Assembly (NCBI RefSeq): GCF_000344805.1
Contig: NC_020453.1
Coordinates: 5,055,001 to 5,119,000 of the forward strand
From: Bradyrhizobium oligotrophicum S58
Lineage (GTDB): Bacteria; Pseudomonadota; Alphaproteobacteria; Rhizobiales; Xanthobacteraceae
DNA: 64,000 nucleotides
Direction: 5' to 3'
This document shows, one piece after another, positions 1 to 64,000 of this stretch. Made by a program: the position numbers and the translations under genes. The notes below the pieces were generated by a model. It did no database searches, was not told the DNA's origin, and saw only the letters and a program-made list of their open reading frames with translations. Within the stretch, counting starts at the first letter, position 1. Each line of letters opens with the position of its first letter.

Positions 1-737
1 CCGCCGGAGAGGCCGCAGATCACCTTGCCTTTGCCGACCTGGGCGCGGATCTTCTTGATCTCCTCGGCGCGGAAGGCGTGCATGGTCCAGTCGCCGCCGA
101 GGCCGGCGATGTTGCGGACGAAGTTGCGGATCAGCTTGGCGCCATCCGGCGTGTGCACCACCTCGGGGTGGAACATCAGGCCGTAATATTTGCGCGCCTC
201 GTCCTGGATCACGGCGAAGGGCGCGTTCGGCGAGACGCCGGCGACCGAGAAGCCCGGCGGCATCTGGGTGATGCGGTCGCCATGGCTCATCCACACCTGG
301 TGCTGCTCGCCTGTCTGCCAGACGCCCTCGAACAGGCGGCTATTGGTCTTCACCTCGACGTCGGCGCGGCCGAACTCGCGGTGGTGTCCGCCCTCGACGG
401 TGCCGCCGAGCTGGGCGGCCATCGTCATCTGGCCGTAGCAGATGCCCATCACGGGGACGCCAGAGTCGAAGATCAGCTGCGGGGCGCGCGGGGAGCCGGC
501 CTCATGGACGGATTCGGGGCCGCCGGACAGGATCACGGCCTTAGGCCTCATCTCGCGGAAGGCGGCCTCCGCCTTCTGGAACGGCACGATCTCGCAATAC
601 ACGCCGTCCTCGCGCACCCGGCGCGCGATCAGCTGCGTGACCTGGCTGCCGAAATCGACGATCAGGATCTTGTCGTGGAGCGCGGCCACGGAGGTGTCGG
701 CGGCGGCGCTGGTCTGGGTGTTGGCTGGGGCTGTCAT
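1..737 (-). CDS. guaA: GMP synthase (glutamine-hydrolysing), 3' part cut by window edge
   Basis: Converts XMP to GMP using glutamine-derived ammonia and ATP, the last step of guanine nucleotide synthesis in the cytosol. The 245 visible residues hold the whole class I glutamine amidotransferase domain: VDFGSQ near residue 28, the nucleophile in MGICYGQ (Cys100) and the His/Glu pair in MFHPEV. It then enters the ATP-pyrophosphatase domain and is cut exactly in its P-loop at CGLSGG, where SGGVDS is expected. Start chosen at the ATG at 737; a 20-residue Ala/Thr-rich lead precedes the conserved core. guaB lies 3.5 kb away on the same strand, so both GMP-branch enzymes are neighbours. Identification is firm; only the C-terminal half is missing, because of the window boundary. 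Confidence 0.97.
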
Positions 738-803
738 GGCAAGGAATTACGCCGAGAGCACGAGTCCCGCAACCCTTCGACGGGGCCGACGCCCTTTCCT
801 CCC

Positions 804-904
804 CGTCATTCCGGGGCGCGCGGAGCGCGAGCCCGGAATCCATAACCAAGACCGGGAAGTATGGATTCCGGGCCCGCGCCAAGGGGCGCGTCCCGGAATG
901 ACAG
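804..904. repeat. Family B palindromic repeat (CCGGAATCCATAA core)
   Basis: About 100-nt imperfect palindrome bounded by CGTCATTCCGG and CCGGAATGACA, with GCCCGGAATCCATAA and TATGGATTCCGGGC as inner arms. Closely similar copies lie at 28040-28138 and 46542-46690, with a decayed one near 7999-8113. Confidence 0.8.
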
Positions 905-914
905 CGTGATTGTG

Positions 915-1027
915 GCGACGCCGTCAAACCCCGCGAAAGCGGGGTATCCATTACGCCGCGGCGTCTCGGTCGGCCACGACCGGCGGTGGAATACTGGGTC
1001 CCCCGCCTTCGCGGAGGACGACAGCGG
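915..1027. repeat. Family F palindromic repeat (CCCGCGAAAGCGGGG)
   Basis: Contains the hairpin CCCCGCGAAAGCGGGG followed by ATCCATTACGCCG and a mirrored arm ending CCGCCTTCGCGGAGGACGACAG. A related unit occurs at 21755-21853 (GTCCGCGAAAGCGGAC, ATCCAGTACGCCG). No gene is seen in the 460-nt guaA-rsmB spacer; it is made of three different repeat units. Confidence 0.65.
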
Positions 1028-1092
1028 AGGGTGTCCGCGGCCGCCTGCCCCGTCATCGCCGGTGGCCGTGGGGCGGCCCCGGCTCCATCCTC

Positions 1093-1168
1093 CGTCATTG
1101 CGAACGCAGCGAAGCAATCCAGGGCTGCGGGTGGGACTCTGGATTGCTTCGCTGCGCTCGCAATGACG
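1093..1168. repeat. Family A palindromic repeat (GAAGCAATCC/GGATTGCTTC)
   Basis: Palindrome bounded by CGTCATTGCGA and TCGCAATGACG with inner arms GCAGCGAAGCAATCCAG and CTGGATTGCTTCGCTGC. It is one of about eleven copies in the window and can fold into a long hairpin on either strand. Confidence 0.85.
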
Positions 1169-1197
1169 ACGGAAAGAGCTTTGACGGCGGAGAGGGA

Positions 1198-2496
1198 TTA
1201 CGCCTTCTTCAGCACCGACACGAAGAAGCCGTCCGTGCCGGTGCGGCGGGGGGTCATCAGCCAGCCTTCGTCCGACTTCAGGGCGGCCTCGGCGAAGGCC
1301 TCGGCCTTGTCCCAGAGGACGGTCGCGGTCTGGTCGGGGGGCTGGATGGTGAACTCCGGGTGGCGGGCGACGAAGCTGCGGACCTGGCCGCCGTTCTCCG
1401 GCTGGAGCACCGAGCAGGTGATGTAGGCGATGCGGCCGCCGGGCTTGACCAATGCGGCTGCGCGCTCAAGCACTTCGGCCTGGTCCTTGAGGCGGATCTC
1501 GAGCGCGCCGGGGCGCATACGCCATTTGGCGTCGGGGTTGCGGCGCCAGGTGCCGGTGCCCGTGCAGGGGGCGTCGATGACGACGAGGTCGGCGGAGGCC
1601 TTGATGTCGGCGAGCGGGTCGGCGTCGCCTTTCGGCGTGCGCACGTCGGCGTTGTGGACGCCGGCGCGCGACAGCCGCTCGTGGATGGGCGCCAGCTGGC
1701 GCTTGTCGCTGTCGGTGGCGATCAGCCGGCCCTTGCCGCCCATCATCGCAGCCAGAGCGAGCGTCTTGCCGCCGGCGCCGGCACAGAGGTCGATCACCTG
1801 CTCGCCAGGCTTGGCCGCGGTGAACAAAGCCGCGAGCTGCGAGCCCTCGTCCTGGACCTCGATCGCGCCCTTGATGAAATCCTCCTCGGCATGAACGCCG
1901 GGATTGCGGGCGTCGGCGCCGAGCTGGATGCGCAGGCCGATCGGCGACCACGGCGTCGGCACGGCGCCGAGATGCTTGAGCGAGGCCTCTACTTTTTCGC
2001 GCTTGGCCTTGAGCGTGTTGACGCGCAGGTCGAGCGGTGCGCGGCTGGCCATCGCCATGGCTTCAGTGACGCGGTCATCGCCGAACACCGCCGTGAGATA
2101 GGGGTCGAGCCAGTCGGGATAGTCGCCGGCGACCGGCGGCGGCGCGCCTGCGGTGGTGCGCGACGCCAGCGCCCTCTCCTCCTGCGCCGTCAGCGGCGGC
2201 GGCGCGAAACGGCTGCCGTCGCACATCGCCGCGATGGTCGCGACATCGAGGCCGCGCTCGAGCTTGAGCATGCCGAGCACGCGCGCACGCGCCGTGTCAT
2301 CCTCCATGAGATAGGCGCTGGAGGCGCGGCGGCGGAGCACGTCCCAGACCAGGCCGGCGATGGCTGCGCGGTCACCGGAGCCGGCGAAGCGGTGGCTGGT
2401 GCCCCAGTCCTTGAGGGCCTTGGCCGCCGGCGCCCTCTGGGCCTCGATGGACTCGATGATGTCGATGGCGGCGGACAGCCGGGCGGCGGGGGTCAT
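1198..2496 (-). CDS. rsmB: RsmB-type 16S rRNA (cytosine-C5) methyltransferase
   Basis: A 432-residue SAM-dependent RNA m5C methyltransferase of the RsmB/NOP2 group, expected to modify 16S rRNA. Visible motifs: SAM loop CAGAGGKT (238-245), catalytic motif DAPCTGTGT with Cys311, and the second conserved Cys in TCS (Cys361). The N-terminal ~150 residues are divergent and likely form the NusB-like RNA-binding domain. Start set at the ATG at 2496 (MTPAARLS), because upstream in-frame sequence is antisense to the MAPEG gene and has no family character. It lies between guaA and the MAPEG gene on the same strand, 14 nt from the latter, so co-transcription is likely. The exact C5 target (position 967 in E. 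coli) is inferred from the family. Confidence 0.9.
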   Translation of the reverse strand: MTPAARLSAAIDIIESIEAQRAPAAKALKDWGTSHRFAGSGDRAAIAGLVWDVLRRRASSAYLMEDDTARARVLGMLKLERGLDVATIAAMCDGSRFAPPPLTAQEERALASRTTAGAPPPVAGDYPDWLDPYLTAVFGDDRVTEAMAMASRAPLDLRVNTLKAKREKVEASLKHLGAVPTPWSPIGLRIQLGADARNPGVHAEEDFIKGAIEVQDEGSQLAALFTAAKPGEQVIDLCAGAGGKTLALAAMMGGKGRLIATDSDKRQLAPIHERLSRAGVHNADVRTPKGDADPLADIKASADLVVIDAPCTGTGTWRRNPDAKWRMRPGALEIRLKDQAEVLERAAALVKPGGRIAYITCSVLQPENGGQVRSFVARHPEFTIQPPDQTATVLWDKAEAFAEAALKSDEGWLMTPRRTGTDGFFVSVLKKA

Positions 2497-2510
2497 TACG
2501 AATCCAGGGG

Positions 2511-2846
2511 TTAGAGCAGAAGCAATATCTTGAGGGCGAAATACAGCCACATCGCCAGCAGCACCAGCGCCGAGGCGGTCCAGGCCAGCCCGCGGCTGTC
2601 CTTGGCGCCGCTGACGAGGCCGGCATTGACGAAGCGGGTGACGACGAACACCCAGGACAGCAGCACGATGACCAGATCGGCGTGCCTCAGCGGCAGCGCA
2701 ATGGCGATCAGGGCGTAGAACAGGGTCGGCAGGCCGAATTCGTCCGCAGCGTCCGAGGCTTGCGCCCGAGCCTTGTTCCAGAACAGCAGCGCGAAGGTGA
2801 GCCCGACCTCGACGAAGACGGGCAGCAGCACCATGGTCAGCGACAT
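2511..2846 (-). CDS. MAPEG-family integral membrane protein
   Basis: A 111-residue membrane protein with about four hydrophobic helices. The segment ending RFVNAGLVSGAKDSRG, with the preceding WVFVVTRF helix, is the MAPEG-like signature (membrane-associated proteins in eicosanoid and glutathione metabolism). Bacterial MAPEG proteins of this size are mostly uncharacterised, so no substrate is proposed. Start at the ATG at 2846, preceded at good distance by AGGGGGA. It is 14 nt upstream of rsmB on the same strand. From memory, an order guaB/MAPEG/rsmB/guaA recurs in related alphaproteobacteria, which would support a housekeeping neighbourhood; I could not check this. Confidence 0.75.
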   Translation of the reverse strand: MSLTMVLLPVFVEVGLTFALLFWNKARAQASDAADEFGLPTLFYALIAIALPLRHADLVIVLLSWVFVVTRFVNAGLVSGAKDSRGLAWTASALVLLAMWLYFALKILLLL

Positions 2847-2985
2847 CGAAAATCCCCCTGGGAATGTCGAAGGCCCGGCGTGGTGCCGGGCCCTGATGAT
2901 TGAACCGGTTCCCAAGGGACTCCCGACAAGCCCCGTGGTTCCCTTCATTTTCCCGGCTACGCCGAACTTTCACATCAGGAGTGGC

Positions 2986-4008
2986 TCAGGCCTTGTCCGG
3001 CCCGACCCGCACCAGCTGCTTGCCGAAATTCGCGCCCTTGAGCAGGCCCATGAACGCCGTGGGCGCGTTCTCGAGGCCGTCGGTGACGAACTCCTTGTAC
3101 TTGACCTTGCCGTCGCGCACCCAGGCCGACATGTCCTTCAGGAAGGCGTCACGGCGGTCGGCGAAGTCAGAGACGATGAAGCCACGGATCGTGAGCCGCT
3201 TGGTCAGCACGTGCTGCATCAGGCTGCCTGCCCATTTCGGTGCAACGGCCTGGGTGTCGTTGTAATGGGCGATCCGGCCGCAGACGGGCATGCGGGCGAA
3301 ATTGTTGAACAGCGGGAACACCGCCTCGAACACGGCGCCGCCGACATTCTCGAAATAGACGTCGATGCCTTTCGGACAGGCTTCCTTCAGCTTGGCGGCC
3401 AGATCGGGATCGCGATGGTCGAGGCAGTCGTCGAAGCCGAACTCGGACTTCACGTAGTCGCATTTGTCCTTGCCGCCGGCGATGCCGATGGCGCGGGCGC
3501 CCTTGATCCTGGCGATCTGCCCCACGGCCGAGCCGACCGCGCCGGAGGCGGCGGCGACCACGACCGTCTCGCCTGCCTTGGGCTGGCCGATGTCGAGCAG
3601 GCCGGTGTACGCGGTCATGCCGGGCATGCCGAGCACGCCGACGGCGGTCGAGATCGGCGCGAGGCTCGGGTCGACCTTGGCGAGGCCCTTGCCGTCGGAG
3701 ATCGCATGCGTCTGCCAGCCGGCGCGCGCCAGCACGATGTCACCGGGCTTGAAGCCGGGATTGTTGGACGCGACGACCTCGCACACGGTCCCCGCTTCCA
3801 TCACGCCGCCGACCGGGACCGGCTGAGCGTAGGACGGCCCGTCGCTCATCCGCCCGCGCATATAGGGATCGAGCGACAGCCAGATCGTGCGCAACAGCAC
3901 CTCGCCGGCGCCGGGGGTCGGGATGGCGTGCTCCTCAAGGCGGAAGTCGGACGGCTTGGGCTCGCCGACGGGACGGGACGCGAGCACGATGCGCTTGGCT
4001 TGGGACAT
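2986..4008 (-). CDS. NADP-dependent MDR-family oxidoreductase (CurA/YncB type)
   Basis: A 340-residue zinc-free medium-chain dehydrogenase/reductase of the leukotriene B4 dehydrogenase/CurA group, which reduces C=C bonds of enones with NADPH. Features: an N-terminal GroES-like domain with the family signature LSLDPYMRGRMS (about residues 46-57), the nucleotide-binding glycine motif AASGAVGSAVGQ near 155, and no zinc-ligand cysteines. Full length for the family. It stands alone between guaB and the MAPEG gene with repeat-filled sequence upstream. The precise substrate cannot be predicted. Confidence 0.88.
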   Translation of the reverse strand: MSQAKRIVLASRPVGEPKPSDFRLEEHAIPTPGAGEVLLRTIWLSLDPYMRGRMSDGPSYAQPVPVGGVMEAGTVCEVVASNNPGFKPGDIVLARAGWQTHAISDGKGLAKVDPSLAPISTAVGVLGMPGMTAYTGLLDIGQPKAGETVVVAAASGAVGSAVGQIARIKGARAIGIAGGKDKCDYVKSEFGFDDCLDHRDPDLAAKLKEACPKGIDVYFENVGGAVFEAVFPLFNNFARMPVCGRIAHYNDTQAVAPKWAGSLMQHVLTKRLTIRGFIVSDFADRRDAFLKDMSAWVRDGKVKYKEFVTDGLENAPTAFMGLLKGANFGKQLVRVGPDKA

Positions 4009-4061
4009 GGTGTTTCCTCATTCTTGTTGATGTGACGCTCGGTGCCGGCCCCAAAGGACGC

Positions 4062-4144
4062 CGTCATTGCGAGCGAAGCGAAGCAATCCAGAGCCGCGTG
4101 TGCAAGCCCCGGATTGCTTCGTCGCTTCGCTCCTCGCAATGACG
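4062..4144. repeat. Family A palindromic repeat
   Basis: CGTCATTGCGAGCGAAGCGAAGCAATCC paired with GGATTGCTTCGTCGCTTCGCTCCTCGCAATGACG, in the space between guaB and the MDR oxidoreductase. Confidence 0.85.
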
Positions 4145-4155
4145 GAGACGGTCCC

Positions 4156-4248
4156 GTAGCCCGGATGAGCGAAGCGACATCCGGGGTCACACGCACTGCT
4201 TGCTAGAACCCGGATGTCGCTTCGCTCATCCGGGCTACACTCGCCATT
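4156..4248. repeat. Family D palindromic repeat (GTAGCCCGGATGAGCG)
   Basis: GTAGCCCGGATGAGCGAAGCGACATCCGGG with a mirrored CCCGGATGTCGCTTCGCTCATCCGGGCTAC. Near-identical copies lie at 49811-49893, 50441-50549 and 53022-53103. Confidence 0.85.
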
Positions 4249-4264
4249 GCGAGCGAGAGTCGGC

Positions 4265-5776
<1,512 letters not shown>

Positions 5777-5868
5777 TCACGGCCGCGATGCGATTACGGA
5801 TGAGCGGCGACGCCAGCGAGACCATGCCTCGCCGTCGAATCGGAGCCCATCGGTGGGGTTGACGCGGG

Positions 5869-5896
5869 TCGATAGCATGGGCCCGTGACGAATCAA
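5869..5896 (-). promoter_or_regulatory. Possible sigma-70-like promoter upstream of guaB
   Basis: On the minus strand TTGATT (5891-5896) and TATCGA (5869-5874) are separated by 16 nt, about 117 nt before the guaB ATG. The fit to -35/-10 consensus is moderate. The 262-nt stretch 5753-6014 holds no convincing gene. Confidence 0.3.
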
Positions 5897-6014
5897 AGGG
5901 CCGATGCGCCGCCCTCCCGCGATTGCGAAGGGCGGCCGAGACCGGCTCTGATCAGGCCCGAAACGCGCAATAAAAGGTCGCGAATGCCCCGATTTCGGGG
6001 CGGAAGTTCCGCTG

Positions 6015-6263
6015 TCAGCGCCAGGCGCCCGGCGGCGGGCCGTAGCGCCTGATCGCCTCGACCACTTCGCGGTGCCGCCGGTCCTCCCGCCGCATGTGAA
6101 CGGCGATCAGGGCGTGGGCCGAGGGCACCAGCAGCAAAACGTGGAAGAACAGGCCAAGGATCAGACAGATCACGCACAGCAGCAGGTTGAAGATGGCCGC
6201 GAACGGCTGGCCGTTGAACAGCAGGCCCAGCGGCGGCACCAGAGCGGCAAGCAGGTAGATCAT
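6015..6263 (-). CDS. Small two-helix membrane protein, Pmp3/YqaE-like
   Basis: An 82-residue protein with two hydrophobic helices (about 1-20 and 22-50), starting MIYLLAALVPPLGLLF, followed by a charged tail HMRREDRRHREVVEA. Size, helix spacing and the early PPLG turn recall Pmp3/YqaE-type proteolipids, but the match is loose and function is unknown. Start at 6263 is supported by GGAG seven nucleotides upstream. It is divergent from the MFS transporter, with about 140 nt between them. Confidence 0.65.
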   Translation of the reverse strand: MIYLLAALVPPLGLLFNGQPFAAIFNLLLCVICLILGLFFHVLLLVPSAHALIAVHMRREDRRHREVVEAIRRYGPPPGAWR

Positions 6264-6402
6264 CGGCCATCTCCAACACGTGGGACGCGACAGCGTCGCG
6301 CTGCATTTAGGCGGCCATGCGACCGGCGCAATGGCCTCCCCCGTCGCAGGGTGATAAAGCCGCAGCGCTCGCCCCCGCCCTCCTCCCGATTCCCCGCCGC
6401 AG

Positions 6403-7890
6403 ATGAACAAGCAACGCATCATTCCGCTGATCGTCGCCACCGCCCTGTTCATGGAGAACATGGATTCCACGGTGATCGCGACTTCGCTGCCGGCGATCGC
6501 CCGGGATATCGGCACCAGTCCGCTGACGCTGAAGCTCGCCATCACCTCGTATCTGCTGTCGCTGGCGGTGTTCATCCCGGCGAGCGGCTGGACCGCCGAC
6601 CGCTTCGGCGCGCGACGGGTGTTCTCGAGCGCGGTCGCCGTGTTCATGATCGGCTCGATCGGCTGCGCACTGGCCAACTCGGTCGAGAACTTCGTATTCG
6701 CGCGCATCCTGCAGGGCATGGGCGGGGCGATGATGACCCCGGTCGGCCGTCTCGTCCTGCTGCGCTCGGTCGACAAAAGCGCGCTGGTCGGGGCCATGGC
6801 CTGGGTCACCATCCCTGCTTTGATCGGCCCGGTGATCGGGCCGCCGGTCGGCGGCTTCATCACCACCTATTTCTCCTGGCACTGGATCTTCCTGATCAAC
6901 ATCCCGATCGGCATCGTCGGCATCATCATGGCGCTGCGCTTCATCGATCCGATCAAGAGCGACAATCCCGAGCCGTTCGATCTCTATGGCATGGTGCTCG
7001 CCGGCATCGGCCTCGCGGGCCTCGCCTTCGGCCTCTCCGTCGCCGGCCTCAATCTGCTGCCATGGTCGGTGGTCGGCAGTCTGGTCGCGATCGGCGCGAT
7101 CTCGATGACGCTCTATGTCCGGCACTCCTGGCGCACCAATTCACCAGTGCTGGATTTCTCGCTGCTGCGGCTGCCGACCCTGCGCGCCTCGATCGTCGGC
7201 GGCTTCATGTTTCGCCTCGGCATCGGCGCGCTGCCGTTTCTGCTGCCGCTGCTGATGCAGATCGGCTTCGGCCTGTCGCCGTTCCAGTCCGGCCTCGTCA
7301 CCTTCGGCTCCTCGGCCGGCGCGATGGGCATGAAGGCGCTGGCCGCACGCCTCATCCGCACCTTCGGCTTCCGCCATCTGATGACCGTGAACGCCGTCGT
7401 CAGCTCGGTCTTCCTCGCCGCCTGCGCGCTGTTCACGCCGGCAACGCCATTGCTGCTGATCCTGATCATCCTGGTCGTCGGCGGCTTCTTCCGCTCGCTG
7501 CAGTTCACCGCGATCAACACCGTCGCCTATGCCGAGGTCGAGACCGCGCAGATGAGCCGCGCCACGACGCTGACCAGCGTCAACCAGCAGCTTGCGATCT
7601 CAGCCGGCGTCGCGGTCGGCGCCTTCTCGGTGGAGACCACGATGTGGATGCACGGCGCGAGCCAGATCAGCGCCTCGTCCTTCGCGCCGGCCTTCATCGT
7701 CGTCGCCATCACCGCGGCACTCTCGTCGATCTTCTTCTGGCAGATGCCGGACGATGCCGGCAGCGAAATCTCCGGCCGCAAGGTCGCCGCGATCGCCAGC
7801 CGCAAGGGCGCCGAGAAGGGCGTCGAGAAGGCCGCCACCAAATCGGCGAGCGAGACCACGCAGGATGCGCGCGATCAGCGGCTGGGGTAG
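6403..7890 (+). CDS. MFS drug:H+ antiporter, DHA2 (14-helix) type
   Basis: A 495-residue transporter expected to export hydrophobic compounds using the proton gradient. Visible signatures are FMENMDSTVIATSLPAIA in helix 1 (DHA2 motif D1), GWTADRFGARRVF between helices 2 and 3 (MFS motif A), and GPVIGPPVGGFIT (motif C-like, typical of exporters). About 13-14 hydrophobic segments fit the EmrB/HsrA group. The C-terminus carries a Lys/Ala-rich tail (KGAEKGVEKAATKSA). No adjacent EmrA-type adaptor or regulator is seen, so it acts alone or with an unlinked partner. Substrate unknown. Confidence 0.88.
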   Translation: MNKQRIIPLIVATALFMENMDSTVIATSLPAIARDIGTSPLTLKLAITSYLLSLAVFIPASGWTADRFGARRVFSSAVAVFMIGSIGCALANSVENFVFARILQGMGGAMMTPVGRLVLLRSVDKSALVGAMAWVTIPALIGPVIGPPVGGFITTYFSWHWIFLINIPIGIVGIIMALRFIDPIKSDNPEPFDLYGMVLAGIGLAGLAFGLSVAGLNLLPWSVVGSLVAIGAISMTLYVRHSWRTNSPVLDFSLLRLPTLRASIVGGFMFRLGIGALPFLLPLLMQIGFGLSPFQSGLVTFGSSAGAMGMKALAARLIRTFGFRHLMTVNAVVSSVFLAACALFTPATPLLLILIILVVGGFFRSLQFTAINTVAYAEVETAQMSRATTLTSVNQQLAISAGVAVGAFSVETTMWMHGASQISASSFAPAFIVVAITAALSSIFFWQMPDDAGSEISGRKVAAIASRKGAEKGVEKAATKSASETTQDARDQRLG

Positions 7891-7902
7891 TTACCGGTCG
7901 TC

Positions 7903-8113
7903 GTCATCGCGAGCACAGCGACGCGATCCAGAGCGGCAGTCCACCGGACTGGATTAGTGCCACCGTGGCGGTCAATACAGCGCGCCCAATCTCTCCGCTG
8001 TCATTCCGGGGCATCCGCGCGCAAAATGGCACAGCCATTTTGAAGCAGCGCGGAAGAGAGCGCGGGATCCGTCTGCTGCTGTCATTCCGGGCGCTACACG
8101 CCGGAGCCCGGTG
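7903..8113. repeat. Decayed family A and B repeats
   Basis: A degenerate family A half (CGTCATCGCGAGCACAGCGACGCGATCC) is followed by family B-like sequence (TGTCATTCCGGGGCATC, then CTGTCATTCCGGGCGCTAC). Also holds a short hairpin AAAATGGCACAGCCATTTT near 8022-8040. No gene seen between the two flanking convergent genes. Confidence 0.5.
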
Positions 8114-8116
8114 ACA

Positions 8117-10090
8117 TCACCGCCCGACGAAGCCGCGGCGGGCGAGGCCTGCCAGCGCGCCGCGCAGGCGGGCGCGGCCGGTGATGACACCGCAGGAGGA
8201 GTTGAACAATCTCACCACCAGTTTGCGGCGCTGCGATTCGTCGGGCTGCAGACGGAGGTGAACGGTCTTCCTGAACACGTCGACAACGGATGCGTCGACC
8301 CATCCGAGGCCGTCGAGATGGAGCGTCAGCATGGCCCCCGGCTTCACCGGGCTGCGATCGCGCGGTTTGGCAATCCGAGCCGACGACAGCGACAGCGCCT
8401 CGATCGAACACGGCACCACCTCACCCTCTTGCGCTAGCCACCCCGCCTCATCGCTCGGAAACAGGTCCTCGCCGCGCGGCAGCTCGAAGCACACGAGAAA
8501 TGCGATGAAGGCGATCAGCATCGCGATCCCGGCCCACAGCAGGTTGAAATAGTCTATCGACGAGATCTCGCTCGCGGCGTTCGGCGACACGAAAGCCCAG
8601 ACGATGGCGGCGGCCGAGCTCGCCGCGATCAGGCCGAAGATCGCGGCGAGCTTGCCATGCACGCGCGGCTGCGAGCGGTCGCCCCCCTTGTCGGTCACCT
8701 TGAATGGGCGGCCGAACGGCCTCACGGCGGCGCTCAGCAAGGTCGCCGTGACCGCGAAACACGTCACCGCATGCGTCGCCTCCATGAACAGCGGCAAGGT
8801 GCGCGAGCGCGAGATCCAGCCCATGTAGATGATGGTGCCGAGCAGCGCCGGGACGCCGTAGCGCAGGAACGACAGATAGTCGGCCTCGAACGCCGGCAAG
8901 CCGGCGAACCAGTAGATCGGCGGCGCAATCAGCAAGAGCACCATGAACGGCTTGCAGGCCCAGTTGAGCACGCCGTGGAGGAACTGCCAGCGCTGCGTAA
9001 AGCTGTAGCCGCGGCTGCGCATCGGACCATCGCGCAGCAGCGCGACCTGGATCGTGCCGAGGCACCAGCGGGCGCGCTGGGTTATGTATTCCGGCACGCC
9101 TTCGGCCGAGAGCCCGAAGCTGAGCGGCTCGTTGAGCCAGACGGTGCGATGGCCGCGCTTCAGCAGCGTGTAGGTGAGATTGAGATCCTCGGAGATCGCC
9201 GCATGCGGGAAACCGCCGATCTCCATGAGCCGCTCGCGGCGCACCACGAAGGAGGTGCCGACGCAGAACGCGCAGCCCCAGGCGTCCTTGGCCGGCTGAA
9301 ACACGTCGAAGAAGAAGCGCTGATCATCGACCCAGCTGCCGGACGCCAGCAGATTGTGCTGGATCGGATCGGGATTGTAGTAGAACTGCGGCGTCTGCAC
9401 GACCGCAATGTCGGGCTCCGACAGCAACAGCCCCACGGTGCGCTGCAGGAAGTCGCGGCGCGGCGCGAAATCCGCGTCGAGCACCAGGATCACCTGCGCG
9501 TTGGACTGCTGCGCGGTCGCGGCCAGCGCGTTGTTGAGATTGCCGGCCTTGGCGCCCTTGTTGTCGGGCCGCGTCAGATGGCGCGCGCCGACCTCATCGC
9601 AGAAGGCTCGAAGCCGGTCGCGCCTTGTGTCGTCGAGCACCCACACGGTCTTGTCGGGGTAGTCGAGCGCGAGCGCCGCCAGGATCGAGCGCTCGACGAT
9701 CTCCATCGGCTCGTCATAGGTGCAGATGAAGACATCGACGGCGGGATGGTTTCCGCCCAGCCTGCGATGCGCCTCGTCAGCCTGCGCCGAGCGGTCGACG
9801 CTGCGGGTCAGGATCAGGATCGACATCAGCGTGTAGGAGATTGCGATGATCTCGAGCGTGATGAACAGCCGCGGCCACAACGCCTGCAAGCTCAGATCGA
9901 ACGGCGGCAGCGTGTCGTGCCAGCGCCACAGCGTGTAGATCAGGAGGAAGGACGCGGCGGTCGCTCCGAACAGCACGCGGTCACGCGTCCGCGACGGATC
10001 GAGCAGCCGCGCCATCACCAGAAGCCCGAGCAGGACGCCGAGATCGGTCGACAGCACCGACGCATCGTTGCTTGCGGTCGGGAACATCAT
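8117..10090 (-). CDS. GT2 beta-glucan synthase, BgsA/BcsA-like, with atypical PilZ-like tail
   Basis: A 657-residue processive glycosyltransferase that should polymerise a beta-glucan at the inner membrane. The four hallmark motifs are present: LDDTRR (152-157), DAD (205-207), SED (300-302, replacing TED) and QRARW (338-342). They are flanked by N-terminal helices and by about six C-terminal ones. The last ~100 residues look like a PilZ barrel, ending DESQRRKLVVRLF, but lack RxxxR, and the DxSxxG position reads LSLSSAR. S. meliloti BgsA (about the same length) also binds c-di-GMP through a non-standard tail, so a BgsA-like enzyme is my preferred reading over cellulose synthase; no BcsB is adjacent. 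Its ATG overlaps the stop of the upstream hydrolase-like gene (ATGA). Confidence 0.85.
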   Translation of the reverse strand: MMFPTASNDASVLSTDLGVLLGLLVMARLLDPSRTRDRVLFGATAASFLLIYTLWRWHDTLPPFDLSLQALWPRLFITLEIIAISYTLMSILILTRSVDRSAQADEAHRRLGGNHPAVDVFICTYDEPMEIVERSILAALALDYPDKTVWVLDDTRRDRLRAFCDEVGARHLTRPDNKGAKAGNLNNALAATAQQSNAQVILVLDADFAPRRDFLQRTVGLLLSEPDIAVVQTPQFYYNPDPIQHNLLASGSWVDDQRFFFDVFQPAKDAWGCAFCVGTSFVVRRERLMEIGGFPHAAISEDLNLTYTLLKRGHRTVWLNEPLSFGLSAEGVPEYITQRARWCLGTIQVALLRDGPMRSRGYSFTQRWQFLHGVLNWACKPFMVLLLIAPPIYWFAGLPAFEADYLSFLRYGVPALLGTIIYMGWISRSRTLPLFMEATHAVTCFAVTATLLSAAVRPFGRPFKVTDKGGDRSQPRVHGKLAAIFGLIAASSAAAIVWAFVSPNAASEISSIDYFNLLWAGIAMLIAFIAFLVCFELPRGEDLFPSDEAGWLAQEGEVVPCSIEALSLSSARIAKPRDRSPVKPGAMLTLHLDGLGWVDASVVDVFRKTVHLRLQPDESQRRKLVVRLFNSSCGVITGRARLRGALAGLARRGFVGR

Positions 10091-11304
10091 GGCACCCTCG
10101 CGCCGGTGAAGGGATTCCAGCCGGCCTCGGCGAGGACGGCCCAGGCGGTGGCGCCGAGATGCGGACGCTTGTAGTAGAAGAAGTCCGGAATGGTGGTCTG
10201 CCCGCTCGGATCGATCGACAGGCCGGTGGTCAAACGTGCGCTGCGCGTCGCATTCAAGAGCCCCGAGGCGGTGCGGTCGGCCCGCATGCCGGCGAGCAGC
10301 CGCTGGCCGTCGGCGGGATCACCGACCATCCGATAGGCGAGCGCCGCCTGTGCGGTGCCCTCGACCCAGACGCCGTCGCGATCGCCGTTGAAGTCGAAGC
10401 CGCCATCGACCGCGAGGTGCGTCCCGGCAAAGGTCAGCGCCTTGCGCCACGCCGGCGCATCCGCCACCGCCATCCACGGCCACAGCTGCACGTCGAGCGC
10501 GAGCAGATTGTCGTCGGCGAGACTGCCATCCGGCTTGGTGCCGAGCAGGAAGTGATCGCCGCGGAAGCTGCGGTCGAGCAGACGGCGGGCCTTTTGCGCG
10601 GCGTCCTGATAGCGCGGCTCCGAGGTGATGCGAAACAGCCAGCTGGCCACCGCGTGGACGTCGGCATTGTGCTCGGTCGACATCCAGGTCAGCCGTATCT
10701 GCTGCGGATCGTAGCCGTGAAAGCCGCCGCTGAAGCCGTCGGCGCCACTGCTCGCGTTGCTGATGATCCAGTCCATCAGGCGCCGTGCGGCAGACAAATA
10801 GGTCGCCTCCCCGGTCGCCTGATGCAGGGTCAGGAGCGCCAGCGCCCCCCAGGCCACGTTGCCGGTCGAGGTGCCGTCCTGCGCGGCATCCTCGCCCCAG
10901 ATGTTCTTCTGGCCGTCCCACCAGCCCGGCAGCAGCGCGGCGCCGGCGCCGACCGGACCAGCGCGATAGGCGTTGCGGAGCCGGCCGTCGTCGAAGGTGC
11001 GATCGTGGGACGCGGCGTGCACCAGCGCATTGCCGATCGCCCGCGCCTGATCGACGCGGTCGCACGCGACCAGCGCGATCGCGGCCAGCGCGTTGTCGTA
11101 GACGAAGGCCGTCGTGGACAGGCCGAGCGGCAGCCCCTCCTCGTCGGCACCGGGCTCGTAACTGCGGATGAACATCGCATCATGGCCCGCGAGCTTGGGC
11201 CCGACGGCCTTCATCAGGCCGGGGCAGAACGAGCCCTCGGCACGCGCAGGCAGCGCGCCGCCGAACAGCGCCATAGCCACCATCACCATGGATATGAGCC
11301 TCAT
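10087..11304 (-). CDS. Secreted glycoside hydrolase-like protein (alpha/alpha toroid type)
   Basis: A 405-residue protein with a cleavable signal peptide (about 1-23, ending LPARA). The body is built of repeating helical segments such as FVYDNALAAIALVA, STGNVAWGALALL and STEHNADVHAVASWLF, a pattern typical of six-hairpin (alpha/alpha) glycosidases and lyases. The conserved YDNA, NAYR and STEHN clusters could be active-site acids, but I cannot place it in a numbered GH family. Start at 11304 gives the signal peptide and an ATGA overlap with the upstream fusion-protein gene; the 3' end overlaps the synthase by 4 nt. Position in the operon implies trimming or releasing the nascent glucan in the periplasm. 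Confidence 0.65.
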   Translation of the reverse strand: MRLISMVMVAMALFGGALPARAEGSFCPGLMKAVGPKLAGHDAMFIRSYEPGADEEGLPLGLSTTAFVYDNALAAIALVACDRVDQARAIGNALVHAASHDRTFDDGRLRNAYRAGPVGAGAALLPGWWDGQKNIWGEDAAQDGTSTGNVAWGALALLTLHQATGEATYLSAARRLMDWIISNASSGADGFSGGFHGYDPQQIRLTWMSTEHNADVHAVASWLFRITSEPRYQDAAQKARRLLDRSFRGDHFLLGTKPDGSLADDNLLALDVQLWPWMAVADAPAWRKALTFAGTHLAVDGGFDFNGDRDGVWVEGTAQAALAYRMVGDPADGQRLLAGMRADRTASGLLNATRSARLTTGLSIDPSGQTTIPDFFYYKRPHLGATAWAVLAEAGWNPFTGARVP

Positions 11305-12782
11305 TGCGCCGACACCGCGCGAGCTGCCGGCAGCCAGTGCTCGTCCAGTTCCGGCTGCTGTACCAATGCCGGCTGCGATCGCAGGGCGTCGTCGAGCTTG
11401 GTGACGCCGGCACGGCGCGTCGCCGCGTCGGGCTCGGATGGATCGAGATCGGTGAGCGACGCAACGAGGTGGCCGAGCCGCCGCCACGTCACCGACATCG
11501 ACGGAATGACGCCGTTGTCACGCGTGACCGTGACCCACTGTCCCACCGTGCAGGCGGGCGTCGCCGCCGAGGCCAGCGCCACTGCCGCCTGCTCAGCGGG
11601 CGCATCCGGCGTGATCATGACATAGAGCTCGCGCCGCTCGGTCTGCGGAAACGGCACGGCGAAGCGCTCGTCGACCTTGTCGCTGGTCTTCGGCAGCACC
11701 GCGCTGACGACGCCGGCGTGAAAGCCGCCGCCGTCGATACGCACCTTGGTCCCCGGCTTCATCTGTTCGCCCTGGCGATAGGAGAAGATCGCGACCACGA
11801 AGCGCTTGTCGCAGTCGACCACAGAGGCAATCGTGTCACCGGCGCTGACGTGGCGACCGGTCTCGGCGCCGACGGCCAGCACCTTGCCGGGCCCCGGCGA
11901 GAGCACGTCGGCCGAGGCGAGCCGCGCCAGCCGGGCGCGCTCGGACTTGATCAACCCTTCGAGATCGTCGAGCACCGCCGATTGCTGCTTCTCCTCGATC
12001 TCCATCCGCCTTGCGTCGAGATCGATGTCGCGGCGCTTCTGATTGAGCATGTTGAGCGCGACGAGGTCCTCGCCGACATAGATGCCGGCGTTCAAAGCCT
12101 TCAGCTGCGCCAGCTTCTGGTTCAGCCTGGCGTTCTGCGCATCGGTGTCGTGCAGCGCCGCCGCATATTGCTGCTCGGTCGGCTTCAGCATCTCGACGCT
12201 GGCGGCATCGCGCGCCACCATGCGGTTCTGCCGGTCGACGATCGCCTTCTTCTCGCTGCTCATCGCGTTGGACTGCGCGACGCGGGCGCGCAGCTCCTCG
12301 ATCTGCGACTGCAGCTGCGCCTTGAGCTGCCCGGCCTGGCCGCCGATTTCCTCGTCGAGCGAGCTGACATACGCAATGTCGGACTGATGCTTGGCCCGGG
12401 TGGCATCGAGCTTCTGGCGCGCGTCGCCGGCCTTCTCCTCCAGCGAGATCAGCGTGGTGCGGTCGAGCCGCGAATTGCTGATCTGCGCCAGCCGATCGCT
12501 GCTGCGAACCTCGCCGCCGGGCGTGGCGGTGAGCGTCTCGACCTGGCCCGCGATCGGCGAGGTCAGCAGCATCACGGGCGCATCGACCACGGCGCGATCC
12601 GACTGGTCGGCCACGATCGGCGGCACCACGGCCGTCAGCATCAGCGCCGACAGGATGCCGGCGACGCCGATGGCGGAGACGCGGAGGATCACGGGATGGC
12701 GATGCCGGCGCACCGCGGGTTTCTCGGGTGCGGAACGTGGCGCGGGCGATGGCTTGAAACCGGCATCGAAGCGATCGGTCAT
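11301..12782 (-). CDS. HlyD-family membrane fusion protein, BgsB-like
   Basis: A 493-residue periplasmic adaptor with a short cytosolic N-terminus, one transmembrane helix (about 33-58) and a lipoyl/barrel half-motif (SPIAGQVETLTATPGGEV). A long coiled coil follows at about 105-285, then a second barrel half (SPGPGKVLAVGAETGRHVSAGD). It carries the architecture of HlyD/EmrA proteins but no ABC exporter or outer-membrane factor is nearby. Instead it is the first gene of a three-gene operon with a hydrolase-like protein and a GT2 synthase. In S. meliloti the HlyD-like BgsB plays the corresponding role for mixed-linkage glucan, so I infer it guides the polymer across the periplasm. The tail after residue 400 is variable. 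Confidence 0.82.
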   Translation of the reverse strand: MTDRFDAGFKPSPAPRSAPEKPAVRRHRHPVILRVSAIGVAGILSALMLTAVVPPIVADQSDRAVVDAPVMLLTSPIAGQVETLTATPGGEVRSSDRLAQISNSRLDRTTLISLEEKAGDARQKLDATRAKHQSDIAYVSSLDEEIGGQAGQLKAQLQSQIEELRARVAQSNAMSSEKKAIVDRQNRMVARDAASVEMLKPTEQQYAAALHDTDAQNARLNQKLAQLKALNAGIYVGEDLVALNMLNQKRRDIDLDARRMEIEEKQQSAVLDDLEGLIKSERARLARLASADVLSPGPGKVLAVGAETGRHVSAGDTIASVVDCDKRFVVAIFSYRQGEQMKPGTKVRIDGGGFHAGVVSAVLPKTSDKVDERFAVPFPQTERRELYVMITPDAPAEQAAVALASAATPACTVGQWVTVTRDNGVIPSMSVTWRRLGHLVASLTDLDPSEPDAATRRAGVTKLDDALRSQPALVQQPELDEHWLPAARAVSAQ

Positions 12783-12981
12783 CGGGTCTCTTTCGGTGTG
12801 GGTTGACGCCCCCGAAAGACGCTTCCTCGGATGATCCGGAGTTCCAGGCTCCAGTCTCGATGTTCAAGCGCAAACCACGTCGCGCGCACATCGTTTCAAG
12901 CCGAGGCCGATCTTCGCCCCTTCCTCGCGGTCACGTTATGTTGCGATGCGGCAGCGCCGTTTTCGCGCTTGCCTGCCACAC

Positions 12982-14481
12982 TCAATCCTCATTCGCCTTG
13001 AAGCGACCGAGTCCCTTCAGGATGAACGGCGCGATCAGCGCAATCAGCGCGATGACCAGCAGCGTCGCTGAGATCGGAGATTGCAGCAAGGTCATGGGAT
13101 CGCCGAGACTGATGGCGAGCGCGCGCCGCAACTGGCTCTCGGCGATCGGTCCGAGGATCAGTCCGACAACGACCGGCGCAATCGGAAAATCGAACCGGCG
13201 CATCAGGAAGCCGAGCACGCCGAAGCCCGCGAGCATCGACAATTCGACCACCGACGGCTTCGCCGCGATCGTGCCCATGGTCGCGAACACGAGGATGCCG
13301 GCGTAGAGCCAGGGCGTCGGGATGGCGAGCAGCTTCACCCACAGTCCGACCAGCGGCAGATTCAGCACCAGCAGCATGGTGTTGGCGATGAACAGGCTCG
13401 CGATCAGGCCCCAGACCAGGTCTGGGCGTTCGGCGAACAATAGCGGTCCCGGGTTGAGGCCATATTGCTGGAAGCCGGCGAGCATCATCGCGGCGGTCGC
13501 AGACGTCGGCAGGCCGAGCGTCAATAACGGCACCAGCGTTCCGGCCGCAGACGCGTTGTTCGCAGCCTCGGGCCCGGCGACGCCCTCGATCGCGCCCTTG
13601 CCGAATTGGTCCGGATATTTGGTCAGCCGCCGCTCGGCCGAATAGGACAGGAAGGTTGGAATCTCGGCGCCGCCGGCCGGCAGCGCGCCGATCGGAAAGC
13701 CGAATAGCGTGCCGCGCAGCCACGGCTTCCACGAGCGCTTCCAGTCCTCGCGCGTCATCCATAGCGAGCCCTTGATGGCCTCGATCTTCTCCTCGCTGTG
13801 ATGCCGGCGCGAGGCGACATAGAGCGCCTCGCCGACCGCGAACAGGCCGACCGCCAAGGTCGTCACCTCGACGCCGTCGAGCAGCTCGGGCACGCCGAAG
13901 GCGAGCCGCGCCTGCCCCGTGAGCTTGTCGATGCCGATCAGCCCAAGCGTCAGCCCGATGAACAGGCTCGTGAGCCCGCGGATCGGCGAGTCGCCGAAGG
14001 TCGCGGACACCGTGACGAAGGCGACACACATCAGCGCAAAGTAGTCCTCCGGTCCGAAGCGCACGGCGATGTCGACGAGATACGGCGACAGGAACGCCAG
14101 CCCGATGGTGGCGATGGTGCCGGCAACGAAGGAGCCGATCGCCGAGGTCGCCAGCGCCGGGCCGCCGCGGCCGGCCTTGGCCATCTTGTTGCCTTCGAGC
14201 GCGGTCGCCATCGAGGCGCTCTCGCCGGGCGTGTTGATCAGGATCGCGGTGGTCGATCCGCCATACATGCCGCCGTAATAGATGCCGGCGAACATGATCA
14301 GCGAGCCGCCGGGATCGAGCTTGTAGGTGACCGGCAGCAGCAGCGCGACGGTGAGCGCGGGACCGATGCCGGGCAGCACGCCGACGGCGGTGCCGAGGAA
14401 CACGCCGATCAGCGCATAGAGCAGGTTCATGGGCTGGACGGCGATCGCCATCCCATGCGCGAGCGCGGCGAAGGTGTCCAT
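12982..14481 (-). CDS. tctA: Tripartite tricarboxylate transporter large permease
   Basis: A 499-residue, roughly 12-helix permease of the TctA family. Clear family features: [22 protein letters not shown] near the N-terminus, the [20 protein letters not shown] loop (about 68-87), and the repeat-equivalent [23 protein letters not shown] near 315-337. It works with the small permease TctB and a periplasmic receptor to import organic acids by secondary transport. Its ATG shares one base with the TctB stop (TGATG), so the three genes are translationally coupled in order receptor, TctB, TctA. The substrate, citrate or another carboxylate, cannot be told from sequence. Confidence 0.93.
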
Positions 14482-14975
14482 CAGAGCAATCTTTCGAGCG
14501 GACCGGCGGGAAGGCTCAGGGTGAGGAGACGGTCGAAGGCAAGGTAGATCAGCGTCGTCAGCGCCGCGCCGATGACGAGATCGGTGACGAAGGCGCGGCG
14601 GCCGAACGCCGCCGACGTCGTCACGAACAGCGCCGTGGTCGCCAGGATGAAGCCGCCGCCAAAGCAGATGATGCCAATCAGCAGCGCAAGCCCCACCAGA
14701 ATGAGCAGCACCGCGACAGGATCTGAGCTCTCGCGCGGCGGCAGGTTGCCCCTGACCGCATCGATCAGATTGGCGAGCGCGAGGATGCCGAGCCCGATCG
14801 CGATCACCACCGGCATCACCTGCGGGCCCATGCCGTACATCGTGGTCGCCGGGATCTGGTTGGCGTCATAGACCAGCACCAGCGCGACGGCTGCGAGCAG
14901 CGCCGCGATGACGATGCCGGCCTTGTCGACGCTTCCCGAGGCGGGAGTCTCGGTGCCGGCGCTGTCCGGCGTCAT
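14481..14975 (-). CDS. tctB: Tripartite tricarboxylate transporter small permease
   Basis: A 164-residue protein with four hydrophobic helices and the family-typical early segment [21 protein letters not shown]. It forms the small membrane subunit of the TTT system. Start overlaps the receptor stop as ATGA and its own stop overlaps the TctA start by one base. TctB proteins are poorly conserved, so the call rests on topology, length and context together. Confidence 0.88.
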
Positions 14976-15952
14976 GACTTGACGAGGCCGACCGACCTCA
15001 GCACGTCGGTGACGCGGACATTCTCCTTCTTGAGAAACTCGGCGAAGGCATCGCCCGGCAGATAGGCGTCATCCCAGCCCTTCTGTTTCAGGATCTCCTT
15101 CCATGCGTCCGACTTCACCATCTTCTCGACGGCGTCACTAAGCGTCTTCTTCTGCTCCGGCGTGATACCGGGCGCAGCGACGACCGAGCGCCAGTTGGCG
15201 AGCACGAGGTCGATGCCCTGCTCCTTGAAGGTCGGGATGTCGACGCCGGGAATGCGGTTCTCGGAGGAGACGCCGATCGCGCGCAGCTTGCCGCTCTTGA
15301 TCTGCCCGTCATATTCCGACAGGCCGGAAATGCCGGCCGTGACCTTGCCGCCGAGGATCGCCGCCAGCGACTCGCCACCGCCCGAGAACGGGATGTAGTT
15401 GACCTTCTTGGCATCGGCGCCGACCGTGCCCGCGAACAGCGCCGCCATCACGTGGTCGACGCCGCCGGCCGAGCCGCCGGCAAACGTGACCTTGGCAATG
15501 TCGGCCTTCAGCGCCGCGGCGAGATCCTGCGCCGTCTTGATCGGCGATGCCGCCGGCACGACGATGACCTGGATTTCCTCGGTCAGCCGCGCGATCGGCG
15601 TGACCTGCTCCAAGGTCACCGGCGACTTGTTCATGGCGAGCGCGCCGACCATGACGAAGCCATTCACCATCAGCTGATTGCCATCGCCCTTGGCGCCGTT
15701 GACGAACTGCGCGATGCCGACGGTGCCGCCCGCCCCCGCGACGTTGGTGACCTGCACGCTGCGCGCCACCCCCGACGCCACGAACGCCTGCTGCATCGCT
15801 CGCGCGGTCTGATCCCAGCCGCCGCCGGGCGCGGCCGGCGCCATCACCTTGAGCTCGAGTTGCTGGGCCGAGGCCGGCGCACCGGCCAAGAGAACCAACG
15901 CGCATGTCAACGCGACAGCTGCGCCCAACAGGCGCGCACAGAACGACTTCAA
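14972..15952 (-). CDS. tctC: Bug/TctC-type periplasmic solute receptor
   Basis: A 326-residue periplasmic binding protein that delivers a carboxylate to TctAB. After the signal peptide (ending APASA) come the Bug hallmarks APAAPGGGWDQTARAMQ and VTNVAGAGGTVGIAQF, then the C-terminal lobe with LANWRSVVAAPGI. I chose the TTG at 15952, which has GGAGG six nucleotides upstream and gives a 29-residue signal peptide. A GTG at 16015 would add 21 charged residues and has no visible ribosome-binding site. The Bug family is strongly expanded in betaproteobacteria and present in Bradyrhizobium. No sensor kinase (TctDE) is linked here. Confidence 0.88.
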   Translation of the reverse strand: MKSFCARLLGAAVALTCALVLLAGAPASAQQLELKVMAPAAPGGGWDQTARAMQQAFVASGVARSVQVTNVAGAGGTVGIAQFVNGAKGDGNQLMVNGFVMVGALAMNKSPVTLEQVTPIARLTEEIQVIVVPAASPIKTAQDLAAALKADIAKVTFAGGSAGGVDHVMAALFAGTVGADAKKVNYIPFSGGGESLAAILGGKVTAGISGLSEYDGQIKSGKLRAIGVSSENRIPGVDIPTFKEQGIDLVLANWRSVVAAPGITPEQKKTLSDAVEKMVKSDAWKEILKQKGWDDAYLPGDAFAEFLKKENVRVTDVLRSVGLVKS

Positions 15953-16198
15953 AGGACCCCTCCACGGCCGACCGAGCGGCTCACGTTTCTTTATCGGTGT
16001 CGCGAAAGCGAACACGCGGCACCAAGACCCGCGCCCGCGCAGACGTGAATGCGCACAGACGGGTCAGGTCCGCTCTCGGATTCTCAAGACACACCAAAAG
16101 CTTACAGCCGTAGAAGGGGCATTCAAGGCGCCATCCTGCGACAGGATAGCGCACCCCTCTGCGCACGCGGCTCTTCAGCCGGTCGGAGCCTCGAAGGC

Positions 16199-16558
16199 CT
16201 AGCCGCAGGTCCAGACCATGCCGACCGGCGTCCGCGTCCAGCACGGGCCGAAGCTGCCGCCATTGTAGTGGCCGCGGTAGAAGCCGGGCTGGCCGAAATA
16301 ATGCCACTCGCCGTTGTAGAGCATGTATTTCGGGGTGCCGTCGATGTACCAGTGGCGCCGGTTGCCGCGCGGCCCGTTGCGCATGGCCTCCTTGTCGGCA
16401 TAGAGCGGCAGGCTGTTGTTGGGCGGCTGCCTGTAGCCGGGCAGGAAGCCGTAGCCCTGCAAGCGGTGCGCCTTGCGCTTGTGCGCCGGCGCGGCCAAGG
16501 CGAGCGCCGGCAACAGCATCAGGAGCATCACGATCGAGACGAAGAGACGATGTGGCAT
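16199..16558 (-). CDS. Hypothetical secreted Gly/Tyr/Trp-rich small protein
   Basis: A 119-residue protein with a signal peptide (about 1-22, ending LALAA), then a basic stretch and an aromatic region rich in Y, W, G and H (HWYIDGTPKYMLYNGEW, YFGQPGFYRGHYNGG). It ends in two cysteines (FGPCWTRT, VWTCG) that may form a disulfide. The family is not recognised; it should be periplasmic or surface-exposed. Start at 16558 yields the signal sequence. The neighbour downstream is another small secreted protein on the same strand. The 246 nt after its stop, up to tctC, show no gene. Confidence 0.7.
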   Translation of the reverse strand: MPHRLFVSIVMLLMLLPALALAAPAHKRKAHRLQGYGFLPGYRQPPNNSLPLYADKEAMRNGPRGNRRHWYIDGTPKYMLYNGEWHYFGQPGFYRGHYNGGSFGPCWTRTPVGMVWTCG

Positions 16559-16638
16559 GACGGCAGCCCGATGGATTCGAGGTCTCGAATCTTCAGTTCG
16601 ATTGCGGCACGGCAACGGCCGTCCCGTCATGAAATGTT

Positions 16639-16911
16639 TCAGCGATGCCGCCGATGCGCGCGACGCGGCGGAGGCTGCGGCGGCGCGAAGAACGGATTGA
16701 GGTCGCACATCGCCGCGCGGCCCGACGCCGTCGCGCGGCATTGCGGCAGCGAGGTGTAGCTGCAGTCGATCCATTCGCCACCCCAGCGGCCCTCATAGAC
16801 CTTCATGCACACGGGATAGCGCGGATCATAGGCCTGGGCCTGAGCCGGAACCGACAGGGCCGAGCCCATCGTCAAAGCGAGCACGAAGGCGCTCCAGGTC
16901 AGAACACGCAT
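16639..16911 (-). CDS. DUF3551-type small secreted protein
   Basis: A 90-residue protein with signal peptide MRVLTWSAFVLALTMGSALS ending near AQA, then YDPRYPVCMKVYEGRWGGEW, IDCSYTSLPQCRATASGRAA and MCDLNPFF. The four cysteines and the YPVC, DCSYTSLPQC and CxxNP spacing are the mark of the DUF3551 family, which is abundant in Bradyrhizobium and Rhodopseudomonas and has no known function. The C-terminus is Pro/Arg/His-rich (PPQPPPRRAHRRHR). Start chosen at the ATG at 16911, which directly begins the signal peptide. Expected to be periplasmic with two disulfides. Confidence 0.85.
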   Translation of the reverse strand: MRVLTWSAFVLALTMGSALSVPAQAQAYDPRYPVCMKVYEGRWGGEWIDCSYTSLPQCRATASGRAAMCDLNPFFAPPQPPPRRAHRRHR

Positions 16912-17010
16912 CAGGACCTCCGGAATTGGGTCTCGTCGGCCCAGGCCGATTCCCGAGACCATTGTGCATCTGCTCTGTATCGCCAGGGCGGGATGGCCGC
17001 AATGACGCCA

Positions 17011-17706
17011 TTACAACAGGTCGGCCTGCTCTCCCCCGCGGAAACCCATCGCCAGCACATAGCGTTCCGACGAGTCCTGCCGGCTCGCCGCCGGCTTGAC
17101 GTGACGGACGCTGGCGTAATCGCGCTTGAGCTGCGCCAGCAGCTCGGCATCGGCGCCGCTCTGGAAGGTCTTGGCCAGGAACGCGCCGCCCGGCTTCAGC
17201 ACCTCGCCGGCGAAATGCGCGGCGAGCTCGACCAGGCCGACGATGCGCAGCTGGTCGGTCTTGCGATGGCCGGTGGTGTTGGCCGCCATGTCGGACATCA
17301 CCACGTCGGCGCGGCCGCCGATCATCTCCCGCAGCTTCTCGGGGGCATCGGGGGCGTGAAAATCGAGCTGGGTGAAGGTCACGCCGGGGATTTCACCCAT
17401 CTCCAGCAGATCGATCGCGATCACCTTGCCCTTCCCTGCCTCGGCGCCGACCCGACGCGCCGCGATCTGGCTCCAGCCGCCGGGCGCAGCGCCGAGATCG
17501 ACCACCGTCATGCCGCTCTTGAGCAAATGATGCTTGTCGTCGACCTCGAGCAGCTTGTAGGCCGCGCGCGAGCGATAGCCGTCGCGCTTGGCCTGGGCGA
17601 CATAGGGATCGTTGAGCTGGCGCTCCAGCCAGAGTTTCGAGGACAGCTTGCGCTTGCCCCCGGTCTTGACCTGCACATGCATGCGGCCAGTCGTGTCTTT
17701 TGCCAT
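17011..17706 (-). CDS. rlmE: 23S rRNA 2'-O-ribose methyltransferase (FtsJ)
   Basis: A 231-residue SAM enzyme that methylates U2552 of 23S rRNA in the assembled 50S subunit. The K-D-K-E catalytic tetrad is visible: Lys in SRAAYKLLE, Asp in VMSDMAANTTGH, Lys in FLAKTFQ, Glu in SSERYVLAMGF. The SAM loop is DLGAAPGGWSQ. A 20-residue basic N-terminal extension precedes the fold, common in rhizobial homologues. It sits about 240 nt after ppx/gppA on the same strand with a repeat between them; in many alphaproteobacteria the two are adjacent. Confidence 0.95.
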   Translation of the reverse strand: MAKDTTGRMHVQVKTGGKRKLSSKLWLERQLNDPYVAQAKRDGYRSRAAYKLLEVDDKHHLLKSGMTVVDLGAAPGGWSQIAARRVGAEAGKGKVIAIDLLEMGEIPGVTFTQLDFHAPDAPEKLREMIGGRADVVMSDMAANTTGHRKTDQLRIVGLVELAAHFAGEVLKPGGAFLAKTFQSGADAELLAQLKRDYASVRHVKPAASRQDSSERYVLAMGFRGGEQADLL

Positions 17707-17779
17707 GTGTGTCTCGGTGGGTCGTCACCAGTGCCGTCAACGATGATCAGGCGATGCGCAAGGTACGACAGAAATACTC

Positions 17780-17942
17780 GGTTCACCCTCCCCGGGAGGG
17801 GGAGGGTCGATCGGGAGCGAAGCGAGTGATCGGGGTGGGGTGAGCCACAGCGGCACCGCCCGTGTGGCTCACCCCATCCCGCCTCACATTTCGCTTTGCT
17901 CAATGTGAGCCGCCCCTCCCCCTCCAGGGGAGGGTGAAGAGG
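17780..17942. repeat. Family G palindromic repeat (TTCACCCTCCCC)
   Basis: GGTTCACCCTCCCCGGGAGG at the left and CCCTCCAGGGGAGGGTGAAG at the right frame a 160-nt imperfect palindrome. Inner arms are GTGAGCCACAGCGGC and GTGTGGCTCAC. It lies between rlmE and ppx/gppA and abuts the latter's stop codon. Confidence 0.75.
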
Positions 17943-19016
17943 CTACGCCGTCCTGAGCGCGCCGTCCTCGCGCATCATTTCGACCAGCATGCCCTCGCGC
18001 AGGCCGCGATCGGCGACGCGCAGCCGCGGCAGCGGAAACGCCAGGCGAATCGCGTCGAGAATGGCGCAGCCGGCGAGCACGAGGTCGGCGCGGTCGATGC
18101 TGATGCAATTGTTCTCGGCGCGCTCCTGGTAGCTCATCGCCAGCAGCTTTCCGATCGTCGTCGTGATGTCGGCATCGTTGATCCAGATGCCGTCGACCCG
18201 GCGGCGATCATAGCGCGCGAGATTGAGGTGGATGCCGGCGAGCGTCGTCACGGTGCCCGATGTGCCGAGCAGGTGCATGCCGGAGAGATCACCGCCGTTC
18301 TCGGCCGCGAACGGCCCGACATGCTCGGCCACGGCTTCGACCATGGCGGCATAGATCTCCGGAGTCACATCGCGGCCGCCGAACCGTTCGGCCAGGGTGA
18401 CCACTCCGAGCGGGATCGACATCCAGGCCTTGATCCGCGGCTCGGCGTTGCGGTCGCCCGCATCGCGCTCGATCCGGACCAGCTCGCTGGAGCCGCCGCC
18501 GATATCGAACAGGATCGCCCCGCGCCCGCCCGGATCGAGCAGCGGCGCGCAGCCCTTGACGGCCAGCGCCGCCTCGGTCTCGCGGTCGATCACCTCGAGC
18601 TCGATGCCGGTCTCCGCGGCCACCCGGCTGCGGAACCCCTCGGCATTGGCCGCCGCGCGGCAGGCCTCGGTCGCGATCAGGCGCAGGCGCCCGGCCTTCT
18701 TGGACTGGATCTTGTCCCGGCAGATGGAGAGCGCCGCGATGGCCCGATCCATCGCCGCGTCGCTGATGCAGCCGGTGGTCGAGATGCCCTCGCCCAGCCG
18801 GACAATGCGCGAGAAGGAGTCGACCACGCGGAAACTGTCGCCCGAGGGACAGGCGATCAGGAGCCGGCAATTGTTGGTTCCGAGGTCCAGGGCCGCGTAG
18901 ACGCTGCTGCCATTGCTGGCGCAGGAAGGCGTCGCGACGTTCAGACCCGGACGCAAGCCGGGCTCCAGGTTCCCGCGCGGCATGGGACTCTCCCGCAGCC
19001 GCGTGTCATTGATCAT
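17943..19016 (-). CDS. ppx: Ppx/GppA-family phosphatase
   Basis: A 357-residue ASKHA-fold phosphatase that hydrolyses polyphosphate and/or pppGpp. Nucleotide-fold motifs are AALDLGTNNCRLLI (phosphate-1 loop, about 41-54), IDRETEAALA, and LFDIGGGSSELV (phosphate-2 loop); LLGTSGTVTTLAGIHL follows. It is a short single-module form lacking the C-terminal HD-like domain of E. coli Ppx, as usual in Rhizobiales. GGAAAGAG lies upstream of the ATG at 19016. Assignment to exopolyphosphatase versus guanosine pentaphosphate phosphatase cannot be made by eye. Confidence 0.9.
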   Translation of the reverse strand: MINDTRLRESPMPRGNLEPGLRPGLNVATPSCASNGSSVYAALDLGTNNCRLLIACPSGDSFRVVDSFSRIVRLGEGISTTGCISDAAMDRAIAALSICRDKIQSKKAGRLRLIATEACRAAANAEGFRSRVAAETGIELEVIDRETEAALAVKGCAPLLDPGGRGAILFDIGGGSSELVRIERDAGDRNAEPRIKAWMSIPLGVVTLAERFGGRDVTPEIYAAMVEAVAEHVGPFAAENGGDLSGMHLLGTSGTVTTLAGIHLNLARYDRRRVDGIWINDADITTTIGKLLAMSYQERAENNCISIDRADLVLAGCAILDAIRLAFPLPRLRVADRGLREGMLVEMMREDGALRTA

Positions 19017-19216
19017 TCAAATCTCTTTCCGCTGGCCGAACCGGCCCAGATGGAAGTTCTCTTTCATGAGACATTATCAGTGGATAGCGCCGGCGCAACA
19101 GCCCCTCCATCAGGCGTGATGCACCATTCCTAATCAACCGTTGTCCGGCCGTGGGCGCTGCACTATCTGGGAACAGCCCGCATTTGCGACCAATCCAGCC
19201 CGTTGGGTCCTCATCC

Positions 19217-21592
19217 ATGCAAGATCACACCTCCCCGGCCTCCCTCGAAAACGCGATCGCGCTGCAGAAATACGGCGTCGGGCAGCCGGTCCGGCGCAAG
19301 GAGGACGACACGCTGGTGCGCGGGCACGGCAAATATACCGACGATTTCAACCTGCCCGGCCAGGCCCATGCCTGGATCGTCCGCTCCAGCCACGCCCACG
19401 GCATCATCAAGAGCATCGATACGGCGGCCGCCAAGGCCATGCCGGGCGTGCTCGGGGTGTGGACGGGCGCCGATCTCGCTGCCGCCGCCTACGGCCCGTT
19501 CACCTGCGGCCTGCCGCTGAAGAGCCGGGACGGCTCGCCACTGCTGCAGACCAACCGCGCCGCGCTCACCACCGACAAGGTGCGCTTCGTCGGCGACCCC
19601 GTGGCGTTCGTGGTGGCGGAAACCGCCGCGCAAGCGCGCGATGCCGCCGAGGCGGTCGAGATCGACATCGAGCCCCTGCCCGCGGTCACCAATGCCGAGG
19701 AAGCGGCCAAGCCCGGCGCGCCGCTTCTCTACGACCACATCCCGAACAACGTCGCGCTGGATTACCACTATGGCGACACCGCCAAGATCCAGGAAGCCTT
19801 CGCCAAGGCCGCCCATGTGACCAAGCTCGATATCGTCAACACCCGCGTCGCCGTGGTGTCGATGGAGCCGCGCGTGGCGCTCGCCGCCTTCGACGGCAAG
19901 AGCGAGCGCTTCACGCTGCAGGTGCCGACCCAGGGCGTGTCGGGGAACAAGGCGACGCTGGCGAAAATCCTCAACGTCGCGCCGGAGAAGGTCCGCATCC
20001 TCACCACCAATGTCGGCGGCTCCTTCGGGATGAAGAACGTCTCCTACCCCGAATATGTCTGCACCCTGCATGCCGCGAAGCAGCTCGGCCGTCCCGTGAA
20101 GTGGCGCGACGAGCGCACCACGAGCTTCCTGTCCGACAGCCAGGGCCGCGACCAGATCATCCATGGCGAGCTCGCGCTCGACGCCGACGGCAAGTTCCTC
20201 GCCGTGCATCTCTCCGGCTATGGCAACCTCGGCGCCTATATCATGGGCGTGGCGCCGCTGCCGCTGTCGCTCAACACCGGCAAGAACCTCGCCAGCGTCT
20301 ACAAGACGCCGCTGCTCGGCGTCGACATCAAGACCGTGCTGACCAACGTGACCCTGATGGGCGCCTATCGCGGCGCCGGCCGCCCGGAAGCGAACTACTT
20401 CATGGAGCGGCTGATCGACACCGCTGCGCGCGAGATGGGGATTGATCGTCTCACCATCCGCAAGCGCAACTTCATCAAGCCGAGCCAGATGCCGTTCCCG
20501 GCCGCCTCCGGGGTGACCTACGATTCCGGCGACTTCGCCGCGGTGTTCGAGAAGGCGCTGGAGGTCTCGGACTACGCCGGCTTCGCCAAGCGCAAGCGCG
20601 AGAGCCGCAAGGCCGGCAAGCTGCGCGGCATCGCCGTCGGCTCCTACCTGGAGGTCACCGCGCCGCCATCCGGCGAGCTCGGCAAGATCACCTTCGATCC
20701 CGACGGCGGCGTGACCTTGACCACCGGCACGCTCGATTACGGCCAGGGCCACGCGACCCCGTTCGCGCAGGTGTTGTCGGCGCAGCTCGGCGTTCCCTTC
20801 GAAAAGGTGCGGCTGGAGCAGAGCGACAGCGATCTCGTGCGCTTCGGCAACGGCACCGGCGGCTCGCGCTCGATCACCGCGACCGGCCAGGCCATCGTCG
20901 AATCCTCGCAGCTCGTCATCGCCAAGGGCAAGCAGGCTGCAGCGCATCTGCTCGAAGCCTCGGAGGCCGACATCGAGTTCGCCAACGGCCAGTTCACCAT
21001 CGCCGGCACCGACCGCAGCATCGACATCATGGAGCTGGCGCGCCGCATGCGCGAGGGCAGGATGCCCGACGGCGTGCCCGCCTCGCTCGACGTCGACCAC
21101 AACTCGACCGTGACCGAATCGACCTTCCCCAATGGCTGCCATGTCTGCGAGGTCGAGGTCGAACCCGACACCGGCGTCGCGCAGATCGTGGCCTACACCG
21201 CGATCAACGACTTCGGCACCGTGATCAACCCGATGATCGTCGCCGGCCAGCTCCACGGCGGCGTCGCGCAAGGCATCGGCCAGGCGCTGATGGAGCATCT
21301 GCGCTACGACGAGAGCGGCCAGCCGATCACCGGCTCGCTGATGGATTACGCGCTGCCGCGCGCGACGGATGTGCCGATGATGACGGTCGACAACCATCCG
21401 GTGCCGGCCAAGAGCAATCCCCTGGGCACCAAGGGCTGCGGCGAAGCCGGCTGCGCCGGCTCGATGGCGAGCGTGATCAATGCGGTGATCGACGCGCTGT
21501 CGGATTATGGCGTGACCCATCTCGACATGCCCCTGACCACCGAAAAACTCTGGCGCGCCATCCAGGACGGCAAGGCGAAGACGGCGGCGTAG
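19217..21592 (+). CDS. Xanthine dehydrogenase-family molybdopterin-binding subunit (form II CoxL-like), orphan
   Basis: A 791-residue large subunit of a molybdenum hydroxylase. It carries AYRGAGRPE (about 382-390), the form II signature, rather than the AYRCSFR of true CO dehydrogenase. The catalytic Glu loop is KGCGEAGCAGSMAS (about 738-751), and GGVAQGIGQAL is the Moco-binding loop. Such enzymes usually need a FAD subunit (CoxM) and a 2Fe-2S subunit (CoxS). Neither is adjacent: the neighbours are ppx/gppA and a thioesterase-like gene. So partners are unlinked or it works differently. Start at the ATG at 19217 (MQDHTSPA); the upstream frame lacks family sequence. Substrate is unknown, likely an aldehyde or N-heterocycle. 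Confidence 0.88.
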   Translation: MQDHTSPASLENAIALQKYGVGQPVRRKEDDTLVRGHGKYTDDFNLPGQAHAWIVRSSHAHGIIKSIDTAAAKAMPGVLGVWTGADLAAAAYGPFTCGLPLKSRDGSPLLQTNRAALTTDKVRFVGDPVAFVVAETAAQARDAAEAVEIDIEPLPAVTNAEEAAKPGAPLLYDHIPNNVALDYHYGDTAKIQEAFAKAAHVTKLDIVNTRVAVVSMEPRVALAAFDGKSERFTLQVPTQGVSGNKATLAKILNVAPEKVRILTTNVGGSFGMKNVSYPEYVCTLHAAKQLGRPVKWRDERTTSFLSDSQGRDQIIHGELALDADGKFLAVHLSGYGNLGAYIMGVAPLPLSLNTGKNLASVYKTPLLGVDIKTVLTNVTLMGAYRGAGRPEANYFMERLIDTAAREMGIDRLTIRKRNFIKPSQMPFPAASGVTYDSGDFAAVFEKALEVSDYAGFAKRKRESRKAGKLRGIAVGSYLEVTAPPSGELGKITFDPDGGVTLTTGTLDYGQGHATPFAQVLSAQLGVPFEKVRLEQSDSDLVRFGNGTGGSRSITATGQAIVESSQLVIAKGKQAAAHLLEASEADIEFANGQFTIAGTDRSIDIMELARRMREGRMPDGVPASLDVDHNSTVTESTFPNGCHVCEVEVEPDTGVAQIVAYTAINDFGTVINPMIVAGQLHGGVAQGIGQALMEHLRYDESGQPITGSLMDYALPRATDVPMMTVDNHPVPAKSNPLGTKGCGEAGCAGSMASVINAVIDALSDYGVTHLDMPLTTEKLWRAIQDGKAKTAA

Positions 21593-21642
21593 TTATCGAC
21601 GAGGTGCAACAAGCCCGGGCATGACGACTGATTCTTAGGCGC

Positions 21643-21718
21643 CGTCGTTGCGAGCGCAGCGAAGCAATCCAGAGTCCCGCCCACCACCCTGGATTGCTTC
21701 GCTGCGCTCGCAATGACG
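21643..21718. repeat. Family A palindromic repeat
   Basis: CGTCGTTGCGAGCGCAGCGAAGCAATCC paired with GGATTGCTTCGCTGCGCTCGCAATGACG. With the next unit it fills the 303-nt space between the CoxL-like gene and the convergent thioesterase-like gene. Confidence 0.8.
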
Positions 21719-21754
21719 GTGTGTTGGGCAGGCGGCTTGCCCCACCCTCCGCTG

Positions 21755-21853
21755 TCATCGTCCGCGAAAGCGGACGATCCAGTACGCCGAGACGGTTGTG
21801 ATTGAACCGAAAGGCCGCGGCGTACTGGATGCCCGCCTGCGCGGGCATGACAG
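21755..21853. repeat. Family F palindromic repeat
   Basis: TGTCATCGTCCGCGAAAGCGGACGATCCAGTACGCCG and the mirrored GGCGTACTGGATGCCCGCCTGCGCGGGCATGACAG. Related to the unit at 915-1027. Confidence 0.7.
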
Positions 21854-21895
21854 TTGTGGTTGGGGAGGCCGCTTGCCTCTTTCCCGGCCGCGGCG

Positions 21896-22696
21896 CTACG
21901 CCGCCGCCTGCGCACGCGGCTGGTAGATCGCCACGTGATGGCACTGCGCCAGCGGCCGGGTGCCATTCGCCACCACCAGCGCATCGATCTCGACGAAGCG
22001 GTGGCCCTTCTTGTCGTAGTTCGCAACCACCCGGCCGCGCGCCGTGATCTCGTCGGTTTCCTCGATCGCCGACAGCAGCTGCATCCGGCTGCCGACATGA
22101 ATCCAGGGGCCGAGCACGACATTGTCGACCAGCAGCCGGTTCATCACCCGTTGCAACATGCCGGGATGCCCGAGCCGCTCGCTCGCATAGATCGGATCAC
22201 GCTCGCGGATCTCGGCGAGATAGCTCGTCGCCGCCTGCCCCGGCCATGCACGGGGCGCGGTGCCGAGCCAGCTGCCGACGGCGAATGACTCCGCGCTGAC
22301 TGGCGGTCGCATGGCCGCGGGCAGAACCTCGCAATACTCTGCCAGCACGACATCTGGCGCCGACGCCGCCAATGACGCGGAACCGGTGGCGCAGAGCTGG
22401 CCCTGACTCATCACCTCCAAGTCGAGCCCACCGCCCGCCTCGCTCGCCCGGACCTCGGCGACCTCGCCGTCATAGACCGGCTTGATGAACCGCGCCTCGA
22501 TCAGGCCGCGCTCCAGGAACGCCCGGCCCCAGCGCGCGACAGGCTGATGCACCATATAGGCGAGCACCTCGACCCCAGGCACGAGGCCGCCGGCGAAGCC
22601 GAAGCGGCGCGCCACGCTGTCGTCGTGCATCTTGTTCTCGGACTGCTTGGCCGTGTTGAATGCCTCGACCGCATAGGCCGCGATTTCGCCTGCCAT
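21896..22696 (-). CDS. Double hotdog-like thioesterase/hydratase-type protein, function unknown
   Basis: A 266-residue protein. The N-terminal half contains [19 protein letters not shown] and [13 protein letters not shown], an arrangement like the substrate tunnel helix and strand of MaoC/thioesterase hotdog domains. The C-terminal half repeats the pattern ([25 protein letters not shown]). I infer a two-hotdog protein acting on an acyl thioester; no experimentally known family is recognised and no catalytic residue is certain. Start at 22696 is supported by AAGGAGG five nucleotides upstream. It is divergent from the DUF188 gene, with 120 nt between them. Confidence 0.6.
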
Positions 22697-22817
22697 CCAC
22701 GCCTCCTTGACCTTTTCGGGCGATGGTAGCGGCCGGAAAGGTCCTGGCAAGGTCGGCGTTTGGCTCGCAATTCCCGCTGCGATGGGGTACCAACCGGCCA
22801 TCCCAACCGATGGCCCG

Positions 22818-23321
22818 ATGACGATCGAAACCGCCGAACCCGCCCCTGTCAGAATCTTTGTCGACGCCGACGCCTGTCCGGTGAAGGACGAGATCTATCG
22901 CGTCGCGATCCGGCACGGCCTGCCGGTCATCGTCGTGGCCGGCGGCTTCATCCGTGTGCCCGAAGACCCGCTGATCACGCGCGTCGCGGCCGGCAGCGGC
23001 ATGGATGCGGCGGACGACTGGATCGCCGAGCGCACCGGGGCTGACGACATTGTCATCACCGCGGACATTCCGTTGGCGAGCCGCTGCGTCAAGGCCGGCA
23101 GCGCCGTGATCGCCCCCAACGGCAAGCCGTTCACGGAGGAGTCGATCGGCATGACCCTGGCGGTGCGCAACCTGATGACCGACCTGAGGTCCTCCGGCGA
23201 GGTCACCGGCGGCCCGCGCTCGTTCACGCCGCGCGACCGCTCCACCTTCCTCTCCACCCTCGATACGACGATCCGCCGCGTGCAGCGCCAGCGCGCCGCG
23301 CGGATCCAGCAGCAGAGCTAG
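22818..23321 (+). CDS. YaiI/YqxD family protein (DUF188)
   Basis: A 167-residue protein matching the conserved UPF0178/DUF188 family: [20 protein letters not shown] at the N-terminus (acidic DxDxCP motif of a PIN-like fold), [11 protein letters not shown] and [12 protein letters not shown] in the centre, ending with [18 protein letters not shown]. Its function is unproved; the PIN-like acidic residues suggest a nuclease. Start at 22818 removes a 37-residue upstream extension without family similarity. Nine nucleotides separate it from the following ABC-F gene, so they are probably co-transcribed. Confidence 0.88.
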
Positions 23322-23330
23322 AGAACAGAC

Positions 23331-25142
23331 ATGGCGCCACCTCTCATTCAACTCAAGGACATTCGCCTGACGTTCGGCGGCACGCCGCTGCTATCCGGCG
23401 TCGAGCTGTCGGTCTCGCCCGGCGAGCGCGTCTGCCTGATCGGCCGCAACGGCTCCGGCAAGTCGACGCTGCTGAAGATCGCCGCGGGCCTCGTCGAATG
23501 CGACAGCGGCACGCGCTTCGTGCAGCCGGGCGCAACGGTGCGCTATCTGCCGCAGGAGCCGGATTTCTCCGGCCATGCCACCACGCTCTCTTATGTCGAG
23601 GCCGGGCTCGGGCCCGGCGACGATCATTATCAGGCGCGCTATCTCGTCGAGCAGCTCGGATTGACCGGCGATGAAGATCCGGCGCACGTCTCCGGCGGTG
23701 AGGCGCGCCGCGCGGCGCTGGCGCGCGTGCTCGCCCCGAACCCCGACATCCTGCTCTTGGACGAGCCGACCAACCATCTCGACCTCACGACCATCGAGTG
23801 GCTGGAAAACGAGCTCGACGGCCGCCGCTGCGCGCTGGTGCTGATCAGCCACGACCGCCGTTTCCTGACCAATCTGTCGCGCGCGACCGCTTGGCTCGAC
23901 CGCGGCCAGATCCGGGAGATCGACCGCGGCTTTGCCGGCTTCGAGGCGTGGCGCGACGAGGTGCTGGCGGAAGAAGAGCGAGAGCAGCACAAGCTGGATC
24001 GCAAGATCGTCAACGAGGAGCACTGGCTGCGCTACGGCGTCTCCGGCCGCCGCAAGCGCAACGTCAAGCGGCTTGCCAATTTGCACGCGCTGCGCCAACA
24101 GCGTCGCGATTACCGCGGCACGGCCGGTGCCGCCAATCTCGCCGCCGCCGAGGCGGACAAGTCCGGCAAGCTGGTGATCGAGGCCAAGGGCGCGTCGAAA
24201 GCGTTCGGCGATCGCAAGATCGTCGACAATTTCTCCATCCGCATCCAGCGCGGCGATCGCATCGGCATCGTCGGCCCGAACGGCGCCGGCAAGACCACGC
24301 TGGTCAATCTGCTCACCGGTGGCAGCGAGCCGGACAGCGGCAGCATCCGGCTCGGTGTCAATCTGGAGACGGCGACGCTCGATCAGCATCGTGAGAGCCT
24401 CGACCCCAGAACGACCTTGGCCGATGCGCTGACCGGCGGCCGCGGCGATCACGTCATGGTCGGCGGCAAGCCCAGGCATGTCGTCGGCTACATGGAGGAC
24501 TTCCTGTTTTCGCGCGAGCAGATGCGCACGCCGCTCGAAGTTCTCTCCGGCGGCGAACGCGGCCGGCTGATGCTGGCGCGCGCGCTGGCCAAGCCCTCGA
24601 ACCTCCTGGTGCTGGACGAGCCGACCAACGATCTCGACCTCGAGACGCTCGACGTGCTGGAAGACATGCTCGGCGACTACGAGGGCACCGTCATCCTGAT
24701 CAGCCATGACCGCGACTTCCTCGATCGCGTCGTGACCTCGGTGATCGTGCCCGAGGGTAATGGCAAATGGCAGGAATATGCCGGCGGCTACAGCGATATG
24801 CTGGTGCAGCGCGGCGCCGATCTGAAACGCGAGCACGCGAAGGCGGCGGAGGAGAAGAAGGACGCCAAGCCTGCGGCTGCTCAGCCTGCGAGCTCGCCGA
24901 AGCGCAAGCTCTCCTTCAACGAGAAGCACGCGCTGGAGACCTTGCCGAAGACGATCGCCAAGCTGCAAGCCGAGATCGCCAAGCAGCAGAAGCTGCTCGA
25001 CGACCCCGCGCTGTACGCGAAGGATCGCAAAAGGTTCGACGCCGCCTCCACGGCGATGGCCACCGCGCAGGCCGAACTCACCGCTGCCGAGGACCGCTGG
25101 CTGGAGCTCGAAGTGCTGCGCGAGGAGATCGAAGGCGCGTGA
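23331..25142 (+). CDS. uup: ABC-F family ATPase, Uup-like
   Basis: A 603-residue soluble protein with two ABC cassettes and no membrane domain. Walker A motifs are GRNGSGKST (about 38-46) and GPNGAGKTT (about 316-324); signatures are VSGGEARRAALAR and LSGGERGRLMLAR; Walker B is LLLDEPTNHLD and LVLDEPTNDLD. The linker carries the ABC-F pattern of helices, and the C-terminus (about 510-600) is a charged coiled coil after an Ala/Pro-rich hinge, as in Uup. ABC-F proteins bind ribosomes or, for Uup, branched DNA structures. It directly follows the DUF188 gene. Confidence 0.9.
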   Translation: MAPPLIQLKDIRLTFGGTPLLSGVELSVSPGERVCLIGRNGSGKSTLLKIAAGLVECDSGTRFVQPGATVRYLPQEPDFSGHATTLSYVEAGLGPGDDHYQARYLVEQLGLTGDEDPAHVSGGEARRAALARVLAPNPDILLLDEPTNHLDLTTIEWLENELDGRRCALVLISHDRRFLTNLSRATAWLDRGQIREIDRGFAGFEAWRDEVLAEEEREQHKLDRKIVNEEHWLRYGVSGRRKRNVKRLANLHALRQQRRDYRGTAGAANLAAAEADKSGKLVIEAKGASKAFGDRKIVDNFSIRIQRGDRIGIVGPNGAGKTTLVNLLTGGSEPDSGSIRLGVNLETATLDQHRESLDPRTTLADALTGGRGDHVMVGGKPRHVVGYMEDFLFSREQMRTPLEVLSGGERGRLMLARALAKPSNLLVLDEPTNDLDLETLDVLEDMLGDYEGTVILISHDRDFLDRVVTSVIVPEGNGKWQEYAGGYSDMLVQRGADLKREHAKAAEEKKDAKPAAAQPASSPKRKLSFNEKHALETLPKTIAKLQAEIAKQQKLLDDPALYAKDRKRFDAASTAMATAQAELTAAEDRWLELEVLREEIEGA

Positions 25143-25151
25143 TGAGTCCCG

Positions 25152-25240
25152 TAGGGTGGGCAAAGGCGCGCCAGCGCCGTGCCCACCGCGGTCTTGCGCA
25201 ACAGAAGACGGTGGGCACGCTTCGCTTTGCCCACCCTACG
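25152..25240. repeat. Family C palindromic repeat (GTAGGGTGGGCAAAG)
   Basis: CGTAGGGTGGGCAAAGGCGCGCCAGCG with a mirrored GCTTCGCTTTGCCCACCCTACG, inner arms GTGCCCACCG and CGGTGGGCAC. Other copies lie at 26645-26770, 57530-57566 and 57692-57843. Confidence 0.8.
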
Positions 25241-25247
25241 TTCTCTC

Positions 25248-25362
25248 CGTCATTGCGAGCGGAGCGACGTGTCCGCAATAGCCCGAAGGGCGACGGCGGA
25301 AGCAATCCAGAGTTCCGGCCACGACTCTGGATTGCTTCGTCGCTTCTCTCCTCGCAATGACG
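25248..25362. repeat. Family A repeat with extension in left arm
   Basis: CGTCATTGCGAGCGGAGCGAC, then an additional hairpin-forming piece (GTCCGCAATAGCCCGAAGGG, CGACGGCGGA), then GAAGCAATCC; the right arm is plain. Compare the mirror-image copy at 26483-26598. Confidence 0.8.
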
Positions 25363-25385
25363 CAATCCAACAACGGAGTAAGCCT

Positions 25386-26465
25386 ATGACCACCCCGCTC
25401 GCCACCAAGATCGCCCGGGAGTACGGCACGCCCTGCGCCGTCATCGACATGGACAAGGTCGAGCGCAACATCGCGCGCATCCAGGCGCAATGCGACGCGG
25501 CGGGCGTCGCCAACCGTCCCCACATCAAGACGCACAAAAGCCCGGTGCTGGCCAAGCTGCAGATCGCGGCCGGCGCGCACGGCATCACCTGTCAGAAGAT
25601 CGGCGAGGCCGAGATCATGGCGGACGCCGGCATCAATAACATCCTGATCAGCTACAACCTGATCGGCGAGGAGAAGATGGCGCGGCTCGCCGCGCTCCAG
25701 GCCAAGGCCGACATGACGGTGGCCGCTGACAACGCGACCGTGATCGCCGGCCTGCCGCAGGCGGCCAAGCAATCCGGCCGTCCCCTGTCGGTCGTGGTCG
25801 AATGCGACACCGGCCGCAAGCGCGCCGGCGTCGAGACGCCGGCCGAGGCCATCCAGCTCGCGCGCCAGATCGCAGCGTCAGAAGGCCTGCGCTTCGCCGG
25901 CTTCATGATGTACCCGACCGAGACTGGCTGGGACGATGCGCAGCGCTTCTACGACGAGGCGCTGGCCGGCGTCCGCGCCGAGGGGCTGGAGGCTGCCATC
26001 GTCTCGACCGGCGGCTCGCCGAACCTGAAAAATCTCGGCAAGCTCAAGGGCGCCACCGAGCACCGGCCCGGCACCTACATCTACAACGACCGCATGCAGG
26101 TCGCCGCCGGCGTGGCCAGCTGGGACGACTGCGCGCTGCACATCTATTCGACGGTCGTCAGCCGCGCCGCGCCCGAGCGCGGCATCCTCGATGCCGGCTC
26201 CAAGACGCTGACGACGGACACCGGCGGCCTCGACGGCCACGGCCTGATCCTGGAGCACCCCGAAGCGAAGATCGCCCGCTTCGCCGAGGAGCACGGCTTC
26301 CTCGATCTGTCGCGCAGCAACACCCGCCCCAATGTCGGCGACGTCGTCCGCATCGTGCCGAACCACGTCTGCGTGGTCGTCAACATGATGGACGAGGTGG
26401 TGATGGTCCGCGGCGAAGAGATCCTGGGCACGCTGCCGGTCGCGGCAAGAGGAAAGTTGCGCTGA
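25386..26465 (+). CDS. D-threonine aldolase / D-serine dehydratase-like PLP enzyme
   Basis: A 359-residue fold-type III (alanine racemase N-domain) PLP enzyme. RPHIKTHKSP (about 50-59) holds the Schiff-base lysine, GSPNLKN and GSKTLTTD the phosphate and cofactor contacts. The C-terminal NHVC motif (about 329) is the metal-ligand pair of the D-TA/DSD family, giving retro-aldol or dehydratase action on D-3-hydroxy amino acids. Start at the ATG at 25386 with GGAG seven nucleotides upstream. Full length for the family. It stands alone, framed by two mirror-image family A repeats, and nothing nearby identifies the substrate. Confidence 0.88.
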   Translation: MTTPLATKIAREYGTPCAVIDMDKVERNIARIQAQCDAAGVANRPHIKTHKSPVLAKLQIAAGAHGITCQKIGEAEIMADAGINNILISYNLIGEEKMARLAALQAKADMTVAADNATVIAGLPQAAKQSGRPLSVVVECDTGRKRAGVETPAEAIQLARQIAASEGLRFAGFMMYPTETGWDDAQRFYDEALAGVRAEGLEAAIVSTGGSPNLKNLGKLKGATEHRPGTYIYNDRMQVAAGVASWDDCALHIYSTVVSRAAPERGILDAGSKTLTTDTGGLDGHGLILEHPEAKIARFAEEHGFLDLSRSNTRPNVGDVVRIVPNHVCVVVNMMDEVVMVRGEEILGTLPVAARGKLR

Positions 26466-26482
26466 GGCGGAGATTTTTCGAC

Positions 26483-26598
26483 TGTCATTGCGAGGAGCAA
26501 AGCGACGAAGCAATCCAGAGTCACACGCGCAGCCCTGGATTGCTTCCGCCGTCGTCCTTCGGGCTATGGCGGACAAGTCGCTTCGCTCGCAATGACGA
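26483..26598. repeat. Family A repeat with extension in right arm
   Basis: TGTCATTGCGAGGAGCAAAGCGACGAAGCAATCC, then GGATTGCTTCCGCCGTCGTCCTTCGGGCTATGGCGGACAAGTCGCTTCGCTCGCAATGACG. The extra CCGTCGTCCTTCGGGCTATGGCGGAC segment is the reverse complement of the extension at 25248-25362. Confidence 0.8.
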
Positions 26599-26644
26599 CT
26601 GGAGATGGGATACGCTCATTCCCGCACGAATAACCTCGAAAGAA

Positions 26645-26770
26645 TCGTAGGGTGGGCAAAGGCGCTGCCGTGCTGCATGCTCATGCACGGCTCGAAATGG
26701 CGCCGTGCCCACCGTCTCGCCACGGTATCCGCTGTACGACGGTGGGGACGCTGCGCTTTGCCCACCCTAC
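26645..26770. repeat. Family C palindromic repeat
   Basis: CGTAGGGTGGGCAAAGGCGC at the left and GCGCTTTGCCCACCCTAC at the right. The right edge supplies the TAG stop of the adjacent flavoprotein gene. Together with the repeat at 26483-26598 it fills the 301-nt convergent space. Confidence 0.8.
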
Positions 26771-27996
26771 AATTTCAGCCATTTCGACGCGCCCCTGCCG
26801 GCCGCCGCGCCGGTCGCAAACGACGCCTGCAGCAGATAGCCGCCGGTGGGCGCCTCCCAGTCCAGCATCTCGCCCGCGGCGAATATGCCGGGCAGGCGTT
26901 TGAGCATGAAGTCTTCATCGAGCTCCTCACGCGCGATGCCGCCGGCGCTGGAGATGGCGTGTGCGAGTCCGGTCGTACCTGTCAGCCTGACCGGCACGGA
27001 ATTGATCAGCGCGGCGAGACGTTCCGGCGGGAGCGACGACAATGACAAACCTTGCGACTTCGCGACCTCCTGCAGCAGCCCGATCGCGACCGGCGACAGT
27101 TGCAGCGCCTTGCGCAGCACGTTCGAGAAGGATTGCTTGCCGCGCGGTGCCGACAACCTCGCGATCAGTTCTGCGGGGCTCACATCAGGCCGCAGCGCGA
27201 CGTGCAGGATCGCCTCGCCGGTCTGCGCGATCACCTCGCGTAGTTCGGCCGATAGTGCGTAGATGGCGCCACCTTCGAGGCCGCCGCGTGTGACAATGGC
27301 TTCGCCGCGCGCGCTGCGGTCGCCGAACGACAGCGCGATGCCCTTTAGCGGCTGGCCCTCAAAACGGCCGCGGAAGATATCGGACCATGCGACGGTGAAG
27401 CCGCAATTGGCCGGCCGCAGCGGCGCGATCGCGACACCTTTCGCGGCAAGGACCGAGACCCAGCCGCCGTCGGAGCCGAGCCGCGGCCAGCTGGCGCCGC
27501 CGAGCGCGAGCACGACGGCGTCGGCGACGATCGCGCGGGGTCCGTTCGGCGCCCGGAAAGTAAGCCGCCCCTCGCTGTCCCAGCCGGTCCAGCGGTGCCG
27601 CAGCTCGAAGCGCACGCCCCGCCCATCGAGCCGCCGCAGCCACGCGCGCAGCAGCGGCGAGGCCTTCATAGCAACCGGAAACACGCGGCCTGAGGAGCCG
27701 ACGAAGGTCGGCTCACCCAACGCCTCGCACCACTCGCGCAGACGTTGCGGCGGAAACGCTCTGATAGCAGGCTCCAGCCAAGCCGCCGCCTCCCGATAGC
27801 GCGACAGGAACGCCGTCAGGTCTTCGCTATGGGTGAGGTTGAGCCCGCCACGACCAGCCATCAGAAACTTGCGCGCCACCGATGGCATCGCATCGTAGAC
27901 GGTCACAGTGGCACCGCCCTCGGCCAGAATCTCGGCCGCCATCAGTCCGGCCGGGCCGGCTCCGATGACGGCGATGTTCGGTGTTGCTGAGGACAT
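26767..27996 (-). CDS. HI0933-type FAD-dependent oxidoreductase (TIGR03862-like)
   Basis: A 409-residue flavoprotein with the FAD Rossmann motif IAVIGAGPAGLMAAEILAEGG at the N-terminus, followed by RKFLMAGRGGLNLTHSE, diagnostic of the HI0933/YhiN family. The C-terminal FAD contact is GIFAAGEMLDWEAPTGGYLLQ, in which a conserved Asp-Trp pair binds the flavin. Biological role is unknown for the family. Start chosen at the ATG at 27996 (MSSATPN); an in-frame TTG 12 codons earlier has no better ribosome-binding site. Its stop codon is the TAG of the neighbouring family C repeat. Confidence 0.85.
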   Translation of the reverse strand: MSSATPNIAVIGAGPAGLMAAEILAEGGATVTVYDAMPSVARKFLMAGRGGLNLTHSEDLTAFLSRYREAAAWLEPAIRAFPPQRLREWCEALGEPTFVGSSGRVFPVAMKASPLLRAWLRRLDGRGVRFELRHRWTGWDSEGRLTFRAPNGPRAIVADAVVLALGGASWPRLGSDGGWVSVLAAKGVAIAPLRPANCGFTVAWSDIFRGRFEGQPLKGIALSFGDRSARGEAIVTRGGLEGGAIYALSAELREVIAQTGEAILHVALRPDVSPAELIARLSAPRGKQSFSNVLRKALQLSPVAIGLLQEVAKSQGLSLSSLPPERLAALINSVPVRLTGTTGLAHAISSAGGIAREELDEDFMLKRLPGIFAAGEMLDWEAPTGGYLLQASFATGAAAGRGASKWLKL

Positions 27997-28039
27997 CGCG
28001 CAAACGGTTTGGGTCAGACGGAGGATCCACAACAGAGAT

Positions 28040-28138
28040 CGTCATTCCGGGGCATCGCGAAGCGATGAGCCCGGAATCCATAATCACGATCGGGAGTATG
28101 GATTCCGGGCTCGCGCTTCGCGCGGCCCGGAATGACAG
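28040..28138. repeat. Family B palindromic repeat
   Basis: CGTCATTCCGGGGCATCGCGAAGCGATGAGCCCGGAATCCATAA and mirrored TATGGATTCCGGGCTCGCGCTTCGCGCGGCCCGGAATGACA. Six nucleotides from the stop codon of the following SDR gene. Confidence 0.85.
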
Positions 28139-28144
28139 CGAGAA

Positions 28145-29062
28145 TTACAGCTTGATGCCCAGCCGTGTCGCGGCCTGCGTGACATACTTCTGCGTCTGCT
28201 CGAACGCACCCTGCAGGGCCCTCGCCTTCGACATGTCGCTGATCTCAGCGAAACGTGCGGCGATCGCGTCCGGCGTCCACTCCTCCTCGGCCAGGTTGAT
28301 GCCCTCGCTCTCCAGGATCTTGATCACGGCGAACGAGCCGGCGCCGGCGCCCATGATGGTGCGGGTCGGCGAATCCTCGCTGAGCAGATATTCGACTGCC
28401 GGCGTGATCGATTCCGGTTTCATCAATTGCAGCGCCTGCGGCGGCAGCAGTTCCTCGGTCATGCGGGTCGCTGCCGTCGGCGAGATGATGTTGACGCGGA
28501 TGTTGGTCTTGCGGCCCTCCTCGGCCAGCACGTTCATCAGGCCGACCATGCCGGTCTTCGCGGCACCGTAATTAGCCTGGCCGAAATTGCCGAACAGGCC
28601 GGACGACGACGTCGTCAGCACGATGCGGCCGTAGTTGCGCTCGCGCATGCCGTTCCAAACCGCCTTGCAGCAGTAGAAGGAGCCGACCAGATGCACGTCG
28701 AGCACCTTGGCGAAGTCGGCGACCTCCATCTTGGCGAACGACTTGTCGCGCAGGATGCCGGCATTGGCGCACATGATGTCGACGCTGCCCCACTCCTTGG
28801 TGGCGCGCTCGACCATCGCGGTGACCTGCTCGAAATTCGAGACGTCGGCGCCGTCGGCGATCGCGGTCCCGCCGGCTTTGCGGATCTCCTCGACCACGGT
28901 CTCCGCCGCCGTCATCGAGCCGCCGGTGCCGTCGCGCGCGCCACCGAAATCATTGACCACGACCTTCGCGCCGCGGCTCGCCAATCCCAGCGCATGCGCG
29001 CGTCCCAGACCATTGCCTGCGCCGGTGACGATGGCGACGCGTCCGTCGAATCTGATTGCCAT
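28145..29062 (-). CDS. SDR-family 3-hydroxyacyl-CoA dehydrogenase-like protein
   Basis: A 305-residue short-chain dehydrogenase like the N-terminal domain of peroxisomal multifunctional enzyme 2. Motifs: TGAGNGLGRAHALGL (NAD-binding, about 13-27), NDFGG, CANAGILRD, and the catalytic NYGAAK with Tyr/Lys, after the conserved Ser in TTSSSG. The C-terminal extension of about 50 residues (EEWTPDAIAARFAEISDM) also matches the MFE-2 group. Next upstream is a MaoC hydratase, so the pair can perform hydration and oxidation of an enoyl-CoA. Chain-length preference unknown. Confidence 0.88.
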   Translation of the reverse strand: MAIRFDGRVAIVTGAGNGLGRAHALGLASRGAKVVVNDFGGARDGTGGSMTAAETVVEEIRKAGGTAIADGADVSNFEQVTAMVERATKEWGSVDIMCANAGILRDKSFAKMEVADFAKVLDVHLVGSFYCCKAVWNGMRERNYGRIVLTTSSSGLFGNFGQANYGAAKTGMVGLMNVLAEEGRKTNIRVNIISPTAATRMTEELLPPQALQLMKPESITPAVEYLLSEDSPTRTIMGAGAGSFAVIKILESEGINLAEEEWTPDAIAARFAEISDMSKARALQGAFEQTQKYVTQAATRLGIKL

Positions 29063-29086
29063 GATGTTCTGCCCTGCGGTTTGAGC

Positions 29087-29167
29087 TCGTCATGCCCGGG
29101 CTTGACCCGGGCATCCATCCCTTTTCAGAAGTGGATGGATCGCCGGGTCAAGCCCGGCGATGACGAG
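29087..29167. repeat. Family E palindromic repeat (CGTCATGCCCGGGCTTGACCC)
   Basis: CTCGTCATGCCCGGGCTTGACCCGGGCATCCATCC paired with GGATGGATCGCCGGGTCAAGCCCGGCGATGACGAG. The only copy of this family in the window; it separates the SDR and MaoC genes. Confidence 0.75.
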
Positions 29168-29189
29168 GGGTGGGTTATGACGAAGAGAG

Positions 29190-29666
29190 TTAGCTCAGAT
29201 AGATCAGCCCGATCCAGTCGGCGACCAAAGCGGGCTTGTCCTCGCCTTCGATCTCGACCGTGACATTGGTGCGCGATTGCAACTCCTTGGGCTTGCGCAG
29301 CGTGGCCTCGGCCAGCACGAAGCGGCCGCGCACGCGTTTTCCCGATTTGACCGGCGAGATGAAGCGCAGCTTGTCGAAGCCGTAATTGACGCCCATCGCC
29401 GTGCCTTCGATCGCCGGCATGACTTCGTAGGACATCACTGAGAGCAGCGACATCGTCAGGAAGCCGTGCGCGATCGTCGTCCCGAACGGCGTCGCCTTGG
29501 CCTGCTCAGGATCGACATGGATGAACTGATGATCCTCGATCACGTCGGCATAGGTATCGATGCGCTTCTGATCGAGCACGTGCCACGACGACACGCCGAT
29601 CTCCTGGCCGACCATGGCCTGATAGGCCTCAAGCGAGATCGGCGGCTTCTTCCAGATCTTGTTCAT
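29190..29666 (-). CDS. MaoC-family (R)-specific enoyl-CoA hydratase-like protein
   Basis: A 158-residue single hotdog domain with the hydratase motif DVIEDHQFIHVDPEQAKATP followed by GTTIAHGFLTMSLLS, giving the Asp/His catalytic pair and the oxyanion helix of the R-hydratase family. It hydrates trans-2-enoyl-CoA or a related thioester. It is 6 nt downstream of the acyl-CoA synthetase and followed by an SDR dehydrogenase, forming activation-hydration-oxidation steps in one gene run. Confidence 0.88.
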   Translation of the reverse strand: MNKIWKKPPISLEAYQAMVGQEIGVSSWHVLDQKRIDTYADVIEDHQFIHVDPEQAKATPFGTTIAHGFLTMSLLSVMSYEVMPAIEGTAMGVNYGFDKLRFISPVKSGKRVRGRFVLAEATLRKPKELQSRTNVTVEIEGEDKPALVADWIGLIYLS

Positions 29667-29672
29667 GTGTTC

Positions 29673-31403
29673 CTACACCTCGTGCCCGGACGGCCTGGTC
29701 TTCAGCTCCGGGAAATCCTCTTCCTTGAATTCCGTCCCGCGCAGATGATCGGTGCGGTTGTCGTCATGCTCCAGCCGGCGCAGCTGCACGCGGCGGATTT
29801 TTCCGGAGATCGTCTTCGGCAGCTCGCTGACGAGCTCCAACCGCCGGATGCGCTTGAACGGCGCCAGCCGCGCCTGAAGATGCTCGAAGATCGACAGCGC
29901 CGTCGCGCGCGAGCGCTCCGCGCCTGCCGTCAGCAACACATAGGCCTTGGGAATGGCGAGCCGGATCGGATCAGGGCTCGGCACCACGGCCGCCTCGGCA
30001 ACCGCCTCGTGCTCCAGCAGCACGCTCTCGAGCTCGAACGGCGAGATGCGGTAGTCTGACGATTTGAACACGTCGTCGGAGCGGCCGACAAAGGTGAGAT
30101 AGCCATCCTCGTCCCGGAACACGACGTCGCCGGTGCGATAGCGCTCGCCATCAGCACCCGACAGCTTGCCGTCCTCGCTTTGGTAGCCCTGCATCAGGCC
30201 GGCCGGACGTTCCCCCGTGAGCGCAAGCGTGATCTCGCCTTCGCTCGCAGGATTGCCGTCGATGTCGGCGACCTCGACGCGATAGCCCGGCAGCGGCCGT
30301 CCCATCGAGCCGATCTTCAGCCTTTGCCCCGGCGAGTTGCCGACGATGGCGGCGGTCTCGGTCTGGCCGTAACCATCGCGGATCGTCAGCCCCCAGGCGG
30401 CGCGCACCTGGTCGATCACCTCCGGATTCAGCGGCTCGCCTGCCCCGCACGCCTCACGTAACGACACCTTGAAGTCCGCAAGATGCTCCTGGATGAACAA
30501 CCGCCACACGGTGGGTGGCGCACACAGCGTCGTCACGCCGCAACGTTTGATGATCGCGAGCAGGCCCTTGGCGTCGAAGCGCGGCTGGTTGACGACGAAC
30601 ACGGTCGCGCCCGCATTCCACGGCGAGAAGAAGCAGCTCCAGGCGTGCTTGGCCCAGCCCGGCGAGGAGATGTTGAGATGCACGTCGCCGGGCTGCAGGC
30701 CGAGCCAGTACATCGTCGAGAGATGGCCGACCGGATAGCTGCGATGGCTGTGCCGCACCAGCTTCGGCTTCGCCGTCGTGCCCGACGTGAAATACAGCAG
30801 CATCGGATCGTCGGGCTGCGTCGGACCATCCGGCGTGAACGCCTCGGCTGCGTCAGCCGCCTGCTCGAACGACAGCCAGCCGGCAGCGGCTGCCGGCGCA
30901 CCGACCACGATGCGGACGAGATCATCGGCGCCAAGATCGGTAAACTTCGCCACCTGGTCCTGCGCCGCGACCACCGCTTTGGCGCGGCCGCGCTCCAGCC
31001 GGTCGCGCAGCTCGTCGATGGTCAGCAGCGTGGTCGCGGGGATCACGACGATTCCGAGCTTCATCGCCGCCAGCATGGTTTCCCACAGCGGCACGACGTT
31101 GCCGAGCAAGAGCAGCAGATGGTCGCCGCGCCTCAAGCCCTGCGCACGCAGGAAATTCGCGACCTGGTTGGAGCGGCGCGACAATGCCGCGAAAGACAGC
31201 TTGGTCTGGCGATCGTGCGCGGCATCGAAGATCCACAGCGCCGCACGATCGCGACTCTCCGGGTCCGACGCCAGCTCGGCATCGAACCAGTCGAGCGCCC
31301 AGTTGAAGGGCACCGCATCCGGCCAGCGGAAACCCTTCACCGCGGCATCGTAGTCGGTGCGATGCGCCAGCAGAAACGCGCGTGCGTCCTTGAATGTCAC
31401 CAT
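29673..31403 (-). CDS. AMP-forming acyl-CoA synthetase
   Basis: A 576-residue ANL-superfamily ligase that activates a carboxylic acid to its CoA thioester through an acyl-AMP. The P-loop is LLYFTSGTTAKPKLVRHSH (about 211-229); DGYGQTETA, YRTGDVVFRDEDGY and the C-terminal catalytic lysine region LPKTISGKIRRVQLR are all present. The sequence is closest in feel to acetyl/medium-chain synthetases of the ACSM type. The ATG shares one base with the stop of mmsB upstream, so it is coupled to the valine pathway genes, suggesting a branched short-chain acid such as isobutyrate or a derivative as substrate (inference). Confidence 0.9.
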   Translation of the reverse strand: MVTFKDARAFLLAHRTDYDAAVKGFRWPDAVPFNWALDWFDAELASDPESRDRAALWIFDAAHDRQTKLSFAALSRRSNQVANFLRAQGLRRGDHLLLLLGNVVPLWETMLAAMKLGIVVIPATTLLTIDELRDRLERGRAKAVVAAQDQVAKFTDLGADDLVRIVVGAPAAAAGWLSFEQAADAAEAFTPDGPTQPDDPMLLYFTSGTTAKPKLVRHSHRSYPVGHLSTMYWLGLQPGDVHLNISSPGWAKHAWSCFFSPWNAGATVFVVNQPRFDAKGLLAIIKRCGVTTLCAPPTVWRLFIQEHLADFKVSLREACGAGEPLNPEVIDQVRAAWGLTIRDGYGQTETAAIVGNSPGQRLKIGSMGRPLPGYRVEVADIDGNPASEGEITLALTGERPAGLMQGYQSEDGKLSGADGERYRTGDVVFRDEDGYLTFVGRSDDVFKSSDYRISPFELESVLLEHEAVAEAAVVPSPDPIRLAIPKAYVLLTAGAERSRATALSIFEHLQARLAPFKRIRRLELVSELPKTISGKIRRVQLRRLEHDDNRTDHLRGTEFKEEDFPELKTRPSGHEV

Positions 31404-32293
31404 CAGGTGGTCCCGGCGAGGTTGCGAACGTGCTGAATGATCCCTGAGAAGTCGACGCCGCCTTGGCCGGCCGCCTCGAACGCCTTGTAGATCTCCTGCG
31501 CGTGCTGGCCAAGCGGCGTCGCCGCGCCGGCGGCCTTGGCCGCATCCTGCGACAGCGTGAGATCCTTGAGCATCAGCGCGGTGGCAAAGCCGGGCTTGTA
31601 GTCGTTATTGGCGGGTGAGGCCGGCACCGGACCCGGCACCGGGCAATAGGATGTCAGCGACCAGCACTGTCCCGACGAGGTCGAGGCGACATCGAACAGC
31701 GCCTGATGCGACAGGCCGAGCTTTTCGCCGAGCGCAAACGCCTCGCTGACCGCGATCATCGAAATGCCGAGGATCATGTTGTTGCAGATCTTGGCCGCCT
31801 GCCCGGCGCCGGCCCCGCCGCAATGGACGATCTTCTTGCCCATTTTTTCCAGGATCGGCCTGGCCTGGGCGAACGCGCCCTCCTCGCCGCCGCACATGAA
31901 GGTGAGCGTCGCGCCCTTGGCACCGCCGGTGCCGCCCGACACCGGCGCATCGACGGATGCAATGCCGTGCTTCGCGGCGAGTGCATGCGCGGCGTGCGCG
32001 CTCTCCACATCGATGGTGGAGGAGTCGATGATGACAGCGCCCTTCGACATCGCCGGCACCACCTCGGTCCAGACCGCCAGCACATGCTTGCCGGCGGGCA
32101 GCATCGTGACGACCACCTCGGCGCCGCTCACGGCCGCGACCGCGCTGTCTGCAATATCAGCACCGTCGGCCCTGGCCTGCGCGCGCGACGCCTCCACCAG
32201 ATCGAACGCCACGACCTTGTGGCCGGCCTTGACCAGATTGGCGGCCATCGGTCCGCCCATGTTGCCGAGGCCGATGAATGCGATCGTTGCCAT
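31403..32293 (-). CDS. mmsB: 3-hydroxyisobutyrate dehydrogenase
   Basis: A 296-residue NAD-dependent beta-hydroxyacid dehydrogenase oxidising 3-hydroxyisobutyrate to methylmalonate semialdehyde in valine breakdown. Family motifs: IAFIGLGNMGGPMAANLVKAGH (NAD-binding), VDAPVSGGTGGAKGATLTFM (substrate binding), GAGQAAKICNNMILG with the catalytic Lys, and DLTLSQDA near the C-terminus. It lies between the acyl-CoA synthetase and the 3-hydroxyisobutyryl-CoA hydrolase genes, with mmsA in the same cluster, which makes the specific name reliable. Confidence 0.93.
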   Translation of the reverse strand: MATIAFIGLGNMGGPMAANLVKAGHKVVAFDLVEASRAQARADGADIADSAVAAVSGAEVVVTMLPAGKHVLAVWTEVVPAMSKGAVIIDSSTIDVESAHAAHALAAKHGIASVDAPVSGGTGGAKGATLTFMCGGEEGAFAQARPILEKMGKKIVHCGGAGAGQAAKICNNMILGISMIAVSEAFALGEKLGLSHQALFDVASTSSGQCWSLTSYCPVPGPVPASPANNDYKPGFATALMLKDLTLSQDAAKAAGAATPLGQHAQEIYKAFEAAGQGGVDFSGIIQHVRNLAGTT

Positions 32294-32317
32294 GGTTGGT
32301 TCTCTCCCCTCGACTTG

Positions 32318-33394
32318 TTATCTGCTTTGCGGAAATGTCAGCTCGTCGGTGCCGATCTCGGCGAAATACGGCGCCAGCATCTCCGGCGTCACCTGATCGA
32401 CGTCAGATGGCGACCATCGGGGATTGCGGTCCTTGTCGATGATCGCGGCGCGGACACCCTCGCGGAAATCGTCACTGCGGAATACTTCAAGCGCCGCGCG
32501 ATATTCGCGCACCAGGCACTCTTCGAGCGAGGCCGCTCCTCGCGCCAGCTGCAGCAGCTTCAACGTGACCACCATGCCGCGCGGCGACTTCTCCTTCAGC
32601 GTCTTCAGCGTCGCGAGTGCGAGATCAGAGCCATCGGCTTCGAGCGCCGCGAAGATACCGTGCATGCTGTCATGAGCTAACCAGCGATCGATCTGCGCCT
32701 GCTGCGCGGCGACCGGCCCGGCCGTCTCCGCCGTGGCGAAGCCCGCAATCAGCCGATCGACTTCAACTGATAGCGTGCCGGGCCTGACCTTGGTCAGGAC
32801 ATCGCGCAGCGCCGGCCATGTCTCGGTCGGCACCATGGCATCCGCGAAGCGCGCGTGGATCGCATCCGGCCCGTTCATGGTCTGACCGGTCAGGCCGAAA
32901 TAGGCGCCGAGCTCGCCGGGTGCGCGCGACAACAGCCAAGTGCCGCCGACGTCCGGAAAGAAGCCGAGGCCGACTTCCGGCATTGCCAGCTTGGTCTTCT
33001 CAGTCACGATGCGGTGGCGACCGTGTGCTGACAGCCCGACGCCGCCGCCCATCACCAGCCCGTCCATATAGGCCACGTAAGGCTTCGGGAACGCCGCGAT
33101 GCGCGCGTTCATGACGTACTCCTGGCGCCAGAACACCTTGCCGAGGTCGCCGTTCACCTTCGAACTCTCGTAGAGCCCTCTGATATCGCCGCCGGCGCAG
33201 AGGCCGCGCTCGCCGGCGCCTTCCAGCACCACGACCGCGACGGCCGGATCGGCCTCGAACTGATCGAGCGCCGCGTCGATGCCGATCGACATCTCCAGCG
33301 TCATCGCGTTGATCGCCTTGGGCCGGTTCAGCCGGATGATCCCCGCCGAACCTTCGTGGCGGACGATCAGGTCGCCTTCGACCACCTCGCTCAT
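32318..33394 (-). CDS. 3-hydroxyisobutyryl-CoA hydrolase (ECH_2 family)
   Basis: A 358-residue crotonase-fold protein with the hydrolase-type long C-terminus (ECH_2/HIBCH). Oxyanion-hole segments are GLCAGGDIRGLYE and YMDGLVMGGGVGLSAHG, followed by AMPEVGLGFFPDVGGTWLLSR carrying the catalytic Glu/Asp pair of this family. It releases 3-hydroxyisobutyrate from its CoA ester in valine catabolism, feeding MmsB 24 nt downstream. Start at 33394 overlaps the acyl-CoA dehydrogenase stop by 4 nt. Plain enoyl-CoA hydratase is less likely given length and context. Confidence 0.9.
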   Translation of the reverse strand: MSEVVEGDLIVRHEGSAGIIRLNRPKAINAMTLEMSIGIDAALDQFEADPAVAVVVLEGAGERGLCAGGDIRGLYESSKVNGDLGKVFWRQEYVMNARIAAFPKPYVAYMDGLVMGGGVGLSAHGRHRIVTEKTKLAMPEVGLGFFPDVGGTWLLSRAPGELGAYFGLTGQTMNGPDAIHARFADAMVPTETWPALRDVLTKVRPGTLSVEVDRLIAGFATAETAGPVAAQQAQIDRWLAHDSMHGIFAALEADGSDLALATLKTLKEKSPRGMVVTLKLLQLARGAASLEECLVREYRAALEVFRSDDFREGVRAAIIDKDRNPRWSPSDVDQVTPEMLAPYFAEIGTDELTFPQSR

Positions 33395-34536
33395 CGCGCG
33401 CCCTCGATCAGCTTGCGCGAGACGATCAGCCGCATGATCTCGTTGGTCCCTTCGAGGATCTGGTGCACGCGCAGGTCGCGCACGATCTTCTCGATGCCGT
33501 ATTCGCTGAGGTAGCCGTAGCCGCCGTGCAGTTGCAGCGCCTGGTTGGCGACCTCGAAGCCGACATCGGTGCCGAAGCGCTTCGCCATTGCGCACAGCAT
33601 CGTCGCATCCGCATCCTTGCGGTCGAGAGCGGCCGCCGCGCGCCAGACGAAGGTGCGCGCCGCTTCCAGCTCGATCGCCATGTCGGCAATCCGGAACTGC
33701 AGCGCCTGAAATTCATCGAGCCGCTTGCCAAACGCCTTGCGCTCCCTGGTATAGGCCAGCGTCTTGTCGAGCGCCGACTGCGCTCCGCCGAGCGAGCAGG
33801 CAGCGATGTTGAGACGGCCACCATCGAGCCCGGCCATCGCGATCTTGAAGCCGATGCCTTCTTCGCCCAGCCGGTTGGCCACCGGCACGCGCGCATTCTC
33901 GAAGATCACGGCGCGGGTCGGCTGCGCATTCCAGCCCATCTTGCGCTCATTGGCGCCGAACGACACGCCGGGCGTTTTGGAATCGATGACGAGCGTCGAG
34001 ATGCCGCCGGGGCCGTCGGCGCCGGTGCGCACCATCGCGACGAGGATGTCGGTCGCGCCGGCCCCGGAGATGAACTGCTTCTGGCCGTTGAGCACATAGT
34101 CGTCGCCGTCGCGCACCGCGCGCGTCCGCAGCGCTGCGGCGTCCGAGCCGGCGCCCGGCTCGGTCAGGCAGTAGCTCGCGATCAGGTCCATGGCGCAGAG
34201 CTTCGGCAGATACGCCTGGCGCTGCGCCTCGGTGCCGAAGGTGTCGATCATCCACGACGCCATGTTGTGGATCGAGATGAAGGCCGACACCGTCGGGCAT
34301 CCCGTCGCCAGCGCCTCGAAGATCAGCGCCGCGTCGAGGCGCCCCAGGCCCGAGCCGCCGACATCGTCGCGGATGTAGATGCCGCCCATGCCGAGGCCCG
34401 CCGCCTCGCGCATGACGTCGACCGGGAAATGCTTCTCCTCGTCCCAGCGCAGGGCGTGCGGCGCGATCTTCTCCGCCGCAAAGGCCCGCGCCATGTCGCG
34501 CACCGCGATCTGATCCTCGTCGAGAGCGAACTGCAT
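33391..34536 (-). CDS. Acyl-CoA dehydrogenase, probable isobutyryl-CoA dehydrogenase
   Basis: A 381-residue FAD acyl-CoA dehydrogenase. FAD and substrate motifs are YCLTEPGAGSDAAALRT and QKQFISGAGATD; the C-terminal catalytic region is LHGGYGYLSEYGIEK, DLRVHQILEGTNEIM, in which the Glu of EGT is the base. Acting between the branched-chain keto acid dehydrogenase and enoyl-CoA hydratase, it would oxidise isobutyryl-CoA. Specificity is inferred from overlap with the HIBCH gene and linkage to mmsA and mmsB. Confidence 0.9.
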   Translation of the reverse strand: MQFALDEDQIAVRDMARAFAAEKIAPHALRWDEEKHFPVDVMREAAGLGMGGIYIRDDVGGSGLGRLDAALIFEALATGCPTVSAFISIHNMASWMIDTFGTEAQRQAYLPKLCAMDLIASYCLTEPGAGSDAAALRTRAVRDGDDYVLNGQKQFISGAGATDILVAMVRTGADGPGGISTLVIDSKTPGVSFGANERKMGWNAQPTRAVIFENARVPVANRLGEEGIGFKIAMAGLDGGRLNIAACSLGGAQSALDKTLAYTRERKAFGKRLDEFQALQFRIADMAIELEAARTFVWRAAAALDRKDADATMLCAMAKRFGTDVGFEVANQALQLHGGYGYLSEYGIEKIVRDLRVHQILEGTNEIMRLIVSRKLIEGAR

Positions 34537-34592
34537 CCGTTCTCCGCGTTTCCCAATTTCTGATTGTTGGCGTTCGCCGCCGCCTCAAACTC

Positions 34593-34679
34593 CGTCATTG
34601 CGAGGGGCGAAGCGACGAAGCAATCCAGAGTGCCGCCGCGGAGGGATTCTGGATTGCGTCGCTTCCGCTCGCAATGACG
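34593..34679. repeat. Family A palindromic repeat
   Basis: CGTCATTGCGAGGGGCGAAGCGACGAAGCAATCC with mirrored GGATTGCGTCGCTTCCGCTCGCAATGACG, between mmsA and the acyl-CoA dehydrogenase. Confidence 0.85.
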
Positions 34680-34710
34680 CAAGTGGGAGCCCTTGCGGGC
34701 TCCCACTTGC
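34679..34710. terminator. Strong hairpin after mmsA, terminator-like
   Basis: Perfect 14-bp inverted repeat: GCAAGTGGGAGCCC (34679-34692) and GGGCTCCCACTTGC (34697-34710) around a TTGC loop. It begins two bases after the mmsA stop codon. No U-tract follows, so it may be a weak intrinsic terminator or an mRNA 3'-stabilising hairpin. Confidence 0.6.
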
Positions 34711-34712
34711 CC

Positions 34713-36209
34713 TTACTTCATCAGCGGGATCGAGAACTCCGCGCCTTCCTTGACGCCGGACGGCCAGCGCGAGGTCACCGTCTTGGTCTTGGTGTAGAAG
34801 CGGATCGAATCCGGGCCGTGCTGGTTGAGATCGCCGAAGCCGGACTTCTTCCAGCCGCCGAAGGTGTAGTAGGCGATCGGCACCGGGATCGGCACGTTGA
34901 TACCGATCATGCCGACATTGACCTTGGCCGCGAAGTCGCGCGCCGCATCGCCGTCGCGGGTGAAGATGGCGACACCGTTGCCGTAATCGTGCTCCGACGG
35001 CAGCGCCAGCGCCTCGGCGTAATCCTTGGCGCGGACAACCGACAGCACCGGCCCGAAGATCTCTTCCTTGTAGATCCGCATGTCCTTGGTGACGTTGTCG
35101 AACAGGCAGCCGCCCATGTAGAAGCCGTTCTCGTAGCCCTGCATCTTGAAGCCACGGCCGTCGACGGCGAGCGTCGCGCCTTCCTTGACGCCGATGTCGA
35201 CATAATTCTTGACGCGCTCGACCGCCTCGCGGGTCACCAGTGGTCCGAAATCCGCCGACGGATCCACCGACGTGCCGATCTTGAGGCTTTCCACCCGCGG
35301 AATCAGCTTCTCCATCAGCCGATCGGCCGTGGTCTTGCCGACGGGTACCGCGACCGACACCGCCATGCAGCGCTCGCCGGCCGAGCCGTAGCCGGCGCCG
35401 ATCAGCGCGTCGACCGCCTGGTCGAGGTCGGCGTCGGGCATGATGATGGCGTGGTTCTTGGCGCCGCCAAAACACTGGCAGCGCTTGCCGTGGGCGGCGG
35501 CGCGCTCATAGATGTATTGCGCGATCGGCGACGAGCCGACGAAGCCCACCGCCATGATGTCCGGGTCTTCCAGGATGGCGTCGACCGCCTCCTTGTCGCC
35601 GTTGACGACATTGAGGATGCCGGCCGGCAGGCCGGCCTCGATCATCAGCTCGGCGAGCTTCATCGGCACGCCCGGATCGCGCTCGCTGGGCTTGAGGATG
35701 AAGGCATTGCCGCAGGCGATCGCGGGCGCGAATTTCCACATCGGAATCATCGCCGGGAAATTGAACGGCGTGATGCCGGCAACGACACCGAGCGGCTGGC
35801 GCATCGAATAGATGTCGATGCCCGGACCCGCGCCCTCCGTGTACTCGCCCTTCATCAAATGCGGAATGCCGCAGGCGAACTCGACCACTTCGAGGCCACG
35901 CTGGATGTCGCCCTTGGCATCGGGAACGGTCTTGCCGTGCTCGCGGGCCAGCAGCTCGGCCAGCTGGTCGTAATCGCGCTGGGCAAGCTCCAGAAACTTC
36001 ATCATCACCCGCGCGCGACGCTGCGGATTGGTCGCGGCCCAGGCCGGCTGCGCGGCCTTGGCGTTCTCCACGGCGGCCCGCAGCTCGGCGCGCGAGGCGA
36101 GCGCGACCTTGGCCTGAACGTCACCGGTCATCGGCTCGAAGACATCGGCCGTCCGTCCAGACGTGCCCGCGACCTCTTTGCCGCCAATGAAATGACCGAT
36201 CGAACGCAT
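34713..36209 (-). CDS. mmsA: CoA-acylating methylmalonate-semialdehyde dehydrogenase
   Basis: A 498-residue aldehyde dehydrogenase converting (methyl)malonate semialdehyde, NAD and CoA to propionyl- or acetyl-CoA, the last step of valine degradation. It carries TPFNFPAMIPMWKFAPAIAC, FGGAKNHAIIMPDADLD (specific to the MmsA/IolA group), and the nucleophile in GSAGERCMAVSVAV. The start at 36209 has GGAGG upstream. A family A repeat and a strong hairpin separate it from the acyl-CoA dehydrogenase downstream, so the cluster may be split into two transcripts here. Confidence 0.95.
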   Translation of the reverse strand: MRSIGHFIGGKEVAGTSGRTADVFEPMTGDVQAKVALASRAELRAAVENAKAAQPAWAATNPQRRARVMMKFLELAQRDYDQLAELLAREHGKTVPDAKGDIQRGLEVVEFACGIPHLMKGEYTEGAGPGIDIYSMRQPLGVVAGITPFNFPAMIPMWKFAPAIACGNAFILKPSERDPGVPMKLAELMIEAGLPAGILNVVNGDKEAVDAILEDPDIMAVGFVGSSPIAQYIYERAAAHGKRCQCFGGAKNHAIIMPDADLDQAVDALIGAGYGSAGERCMAVSVAVPVGKTTADRLMEKLIPRVESLKIGTSVDPSADFGPLVTREAVERVKNYVDIGVKEGATLAVDGRGFKMQGYENGFYMGGCLFDNVTKDMRIYKEEIFGPVLSVVRAKDYAEALALPSEHDYGNGVAIFTRDGDAARDFAAKVNVGMIGINVPIPVPIAYYTFGGWKKSGFGDLNQHGPDSIRFYTKTKTVTSRWPSGVKEGAEFSIPLMK

Positions 36210-36361
36210 GGGGTATCCTCCGCAGGGGGTAGCAGTGCCGATTTGGCCGGCATCTTGCAGTCTTTGCGGCGTTTGGGAAGGGTCTAAGCGCTGACCGGCG
36301 CTGCGAAAATGCCGCCCCTTGGCTGCCCCGCCAAGACCTGCGGTCGCGCGCTGCGTCCCAG

Positions 36362-37030
36362 TCAGCCGGCGGCCCAGCGCTTCGCGGCCGCCGCCTTCTT
36401 CACCGGCTTTTTCGCGGGTGCCCGCGCCGGTGATTTACCGGCCTGCCCGCCGCCGGCGGCGACGGCCAGGGCCACCTCTCGCCCGGAGTTCAGGATCTCA
36501 TCGGACAATTCGCCGCTGCCGGTCACGCGGGCCATGACCAACGTCCCCATCAGGGTCGCGAGCATCGACGATGCCCGCTTTCGCGCGGTCTTGCGCGGCA
36601 CATCGACGATGTAATCGGCAAACAGCTCGATCAACTCTTCCAGCTTGGCGGCAAAGGCCTTGCGCGTCTTGGCGCTCTCGCGCGCGATCTCGGCGCCGAG
36701 CGCGGGAATCGCGCAACCATGACCGGGATCGTCGCGATGCTGCGGCGAGAGATAGCCGTCGACGATCGCAGCGAGCCGCTTCTGCTGCGGAAGCTCATCG
36801 AGCTGCTTGCGCCAACGCTCCACCGAACGGTCGATCGCGTAGCCGAACGCCTCGACCACCAGCGCCTCACGTGATTCGAAATGCGCATAGAAGCCGCCAT
36901 GGGTCAGGCCCGCCTCTTTCATCAAGTCGGCGACACCGACGCCGTGAGCGCCCTTCTCGCGCAGCCGCACCGACGCCTTGCGCACGATTCGCGCGTGGGT
37001 TTCCGCTTTGTGTTCCGGAGAGTAGCGCAT
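36362..37030 (-). CDS. TetR-family transcriptional regulator
   Basis: A 222-residue repressor. The helix-turn-helix is GVGVADLMKEAGLTHGGFYAHFESREALVVEA (about 30-61), a standard TetR arrangement of the AcrR/YbjK kind; the following helical domain contains GCAIPALGAEIARES, often seen in regulators that sense small electrophiles or acyl compounds. The C-terminus is unusual: about 30 residues of Ala/Lys/Pro (ARAPAKKPVKKAAAAKRW), resembling a nonspecific DNA-binding tail. It is divergent from the enoyl-CoA hydratase-like gene, so control of that gene and autoregulation are likely. Ligand unknown. Confidence 0.88.
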   Translation of the reverse strand: MRYSPEHKAETHARIVRKASVRLREKGAHGVGVADLMKEAGLTHGGFYAHFESREALVVEAFGYAIDRSVERWRKQLDELPQQKRLAAIVDGYLSPQHRDDPGHGCAIPALGAEIARESAKTRKAFAAKLEELIELFADYIVDVPRKTARKRASSMLATLMGTLVMARVTGSGELSDEILNSGREVALAVAAGGGQAGKSPARAPAKKPVKKAAAAKRWAAG

Positions 37031-37108
37031 TGCCGTCCCATTGAATGTCTGCAGTCATACAATAGCAGTTCCGCGCCCTGCTCGCTGCAGCTATTTGATG
37101 AATTCGAC

Positions 37109-37122
37109 TTGATCTAGATCAA
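37109..37122. promoter_or_regulatory. FNR/FixK-type box TTGATCTAGATCAA
   Basis: Perfect match to the CRP/FNR-family consensus TTGAT-N4-ATCAA, inside a 20-bp perfect palindrome (37106-37125). It lies 60 nt before the chosen hydratase start and 79 nt before the divergent TetR start. In Bradyrhizobium the FixK2 consensus is TTGA/C-N6-T/GCAA, which this fits exactly. No clear -10 element is seen at the class II distance. Confidence 0.6.
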
Positions 37123-37181
37123 GTCCGTGACACCATTCTGGCCTCGGCCGGAACTCACCTGCCATCCTGATGAGGCGACCA

Positions 37182-37952
37182 ATGGACATGCTCAATTCCC
37201 ACTGCGGTGTGACTCGCGACAGTCGCGGCGTCGCCCGGTTGACGATCTGCAACGCCGGCAGCCTCAACATCCTGGGATCGGCTGCAATCGTTGGCATCCA
37301 AGCCGGGCTGCAGTCACTCGCCGCGGATGACGGCATTCGCGCCCTCGTGCTGGCCGGAGAGAGCGAGAAGAGCATGATCGGCGGCGCCGACATCAAGGAG
37401 ATGGCGACGCTCGAGCAGGCTTCGGCGGAAGCGTTCATTTCACGCCTCGCCGGGCTCTGCGAAGCAGTCCGAACATTTCCCGCTCCCGTCGTGGCGCGAA
37501 TGCCGGGCTGGTGTCTCGGCGGCGGCCTGGAGGTGGCAGCCGCCTGCGACATCCGTGTGGCGGGGCATGATGCCAAGTTCGGCATGCCCGAGGTGCGCGT
37601 CGGCATTCCCTCGGTCATTCACGCCGCGCTGCTGCCGCGACTGATCGGCTGGGGCCGCACCCGCTGGCTGCTGATGACAGCGGAGACCATCGACGCGCCG
37701 ACCGCGCTCGCCTGGGGCCTCGTCGACGCCGTTGCAGCGGAGGGAGAGCTGGACGCCGCGGTCGAGAAGGTCGTTGCGTCGCTGCTCGCCTGCGGCCCCG
37801 AGGCACTCCGGGGGCAGAAGGCGCTGCTGCGCCAGTGGGAGGACCTGCCGCTCAAGGAGTCGATCGAGGTCTCGATCGGCGCCTTCGGACGATCGTTCCT
37901 GACCGACGAGCCGAAGCGGCTGATGCAGCATTTCATCGACCGCAAGCGATAG
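37182..37952 (+). CDS. Enoyl-CoA hydratase/isomerase family protein
   Basis: A 256-residue crotonase-fold protein. The oxyanion-hole segments are SMIGGADIKEMATLE and RMPGWCLGGGLEVAAACDIRVA, followed by FGMPEVRVGIPSVIHAALLPRLIG. At the usual second catalytic position it shows GIPSVIH rather than the GxxPGxGG of classical hydratases, so the reaction may be a variant one. Start at 37182 (MDMLNSH) is preferred to the ATG 12 nt earlier because GAGG is correctly spaced. It sits behind a FixK-like box, divergent from a TetR gene, and ahead of a thiolase relic. Confidence 0.82.
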   Translation: MDMLNSHCGVTRDSRGVARLTICNAGSLNILGSAAIVGIQAGLQSLAADDGIRALVLAGESEKSMIGGADIKEMATLEQASAEAFISRLAGLCEAVRTFPAPVVARMPGWCLGGGLEVAAACDIRVAGHDAKFGMPEVRVGIPSVIHAALLPRLIGWGRTRWLLMTAETIDAPTALAWGLVDAVAAEGELDAAVEKVVASLLACGPEALRGQKALLRQWEDLPLKESIEVSIGAFGRSFLTDEPKRLMQHFIDRKR

Positions 37953-38041
37953 CAAATTTCTCCAAGTTTTCCGGCGCGGCCCCTTGGCAATCTCGTTCCG
38001 TCTTCACCGCGCGTGCAGCGAGGATCACCGGGTTTCCTTTT

Positions 38042-38070
38042 TTGACACACCATTATATGATGCTTAACAT
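38042..38070 (+). promoter_or_regulatory. Possible sigma-70-like promoter
   Basis: TTGACA at 38042-38047 followed after 16-17 nt by TTAACA/TAACAT, in an AT-rich patch (CCATTATATGATGCTTAACAT) unlike the surrounding GC-rich DNA. It could have driven the thiolase relic and may now serve the MFS gene. Confidence 0.3.
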
Positions 38071-38090
38071 CTCTTTTCAGGAAGCCCGTC

Positions 38091-38230
38091 ATGGCGTCGT
38101 CCGAACCCATCGTGATCCTGTCCGCCGGGACGCGAGCGGCGCGCGCTGCTGCATGCGATGGAGCGGCGAGGCGACTGCGATTGCCCTGGAGAATCCTGAT
38201 GTCCTGAAACGAGGGAACTTAGCTGTTTAA
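38091..38230 (+). pseudogene. Apparent thiolase relic: N- and C-terminal ends with the middle deleted
   Basis: The ATG at 38091 follows AGGAA and begins MASSEPIVILSAG, the usual opening of AtoB-type acetyl-CoA acetyltransferases. Within 40 nt the reading is lost; a different frame then encodes ARCCMRWSGEATAIALEN up to a TAA at 38228-38230, matching the thiolase C-terminal pattern LCIGGGEATAIALE, with the active-site Cys position aligned. Nearly all of the ~390-residue protein between is gone. A thiolase next to an enoyl-CoA hydratase would make sense. The alternative, an unrelated 38-codon peptide, cannot be excluded. The rest of the 333-nt space shows no gene. Confidence 0.5.
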
Positions 38231-38285
38231 GTCATCCGTCCATCCTGGCAGAATGGGGGTGCGTCCCCATCGAACTGAGAAGATC

Positions 38286-39563
38286 ATGATCTCGAACCAA
38301 CTTGCAGCGGTCCTCGAACGACGCAACATCCACTACGGCTGGGTGATGGTCGCCGTGACCTTCTTCACGGCGCTGGTGTCCGCCGGCACGGTGGGCGCCC
38401 CCGGCGTCTTCATCGTGCCGCTGCAGCAGGAGTTCGGCTGGAGCACGGCGGAGATTTCCTCGGCGCTGTCGATCCGGTTCGTGCTGTTCGGGCTGATGGC
38501 GCCGTTTGCCGCAGCACTGCTCAATCGCTACGGCCTGCGCAACATCACGCTGCTGGCGCAGTTGATCGTGGTGTCGGCGCTGCTTTCGTCGCTGGCGATG
38601 AGCCAGGTCTGGCATCTGGTGCTGCTGTGGGGCGTGGTGATCGGCATCGGCACCGGCATGACCGCCCTGGTGCTCGGCGCGACCATCGCCACGCGCTGGT
38701 TCGTCGCGCGCCGCGGTCTCGTGGTCGGCATTCTCACGGCCAGCGTCGCTACCGGGCAGCTGGTGTTCCTGCCATTGCTCGCGAGTCTCACCGAGCGGCT
38801 CGGCTGGCGCGTGGCGCTCGGGCTCATCTGCGTCATGCTCGGCGTCTCCGCGACCGCCGTGCTGCTGCTGATGCGGGACCGGCCGAGCGATCTGGGCCTG
38901 CGTCCCTATGGCGACAAGGGCACCGACCCGGTCACGGGCCCTGCTCCCGTCACCATACCGATCCTCGCCGCCGCGCTCGGCACCCTGCGCGACGCCTCGC
39001 GCGCGCCGGTGTTCTGGATGCTGTTCGCGACCTTCTTCATCTGCGGCGCCTCGACCAACGGGCTGGTGCAGGTCCACCTGATCCCGATGTGCCTCGACTT
39101 CGGCATCCCGCAGGTCCAGGCCGCGAGCCTGCTCGCCGCCATGGGCATCTTCGACTTCTTCGGCACCATCGTGTCGGGCTGGCTGTCGGACCGCTATGAC
39201 AATCGCTGGCTGCTGTTCTGGTATTACGGCCTGCGCGGGCTGTCGCTGCTGTTCCTGCCGTTCACCGACTTCTCATTCTATGGCCTGTCGCTGTTCGCGA
39301 TGTTCTACGGCCTCGACTGGATCGCCACGGTGCCGCCGACGGTGCGGCTGACGGCCCAGCGCTTCGGGCCCGAGCGCGCCAATCTGGTGTTCGGCTGGGT
39401 GTTCGCCGGACATCAGCTCGGCGCCGGCACCGCCGCCTTCGGCGCCGGCCTGTCGCGCACCCTGCTGCAGAGCTACCTGCCGGCGTTCTTCACCGCCGGC
39501 GCGCTCTGCGTGGTGGCGGCGCTGCTGGCGCTGTCGATCGCACGCCAGGCCAAGCCGGCGTGA
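38286..39563 (+). CDS. MFS transporter, monocarboxylate/oxalate-formate (OFA) type
   Basis: A 425-residue, 12-helix transporter. The opening HYGWVMVAVTFFTALVSAGTVGAPGVFIVPLQ, with a following FGWSTAEISSALS, is typical of the MCT/OFA group of organic anion transporters. The central loop LLLMRDRPSDLGLRPYGD (about residues 194-211) and the repeat-equivalent SGWLSDRYDNRW in the second half fit motif A. Start at 38286 (MISNQLAAV); an earlier ATG at 38253 lacks a ribosome-binding site. Its substrate is probably a carboxylate, but the neighbours (carboxyltransferase, hydratase) do not define it. Confidence 0.85.
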   Translation: MISNQLAAVLERRNIHYGWVMVAVTFFTALVSAGTVGAPGVFIVPLQQEFGWSTAEISSALSIRFVLFGLMAPFAAALLNRYGLRNITLLAQLIVVSALLSSLAMSQVWHLVLLWGVVIGIGTGMTALVLGATIATRWFVARRGLVVGILTASVATGQLVFLPLLASLTERLGWRVALGLICVMLGVSATAVLLLMRDRPSDLGLRPYGDKGTDPVTGPAPVTIPILAAALGTLRDASRAPVFWMLFATFFICGASTNGLVQVHLIPMCLDFGIPQVQAASLLAAMGIFDFFGTIVSGWLSDRYDNRWLLFWYYGLRGLSLLFLPFTDFSFYGLSLFAMFYGLDWIATVPPTVRLTAQRFGPERANLVFGWVFAGHQLGAGTAAFGAGLSRTLLQSYLPAFFTAGALCVVAALLALSIARQAKPA

Positions 39564-39566
39564 GAC

Positions 39567-39645
39567 CGCGAATAGCGAATGGCGAGTAGCGAATTGGTTT
39601 TTGTCTCCGCCTCCCCTATTCGCTACTCCCTACTCGCCATTCGCC
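39567..39645. repeat. Family H palindrome (GCGAATGGCGAGTAGCGAAT)
   Basis: GCGAATAGCGAATGGCGAGTAGCGAAT, a T-rich loop, then ATTCGCTACTCCCTACTCGCCATTCGC. It lies in the convergent space between the MFS and carboxyltransferase genes and could act as a bidirectional terminator. Confidence 0.75.
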
Positions 39646-39649
39646 CCTC

Positions 39650-41209
39650 TCACGGCCGCGTCGTCATCGCCTGGGGCGGCCCCGGCGTGCGCAAGGGCTC
39701 GGCAAGGCGCGCGAACTCGCACAGCAGCCCGCGCGTCTTGCGGGGGTCGATGATCTCCTCGACCCAGAACTTCTCGGCCGAGCGGAACGGCGAGCGCAGC
39801 TTGTTGAGCCGATCCTCGATCTCCTTGAGCTTGGCCTTCGGATCCGGCGCCGCGTCGATCTCGGCGCGATAGGCCGCCTCGATGCCGCCTTCGAGCGGCA
39901 GCGAGCCCCAATAGGCCGACGGCCAGGCGTAGCGGATCGAGAACCGGTCGGCCGGCTGATGCACGACGCCGGCGACGCCGAAATTGTTGCGCACGATCAC
40001 CGTGCACCACGGCACCGTCGACTGGTTGACCGCGGCCATCGCGCGCACGCCATGGCGGATGGTCGCCGCCTTCTCCGCATCGAGTCCGACCATGAAGCCG
40101 GGGCAGTCCATCAAGTAGACGATCGGCAGATGGAAGGTCTCGGCGAAATCGACCCAGCGGATCACCTTCTGGCAGGCATCCGCGGTCCATGAGCCGCCGA
40201 AGTGATAGGGATCGCTCGCCAGCACCATCACCGCGCGGCCCTCGAGGCGCGCGAGGCCGATAATAATCGGGCGGCCGTAATTCTGCGCCACCTCGAAGAA
40301 CGAGCCGTTGTCGACGACCGCCTCGATGATCGGCCGCATCTTGTAGACGTGGCGGCGGTGCCGCGGCACGGCACTGATCAGCTGCTCGTCGGCGCGCTGC
40401 GGATCATCGGTGCATGGCAAGGTTGGCGGCAGCTCATAGACGGACGACGGCAGATAGGACAGGAAGCGGCGCGCACAGGCGAACGCCTCCGCCTCGGTGT
40501 CGACGGCGTGGTCGACGCCACCGGCCTTGGTCTGGATATCGGCGCCGCCGAGCTCCATCTTGCCGAGATCCTGGCCCAGCCGCTTCACCACCGGCGGGCC
40601 GGCGACGAACATCGCCGACTGCTTGGTCATCACCGAATAGTGGCTGGCGGCGAGCCGCGCAGCGCCCAGGCCCGCGACCGAGCCGAGGCCGAGTGCGACC
40701 ACCGGCACCAGCGACATGTTCTCCGTCGTGTAGCGATACCAGCGATTGCCGCCGATGCCGCCGGGCAGGTTCGCCGCGCCCTTGGTCTCGATCGTCTTGA
40801 CCGAGCCGCCGCCGCCTGAGCCCTCGATGATGCGGATGATGGGCAGGCGGAAGTCGTGCGCCATCTCCTCCGCCATCAGCGGCTTGGCCGCGATCGAGGC
40901 ATCCGCCGAGCCGCCACGCACGGTGAAATCGTCGCCGACGACCACGACGGTGCGGCCGTCGACGCGGCCACGCCCGAACACGCAATTGGCGGGCGTCACC
41001 TGCTTGAGCTCGCCCTGCTCGTCATATTCGCCGAGGCCGGCAACCGCGCCGATCTCGTGAAAGCTGCCGGGATCGACGACGCCGTCGATGCGCTCGCGAA
41101 CGGTGAGGCGGCCCTGGTCGTGCTGACGCTTGACCTTGTCAGGCCCGCCCATCTCCCGCGCGAAGGCTTCGCGCCGGGCCAGTTCCTCGAGCTCCGGCTG
41201 CCAACTCAT
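39650..41209 (-). CDS. Acyl-CoA carboxylase, carboxyltransferase (beta) subunit
   Basis: A 519-residue carboxyltransferase of the PCC/MCC beta group, moving CO2 from biotin to an acyl-CoA. The N-terminal crotonase-like half has RLTVRERIDGVVDPGSFHEIG and FTVRGGSADASIAAK, the C-terminal half GRPIIIGLARLEGRAVMVLAS and YLMDCPGFMVGLDAEKAATIRHG. Length is normal. No biotin carboxylase/biotin carrier alpha subunit lies in the window, so it must partner with an unlinked one. It is translated from an ATG inside the 3' end of the upstream iclR gene. Substrate not deducible. Confidence 0.87.
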   Translation of the reverse strand: MSWQPELEELARREAFAREMGGPDKVKRQHDQGRLTVRERIDGVVDPGSFHEIGAVAGLGEYDEQGELKQVTPANCVFGRGRVDGRTVVVVGDDFTVRGGSADASIAAKPLMAEEMAHDFRLPIIRIIEGSGGGGSVKTIETKGAANLPGGIGGNRWYRYTTENMSLVPVVALGLGSVAGLGAARLAASHYSVMTKQSAMFVAGPPVVKRLGQDLGKMELGGADIQTKAGGVDHAVDTEAEAFACARRFLSYLPSSVYELPPTLPCTDDPQRADEQLISAVPRHRRHVYKMRPIIEAVVDNGSFFEVAQNYGRPIIIGLARLEGRAVMVLASDPYHFGGSWTADACQKVIRWVDFAETFHLPIVYLMDCPGFMVGLDAEKAATIRHGVRAMAAVNQSTVPWCTVIVRNNFGVAGVVHQPADRFSIRYAWPSAYWGSLPLEGGIEAAYRAEIDAAPDPKAKLKEIEDRLNKLRSPFRSAEKFWVEEIIDPRKTRGLLCEFARLAEPLRTPGPPQAMTTRP

Positions 41210-42125
41210 TCGTATCCCCCGTCCCGGTGATGGTCTTGTTTTTATGGTTGGTCTTCGTGGTCACAGGAAGCGGCTTCCTCTCCATCCGGCTGTTGAAGAC
41301 ATCGGCTTCGGCCCCCTGCAGCAATGCTGCGATGTTGCGGCCGAGCTCGCGCATCGGCTGGGCGACCTCGTCATGCAGGCGCTGCTCGTCATACATCGCC
41401 GACAACAAGCCGATCGTGAGCACGACATAGGTCTGGTATTGCGGCGACCACAGCGGCAGCGCGAGGCCGTTGATGTGCGGGCTCCACAGCCCGCAGGCGA
41501 CGACATAGCCGTGCTCCTTGAAGAACTGCCTGTTGTGCTCGAGCCGCGGCCGCAGCAGCTTGGCCGCATCGGGCATCTCCCGCTCCATCTCGGCGAGCAG
41601 CGCGTCGCCGATCTCGGGATCGAGCGCAGCGACATAGGCATGGCCGGCCGCCGTCGAGGCCATCGAGATGCGGCTGCCGGTGGTCTCATGCAGGCCGAGC
41701 GCGTTCGCGGCGCGGCCGAATTCGAGATAGACGAGGTGGAAGCGGTCCGGAATCACGAAACCGACCGTGCCGGGCAATTGCTCGGCGACGTCCTGCAGCC
41801 GCTGCCGGATCAGATTACGCAGCTGCAGGCCCCTGGTCATCGACGTGCTCATCGCAACCGCGCTCGGGCCGATGCGGTACTTCTGGTCACGCGGCAGATA
41901 GACCAGCTGGCCCATGCGGGTCAGCGTGTGCGTCAGGCGCGACACCGTCGATCGCGGCAGACCGCAGCGGTTCGAGATCTCGAGATTGCCGAGCCGTGAA
42001 TCGTGCCCCTCGAAACAGCGAAGCACGTCGAACGCCCGCGAGACCACCTGGATCACTTCGCCCTCGCCGGCGATATCTCCGGGCAGCATGCCCACCCTGC
42101 TCAGTCGCTCAGACCGTCGTCCCAT
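41139..42125 (-). CDS. IclR-family transcriptional regulator
   Basis: A 328-residue regulator: the winged helix at about 25-85 (RAFDVLRCFEGHDSRLGNLE, ISNRCGLPRSTVSRLTHTL) and the IclR effector domain at about 90-285, with GLHETTGSRISMASTAAGHAYVAAL and EHGYVVACGLWSPHINGLALPLW. A Lys/Thr-rich tail of about 40 residues follows and overlaps the carboxyltransferase start by 71 nt, which suggests coupled translation. A candidate operator lies immediately before its start codon. It probably responds to a carboxylic acid and controls the carboxyltransferase it precedes. Confidence 0.9.
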   Translation of the reverse strand: MGRRSERLSRVGMLPGDIAGEGEVIQVVSRAFDVLRCFEGHDSRLGNLEISNRCGLPRSTVSRLTHTLTRMGQLVYLPRDQKYRIGPSAVAMSTSMTRGLQLRNLIRQRLQDVAEQLPGTVGFVIPDRFHLVYLEFGRAANALGLHETTGSRISMASTAAGHAYVAALDPEIGDALLAEMEREMPDAAKLLRPRLEHNRQFFKEHGYVVACGLWSPHINGLALPLWSPQYQTYVVLTIGLLSAMYDEQRLHDEVAQPMRELGRNIAALLQGAEADVFNSRMERKPLPVTTKTNHKNKTITGTGDTNELAAGARGTGPARSLRAGDGRA

Positions 42126-42138
42126 GCGCGTCCACCCA

Positions 42139-42155
42139 ATTCCGTTTTACGGAAT
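42139..42155. promoter_or_regulatory. Candidate IclR operator ATTCCGT-TTT-ACGGAAT
   Basis: Perfect 7-bp arms around TTT, ending 14 nt from the iclR start, with an extra half site ATATTCCG at 42158-42165. The TTCCG/CGGAA arms are in line with sites of IclR-type regulators. Probably autoregulatory. Confidence 0.5.
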
Positions 42156-42305
42156 GATATTCCGCTTATTGAACAAGCTAGCGCAGCCCTTTTGCCGTCA
42201 CAACCGTAGACCGTCTCTAAAAGCCGTCGTTCTTCAGCGTGTTGGCACAAGACTCGGCGTCTTCCCGGCAATGCCGGAGATGAACAGGATGGCCGGTTCC
42301 GAGTC

Positions 42306-42322
42306 CTGGCACTGCGGCTGCC
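42306..42322 (+). promoter_or_regulatory. Possible sigma-54 (-24/-12) element before glsA
   Basis: CTGGCACTGCGGCTGCC: TGGCAC is exact and GG (42308-42309) and GC (42320-42321) are 10 nt apart, as required. The -12 half (CTGCC) is imperfect. It sits 175 nt before the glutaminase start. The 371-nt iclR-glsA space shows no gene. Confidence 0.3.
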
Positions 42323-42496
42323 CGCCCGGTTTCGGACCGCGTCTCTCACGCATCGGCCCCACCACGGGCCAGAGTGATCGCGCTCAATCCCTGAGCAGCG
42401 GCAACATTTGACCAGTGATGCGACAAGTGTGGGCTGGCTGCCCCGTCGCGGCTGCGACATAACCGGCGCGCCCCCTAAGTCCCCGCCGAGCTTGCC

Positions 42497-44359
42497 ATGA
42501 CGACCGAACAGCCGAAGCCGATCCGCCATCCGCAGCATTGGGCCACGGCCGCGATGCCGCCGCTGCAGCGCTTTCTCGCTGGCTGCCATGCCGAGTTCTG
42601 GCCGGATCATGACGGCGCGGTCGCCAACTACATTCCGGAGCTCGGCAAGGCCGATCCGGCGCATTTCGGCATCAGCCTCGCCACCCTCGACGGCCATGTC
42701 TACGAGGTCGGTGACAGCCGCGTGCCGTTCACGATCCAGTCGATGTCGAAGCCGTTCGTGTTCGCGATCGCGCTCGATGCGCTCGGCTCCGACCAGGTTG
42801 AACGCGTGATCGGCGTCGAGCCGTCCGGCGATCCCTTCAACTCCATCCGGCTCAATGCCGAGAACCATCCGTTCAATCCCATGGTCAATGCCGGCGCGAT
42901 CGCCTGCAGCGGCCTGGTCCGCCAGGCCCGGCACGGCGACGCGTTCGAGACCATTCGCGATGCGCTCGGCCGCTTCGCGGGCCGCAGGCTCGACGTCGAC
43001 GATGCGGTGTTCACCTCGGAGGCCGCGACCGGCGACCGCAACCGCGCGATCGCCTATCTCTTGAGAACGTCCGACGTGCTCAAGGAGCCCGTCGACGACG
43101 TGCTCGCGGTCTATTTCCGGCAATGCGCCGTGCTGGTCACCGCGCGCGACTGCGCGATCATGGCGGCGACGCTGGCCAATCGCGGCGTCAATCCGGTCAC
43201 CGGCGAGCAGGTCGTCACGCCCTATGCGGTGTCGCGCACGCTCGCGGTCATGACGTCGTCCGGCATGTATGACTTCGCCGGCGAATGGATCTACCGCGTC
43301 GGCATCCCCGCCAAGAGCGGCGTCGGCGGCGGCATCCTGGCGAGCCTGCCGGCGCGGCTCGGGCTCGGCAGCTACTCGCCGCGGCTCGACGGCCACGGCA
43401 ACAGCGTGCGCGGCATCAAGGTCTGCGAGGCGCTGTCGGCGCATTACGGCCTGCACATGCTGAACCGCTCCGACGACGCCCGCACCTCGATCATCGCCGA
43501 CTACGACATCGGCGCCAACCCATCGCGCCGCAGCCGCCGCGCGCAGGAGCGCGACATCCTCGCCGCCCATCCCGACGCGGTGCGCGTGCTCGAACTGGTC
43601 GGAACACTGTCCTTCTCGAATGTCGACTACGTCTCGCGGCAGCTCGCGGGCAGCGCACGCCCGCAATTCGTCATCTTCGATCTCCACCGCGTCACGGCGA
43701 TGACACAAGCCGGCTTGCGCCTGCTCGCCGAACTGTTTCGCGAGCTCGCCGACTTCCACGTCACCGTGGTGCTGTCCGGCATCCGGCGCTCGTCTGCGGA
43801 ATGGCAGGAGATCACCGAGCGGACCGGCGACCTCGGGAACGTGCGCGACTTCTATCTGCTCGATACCGCGATCGAATGGGCCGAAGACCAGATCGTCTAC
43901 CGCTACGGCGGCGCGATCGACTTCATCGAAACCACCGAGCTCGCCGAGCAGCCGCTGCTCGCAGGGCTTTCCGGGGACGAACGCCACGAACTCGCGGCGC
44001 TCGCGACGATCAAACATTATCAGCAGGGCGAGCGCATCCTCGCCGCCGGCGAGCCGGCGAACTCGCTGTTCTTCCTGCGCTCCGGCGTCATCCACGTCAC
44101 CCTGCCCGATGGTATCAGGCTGGCCACGCTGACGGCCGGGCAGTGCTTCGGCGAGATGGCGCTGTTGGAGCCCTTGCGCTCCGCCGATGTTGTCGCCGAC
44201 TTCTCGGCCACGGCATTCGAAATCACGCTGGACGATTTCGAGCGCTTCCGCGCGCGACATCCGAAGGCGGGCGAGCGCATCATGCGCAATCTGGCGCAAC
44301 TTCTGGCCGAGCGCCTGACCATCGCGAATGCGCGGCTCAACCTGCTCGCGGCAGACTGA
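42497..44359 (+). CDS. glsA: Glutaminase A fused to STAS and cyclic-nucleotide-binding domains
   Basis: A 620-residue protein. Residues about 20-325 are a serine-dependent beta-lactamase-like glutaminase (glutamine to glutamate plus ammonia): SMSK (82-85) is the SxxK catalytic motif, with NPMVNAGAIA and the C-terminal KSGVGGGILA following. Residues about 355-460 resemble a STAS domain (VLELVGTLSFSNVDYVSRQL, FVIFDLHRVTAMTQAGLRLL). Residues about 485-605 form a Crp-like nucleotide-binding barrel (HYQQGERILAAGEPANSLFF, GQCFGEMALLEPLRSADVVA). Ordinary GlsA is about 310 residues. The tail suggests control by a cyclic nucleotide and a STAS-type switch. It stands alone, read divergently from iclR. 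Confidence 0.92.
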   Translation: MTTEQPKPIRHPQHWATAAMPPLQRFLAGCHAEFWPDHDGAVANYIPELGKADPAHFGISLATLDGHVYEVGDSRVPFTIQSMSKPFVFAIALDALGSDQVERVIGVEPSGDPFNSIRLNAENHPFNPMVNAGAIACSGLVRQARHGDAFETIRDALGRFAGRRLDVDDAVFTSEAATGDRNRAIAYLLRTSDVLKEPVDDVLAVYFRQCAVLVTARDCAIMAATLANRGVNPVTGEQVVTPYAVSRTLAVMTSSGMYDFAGEWIYRVGIPAKSGVGGGILASLPARLGLGSYSPRLDGHGNSVRGIKVCEALSAHYGLHMLNRSDDARTSIIADYDIGANPSRRSRRAQERDILAAHPDAVRVLELVGTLSFSNVDYVSRQLAGSARPQFVIFDLHRVTAMTQAGLRLLAELFRELADFHVTVVLSGIRRSSAEWQEITERTGDLGNVRDFYLLDTAIEWAEDQIVYRYGGAIDFIETTELAEQPLLAGLSGDERHELAALATIKHYQQGERILAAGEPANSLFFLRSGVIHVTLPDGIRLATLTAGQCFGEMALLEPLRSADVVADFSATAFEITLDDFERFRARHPKAGERIMRNLAQLLAERLTIANARLNLLAAD

Positions 44360-44701
44360 TTTCACGGCGTCAAAGTCAGTCATCCAAGCGTCGCATACGG
44401 CCGGAGCTAACGAACACTTAAAGTTGCAATTCACAGCAACTGATGGCTTCCGGGCGATATTTGTCATCACTCGTATTTGTACGGCCTCGCCTAAACGTTA
44501 CCGGGAGTCGGTCGCAGGACAACCATAAGCGAGCCCAATTCGCGCCGCATTACCCGACGATGTTCTGAACCGTCGATGAACGCCGAGTGGGGACTCGCGA
44601 AGCGAACGTCGAAGTGGGGTGTTCCGAGTAAAATTCCAGCCGCCGTCGCGTGCGTATTTGCGCAACGGAGAGTCGTGTCCAGTGTCCAGGGAGGAAACGG
44701 C

Positions 44702-44803
44702 ATGAAGGAAGCCACTAAGAGGGCAACATCGGAAGCACTCGCGCACATGCTGGCGGTGACGTCGATGATTGTCATCGCCAGCGTCCTGTTCTACGGGCGA
44801 TGA
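44702..44803 (+). CDS. 33-residue single-helix membrane peptide
   Basis: Starts MKEATKRATSEALAHMLAV and continues into TSMIVIASVLFYGR: a charged, helical N-terminus then one hydrophobic helix ending in Arg. GGGAGG lies seven nucleotides before the ATG, among the best ribosome-binding sites in this region. Its stop codon lies inside the left arm of a 15-bp inverted repeat. No family recognised. The 342 nt before it, after glsA, contain only a small AGTTG/CAACT hairpin and no other gene. Confidence 0.5.
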   Translation: MKEATKRATSEALAHMLAVTSMIVIASVLFYGR

Positions 44804-44849
44804 AGGGCTGTCTGGAGGTTCTGCGTCGCAGTTTCTTCATCGCCCGTAG
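44791..44849. terminator. 15-bp perfect inverted repeat over the small peptide stop codon
   Basis: CTACGGGCGATGAAG (44791-44805) and CTTCATCGCCCGTAG (44835-44849) with a 29-nt loop. It overlaps the last codons of the 33-residue peptide gene. No U-tract follows, so a terminator, RNA-stability or regulatory role is possible. A second short hairpin, GTGAGC/GCTCAC, follows near 44858-44875. Confidence 0.45.
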
Positions 44850-45034
44850 GTAGGAATGTGAGCTTGATTGCTCACGCGAAAGACAGAGTAGAGTTGCGTT
44901 TGAGTTAGTAAGCGTAGCGTAACAGTTTTGCGTCAATCGCGCGGCGATCCGGGTCGGGACGAATTGGTATTGCGTATCGTCCCGTCTCGGCCGCCCCGCG
45001 TTCGTACCCTCCGAAGCCGCTCGGCGACGTCTCG

Positions 45035-45391
45035 TCATTCCGCTTTCCCGAAGTAAGGCACAATCCCGCCTGCGAAGGCGGTGAAACGCGCTTCGACCGC
45101 GTCGCCGATCGCAAGATCGTGGTCGCCATGGGCCATCATGCGAAAGCCCTCGCGCATATCCACCAGCACGATGTTGTAGGGCACATGCGCGCGCGTCTCC
45201 GGCGTCGCAGCGCGGCAGACCAATGACGTCGCATAGATCACCCCTTCGCCGCTCGCCGCATGGTCGGTGAGTGCGAGCGAGCCGCAGGCTGCGCAGAAGT
45301 CGCGGCGGAAATACTGCACATGGGCGCAGCACGCGCAGCGCTGATAGCGAATCGCGGCGACGCCCCTGGTCCAGTCCGTCGATTCGCTCAT
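45035..45391 (-). CDS. DUF35 OB-fold protein with rubredoxin-like zinc ribbon
   Basis: A 118-residue protein with two CxxC pairs (CACC and CAAC, about residues 23-41) forming a zinc ribbon, then an OB fold (GEGVIYATSLVCRAA, YNIVLVDMREGFRMMAHG). DUF35 proteins are obligate partners of thiolase-like enzymes, as in Ltp2-DUF35 aldolases and archaeal HMG-CoA synthase complexes. The start overlaps the upstream thiolase-like gene's stop by 4 nt, fixing the pair as one unit. It likely assists CoA-ester binding rather than catalysing a reaction itself. Confidence 0.88.
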   Translation of the reverse strand: MSESTDWTRGVAAIRYQRCACCAHVQYFRRDFCAACGSLALTDHAASGEGVIYATSLVCRAATPETRAHVPYNIVLVDMREGFRMMAHGDHDLAIGDAVEARFTAFAGGIVPYFGKAE

Positions 45392-46524
45392 CGCACCCGC
45401 TCCCAGAACATGCTGACATGCGACGACAGCACGCCGCCGTCGCCATGCAACAGCGCCAGCGAGGCGTCGCGCACCTGACGCGGGCCCGCGCGCCCTGTCA
45501 TCTGCAGATGCGCCTCGTTGAGATGCGCCATCGCGCCGCCGACGCCGCAATGGCCGTAGCTCAGCAGCCCACCATGGGTGTTGAGCGGCACCGCGCCGTC
45601 ACGGCTGAAATGACCGGCCCTGACCCGCGCCGCCGCCTCTCCGCGGCCGGCGAGCCCGAGATCCTCGAGCAGCATGCAGAGCGTGATGGTGAAGCTGTCA
45701 TAGACGGCGGCGTAGTTGACGTCTTTGATGCCGACGCCCGCTGCTGCCTTCGCCTTCTCGATCGCAATCTCGGCGCCGAGTTCGCTCAAGGCCGGCGCCG
45801 CCGTCACATGCTGATGCGTGTGCGCCTGGGCGCAGCCGCGCACGCGTACGGCAGTGGTGCCAGTCGGCTCGCGGCTGACGATGATGGCGGCGCCGCCGTC
45901 GGACACCGGACAGCAGTCGAGCAGCTTCAGCGGCCGCGCCACCGGCTTCGACGCCATCACGTCGGCAATGGTGATCGGCTCATGGAATTGCGCGCCGGGA
46001 TGATCCAGCGCGTGCCTGCGCATCAGCACCGCCAACGCGGCGAGGTCCTCCTCGGTGACGCCGTGCTCATGCATGTAGCGCGAGGCGACGAGACCGTAAT
46101 AAGCGGGGATGGTCGGCCCCAGCGGCAGCTCGTAGTCGGGATGGCCGACCTGTGCCAGCGCCTGGATCGAGGCGTCGCGGCTCTGCCCGGTCAGGCGATT
46201 TTCGCCGGCGACAACGAGCATGTGCTTCATCACGCCGGCCTCGACCAAATGATGGGCGAGCATCACCATCGCCAGGCCCGTGGCGCCGCCGACCTGCACG
46301 GCGTGGGCATAGGACGGCTGGATGCCGAAATGCTCGGCGAACACGGTGGCGAGCATGATGTGCGGCGACACGGTGGAATAGCCGCAGAGAATGCCGTCGA
46401 TGTCGGTGCGTTTGAGCTCGGCGTCATCGAGCGCCAGCTGCGCCGCCATGCTCATCAGGTCGAGCGAGGAGCGGCCGTCGTGACGGCCGAATGATGTCAG
46501 GCCCGTGCCGGTGATGTAGGTCAT
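45388..46524 (-). CDS. Thiolase-like protein lacking the nucleophilic Cys; probable lyase partner of DUF35
   Basis: A 378-residue thiolase-fold protein of the SCPx/Ltp2 type. Where a true thiolase has ENACATGS, this has HAVQVGGATGLAMVM, so the acylated cysteine is missing. The second active-site region is TFPLD-free but keeps NTHGGLLSYGHCGVGGAM, and the mid-region YDSFTITLCMLLEDLGL is typical of Ltp2-like proteins. Such Cys-less forms paired with DUF35 carry out retro-aldol cleavage of 3-hydroxyacyl-CoAs in steroid side-chain degradation; an equivalent lyase role is inferred here. It lies downstream of a CoA transferase and acyl-CoA dehydrogenase. Confidence 0.85.
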   Translation of the reverse strand: MTYITGTGLTSFGRHDGRSSLDLMSMAAQLALDDAELKRTDIDGILCGYSTVSPHIMLATVFAEHFGIQPSYAHAVQVGGATGLAMVMLAHHLVEAGVMKHMLVVAGENRLTGQSRDASIQALAQVGHPDYELPLGPTIPAYYGLVASRYMHEHGVTEEDLAALAVLMRRHALDHPGAQFHEPITIADVMASKPVARPLKLLDCCPVSDGGAAIIVSREPTGTTAVRVRGCAQAHTHQHVTAAPALSELGAEIAIEKAKAAAGVGIKDVNYAAVYDSFTITLCMLLEDLGLAGRGEAAARVRAGHFSRDGAVPLNTHGGLLSYGHCGVGGAMAHLNEAHLQMTGRAGPRQVRDASLALLHGDGGVLSSHVSMFWERVR

Positions 46525-46541
46525 CGTGCCACACCCTCCGC

Positions 46542-46690
46542 CATCATTCCGGGGCATCGCGCAGCGATGAGCCCGGAATCCATAACCACAGGATGTCGTT
46601 CGAGGCACGCACCTGGTTGGCATCGTGCCTCACGACATCTTCCTGGGGGTGTGGATTCCGGGCTCGCCCTTCGGGCGCCCCGGAATGACG
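46542..46690. repeat. Family B repeat containing an inner palindrome
   Basis: Outer arms TCATTCCGGGGCATCGCGCAGCGATGAGCCCGGAATCCATAA and GGATTCCGGGCTCGCCCTTCGGGCGCCCCGGAATGACG. The loop carries a second pair, GATGTCGTTCGAGGCACG and CGTGCCTCACGACATC (about 46593-46640), absent from the other family B copies. Confidence 0.8.
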
Positions 46691-46729
46691 CGTGGAGAGA
46701 GTGCGGGCACGTCACGGTCAGGAGCATCC

Positions 46730-47896
46730 TCAATACGACTTCGGCATACCGAGCACCTTCTCGGCGATGAACGACAGAATCAGTTGCGGGCTGATTGGCG
46801 CGATGCGCGGGATCAGGGATTCCCGCAGGTAACGCTCGACGTGATATTCGCGGGCGTAGCCGAATCCGCCATGGGTCATCACCGCCTGCTCGCAGGCCTG
46901 GAAGCCGGCCTCTGCCGCGAGATATTTCGCGGCGTTGGCGGCCGGGCCGCAGGGCATGCCCTGGTCGTATTGCCAGCCGGCCTGCAGCACCATCAGCCAG
47001 GCGGCTTCCAGCTCCATCCAGTTCTTCGCCAGGGGATGCTGGATACCTTGATTCTGGCCGATCGGCCGGTTGAAGACGTTGCGCACCTTCGCATAGGCCG
47101 ACGCGCGCGACAGCGCGAGATGGCCGAGCCCAACCGCCTCGGCCGCGATCAGGATGCGCTCCGGGTTCATGCCGTGCAGGATGTAGTCGAAGCCCCGCCC
47201 CTCCTCACCCAGCCGGTCCTCGACCGGGATCTCGAAATCCTCGAAGAACAGCTCGTTGGAGTCGACCGGCTTGCGGCCCATCTTCTCGATCTCATGCACC
47301 TTGATCCGGCTGCGGTCGAAATCCGTGTAGAACAGGCTGAGCCCATGGGTCGGGCGCTTCACGTCTTCCAGTGGCGTGGTGCGCGCCAGCAGCAGGATCT
47401 TCTCGGCGACCTGAGCGGTCGAGATCCACACCTTCTGGCCGTTGACGACGTAACGGTCGCCCTTGCGCACGGCGCGCGTCTTGAGCTGGGTGGTGTTGAG
47501 GCCAGTGTTGGGCTCGGTGACCGCGAAGCAGGCCTTCTCGCTGCCATCGACGATGCCCGGCAGCATGCGCGCACACTGCTCCTTGCTGCCGAACACCACG
47601 ACCGGGTTGAGCCCGAACACGTTCATGTGGATCGCCGACGCGCCGGACATGCCGGCGCCGGACTCTGCAATCGTGCGCATCATGATCGCGGCATCGAGAA
47701 TGCCGAGGCCGGAGCCGCCATAGGCTTCCGGAATGCAGATGCCGAGCCAGCCGGCATCGGCCATGGCCTTGTGGAAGTCTGCCGGGAAGCCGCCCACCTT
47801 GTCCTTCTTCAGCCAGTAGGCGTCGTCGAAATCAGCACAGATCTTCGCCACCGCATCGCGGATCGATTCCTGATTGGCCGAGAGTGCGAAATCCAT
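46730..47896 (-). CDS. Acyl-CoA dehydrogenase-family protein with atypical C-terminus
   Basis: A 388-residue FAD acyl-CoA dehydrogenase-like protein. The flavin motifs CFAVTEPNTGLNTTQLKTRA and GQKVWISTAQ and the central FEIPVEDRLGEEGRGF are conserved. At the C-terminus, MTHGGFGYAREYHVERYLRE is followed by SLIPRIAPISPQLILSFIAE. The usual EGT, whose Glu is the base in most family members, is replaced by IAPIS, so the base must be elsewhere or the chemistry differs. It is 4 nt downstream of the CaiB-type CoA transferase gene. A substrate activated by that transferase is likely. Confidence 0.85.
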   Translation of the reverse strand: MDFALSANQESIRDAVAKICADFDDAYWLKKDKVGGFPADFHKAMADAGWLGICIPEAYGGSGLGILDAAIMMRTIAESGAGMSGASAIHMNVFGLNPVVVFGSKEQCARMLPGIVDGSEKACFAVTEPNTGLNTTQLKTRAVRKGDRYVVNGQKVWISTAQVAEKILLLARTTPLEDVKRPTHGLSLFYTDFDRSRIKVHEIEKMGRKPVDSNELFFEDFEIPVEDRLGEEGRGFDYILHGMNPERILIAAEAVGLGHLALSRASAYAKVRNVFNRPIGQNQGIQHPLAKNWMELEAAWLMVLQAGWQYDQGMPCGPAANAAKYLAAEAGFQACEQAVMTHGGFGYAREYHVERYLRESLIPRIAPISPQLILSFIAEKVLGMPKSY

Positions 47897-47900
47897 CGTC

Positions 47901-49106
47901 TCACTCCTTCGCAGGCGCCGGGGTCGTCACGCCGTCACGGATCATCGCGGCGATTTCGTCAGTTGAGAAACCGACCTCGCGCAAAATCTGTTCGCCATGC
48001 TCATTCGGCCGTGCCGCCAGACGCTGCGGCTCCGCCTTGGTCTCGGACCAGGTCGCCGAGACGCGCGTGCTGCGGATCGGACCTTCGGTCGGATGCTGGA
48101 CCACGGGAAAGAAATCGGTCGCGACCAGATGCGGATCGTGGAGCAGGCTTTCGAGGTCGTGCATCGGCATGACCGGAATATCGGCCGCATTCAGCAGCTC
48201 GGTCCATTCGGCCGTGGTGCGCGTCTGGAAGATGCGCGCGAGCTCGGCATAGACCAGGTCGATGTTGGCGGCGCGCCGCGCAAAGCTGTTGAACCTGTCA
48301 TCCGCGCGAAGGTCGGTGCGGCCCGACGCCGTGAAGAACGCGTCCCATTGCTTGTCGTTGTAGACGATCACGCAGATATGGCCGTCGGCGGTCTTGTAAG
48401 GCCTGCGGTCGGGCGACAGATGCCGGGCATAGCCGCCTTTGTCGAGCGGCGGCTCGTAGGTCAGCCCGCCCATGTGATCGCCCATGATGAAGGCCGCCAT
48501 GGTCTCGAACATCGGCACATCCAGCCGCTGGCCGCGCCCGGTGCGGTCGCGATGCACCAGGCTCGCACAGATGGCCCCGACGGCGGTCAGCCCGACGATG
48601 CGGTCGACCAGCGCATTCGGCACATAGCGCGGCGTGCCGTCGCCGGCGACCGCCATCAGGTGCGACAGCGCCGCCCCGCCCTGGATCAGATCGTCGTAGG
48701 CGGGCTTGGCCGCGTAAGGACCGTCCTGGCCGAAGCCGAACACGCCGGCATAGATCAGCCCCGGATTGACCGCGGCGATCACGTCATAGCCGAGGTTCAG
48801 CCGCGCCATCGCCTGCGGGCGGATGTTGTAGATCAGGACGTCGGCGTCCTTGATCAGCCGCAGCACGGCTTCCCGCCCCCTGGGCGTCTTGAGGTCGAGG
48901 CAGATCACGCGCTTGCTGCGATTGGTGTTGAGGGTCACCGGCCCCATGCCGGGATGGCGCCAGGGGCCGATCTTGCGCGTGACGTCGCCCTCGGGCGATT
49001 CCACCTTGATGACGTCGGCGCCGTAATCGCCCAGCGTCTGGGCGGCATACGGCCCCATCAGCACGGTGGTCATGTCGATGACCTTGATGCCCGCAAGCGG
49101 TCCCAT
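47901..49106 (-). CDS. Type III CoA transferase (CaiB/BaiF family)
   Basis: A 401-residue CoA transferase that moves CoA between carboxylic acids. Conserved features: LAGIKVIDMTTVLMGPYAAQ at the N-terminus, KSPEG-like KVESPEGDVTRKIGPWR, NTNRSKRVICLDLKTPRGRE, and the catalytic Asp in PNALVDRIVGLTA. Start at 49106 (MGPLAGIK) removes 67 upstream residues with no family match; GGAG is 11 nt away, slightly far. First gene of the run CoA transferase - acyl-CoA dehydrogenase - thiolase-like - DUF35. Donor and acceptor acids unknown. Confidence 0.9.
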   Translation of the reverse strand: MGPLAGIKVIDMTTVLMGPYAAQTLGDYGADVIKVESPEGDVTRKIGPWRHPGMGPVTLNTNRSKRVICLDLKTPRGREAVLRLIKDADVLIYNIRPQAMARLNLGYDVIAAVNPGLIYAGVFGFGQDGPYAAKPAYDDLIQGGAALSHLMAVAGDGTPRYVPNALVDRIVGLTAVGAICASLVHRDRTGRGQRLDVPMFETMAAFIMGDHMGGLTYEPPLDKGGYARHLSPDRRPYKTADGHICVIVYNDKQWDAFFTASGRTDLRADDRFNSFARRAANIDLVYAELARIFQTRTTAEWTELLNAADIPVMPMHDLESLLHDPHLVATDFFPVVQHPTEGPIRSTRVSATWSETKAEPQRLAARPNEHGEQILREVGFSTDEIAAMIRDGVTTPAPAKE

Positions 49107-49365
49107 CGTGGCGTCGGCTCCCTCGATCGTTGTTGTCGCCAGAGCTAACGGCACCTGATGTTCCCGAGCAAGCGGGCCTGCGCGTATGGGGCCATGCGCC
49201 GGGCTTCGCCGCCACGACATTCCGTGTCGCGGACCACGGATGAGAGCCGCTGCGTTGCACCAGATGTTCCCTGCGGCGGACTGCATTCTGCGATTCCATT
49301 TCGCCATTCAGGTGTGTCAGCATGCCGGTCCAACATCAGAGAACACCACACGAGGGAGAACGCTC

Positions 49366-49791
49366 ATGACGCTCTATCAGGGCAAATGCTTCTGCGGCAC
49401 GGTCGAGATCGAGGCCGATGGCGAGCCGGAAGCGATGGGCTATTGCCACTGCGCGTCGTGCCGCTCCTGGTCGGCCGGCCCCGTCAACGCTTTCACCCTG
49501 TGGAAGCCTGAGAACGTGCGCGTGACCAAGGGCGCGGAGGCGATCGGCACCTACCACAAGACTGACATGAGCCACCGCAAATACTGCACGAAGTGTGGCG
49601 GGCATCTGATGACCGACCATCCGCCGCTCGGCATGATCGACGTCTATGCCGCGACGATTCCGGCCTTGAAATTCGCGCCCGGCGTGCACGTCAACTATGC
49701 GGAGAGCGTGCTGCCGATCAGGGACGGCCTGCCGAAGCTGAAGGATTTTCCGGCCGAGTTCGGCGGCTCCGGCGAGATGATGCCGGAGTGA
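49366..49791 (+). CDS. GFA-family (glutathione-dependent formaldehyde-activating-like) protein
   Basis: A 141-residue zinc protein of the GFA/DUF636 family. Zinc ligands: GKCFCGTVEI, GYCHCASCRSWSAG and YCTKCGGHLM, the complete CxC, CxxC, CxxC set. GAGGGAG lies seven to eight nucleotides before the ATG. Members bind glutathione adducts or have unknown roles; formaldehyde activity is not established for most. It is divergent from the CoA transferase gene with a 259-nt space that shows no further gene. Confidence 0.9.
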   Translation: MTLYQGKCFCGTVEIEADGEPEAMGYCHCASCRSWSAGPVNAFTLWKPENVRVTKGAEAIGTYHKTDMSHRKYCTKCGGHLMTDHPPLGMIDVYAATIPALKFAPGVHVNYAESVLPIRDGLPKLKDFPAEFGGSGEMMPE

Positions 49792-49810
49792 GCTCGGCAT
49801 AAGCTCCACC

Positions 49811-49893
49811 GTAGCCCGGATGAGCGGAGCGATATCCGGGATCACACGAGCTGTGCAGATGAACCCGGATGTCGCTGCGCTCATCCGGGCTAC
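49811..49893. repeat. Family D palindromic repeat
   Basis: GTAGCCCGGATGAGCGGAGCGATATCCGGG and mirrored CCCGGATGTCGCTGCGCTCATCCGGGCTAC. Confidence 0.85.
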
Positions 49894-49954
49894 GAATAGA
49901 TACACGAGCATCGATGGCCTCGCGACAGGATCTGTCCGAGCTTTGCTGATCGAA

Positions 49955-50072
49955 CCTGCCCTCTTTCGAAACAGAGGGCGCAGGGAAGGCCGGGTGCCGA
50001 CTGGCACCCGTGGCCCCCGTGCGAAAGAAAGCACGGGGAACGAACCACAGGTCCGGCCGGATCAACCCGGCC
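49955..50072. ncRNA. Four tandem hairpins: candidate structured RNA or mobile repeat
   Basis: Within 118 nt lie CCTGCCCTCT/AGAGGGCGCAGG (49955-49984), GGCCGGGTGCC/GGCACCCGTGGCC (49988-50015), CCCCGTGC/GCACGGGG (50015-50038) and GGCCGG/CCGGCC (50055-50072). Strand is undetermined. The stretch to about 50430 has no believable gene, is less structured, and contains an AT-rich patch (AACAACTATATTTTTCGCC near 50358). I recall similar sequence elsewhere in Bradyrhizobium genomes, which would make this a long dispersed element. Confidence 0.4.
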
Positions 50073-50440
50073 CTCCCCGCGCGATGGTTTTCACGCTTAC
50101 TTCGCGCTCTCCTCGGTGTCCGGCTTGTTAGCCACCGTCGCCCTTGGGATCATCATGCCCCTCGGGCTTGGCATCAGCGTCGGGATGCCAGGACCACGCG
50201 ACTTCGCGTCCGCAACCTGCCGTCCGTCCGCATGCTTTCGCACACTGCGACATGTTGCGGCCACCGCATCCCTGCCTCAACGTTCGTGACGATCGCGAAG
50301 CGCCCCTCGTGGCGAAGCAGGATGGCGGGAGTGAAGCATACTTTCTGGAAAAGCGAAACAACTATATTTTTCGCCGAGGGACTGGACAGGGCAAATCAGC
50401 TTGATTGCGCGAGGGAAATTCGCCGATCGGCGCAGCCGCG

Positions 50441-50549
50441 TAGCCCGGATGAGCGCAGCGACATCCGGGTTCAAACGAGCTGTACAGATGAACCCGGGTG
50501 TCGCTTTCGTCGAAGCCCTTCGGGCTTCGCCGGAGCTCACCCGGGCTAC
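50441..50549. repeat. Family D palindromic repeat, extended right arm
   Basis: GTAGCCCGGATGAGCGCAGCGACATCCGGG with a mirrored arm CCCGGGTGTCGCTTTCGTCGAAGCCCTTCGGGCTTCGCCGGAGCTCACCCGGGCTACGC, which contains an extra hairpin GAAGCCCTTCGGGCTTC. It ends 4 nt from the antiporter stop codon. Confidence 0.8.
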
Positions 50550-50553
50550 GCGC

Positions 50554-52296
50554 TCAGACCTGCACCTGCTCCGCCGGCCGTTGCGGCGCCATCTCGGGAG
50601 CAGCATCGGGCGGCCTCCTGTCCAGCTCCTCGATCATGCCGCGCGCGATCTCGCGCTCGCCCATGATCACGATGTCAGCCCCCAACGATTTCAGATGATC
50701 GACCTCGGCATCCGAATGCGCCCGCGCCACGATGTGCAGAGCGGGGTTGGCGGCGCGGGCCTGCTCGACGATCTGGCCGGCTTCGAATGCCTCGGGGATG
50801 GCGATGACGAGCGCGTGCGCGCCCGCGGGATTTGTCGCGCGCAGCACGTTGCTGCGTGCGGCGTTGCCGGTGATGGTCTCGACGCCGGCGCTCTTCAACG
50901 ACTTCAGGACGTCGTCCGACGTCTCCACCGCGAGGAACGCATGTCTGCGCTGCTGCAGGGCGTCGCCGACGAGGCGCCCGACGCGGCCATAGCCGACGAC
51001 GATGGTGTGCTCGGTGAGCTCCGTCACCGGAATCTCCGCTGGTGGCGGCGCGGCCGGCGTGGACGGATCGGCGCGGCGGCGCTCCAATCGCGGCAGCAGC
51101 CAGTCGAGCGCGGCGAACATCAAGGGATTGAGCATGATCGAGATGATGGCGCCGGCCAGGATGAGGTCCCGTCCTGCTTTCGGCAGCAGGTTCGTGGCGC
51201 CGCCGATCTCGGCGAGGATGAAGGAGAACTCGCCGATCTGCGCGAGGCTCGCGGAGATCGTCAGCGCGGTCGAGGCCGGGTGGCGGAAGGCGACCACGAT
51301 CAGGAACGCGGCGACCGACTTGCCGAACAGGATGATGAACAAGGTCGCGAGCAGCGGCCAGGGCTCGCGGATCACGCTTCCCGGATCGAACAGCATGCCG
51401 GCGGAGACGAAGAACAGCACCGCGAAGGCATCGCGCAGCGGCAGCGATTCCTGCGCGGCGCGCTGGCTCAGCGGCGACTCGCCGAGCATCATGCCGGCGA
51501 AGAACGCGCCGAGCGCCAGCGACACGCCGAACAGTTTGGTCGAGCCGAAGGCGACGCCGAGCGCGATCGCCAGCACCGCCAGGCGGAACAGCTCGCGCGA
51601 GCCGGTGTGGGCGATGTAGTGCAGGATCCACGGGATCAGCCGGCGTCCGACCAGCAGCATCACCGCCATGAACACGCCGATCTTGACGAAGGTCAGCAGC
51701 AGAACGCCGGTCAAGCCGAGGCCGAAGCGGGCGGCGAGCGGATCGGCGGCGGCGACGTCGCCATTGCCATTTTGCAGGCTGGCGAAGGCCGGGATCAGCA
51801 CCAAGGCCAGTACCATCGCGAGGTCCTCGACGATCAGCCAGCCGACCGCGATGCGGCCGCGCTCGGTGTCCATCAGGCGCCGCTCCTGCAGCGCGCGCAA
51901 GAGCACCACGGTGCTGGCGACGGAGAGCGCGAGGCCGAACACGAGGCCGCCGCCGAGCGACCAGCCCATCGCCCAGCTCAACGCCATGCCCATCAAGGTC
52001 GCGACCGTGATCTGCACAACGGCGCCGGGCACCGCGATGGCGCGCACCGACATCAGGTCCTTGAGCGAGAAATGCAGGCCGACGCCGAACATCAGCAGGA
52101 TGATGCCGAGCTCGGCGAGCTCGGTCGCCAGCGCCTGGTCGGCGACGAAGCCGGGCGTGAACGGGCCGACGGCGACGCCGGCGAGCAGATAGCCGACCAG
52201 TGGCGGAAACCGGAACCGCTGCGCCAGGGCTCCGAAGACGAAGGCGAGGCCGAGGCCAGCGACAATGGTCGCGATGAGGGGTGTGTCATGCGGCAT
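50554..52296 (-). CDS. CPA2 cation:proton antiporter with RCK domain (YbaL/KefB-like)
   Basis: A 580-residue protein with about 12 helices (PPLVGYLLAGVAVGPFTPG; the ion site in VGWLIVEDLAMVLALVLIP; LGAFFAGMMLGESPLSQ). A C-terminal NAD-binding RCK/TrkA-N domain begins at about 420 (TIVVGYGRVGRLVGDALQQRR). It exchanges K+ or Na+ for H+ at the inner membrane. The sequence lies closer to E. coli YbaL than to glutathione-gated KefB/KefC, and no KefF/KefG accessory is present. Start at 52296 (MPHDTPL) fits the family; a 39-residue upstream extension is dropped. Final residues are Pro/Glu-rich. Confidence 0.9.
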   Translation of the reverse strand: MPHDTPLIATIVAGLGLAFVFGALAQRFRFPPLVGYLLAGVAVGPFTPGFVADQALATELAELGIILLMFGVGLHFSLKDLMSVRAIAVPGAVVQITVATLMGMALSWAMGWSLGGGLVFGLALSVASTVVLLRALQERRLMDTERGRIAVGWLIVEDLAMVLALVLIPAFASLQNGNGDVAAADPLAARFGLGLTGVLLLTFVKIGVFMAVMLLVGRRLIPWILHYIAHTGSRELFRLAVLAIALGVAFGSTKLFGVSLALGAFFAGMMLGESPLSQRAAQESLPLRDAFAVLFFVSAGMLFDPGSVIREPWPLLATLFIILFGKSVAAFLIVVAFRHPASTALTISASLAQIGEFSFILAEIGGATNLLPKAGRDLILAGAIISIMLNPLMFAALDWLLPRLERRRADPSTPAAPPPAEIPVTELTEHTIVVGYGRVGRLVGDALQQRRHAFLAVETSDDVLKSLKSAGVETITGNAARSNVLRATNPAGAHALVIAIPEAFEAGQIVEQARAANPALHIVARAHSDAEVDHLKSLGADIVIMGEREIARGMIEELDRRPPDAAPEMAPQRPAEQVQV

Positions 52297-52460
52297 CTGA
52301 ACTTCTTGCACAGGTTGGGCGCCGATGCACCGTGACCATTTGAGGCAGAGTTCCATCACGCTGATGGGGATGATGCGCGGCCGAGCGCCGAAATCGGTGG
52401 TGAATGGCGGCATCAGTTCCGTATGATCTGAAGCGAGCCATCACGGGGTGCCCCGACACA

Positions 52461-53024
52461 ATGCCCGCCGATCTCGTCCAGACGCTTCGCGCCTTCGCCT
52501 ACAACAATGCATGGGCCAATCACCGGCTGCTGGCGGCCTGCGGCCAGCTCAGTGCCGAAGAGTTTGCCGCCGAACGCACCGGCTTCTTCCCCAGCCTGCA
52601 GAAGACCCTGAACCACATCTACATCATCGACCTGTTCTACATCGACGCGCTGGAGGGCGGCTGGCTCGGCCCTATGGCTTGGCAGAACGAGGTGCCGTTC
52701 CCGCGACTGCCCGATCTCGTCAAGGCGCAGGGCGCGATGGACCGCAGGCTGATTTCGTTCTGCGAGACGCTGACGCCGGCGCGGCTCGACGACACCGTCC
52801 GCATCAACCGCGAGAGCCGGGTGCAGAACGAGCGCTGCGACCGCCTGCTGCTGCACCTGTTCCAGCACGACATCCACCATCGCGGCCAGGCGCACGCGAT
52901 GCTGTCGGGCACATCGGTGAAGCCGCCGCAGCTGGATGAGTTCTTCCCGGCCGACGATGCGGGCTTGCGCGCGAAGGATTTGGCCGAACTCGGCTTCAGC
53001 GAAGAGAAGGTGTGGAAGCCGTAA
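52461..53024 (+). CDS. DinB-family putative metalloenzyme
   Basis: A 187-residue four-helix protein of the DinB/YfiT-like fold. Putative metal ligands are the His in KTLNHIYIIDLFYIDAL and the pair in LFQHDIHHRGQAHAML. The usual opening FAYNNAWANHRLLAACGQLS is present. Members include thiol-dependent transferases, but most are uncharacterised. Start at 52461 (MPADLV) matches family length. Its TAA stop lies within a family D repeat edge. It is divergent from the antiporter. Confidence 0.85.
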   Translation: MPADLVQTLRAFAYNNAWANHRLLAACGQLSAEEFAAERTGFFPSLQKTLNHIYIIDLFYIDALEGGWLGPMAWQNEVPFPRLPDLVKAQGAMDRRLISFCETLTPARLDDTVRINRESRVQNERCDRLLLHLFQHDIHHRGQAHAMLSGTSVKPPQLDEFFPADDAGLRAKDLAELGFSEEKVWKP

Positions 53025-53103
53025 CCCGGATGAGCGCAGCGACATCCGGGGTCTCATGAGGAGCGCGTGTGAACCCGGATGTCGCTACGCTCATCCGGGC
53101 TAC
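53022..53103. repeat. Family D palindromic repeat
   Basis: GTAACCCGGATGAGCGCAGCGACATCCGGG and mirrored CCCGGATGTCGCTACGCTCATCCGGGCTACGC. The variant GTAACC at its left edge contains the DinB-family gene's stop codon. Confidence 0.85.
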
Positions 53104-53113
53104 GCGGGACAAC

Positions 53114-53195
53114 CGTCATTGCGAGGAGCGAAGCGACGAAGCAATCCAGAGTCGAGCGCTCGGCCCTGGATTGCGTCGCTGCGCTCGCAATGACG
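53114..53195. repeat. Family A palindromic repeat
   Basis: CGTCATTGCGAGGAGCGAAGCGACGAAGCAATCC with mirrored GGATTGCGTCGCTGCGCTCGCAATGACG. Confidence 0.85.
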
Positions 53196-53210
53196 CGGAT
53201 GGCGCTGGGC

Positions 53211-54380
53211 CTACTTCGCCGGTTCCAGGATCGAGACGTAGTTCGCGACAGCGGCCCCGCCCATGTTGAAGATGCCGCCGAGCTTGGCGTTGGCGAGCTG
53301 CATGCCCTCCGGCGCGGAGCCGGTGAGCTGCATGGCGGTCATCACGTGCATGGAGACGCCGGTGGCGCCAATGGGATGGCCCTTGGCCTTCAGGCCGCCT
53401 GACGGATTGACCGGCAGCTTGCCGTCTTTCAGCGTCCAGCCTTCCTTGATGGCGCGGGCGCCCTGCCCTTTCGGGGTCAGGCCCATCGCCTCGTACTCGA
53501 TCAGCTCGGCGACCGTGAAGCAGTCATGGGTCTCGACGAAGGAGAGATCGGACAGGGTGACGCCGGCCTTCTCCAGCGCGCGCTGCCAGGCCACGGTGCA
53601 GCCTTCGAAGGCGAGGATGTCGCGCTTGCTCATCGGCAGGAAGTCCTGCGCATGCGCGGTGGCGCGGACGGTCACCGCCTTGGCGAAGGACTTCGCCCTC
53701 TCGGAATCCGCGAGCACCAGCGCAGCGGCGCCGTCGGACACCAGCGAGCAGTCGGTGCGCTTCAGGGGACCGGCGACGTAAGGGTTCTTCTCGCTCTCGG
53801 AGCGGCAGAACTCGAAGCCGAAATCCTTGCGCATCTGCGCATAGGGATTGGCGACGCCGTTCTTGTGGTTCTTGGCCGCGATCAGCGCCAGCGCGTCGGA
53901 CTGGTCGCCGTATTTCTGGAAATAGCCCTGGGCGATCTTGCCGAACACGCCGGCGAAGCCGCCGACGGTGTCGCCGTCCTCCGGCAGATAGGACGCCTTG
54001 AGCAGGTTCTTGCCGATCTCCGGCCCGGGCGTGCGCGTCATCTGCTCGACGCCGACGACCAGCACGATCTTGGCGGCGCCAGCCGCGATGGCGCGGATGC
54101 CCTGGTGGACGGCGGCGGAGCCCGTGGCGCAGGCATTCTCCACCCGAGTGGCCGGTTTGAAGCGCAGCGCGGGATCGGCCTGCAGCACCAGCGAGGCCGT
54201 GAAGTCCTGGGGGGAGAAACCCGCGTTGAAATGGCCGAGCACGATCTCGTCGACATCGCCGGCCGAGATGCCGGCGTCGGCGAGCGCCTCATTGGCGACC
54301 TTGACGACGAGGCTCTCGACGGTCTCGGCGTCGAACTTTCCGAACGGCGTATGCGCCCATCCGACGATGCTGGCGGTCAT
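53211..54380 (-). CDS. Acetyl-CoA acetyltransferase (thiolase)
   Basis: A 389-residue thiolase of the SCP2/acetyltransferase group. Unlike the thiolase-like protein at 45388-46524, this one has the nucleophile, in VENACATGSAAVHQG (Cys about residue 83). The C-terminal His-containing motif KAKGHPIGATGVSMH and the final glycine loop IFNMGGAAVANYV are also intact. It cleaves or forms beta-ketoacyl-CoA. It is 74 nt downstream of the DenD-like gene on the same strand, but no functional link to the sugar transport operon is evident. Confidence 0.92.
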   Translation of the reverse strand: MTASIVGWAHTPFGKFDAETVESLVVKVANEALADAGISAGDVDEIVLGHFNAGFSPQDFTASLVLQADPALRFKPATRVENACATGSAAVHQGIRAIAAGAAKIVLVVGVEQMTRTPGPEIGKNLLKASYLPEDGDTVGGFAGVFGKIAQGYFQKYGDQSDALALIAAKNHKNGVANPYAQMRKDFGFEFCRSESEKNPYVAGPLKRTDCSLVSDGAAALVLADSERAKSFAKAVTVRATAHAQDFLPMSKRDILAFEGCTVAWQRALEKAGVTLSDLSFVETHDCFTVAELIEYEAMGLTPKGQGARAIKEGWTLKDGKLPVNPSGGLKAKGHPIGATGVSMHVMTAMQLTGSAPEGMQLANAKLGGIFNMGGAAVANYVSILEPAK

Positions 54381-54454
54381 GATCTCTCTCCCGAATGTCT
54401 CCCTGCCTTCAAATGGCGCTTTGCGCCATTCGAGTCCAGAGGCTGGTGGCGGTC

Positions 54455-55438
54455 TCAGGCCACGAACTTGCCGCCGAGCTCATCCTCGATGTGGATCCGG
54501 ATGATGTCGTCGAACGTCTTTTCCTCGGTGGTGAAGCCGAGCTCGCGGGCGCGCTTGGCCTCGAACGTCCGCGGCCAGCCGGCGACGATACCGATGATGA
54601 AGGGGTCCGGAACCCGCTTGATGCGGGCGGCGACGGCCTCGCCCGCGACGCGCTTCAACGCCGCGATCTGCTCGCCGACGGTGGCCGTCAGGCCGGGCAT
54701 GGTCAGGTTCCGGCGCGGCCCGATCTTGGCGGTATCCATGGTCGCGGCGTGCAGCAGGAAGCCGACCGCCGAGCGCGGCGTGGCGTGCCAATGCTGGACG
54801 TCTTCGGACACCGGCAGCACGGCCTCCTTGCCGGCGAGCGGTTCGCGCAGGATGTTGGAGAAGAAGCCGGACGCGGCCTTGTTCGGCGCGCCGGGACGAA
54901 TGCAGATCGTCGGCAGGCGGATGCCGACGCCGTCGAAGAAGCCGCGGCGGGAGTAATCGGCCAGCAGCAGCTCGCCGATCGCCTTCTGGGTGCCGTAGCT
55001 GAGCAGCGGCGCATTGACGAACTCGTCGCCGATGGTGTCGGGGAACGGCGCGCCGAACACCGCGATCGACGAGGTGAAGACCAGCCGCGGCTTGTAGCCG
55101 TCGCCGATCAGCCTGACCGCGTCGAACAGCATCCGCGTGCCGTCGAGATTGATGCGGTAGCCCTTGTCGAAATCGAGCTCGGCCTCGCCGGAGACGATGG
55201 CGGCCAGATGGAAGATCACGTCGGGACGCGCGGCGACCAGCTTCTCGGCAAAGCCGGGCACAGCGAAGTCGCCGGCGATGGTCTCGACCGCGATCGACGT
55301 GTCCGGCTTCGCTGGCGCGACGATGTCCTGCAAGGTCATGCGGGTGATGGCGCCATCGCCGAGACGGCCGTCGCGGACCAGCCGCTCCACCAGCTTGCGC
55401 CCGACCATGCCGGCGGCGCCGAGAACGAGAATATGCAA
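54455..55438 (-). CDS. denD: NAD-dependent epimerase/dehydrogenase, D-erythronate dehydrogenase-like
   Basis: A 327-residue extended SDR. The NAD loop is ILVLGAAGMVGRKLVERL, the active site FTSSIAVFG and SYGTQKAIGELLL (Tyr/Lys), and the substrate region RLPTICIRPGAPNKAASGFFSNIL matches the DenD group, which oxidises D-erythronate (and related sugar acids) at C2. It is the last gene of an ABC importer operon controlled by a LacI regulator, which supports a catabolic sugar-acid role. Specificity for erythronate versus another aldonate is inferred from family memory. Confidence 0.8.
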   Translation of the reverse strand: MHILVLGAAGMVGRKLVERLVRDGRLGDGAITRMTLQDIVAPAKPDTSIAVETIAGDFAVPGFAEKLVAARPDVIFHLAAIVSGEAELDFDKGYRINLDGTRMLFDAVRLIGDGYKPRLVFTSSIAVFGAPFPDTIGDEFVNAPLLSYGTQKAIGELLLADYSRRGFFDGVGIRLPTICIRPGAPNKAASGFFSNILREPLAGKEAVLPVSEDVQHWHATPRSAVGFLLHAATMDTAKIGPRRNLTMPGLTATVGEQIAALKRVAGEAVAARIKRVPDPFIIGIVAGWPRTFEAKRARELGFTTEEKTFDDIIRIHIEDELGGKFVA

Positions 55439-55483
55439 GGGAATGCTCCTTCAATTGCAACGATGGGGCGCGGTCTCAGCGTT

Positions 55484-55564
55484 CGTCATTGCGAGCGAAG
55501 CGAAGCATCCAGAGTCATCGGAACGGCTCTGGATTGCTTCGTCGCTTCGCTCCTCGCAATGACG
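55484..55564. repeat. Family A palindromic repeat
   Basis: CGTCATTGCGAGCGAAGCGAAGCATCC with mirrored GGATTGCTTCGTCGCTTCGCTCCTCGCAATGACG, between the permease and denD genes. Confidence 0.85.
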
Positions 55565-55626
55565 GGCGTTTGAAATCCGCGTGAGCCGAAAGCGACGCGT
55601 TGAGCCGGCTCACGGTCAAGTCCGCC

Positions 55627-56559
55627 CTACTCCTTCACCGCGCCGGTCATCGCCGACACATAGTGCTCGACGAAGAATGCGTAAAGGATCACGAGCGGCA
55701 GCGAGCCGACCAGGGCGCCGGCCATCAGCGATCCCCATTTGTAGATGTCGCCATCGACGAACTCGTTGACGATAGCGACCGGGACGGTCTTGTTCGGCGT
55801 CGATTGCAGGAAGGTCAGCGCGTAGATGAACTCGTTCCAGCACAAGGTGAACGAGAAGATGAAGGCCGAGATCAGCCCGGGGATCGCCAGCGGCACCACG
55901 ATCTTGACCAGGATCTGCCAGCGGCTGGCGCCGTCGATCAGCGCGCATTCCTCGAGCTCGAAGGGAATCGTCTTGAAGTAGCCCATCAGCAGCCAGGTCG
56001 AGAACGGGATCAGGAGCGTGGGATAGACCAGGATCAGCGACAGCGGCGAGTCGAACAGGCCGTAGGCCTGGATCACCGAGGCCAGCGGAATGAACAGGAT
56101 CGACGGCGGCACGAGATACGCGAAGAAGATCAGCACACCGACGGTGTCGGCGCCCTTGAAGCGCAGCCGCACGATCGCATAGGCCGCGAGCACCGAGGCG
56201 AAGATCGACAGCGTGGTGGCGCCGACTGCGACATACATCGTGTTCCACAGCCAGCGCGGATATTGCGTCTCGAACAGCAGTTTCGAGATGTGCTTGAAGG
56301 TCGGATGCACGACCCAGAACGGGTTGTACTTCTCCATGTCGATCAGCTGCTCGTCGGGTTTGATCGACGTCAGCCCCATCCAGTAGAACGGGAACAGCAG
56401 CACCAGCAGAATGATGCCGAGCGGCAGATACAGCGTGATCAGCCGGCGCGGCAGCGATTCGAGGTAGCTCATGCCTTCGGTGTCATCGGCGGCCGCGAGC
56501 GTGGCGGCGTTGACGGTCACGTTGGACGGAGATTTGGGGGGCAGCGCGGTGTCGGTCAT
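55627..56559 (-). CDS. Carbohydrate ABC transporter permease, MalG type
   Basis: A 310-residue inner-membrane permease with six helices. The EAA loop contacting the ATPase is LEECALIDGASRWQILVKIVVPLAIPGL (about residues 197-224). A 40-residue cytosolic N-terminus precedes helix 1 (LYLPLGIILLVLLFPFYWM). Start at 56559 overlaps the stop of the first permease as ATGA. It pairs with that permease, the binding protein and the ATPase in one importer. Substrate likely a sugar or sugar acid. Confidence 0.93.
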   Translation of the reverse strand: MTDTALPPKSPSNVTVNAATLAAADDTEGMSYLESLPRRLITLYLPLGIILLVLLFPFYWMGLTSIKPDEQLIDMEKYNPFWVVHPTFKHISKLLFETQYPRWLWNTMYVAVGATTLSIFASVLAAYAIVRLRFKGADTVGVLIFFAYLVPPSILFIPLASVIQAYGLFDSPLSLILVYPTLLIPFSTWLLMGYFKTIPFELEECALIDGASRWQILVKIVVPLAIPGLISAFIFSFTLCWNEFIYALTFLQSTPNKTVPVAIVNEFVDGDIYKWGSLMAGALVGSLPLVILYAFFVEHYVSAMTGAVKE

Positions 56560-57509
56560 TGGTCGGATCCTTGCTGCCATTTGCGCCGTTGCATGCCGAA
56601 CCAGGAGATCGCGATCGCGGCCATCAGGAACGGGATCATTGCAGTCGCAATCGCGGCGCCCTCGCCGAGGCGGCCGGAGATGATGCCGCGCTGGTAGCTC
56701 AAGGTCGCCATCAGATGCGTGGCATTGACCGGGCCGCCGCGGGTCAGCGCCCAGATCAGCTGGAAGTCGGTGAAGGTGAACAGCACCGAGAACGTCATGA
56801 CGACGGCAATGATCGGGGTCAGCAGCGGATAGGTGATGTAGCGGAAGCGCTGCCAGCTGGTGGCGCCGTCGAGCGTCGCGGCCTCATAGAGCGAGGGCGA
56901 CACGGTCTGCAGGCCCGCGAGCAAGGTGATGGCGACGAAGGGCACGCCGCGCCAGATGTTGGCGATGATGACGGAGGCGCGCGCCCAGGAGGTGTCGCCG
57001 AGGAAGTTGATGTTCTGGGTGATGAGCCCGAGCTTGATCAGCGACCAGGAGATGATCGAGAACTGCGCGTCGTAGATCCACCAGAACGCGATCGCCGACA
57101 GCACGGTCGGCACGATGAAGGGGATCAGCACGATGGCGCGGACCATCGCCTTGAACGGCATGTGCCGGTTCAACAGCAGCGCCAGATAGAGTCCGATCGC
57201 GAATTTGATCGCTGACGCGACGATCGTGTAGAGCAGCGTGTTGAACACCGACAGCCAGAAGATGCTGTCGTCCCACAGCCATTCGTAGTTCTCGAGGCCG
57301 ACGAAGACGCCGCTGCGGCCGATCTTCTCGTCGGTGAAGCTCATCCAGACGCCGAGCCCAAGCGGATAGGCCAGGAACAGGATCAGGAACGCCGCCGCCG
57401 GCAGCATGAACCACAGCGCGATGACGTTGCGGTTGGTCTTCATGCGCGCCCACGCCGAGGGCTCGCCGATGACGGCGCGCTGCGGCAACGAGGTCTGAAT
57501 GGTACTCAT
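56556..57509 (-). CDS. Carbohydrate ABC transporter permease, MalF/UgpA type
   Basis: A 317-residue permease with six helices; first helix ALWFMLPAAAFLILFLAYPLG, and an EAA loop YEAATLDGATSWQRFRYITYPLL (about residues 210-232). It heterodimerises with the MalG-type permease. Separated from the binding-protein gene by 349 nt that hold only repeats, which is unusual inside an operon and may lower permease expression relative to the binding protein. Confidence 0.93.
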   Translation of the reverse strand: MSTIQTSLPQRAVIGEPSAWARMKTNRNVIALWFMLPAAAFLILFLAYPLGLGVWMSFTDEKIGRSGVFVGLENYEWLWDDSIFWLSVFNTLLYTIVASAIKFAIGLYLALLLNRHMPFKAMVRAIVLIPFIVPTVLSAIAFWWIYDAQFSIISWSLIKLGLITQNINFLGDTSWARASVIIANIWRGVPFVAITLLAGLQTVSPSLYEAATLDGATSWQRFRYITYPLLTPIIAVVMTFSVLFTFTDFQLIWALTRGGPVNATHLMATLSYQRGIISGRLGEGAAIATAMIPFLMAAIAISWFGMQRRKWQQGSDQ

Positions 57510-57529
57510 GTATCGAGCAGCTCCCTTCG

Positions 57530-57566
57530 AACCGTAGGGTGGGCAAAGCGCAGCGTGCCCACCGGC
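57530..57566. repeat. Family C repeat, left part only
   Basis: CGTAGGGTGGGCAAAGCGCAGCGTGCCCACCGG; a shortened unit lacking the far right arm. Confidence 0.65.
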
Positions 57567-57591
57567 GTTCGGGACGGATAGACGTTGGTTC

Positions 57592-57681
57592 CGTCATTGC
57601 GAGGAGCGAAGCGACGAAGCAATCCAGGGTTCTGGAAGGAAGTCTGGATTGCTTCGTCGCCTACGGCTCCTCGCAATGACG
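57592..57681. repeat. Family A palindromic repeat
   Basis: CGTCATTGCGAGGAGCGAAGCGACGAAGCAATCC with mirrored GGATTGCTTCGTCGCCTACGGCTCCTCGCAATGACG, between two family C units in the 349-nt binding protein-permease space. Confidence 0.85.
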
Positions 57682-57691
57682 AAAATCAAAC

Positions 57692-57843
57692 TCGTAGGGT
57701 GGGCAAAGGATCTTAGCACGATGCTCGCATCATGCTGAGGGCCGTGCCCACCGCCAGGTGTGCGTCAGTCTCTTTGGTGGGCACGGCGCGGGAGACATCG
57801 CGATCTCTCGCTTCGATCCCGGCGCGCCTTTGCCCACCCTACG
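57692..57843. repeat. Family C palindromic repeat, long
   Basis: CGTAGGGTGGGCAAAGGATC at the left, GCGCCTTTGCCCACCCTACG at the right, and an inner GGGCCGTGCCCACCG / GGTGGGCACGGCG pair. It ends 16 nt from the binding-protein stop codon. Confidence 0.8.
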
Positions 57844-57858
57844 CAGTCGACTCTCGGC

Positions 57859-59181
57859 TCAGCGGAAGATGCGCTTGGCGGACCGCTCCGCGCTCGCCAT
57901 CGCCGTCTTCACGTCCTCGCGGCCGGTGCAGTAGTTGGCGAACATGTCGACCAGGACGAAGTCGGCGATCGCGGCCGCAGCCGCCTCGCCGAGCTTGCCG
58001 AGGCCGGCCGGCGTGGTCGCGGTCGCCGCAACCTCGCGATACGGCGTGTTCTTCGGGTCGACGGTCCAGATCGGGTTGGCGTCGTAGGCCTTGAGGAAGT
58101 GCGACAGGTAGCCCTGCGCCGCCTCGATCCACGGATTGAACTGCTCCGGCTCCAGCAGGAAGGCGGTGAACGCCTTGCAGGTCTGCGGATACTTGGAGAA
58201 GTTGAACACCAGGATCGGGAAGCCCAGATGCATTTCGCGGGTCTTGCCGTCGAGGCCGGGCGGCAGATGCGCGTGGTTCATGTCCTCGGCGATCTGCGGC
58301 GCTTCCTTCTTCGCGGTCACATAGATCGAGATGCCGTTGACGGTCGCATAGAGCTGGCCGGCGAGGAACGCCTTGTTGTTCGACGAGTCGTTCCAGGACG
58401 CGGTGCCCGGCACGAAATTGTCGTACAGGCCCTTGACATATTCGAGCGCCTTGGCGGTCTCCGGCGAGTTGATGACAACCTTGTTGTCCTTGTCGATGAG
58501 ATTGCCGCCATGCGCCCACAGCGCCCAGTGCACCCAGCCATTGGCATCGCCCGAGGCATGGCCGAGCGCCATGCCGCCCGGCGTGCCGTTCTTGTTCATG
58601 GCCTTGAAGAACTCGGACAGTTCCGCGAGATTCTTCGGAAACGTCTTGAAGCCGGCCTTCTCGGCCGCGGAGATGCGGTAGTTGACAAGGCCGCCGGTCG
58701 CCGCAACGGGAATGCCGATCCACTTGCCGTCGAGCATGCCGTAGGCCTTGCCCGAGTCGGTCCAGCCGCCGCACTTCTTGCCGAGGTAGTCGGCGACGTC
58801 GGTCATGTCGACGCACTTGTTGGAGAACAGGAATGGCAGCGTGTAGAGGCCCCACACCATGTCGAGCCCCTGCCCCGTATTGGCGGCCACCGAGGCCTTG
58901 GGCTGGACGTCGTCATAGGATTCGTTGGAGACGTTGATGGTGACGTTGTTAGCCTTCTGGAAGGCGTCGACGATCTTCATGAAGGCCACGTCCTCGGCCT
59001 CGACGAAGCGCTTCCAGCGCATCATGTTGATCTTGGCGCCGGGCTCCGGCTTGAACGGCGAGGTCTGCGCCCATGCCTTGGCGTAGCCGAGCAGCTCGTC
59101 TGCCGACATCGTTGCCGCAGCCGCCAGCAAGGTCGCGCCGCCCTTGAGCAGAGACCGTCGATCGGTGGGGAAATAAGTCAT
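57859..59181 (-). CDS. ABC transporter periplasmic sugar-binding protein with Tat-like signal
   Basis: A 440-residue family 1 extracellular binding protein. The N-terminus TDRRSLLKGGATLLAAAATM has the twin-arginine pattern (RRxLLK), so Tat export of a folded protein is likely; cleavage is near AKAWA. The mature part shows DMVWGLYTLPFLFSN, GIPVAATGGLVNYR and NGWVHWALWAHGGNL, usual for carbohydrate-binding lobes. Start at 59181 has GGGAG upstream. It gives the importer its specificity; neighbours (DenD, IlvD/Edd, SDR) point to a sugar acid or related polyol. Confidence 0.92.
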   Translation of the reverse strand: MTYFPTDRRSLLKGGATLLAAAATMSADELLGYAKAWAQTSPFKPEPGAKINMMRWKRFVEAEDVAFMKIVDAFQKANNVTINVSNESYDDVQPKASVAANTGQGLDMVWGLYTLPFLFSNKCVDMTDVADYLGKKCGGWTDSGKAYGMLDGKWIGIPVAATGGLVNYRISAAEKAGFKTFPKNLAELSEFFKAMNKNGTPGGMALGHASGDANGWVHWALWAHGGNLIDKDNKVVINSPETAKALEYVKGLYDNFVPGTASWNDSSNNKAFLAGQLYATVNGISIYVTAKKEAPQIAEDMNHAHLPPGLDGKTREMHLGFPILVFNFSKYPQTCKAFTAFLLEPEQFNPWIEAAQGYLSHFLKAYDANPIWTVDPKNTPYREVAATATTPAGLGKLGEAAAAAIADFVLVDMFANYCTGREDVKTAMASAERSAKRIFR

Positions 59182-59248
59182 CTGAAGTTTTCTCCCGTTG
59201 AATATTTTGCTTGTTTTGTTTGTTGTATTCTGGCGTCGCGCGACCGGA

Positions 59249-60310
<1,062 letters not shown>

Positions 60311-60546
60311 CAATTTCCTCCTCAATGACCGACAGCATTGGCTGCATGCCGGCGGCATCCTGACCGTTGTTCTCGGCCGTTTGATCAGGCCGCTTGTCGT
60401 TTTGTGATCTTGGTCGTGTAGCTTTGGTCGAGCAGTGTTTTTCTTGTTCGTCTTGGTCGTCCCGACTGGATCCGAAACGAGGACCAGCCCGGCTGACATT
60501 GTCCGCAGTTTAGTTCGCTTCCGCAATGCTTCGCTTAGCAACCGCG

Positions 60547-60560
60547 TGATAGCGCTGTCA
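60547..60560. promoter_or_regulatory. Candidate LacI-family operator TGATAGCGCTGTCA
   Basis: Fits the LacI/GalR pattern TGNNANCGNTNNCA with a central CG, 42 nt before the lacI-type start and 237 nt before the divergent ATPase gene. The 291-nt divergent space holds no other gene. Confidence 0.6.
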
Positions 60561-60601
60561 ATATCGCTTGTGTACCAGACCGCCTATGCTATGAGCGAGG
60601 C

Positions 60602-61681
60602 ATGGGACGGAAGCGCATCGAGCCGGGCAAAGTCCGGCTGACCGAAGTTGCGGCACTGGCGGGCGTCAGCCCGATCACGGTGTCACGCTTCTTCCGCAAT
60701 CCCGACACGGTCTCGGCCGGCCGCCGCGCCAGGATCGAGAGCGCCGCCAAGGAGCTCGGCTATGTGCCGAACCTCGCCGCGCGTGCGCTCGCATCGCAGC
60801 GCACCGAAGTGATCGGCGTGCTGATACCGTCCCTCACCAACAATGTGTTCTCCGACGTGCTGCGCGGCATCTATGATGCGTTCGACGGCAGCCGCTACAG
60901 CATCCAGCTGGCGAACACGCGCTACAGCGTGCTGCAGGAGGAGCGCCTGCTGCGGCTGTTCCTGATGCAGAAGCCGGCAGGGCTGATCGTCACCGGCCTC
61001 GACCAGACTGCGGAGAGCCGGTCGATCATCGAGGCCGCCGATTGCCCCGTCGTCCAGATCATGGAGCTCGGCACGGAGCCGATCGACATGATGATCGGCT
61101 TTTCGCATGTCGATGCTTGTTATGCAGCCATTTCGCACCTCCTCGCACAGGGCTGCCGCCGCATCGGCTTCATCGGCGCACGCATGGACCCAAGGGTGCA
61201 GCGCAGGCTTCAGGGCTACCAGAACGCGATGAAGGATGCCGGTTTCTTCGACCCGCGTCTCATCGTCACAGCCCCTGTTCCGACGTCGACGATCATGGGC
61301 GGCAGCCTGTTCTCCGATCTCCTGATGAAGGCGCCGGATCTCGATGCCGTGTTCTGCGCCAACGACGACCTCGCGCTCGGCGTCCTGTTCGAGTGCCAGC
61401 GCCGCCACATCGCAGTCCCCCAGCAGCTTGCGATCGTCGGCTTCAACGACATGGAATTCATGGCGGCGGCGGTGCCGCCGCTCACCAGCGTGCGCACCAA
61501 TCGCTATGAGATGGGCCGGCGCGCGGCGACGATGATCATGGACGCGATCGAGGGCCGTCCCGTTGCGCAGCGCGTGGTCGATCTCGGCTTCGAGGTGATC
61601 GAACGGCAGAGCTCGACCTTGCACCGCACCGCAGGGAGCCTCGAGCCGGCGACGGGCCGTGCCTCCGGAACAAAATGGTAG
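60602..61681 (+). CDS. LacI-family transcriptional regulator (GntR-like)
   Basis: A 359-residue repressor: helix-turn-helix and hinge RLTEVAALAGVSPITVSRFF, then YVPNLAARALASQRTEVIGV (about 12-75). A periplasmic-binding-like effector domain follows (LIPSLTNNVFSDVLRGIYDA, FCANDDLALGVLFECQRR, GFNDMEFMAAAVPPLTSVRT). The latter resembles the gluconate repressor subgroup, in line with an aldonate effector. It lies between the ABC operon (divergent) and the IlvD/Edd dehydratase (downstream, same strand), so it probably controls both sides. An operator-like site precedes it. Confidence 0.93.
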   Translation: MGRKRIEPGKVRLTEVAALAGVSPITVSRFFRNPDTVSAGRRARIESAAKELGYVPNLAARALASQRTEVIGVLIPSLTNNVFSDVLRGIYDAFDGSRYSIQLANTRYSVLQEERLLRLFLMQKPAGLIVTGLDQTAESRSIIEAADCPVVQIMELGTEPIDMMIGFSHVDACYAAISHLLAQGCRRIGFIGARMDPRVQRRLQGYQNAMKDAGFFDPRLIVTAPVPTSTIMGGSLFSDLLMKAPDLDAVFCANDDLALGVLFECQRRHIAVPQQLAIVGFNDMEFMAAAVPPLTSVRTNRYEMGRRAATMIMDAIEGRPVAQRVVDLGFEVIERQSSTLHRTAGSLEPATGRASGTKW

Positions 61682-61798
61682 CGCAACCAAAAACCATGAA
61701 CTAGAACCACTCGAACCAACAACGACTTGAACGAAAGACGTAGGCGATCTTCGACAGCGGGCCGATGCGCATGAGTGCGGCGCACCGTCTCGCGATCG

Positions 61799-61870
61799 AT
61801 GCAAGGCTTGAGGCAAGGATTCACGATGCAAGGCTTCAAGATCCAAGGCCTTAAGATCCAAGGCATCAAG
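61799..61870 (+). repeat. 15-bp tandem repeats (ATSCAAGGCNTNAAG) before the dehydratase
   Basis: Units ATGCAAGGCTTGAGG (61799-61813), ATGCAAGGCTTCAAG (61826-61840), ATCCAAGGCCTTAAG (61841-61855) and ATCCAAGGCATCAAG (61856-61870), the last three contiguous. They form part of a possible 40-codon leader frame. Confidence 0.7.
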
Positions 61871-61948
61871 ATGGCGAACCTCGCTACGTTTGCACTGCGG
61901 GAGAAAACGAATGACGAAATCCAACGGACATGCCGGCAACGGCGCTGA
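61826..61948 (+). CDS. Possible 40-residue leader peptide overlapping the dehydratase start
   Basis: An ATG with AAGGA six nucleotides upstream opens a frame reading [20 protein letters not shown] and ending CRQRR, so the tandem DNA repeats encode pentapeptides of the form (M/I)QG(F/L/I)K. Its stop lies inside the dehydratase gene, overlapping its start by 38 nt in another frame. It may be a translated leader coupling translation to the dehydratase, or a chance frame. No family recognised. Confidence 0.3.
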
Positions 61949-63734
61949 CAAGAGCCGCAAGCTGCGCTCGCAGGCGTGGTTCAACGATCCGCACAATCCG
62001 GGCATGACCGCGCTCTATCTCGAGCGCTACCTCAATTACGGCCTGACCCGCGCCGAACTGCAGTCGGGCAAGCCGATCATCGGCATTGCGCAGACGGGCA
62101 ACGACCTGTCGCCCTGCAACAGGCATCACATCGAACTCGCGCATCGCGTCCGCGAGGGCATCCGCGCCGCCGGCGGCATCGCGATGGAGTTTCCGACCCA
62201 TCCGATCCAGGAGACCGGCAAGCGTCCGACTGCGGCACTTGACCGCAACCTCGCTTATCTCGGCCTGGTGGAAATCCTGTTCGGCTATCCGCTCGACGGC
62301 GTGGTGCTGACCGCCGGCTGCGACAAGACGACGCCGGCTTTGCTGATGGCGGCGGCGACCGTCAACATTCCGGCGATCGTGCTGTCGGGCGGGCCGATGC
62401 TGAACGGCTGGCACGAGGGTCAGCGCACCGGCTCCGGCACCGTGGTGTGGAAGTCGCGCGAGCGGCTGGCCGCCGGCGAGATCGGCTATGAGGAGTTCAT
62501 GGAGATCGTGGCGTCCTCGGCGCCGTCGATCGGTCATTGCAACACCATGGGCACGGCTTCGACCATGAATGCGCTGGCCGAGGCGCTCGGCATGTCCCTG
62601 CCCGGCTGCGCCGCCATTCCGGCGCCCTATCGCGAGCGCGGGCAGATCGCCTACGAGACCGGAACGCGCATCGTCGACATGGTGTGGGAAGACCTGAAGC
62701 CGTCGGACATCCTGACGCGCAAGGCGTTCGAGAACTGCATCGTCGCCAACTCCGCGATCGGCGGCTCGACCAATGCGCCGATCCACATCAACGCGCTGGC
62801 GCGCCATGTCGGCGTCGAGCTCGACATCGACGATTGGCAGAAATTCGGCCATGACGTGCCGCTGCTCGTCAACATGCAGCCGGCCGGCTTCTATCTTGGC
62901 GAGGAATTCCATCGCGCCGGCGGCGTGCCGGCCGTGATCGGCGAGCTGATGCGCCACAAGCGCATCCATGAGGACGCCATCACCGTCAACGGCCGCAGCA
63001 TGGGCGACAATTGCCGCGACGCGGCCAAGCCCGACAACGACGTGATCTGGTCCTACGACAAGCCACTGGTGAAGGATGCCGGCTTCCTGGTGCTGCGCGG
63101 CAATCTGTTCGATTCCGCGATCATGAAGACCAGCGTCATCTCCAAGGAGTTCCGCGACCGCTATCTCGTCAATCCGAACGACCCGAACGCGTTCGAGGGC
63201 CGCGCCATCGTGTTCGAAGGGCCGGAGGACTATCACGACCGCATCGACGATGCGTCGCTCGATATCGACGAGCACTGCGTGCTGTTCATCCGCGGCGCCG
63301 GCCCGATCGGCTATCCCGGCGGCGCCGAAGTGGTGAACATGCAGCCGCCGGCCGCGCTGATCAAGCGCGGCATCCTGTCCCTGCCCTGCATCGGCGACGG
63401 CCGCCAGTCCGGCACCTCGGGCTCGCCGTCGATCCTCAACGCCTCGCCCGAGGCTGCGGCCGATGGCGGGCTCGCGATCCTCAAGACCGGCGACAAGGTG
63501 CGCATCGACCTCAACAAGGGCTCGGCCAACATCCTGATCTCGGACGAGGAGGTCGCCAAGCGCCGCGCCGAGCTGAAGGCCAAGGGCGGCTTCCCGCATC
63601 CGGCCAACCAGACGCCATGGCAGGAACTCTATCGCAACACCGTAGGCCAGCAGGCCACCGGCGCCTGCATGGAGTTCGCCACGCGCTACCACAACATCGC
63701 CGGCACGGTGGGTGTGGCGCGGCATAATCATTGA
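61911..63734 (+). CDS. IlvD/Edd-family sugar-acid dehydratase
   Basis: A 607-residue Fe-S dehydratase of the aldonate subgroup (L-arabonate, D-xylonate or related), giving a 2-keto-3-deoxy sugar acid. Cluster-binding cysteines are in [11 protein letters not shown] (about 67), [10 protein letters not shown] (about 135) and [13 protein letters not shown] (about 208); [12 protein letters not shown] near the C-terminus is also typical. The conserved LEYRSQ-like [21 protein letters not shown] opening belongs to the sugar-acid group rather than to branched-chain IlvD. GGGAG is well placed before the ATG at 61911. It is linked to a LacI regulator, an ABC importer, DenD and an SDR. Confidence 0.93.

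Positions 63735-64000
<266 letters not shown>

Follow-up and report, generated by a model that had tools for sequence, protein, structure and literature searches.

The closest described relatives of the operon reported here are the curdlan genes of Agrobacterium, crdASC (ATCC 31749; Atu3057-Atu3055 in C58), the bgsBA genes of Sinorhizobium meliloti, and the bcs operons for cellulose. In the available text of PMC3293034, AGRO_1847-1849 are given as crdA, crdS and crdC, with crdS encoding the catalytic subunit of the beta-1,3-glucan synthase, and the available part of PMC10819609 describes Agrobacterium curdlan as a capsule that drives aggregation. The operon type itself is thus already known; what sets this case apart is what the analysis shows of CrdC and of the C-terminal tail of CrdS. 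Literature searches on Bradyrhizobium, Azospirillum and rhizobia with curdlan or BgsA, on CrdC as a hydrolase, and on curdlan with PilZ returned no account of this operon or of an enzymatic CrdC among the matches listed, with subscription journals thinly covered, and the 242-sequence tree of PMC6821405 may include Bradyrhizobium members.

Organization of the locus

We analysed a 64,000-nucleotide stretch of the Bradyrhizobium oligotrophicum S58 genome (the window), in which a sequence-only reading had described three genes joined by two ATGA overlaps. Both the order, crdA-crdC-crdS on the minus strand, and the overlaps are borne out by the open reading frame coordinates and the junction DNA, where tcat on the plus strand at 11301-11304 and 10087-10090 gives a coding-strand ATGA at each junction (Table 1). 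The longest open reading frame in the crdC-like frame begins further upstream, at 11487, and the length given for its product is counted from an internal ATG. The same-strand gene set upstream, which we take to be of the tctCBA type, ends at 12982, while the opposite-strand gene downstream (6403-7890) is presumably of the MFS type.

Table 1. Coordinates of the operon and associated features in the window
Feature	Position	Strand	Description
crdS-like gene	8117..10090	-	GT2 beta-glucan synthase, 657 aa
Synthase C-terminal tail (residues 534-657)	8120..8491	-	predicted PilZ-like six-stranded barrel plus helices
crdC-like gene	10087..11304	-	candidate glycoside hydrolase, 405 aa counted from internal ATG
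crdA-like gene	11301..12782	-	HlyD-type membrane-fusion protein, 493 aa
tctA-crdA intergenic region	12783..12981	-	presumed operon promoter; conserved in 6 aligned Bradyrhizobium sequences
Inverted repeat	12789..12819	-	immediately 5' of crdA start; could mask ribosome-binding site; lead only

The arms of the inverted repeat read GTCTTTCGG/CCGAAAGAGAC in six close relatives and GCTCTTTCGG/CCGAGAGAGAGC in several others, and they seem to covary; the fold z-score is only -0.98, and by eye the repeat is absent from loci L020, L022, L024-L026 and L029. Also 5' of crdA, a minus-strand GGAAC (12841-12845) that is kept in all six aligned sequences could be a -35 element.

Relationship to curdlan and BgsBA operons

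The closest counterparts of all three window proteins are the Agrobacterium curdlan proteins CrdA, CrdC and CrdS. The window synthase is 48% identical to Agrobacterium CrdS (605 bits) versus 37% to S. meliloti BgsA (369 bits), the fusion protein 32% to CrdA (172 bits) versus 25% to BgsB (70 bits), and the middle protein 43% to Agrobacterium CrdC (274 bits). Across the Agrobacterium crdASC genes, synthase identity spans 48-53% with the same signature residues, and in plasmid records it is 67% for Nitrobacter, about 50% for Agrobacterium plasmids and about 37% for S. meliloti pSymB. As the reference Agrobacterium operon we used the H13-3 locus (L029), in which homologues of both partner genes flank the synthase in the order A-S-C, differing from the overlapping A-C-S arrangement of the window. 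We take L029 to be the crd operon because published crdA and crdC primer pairs and the crdS primers of PMC3293034 lie there: the ATCC 31749 crdA and crdC pairs sit at spacings of 395 and 248 bp, and the crdS primers at positions 5638 and 5841, mismatching at 4 of 21 and 5 of 20 bases. From PMC4327974, two of four primer pairs fit L029 (crdA at 395 bp, and q-crdC); q-crdA and q-crdS do not, and the q-crdS primers fit in no frame of P0124.

The first protein matches HlyD_3 in Pfam (E 6e-12), as expected for the HlyD-type fusion protein proposed from the sequence, and has one hydrophobic segment at about residues 35-53. Two signatures, FVVAIFSxR and AVPFPxTERRELY, are common to the window, Agrobacterium and Phyllobacterium CrdA proteins and absent from five BgsB-type proteins.

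The sequence-only reading had seen a BgsBA-like operon with an added hydrolase gene. What holds of this is that the operon encodes a beta-glucan synthase accompanied by an HlyD-type protein and lacks BcsB, and the polymer class was guessed well; the BgsBA counterpart is contradicted by bit scores and tree, and the middle gene is no addition, being CrdC, a standard crd member. A mixed-linkage (1,3;1,4) beta-glucan operon of the BgsBA type, with an extra hydrolase and a synthase tail through which c-di-GMP activates it, would explain the common HlyD plus GT2 core, the Gln237 equivalent that both synthase types have, and the joining of CrdS and BgsA-type sequences apart from BcsA in our tree. We nevertheless regard it as improbable and dropped it, given the weaker scores to BgsA and BgsB and the position of the window synthase outside both BgsA-type groups. 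A CrdC counterpart is likewise missing from the S. meliloti bgsBA locus (L031) and from L050, and in 10 BgsA-type loci of Bradyrhizobium, fetched as stretches of 6.8 to 9.5 kb, no CrdC match is longer than 150 aa. With good though not full confidence, the three-gene unit is the curdlan operon already described, here in a different group of hosts.

Synthase phylogeny and glucan-contact residues

The third protein belongs to GT2 families in Pfam and carries the motifs DDT, DAD, SED, QRARW and FKVTDK, in keeping with the synthase motifs noted from the sequence. At E 1e-5 the genome has only one further match to it, a distant one (30% over residues 17-399). In a tree of 41 sequences, the window synthase and CrdS fall in a clade of 31 with support of 100/100, outside which lie BgsA of S. 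meliloti and Rhizobium phaseoli, a second HlyD-linked group (L050, L093, L096), and BcsA. The phylogeny that had been proposed as a check on the BgsBA assignment thus went against it. A long-branch warning applied to several deeper joins, including the one that unites the L050 and CrdS groups; the branch defining the CrdS group was not among them.

According to the available text of PMC6821405, residues Q237, K270, H374, W422 and H442 of AtumCrdS contact beta-1,3-glucan in simulations. As numbering controls, P0124 has all seven AtumCrdS residues of that paper at their published numbers and L031 all eight BgsA residues of PMC5567048. Four of the five contact residues are kept in the window synthase (Q K H I H, versus Q K H W H in CrdS), and the same Q, K, H and H occur in 31 of 31 sequences of the CrdS clade. 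S. meliloti BgsA has Q R P F G at these positions, its R, P and G standing against K, H and H in the window, and E. coli BcsA has H N N S E.

These positions also bear on a cellulose synthase operon, which the database label 'cellulose synthase catalytic subunit' and a match to TIGR03030 CelA (352 bits) would suggest. The CelA score is, however, half the curated cut-off of 699 bits, none of the five linkage positions has a BcsA-type residue, and the tree sets the window synthase apart from BcsA. BcsB (PF03170), already thought absent from the operon, gave no match in the whole genome, with the E. coli control detected. We rejected this reading, which has hardly any probability left.

The remaining position separates the Nitrobacteraceae from other members of the clade: all 21 sequences from Nitrobacteraceae carry I, V, M or T in place of the Trp422 of Agrobacterium, while the ten others have W (nine) or Y (one). 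Together with a gene order unlike that of Agrobacterium, this loss could mark a divergent crd operon whose product differs from curdlan in linkage pattern, in length, or as a trimmed oligosaccharide. No change is seen at the four positions close to the channel entry, Trp422 itself is placed away from the entry in the available text of PMC6821405, and Phyllobacterium, which keeps the Trp, has the same A-C-S order, all of which counts against a divergent product and leaves it rather unlikely.

CrdC as a candidate glycoside hydrolase

The middle protein had been described as an alpha/alpha-toroid with a signal peptide. The toroid is predicted; support for the signal peptide is limited to a hydrophobic N-terminus (residues 1-19), and CrdC is probably exported. 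Structure prediction gave an (alpha/alpha)6 toroid (pLDDT 92.7) that resembles dextran dextrinase and hydrolases of the MmpH type (MmpH, methylmannose polysaccharide hydrolase) most closely, agreeing with the glycosidase-like fold anticipated for it. Identity to these enzymes is only 10-15%, and CrdC differs from them in being operon-linked and probably periplasmic. No Pfam family matched at its cut-off (GH127, 17.5 bits against 24.9; GH88, 12.1 against 26.6; GH76, 12.3 against 25.9), NCBIfam gave none, and a CrdC profile matched solved structures weakly, at best an endo-beta-1,2-glucanase (E 0.048). As in a bcs operon, a synthase and an exported glycan protein are combined in one operon, but CrdC has no GH8 match in Pfam up to E 1. 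Several public entries of the family among the matches listed, at most the best 120 per search (P0004, P0054, P0248, P0259 and others) are named 'Methylaspartate ammonia-lyase', a name unsupported here. A link of the middle gene to defence systems was dropped as PADLOC gave no match.

Thirteen polar residues on the pocket side (D70, R108, R110, E138, Q142, E211, N213, D215, D271, D310, E315, Q319 and Y377) are the same in all 40 homologues compared, and for ten of these homologues the fetched flanks contain no crdS; the invariant acids were assigned to helix and loop. On the predicted fold and this pocket, CrdC looks like a true sugar-polymer-cutting enzyme. It might instead be a non-enzymatic glucan-binding scaffold of the synthase complex: crdC insertions abolish curdlan in Agrobacterium (PMC10819609, available text) rather than raising it, as would be expected of a structural part. 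The pocket conserved in synthase-free settings and the solo crdC genes described below nonetheless speak for an enzyme rather than a protein that serves the synthase as a subunit and nothing more, and we rate the scaffold at about one chance in five.

Distribution of the operon and of solo crdC

Among the fetched loci with the middle gene, 19 of 20 have the A-C-S order and one (L027) has crdC alone. The synthase is present at 64% identity or more in at least 27 of 265 genus genomes (a lower bound, since at most four candidates were scored per genome), with next-best matches no higher than 41%, and crdA and crdC lie beside it in all 27 (including L034 and L035). Given these counts, the three-gene unit is not a chance assembly. 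The crdC family is wider, with matches at E 1e-3 in at least 77 of the 265 genomes, five of them marginal (again a lower bound, with up to seven candidates scored per genome).

In ORS 278 (L114) and in G232 (L115), crdC stands alone between tctA and the MFS gene, at the same site as the operon, and no remnant of crdA or crdS was found there at E 10 apart from a 22-residue match (E 3.8). The ORS 278 gene groups with six operonic crdC genes (100/99), nested by forks with support of 89/76 and 92/94; loss of crdA and crdS with retention of crdC is the simplest reading, though not a firmly supported one. Pairwise dN/dS between this gene and four operonic copies is 0.17-0.20, a range that includes the time before the loss, and among those four copies 0.17-0.22; this similarity also counts against a scaffold. 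The G232 gene groups with a second crdC in front of the complete operon of SSBR45G. A second, diverged crdC lies closely 5' of a complete crd operon at L011 3031-4248 and G367 C4:122846-124051. In Azospirillum thermophilum, a homologue (L048 5884-7104) sits between DoxX and Ni/Fe-hydrogenase genes with no synthase in the fetched stretch. No fixed context for solo crdC was seen, the neighbours being annotated hydrogenase genes in Azospirillum and, by eye, transport-like and polysaccharide-like genes elsewhere.

The CrdS tail and the PilZ question

CrdS tails have been published as lacking PilZ motifs, and the RxxxR and (D/N)xSxxG motifs are absent from the window tail. We predict that the tail is nevertheless a PilZ domain in decay, its known c-di-GMP motifs gone, a claim that rests mainly on the modelled fold, which resembles that of the bcs synthase tail, since profile links are weak or uneven between tail groups. 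One of five tail models has a pLDDT of 44.9, and the top structure matches include full-length BcsA entries aligned past PilZ as well as 4q63 and 2l1t, which are unconfirmed as PilZ. No profile link between CrdS and BcsA tails was found, with hhalign probabilities of 1.6% for the window group and 7.2% for rhizobial CrdS. Seven Bradyrhizobium tails with both PilZ motifs, selected for those motifs, reached 88.7% against window-group tails, 52.2% against rhizobial CrdS tails and 20.4% against methylobacterial tails. Bradyrhizobium HlyD plus GT2 pairs with both motifs in the tail were seen at L050 (3580-6875), L104-L108 and L112; these pairs are distinct from S. meliloti BgsA, and the B. elkanii pair lies on a plasmid amid insertion sequences.

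In the available text of PMC5567048, R599 and H615 of the BgsA tail bind c-di-GMP. In the window, R599 is replaced by Lys and the positions of R605 and D608 fall in a gap, a further point against a BgsBA-type operon. Opposite H615 the window synthase has a His, adjoining a long gap; the other nine sequences of the CrdS clade in the alignment have no His there. With the known motifs lost, direct activation of the PilZ type is unlikely.

Discussion

By homology, the inner-membrane CrdS would build a linear beta-1,3-glucan from UDP-glucose and extrude it through its own channel, and CrdA, judging from its family, would guide the chain across the periplasm, probably to an outer-membrane channel whose gene lies elsewhere. 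Exported CrdC, to go by its fold and conservation, may trim or release glucan chains, newly made or stray, in the periplasm, where BcsZ (cellulose) and AlgL (alginate) have analogous roles. The product is most likely a surface beta-1,3-glucan whose chains CrdC would trim or release, and by analogy with Agrobacterium probably a capsule-like glucan that promotes aggregation. The conserved pocket in synthase-free places and the solo ORS 278 copy suggest that CrdC may also work without a synthase. Somewhat short of an even chance, in our estimate, is the bolder proposal that CrdC is the founding member of a new family of glycoside hydrolases, cutting beta-1,3-glucan in the periplasm, needed by the synthase and yet able to work without it, and that the PilZ domain of CrdS has worn out, keeping its fold and losing c-di-GMP, so that curdlan synthases would go back to an ancestor gated by c-di-GMP and would since have switched their control.

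The literature gives no function for CrdC; now that its fold is predicted with confidence, its pocket is delimited and genomes are at hand that carry crdC without crdS, the question becomes directly testable. The predicted PilZ-like tail bears on how c-di-GMP affects curdlan, a question raised in the available text of PMC5567048 and PMC9495663. For Bradyrhizobium itself, a likely beta-1,3-glucan joins the known surface polymers of the genus.
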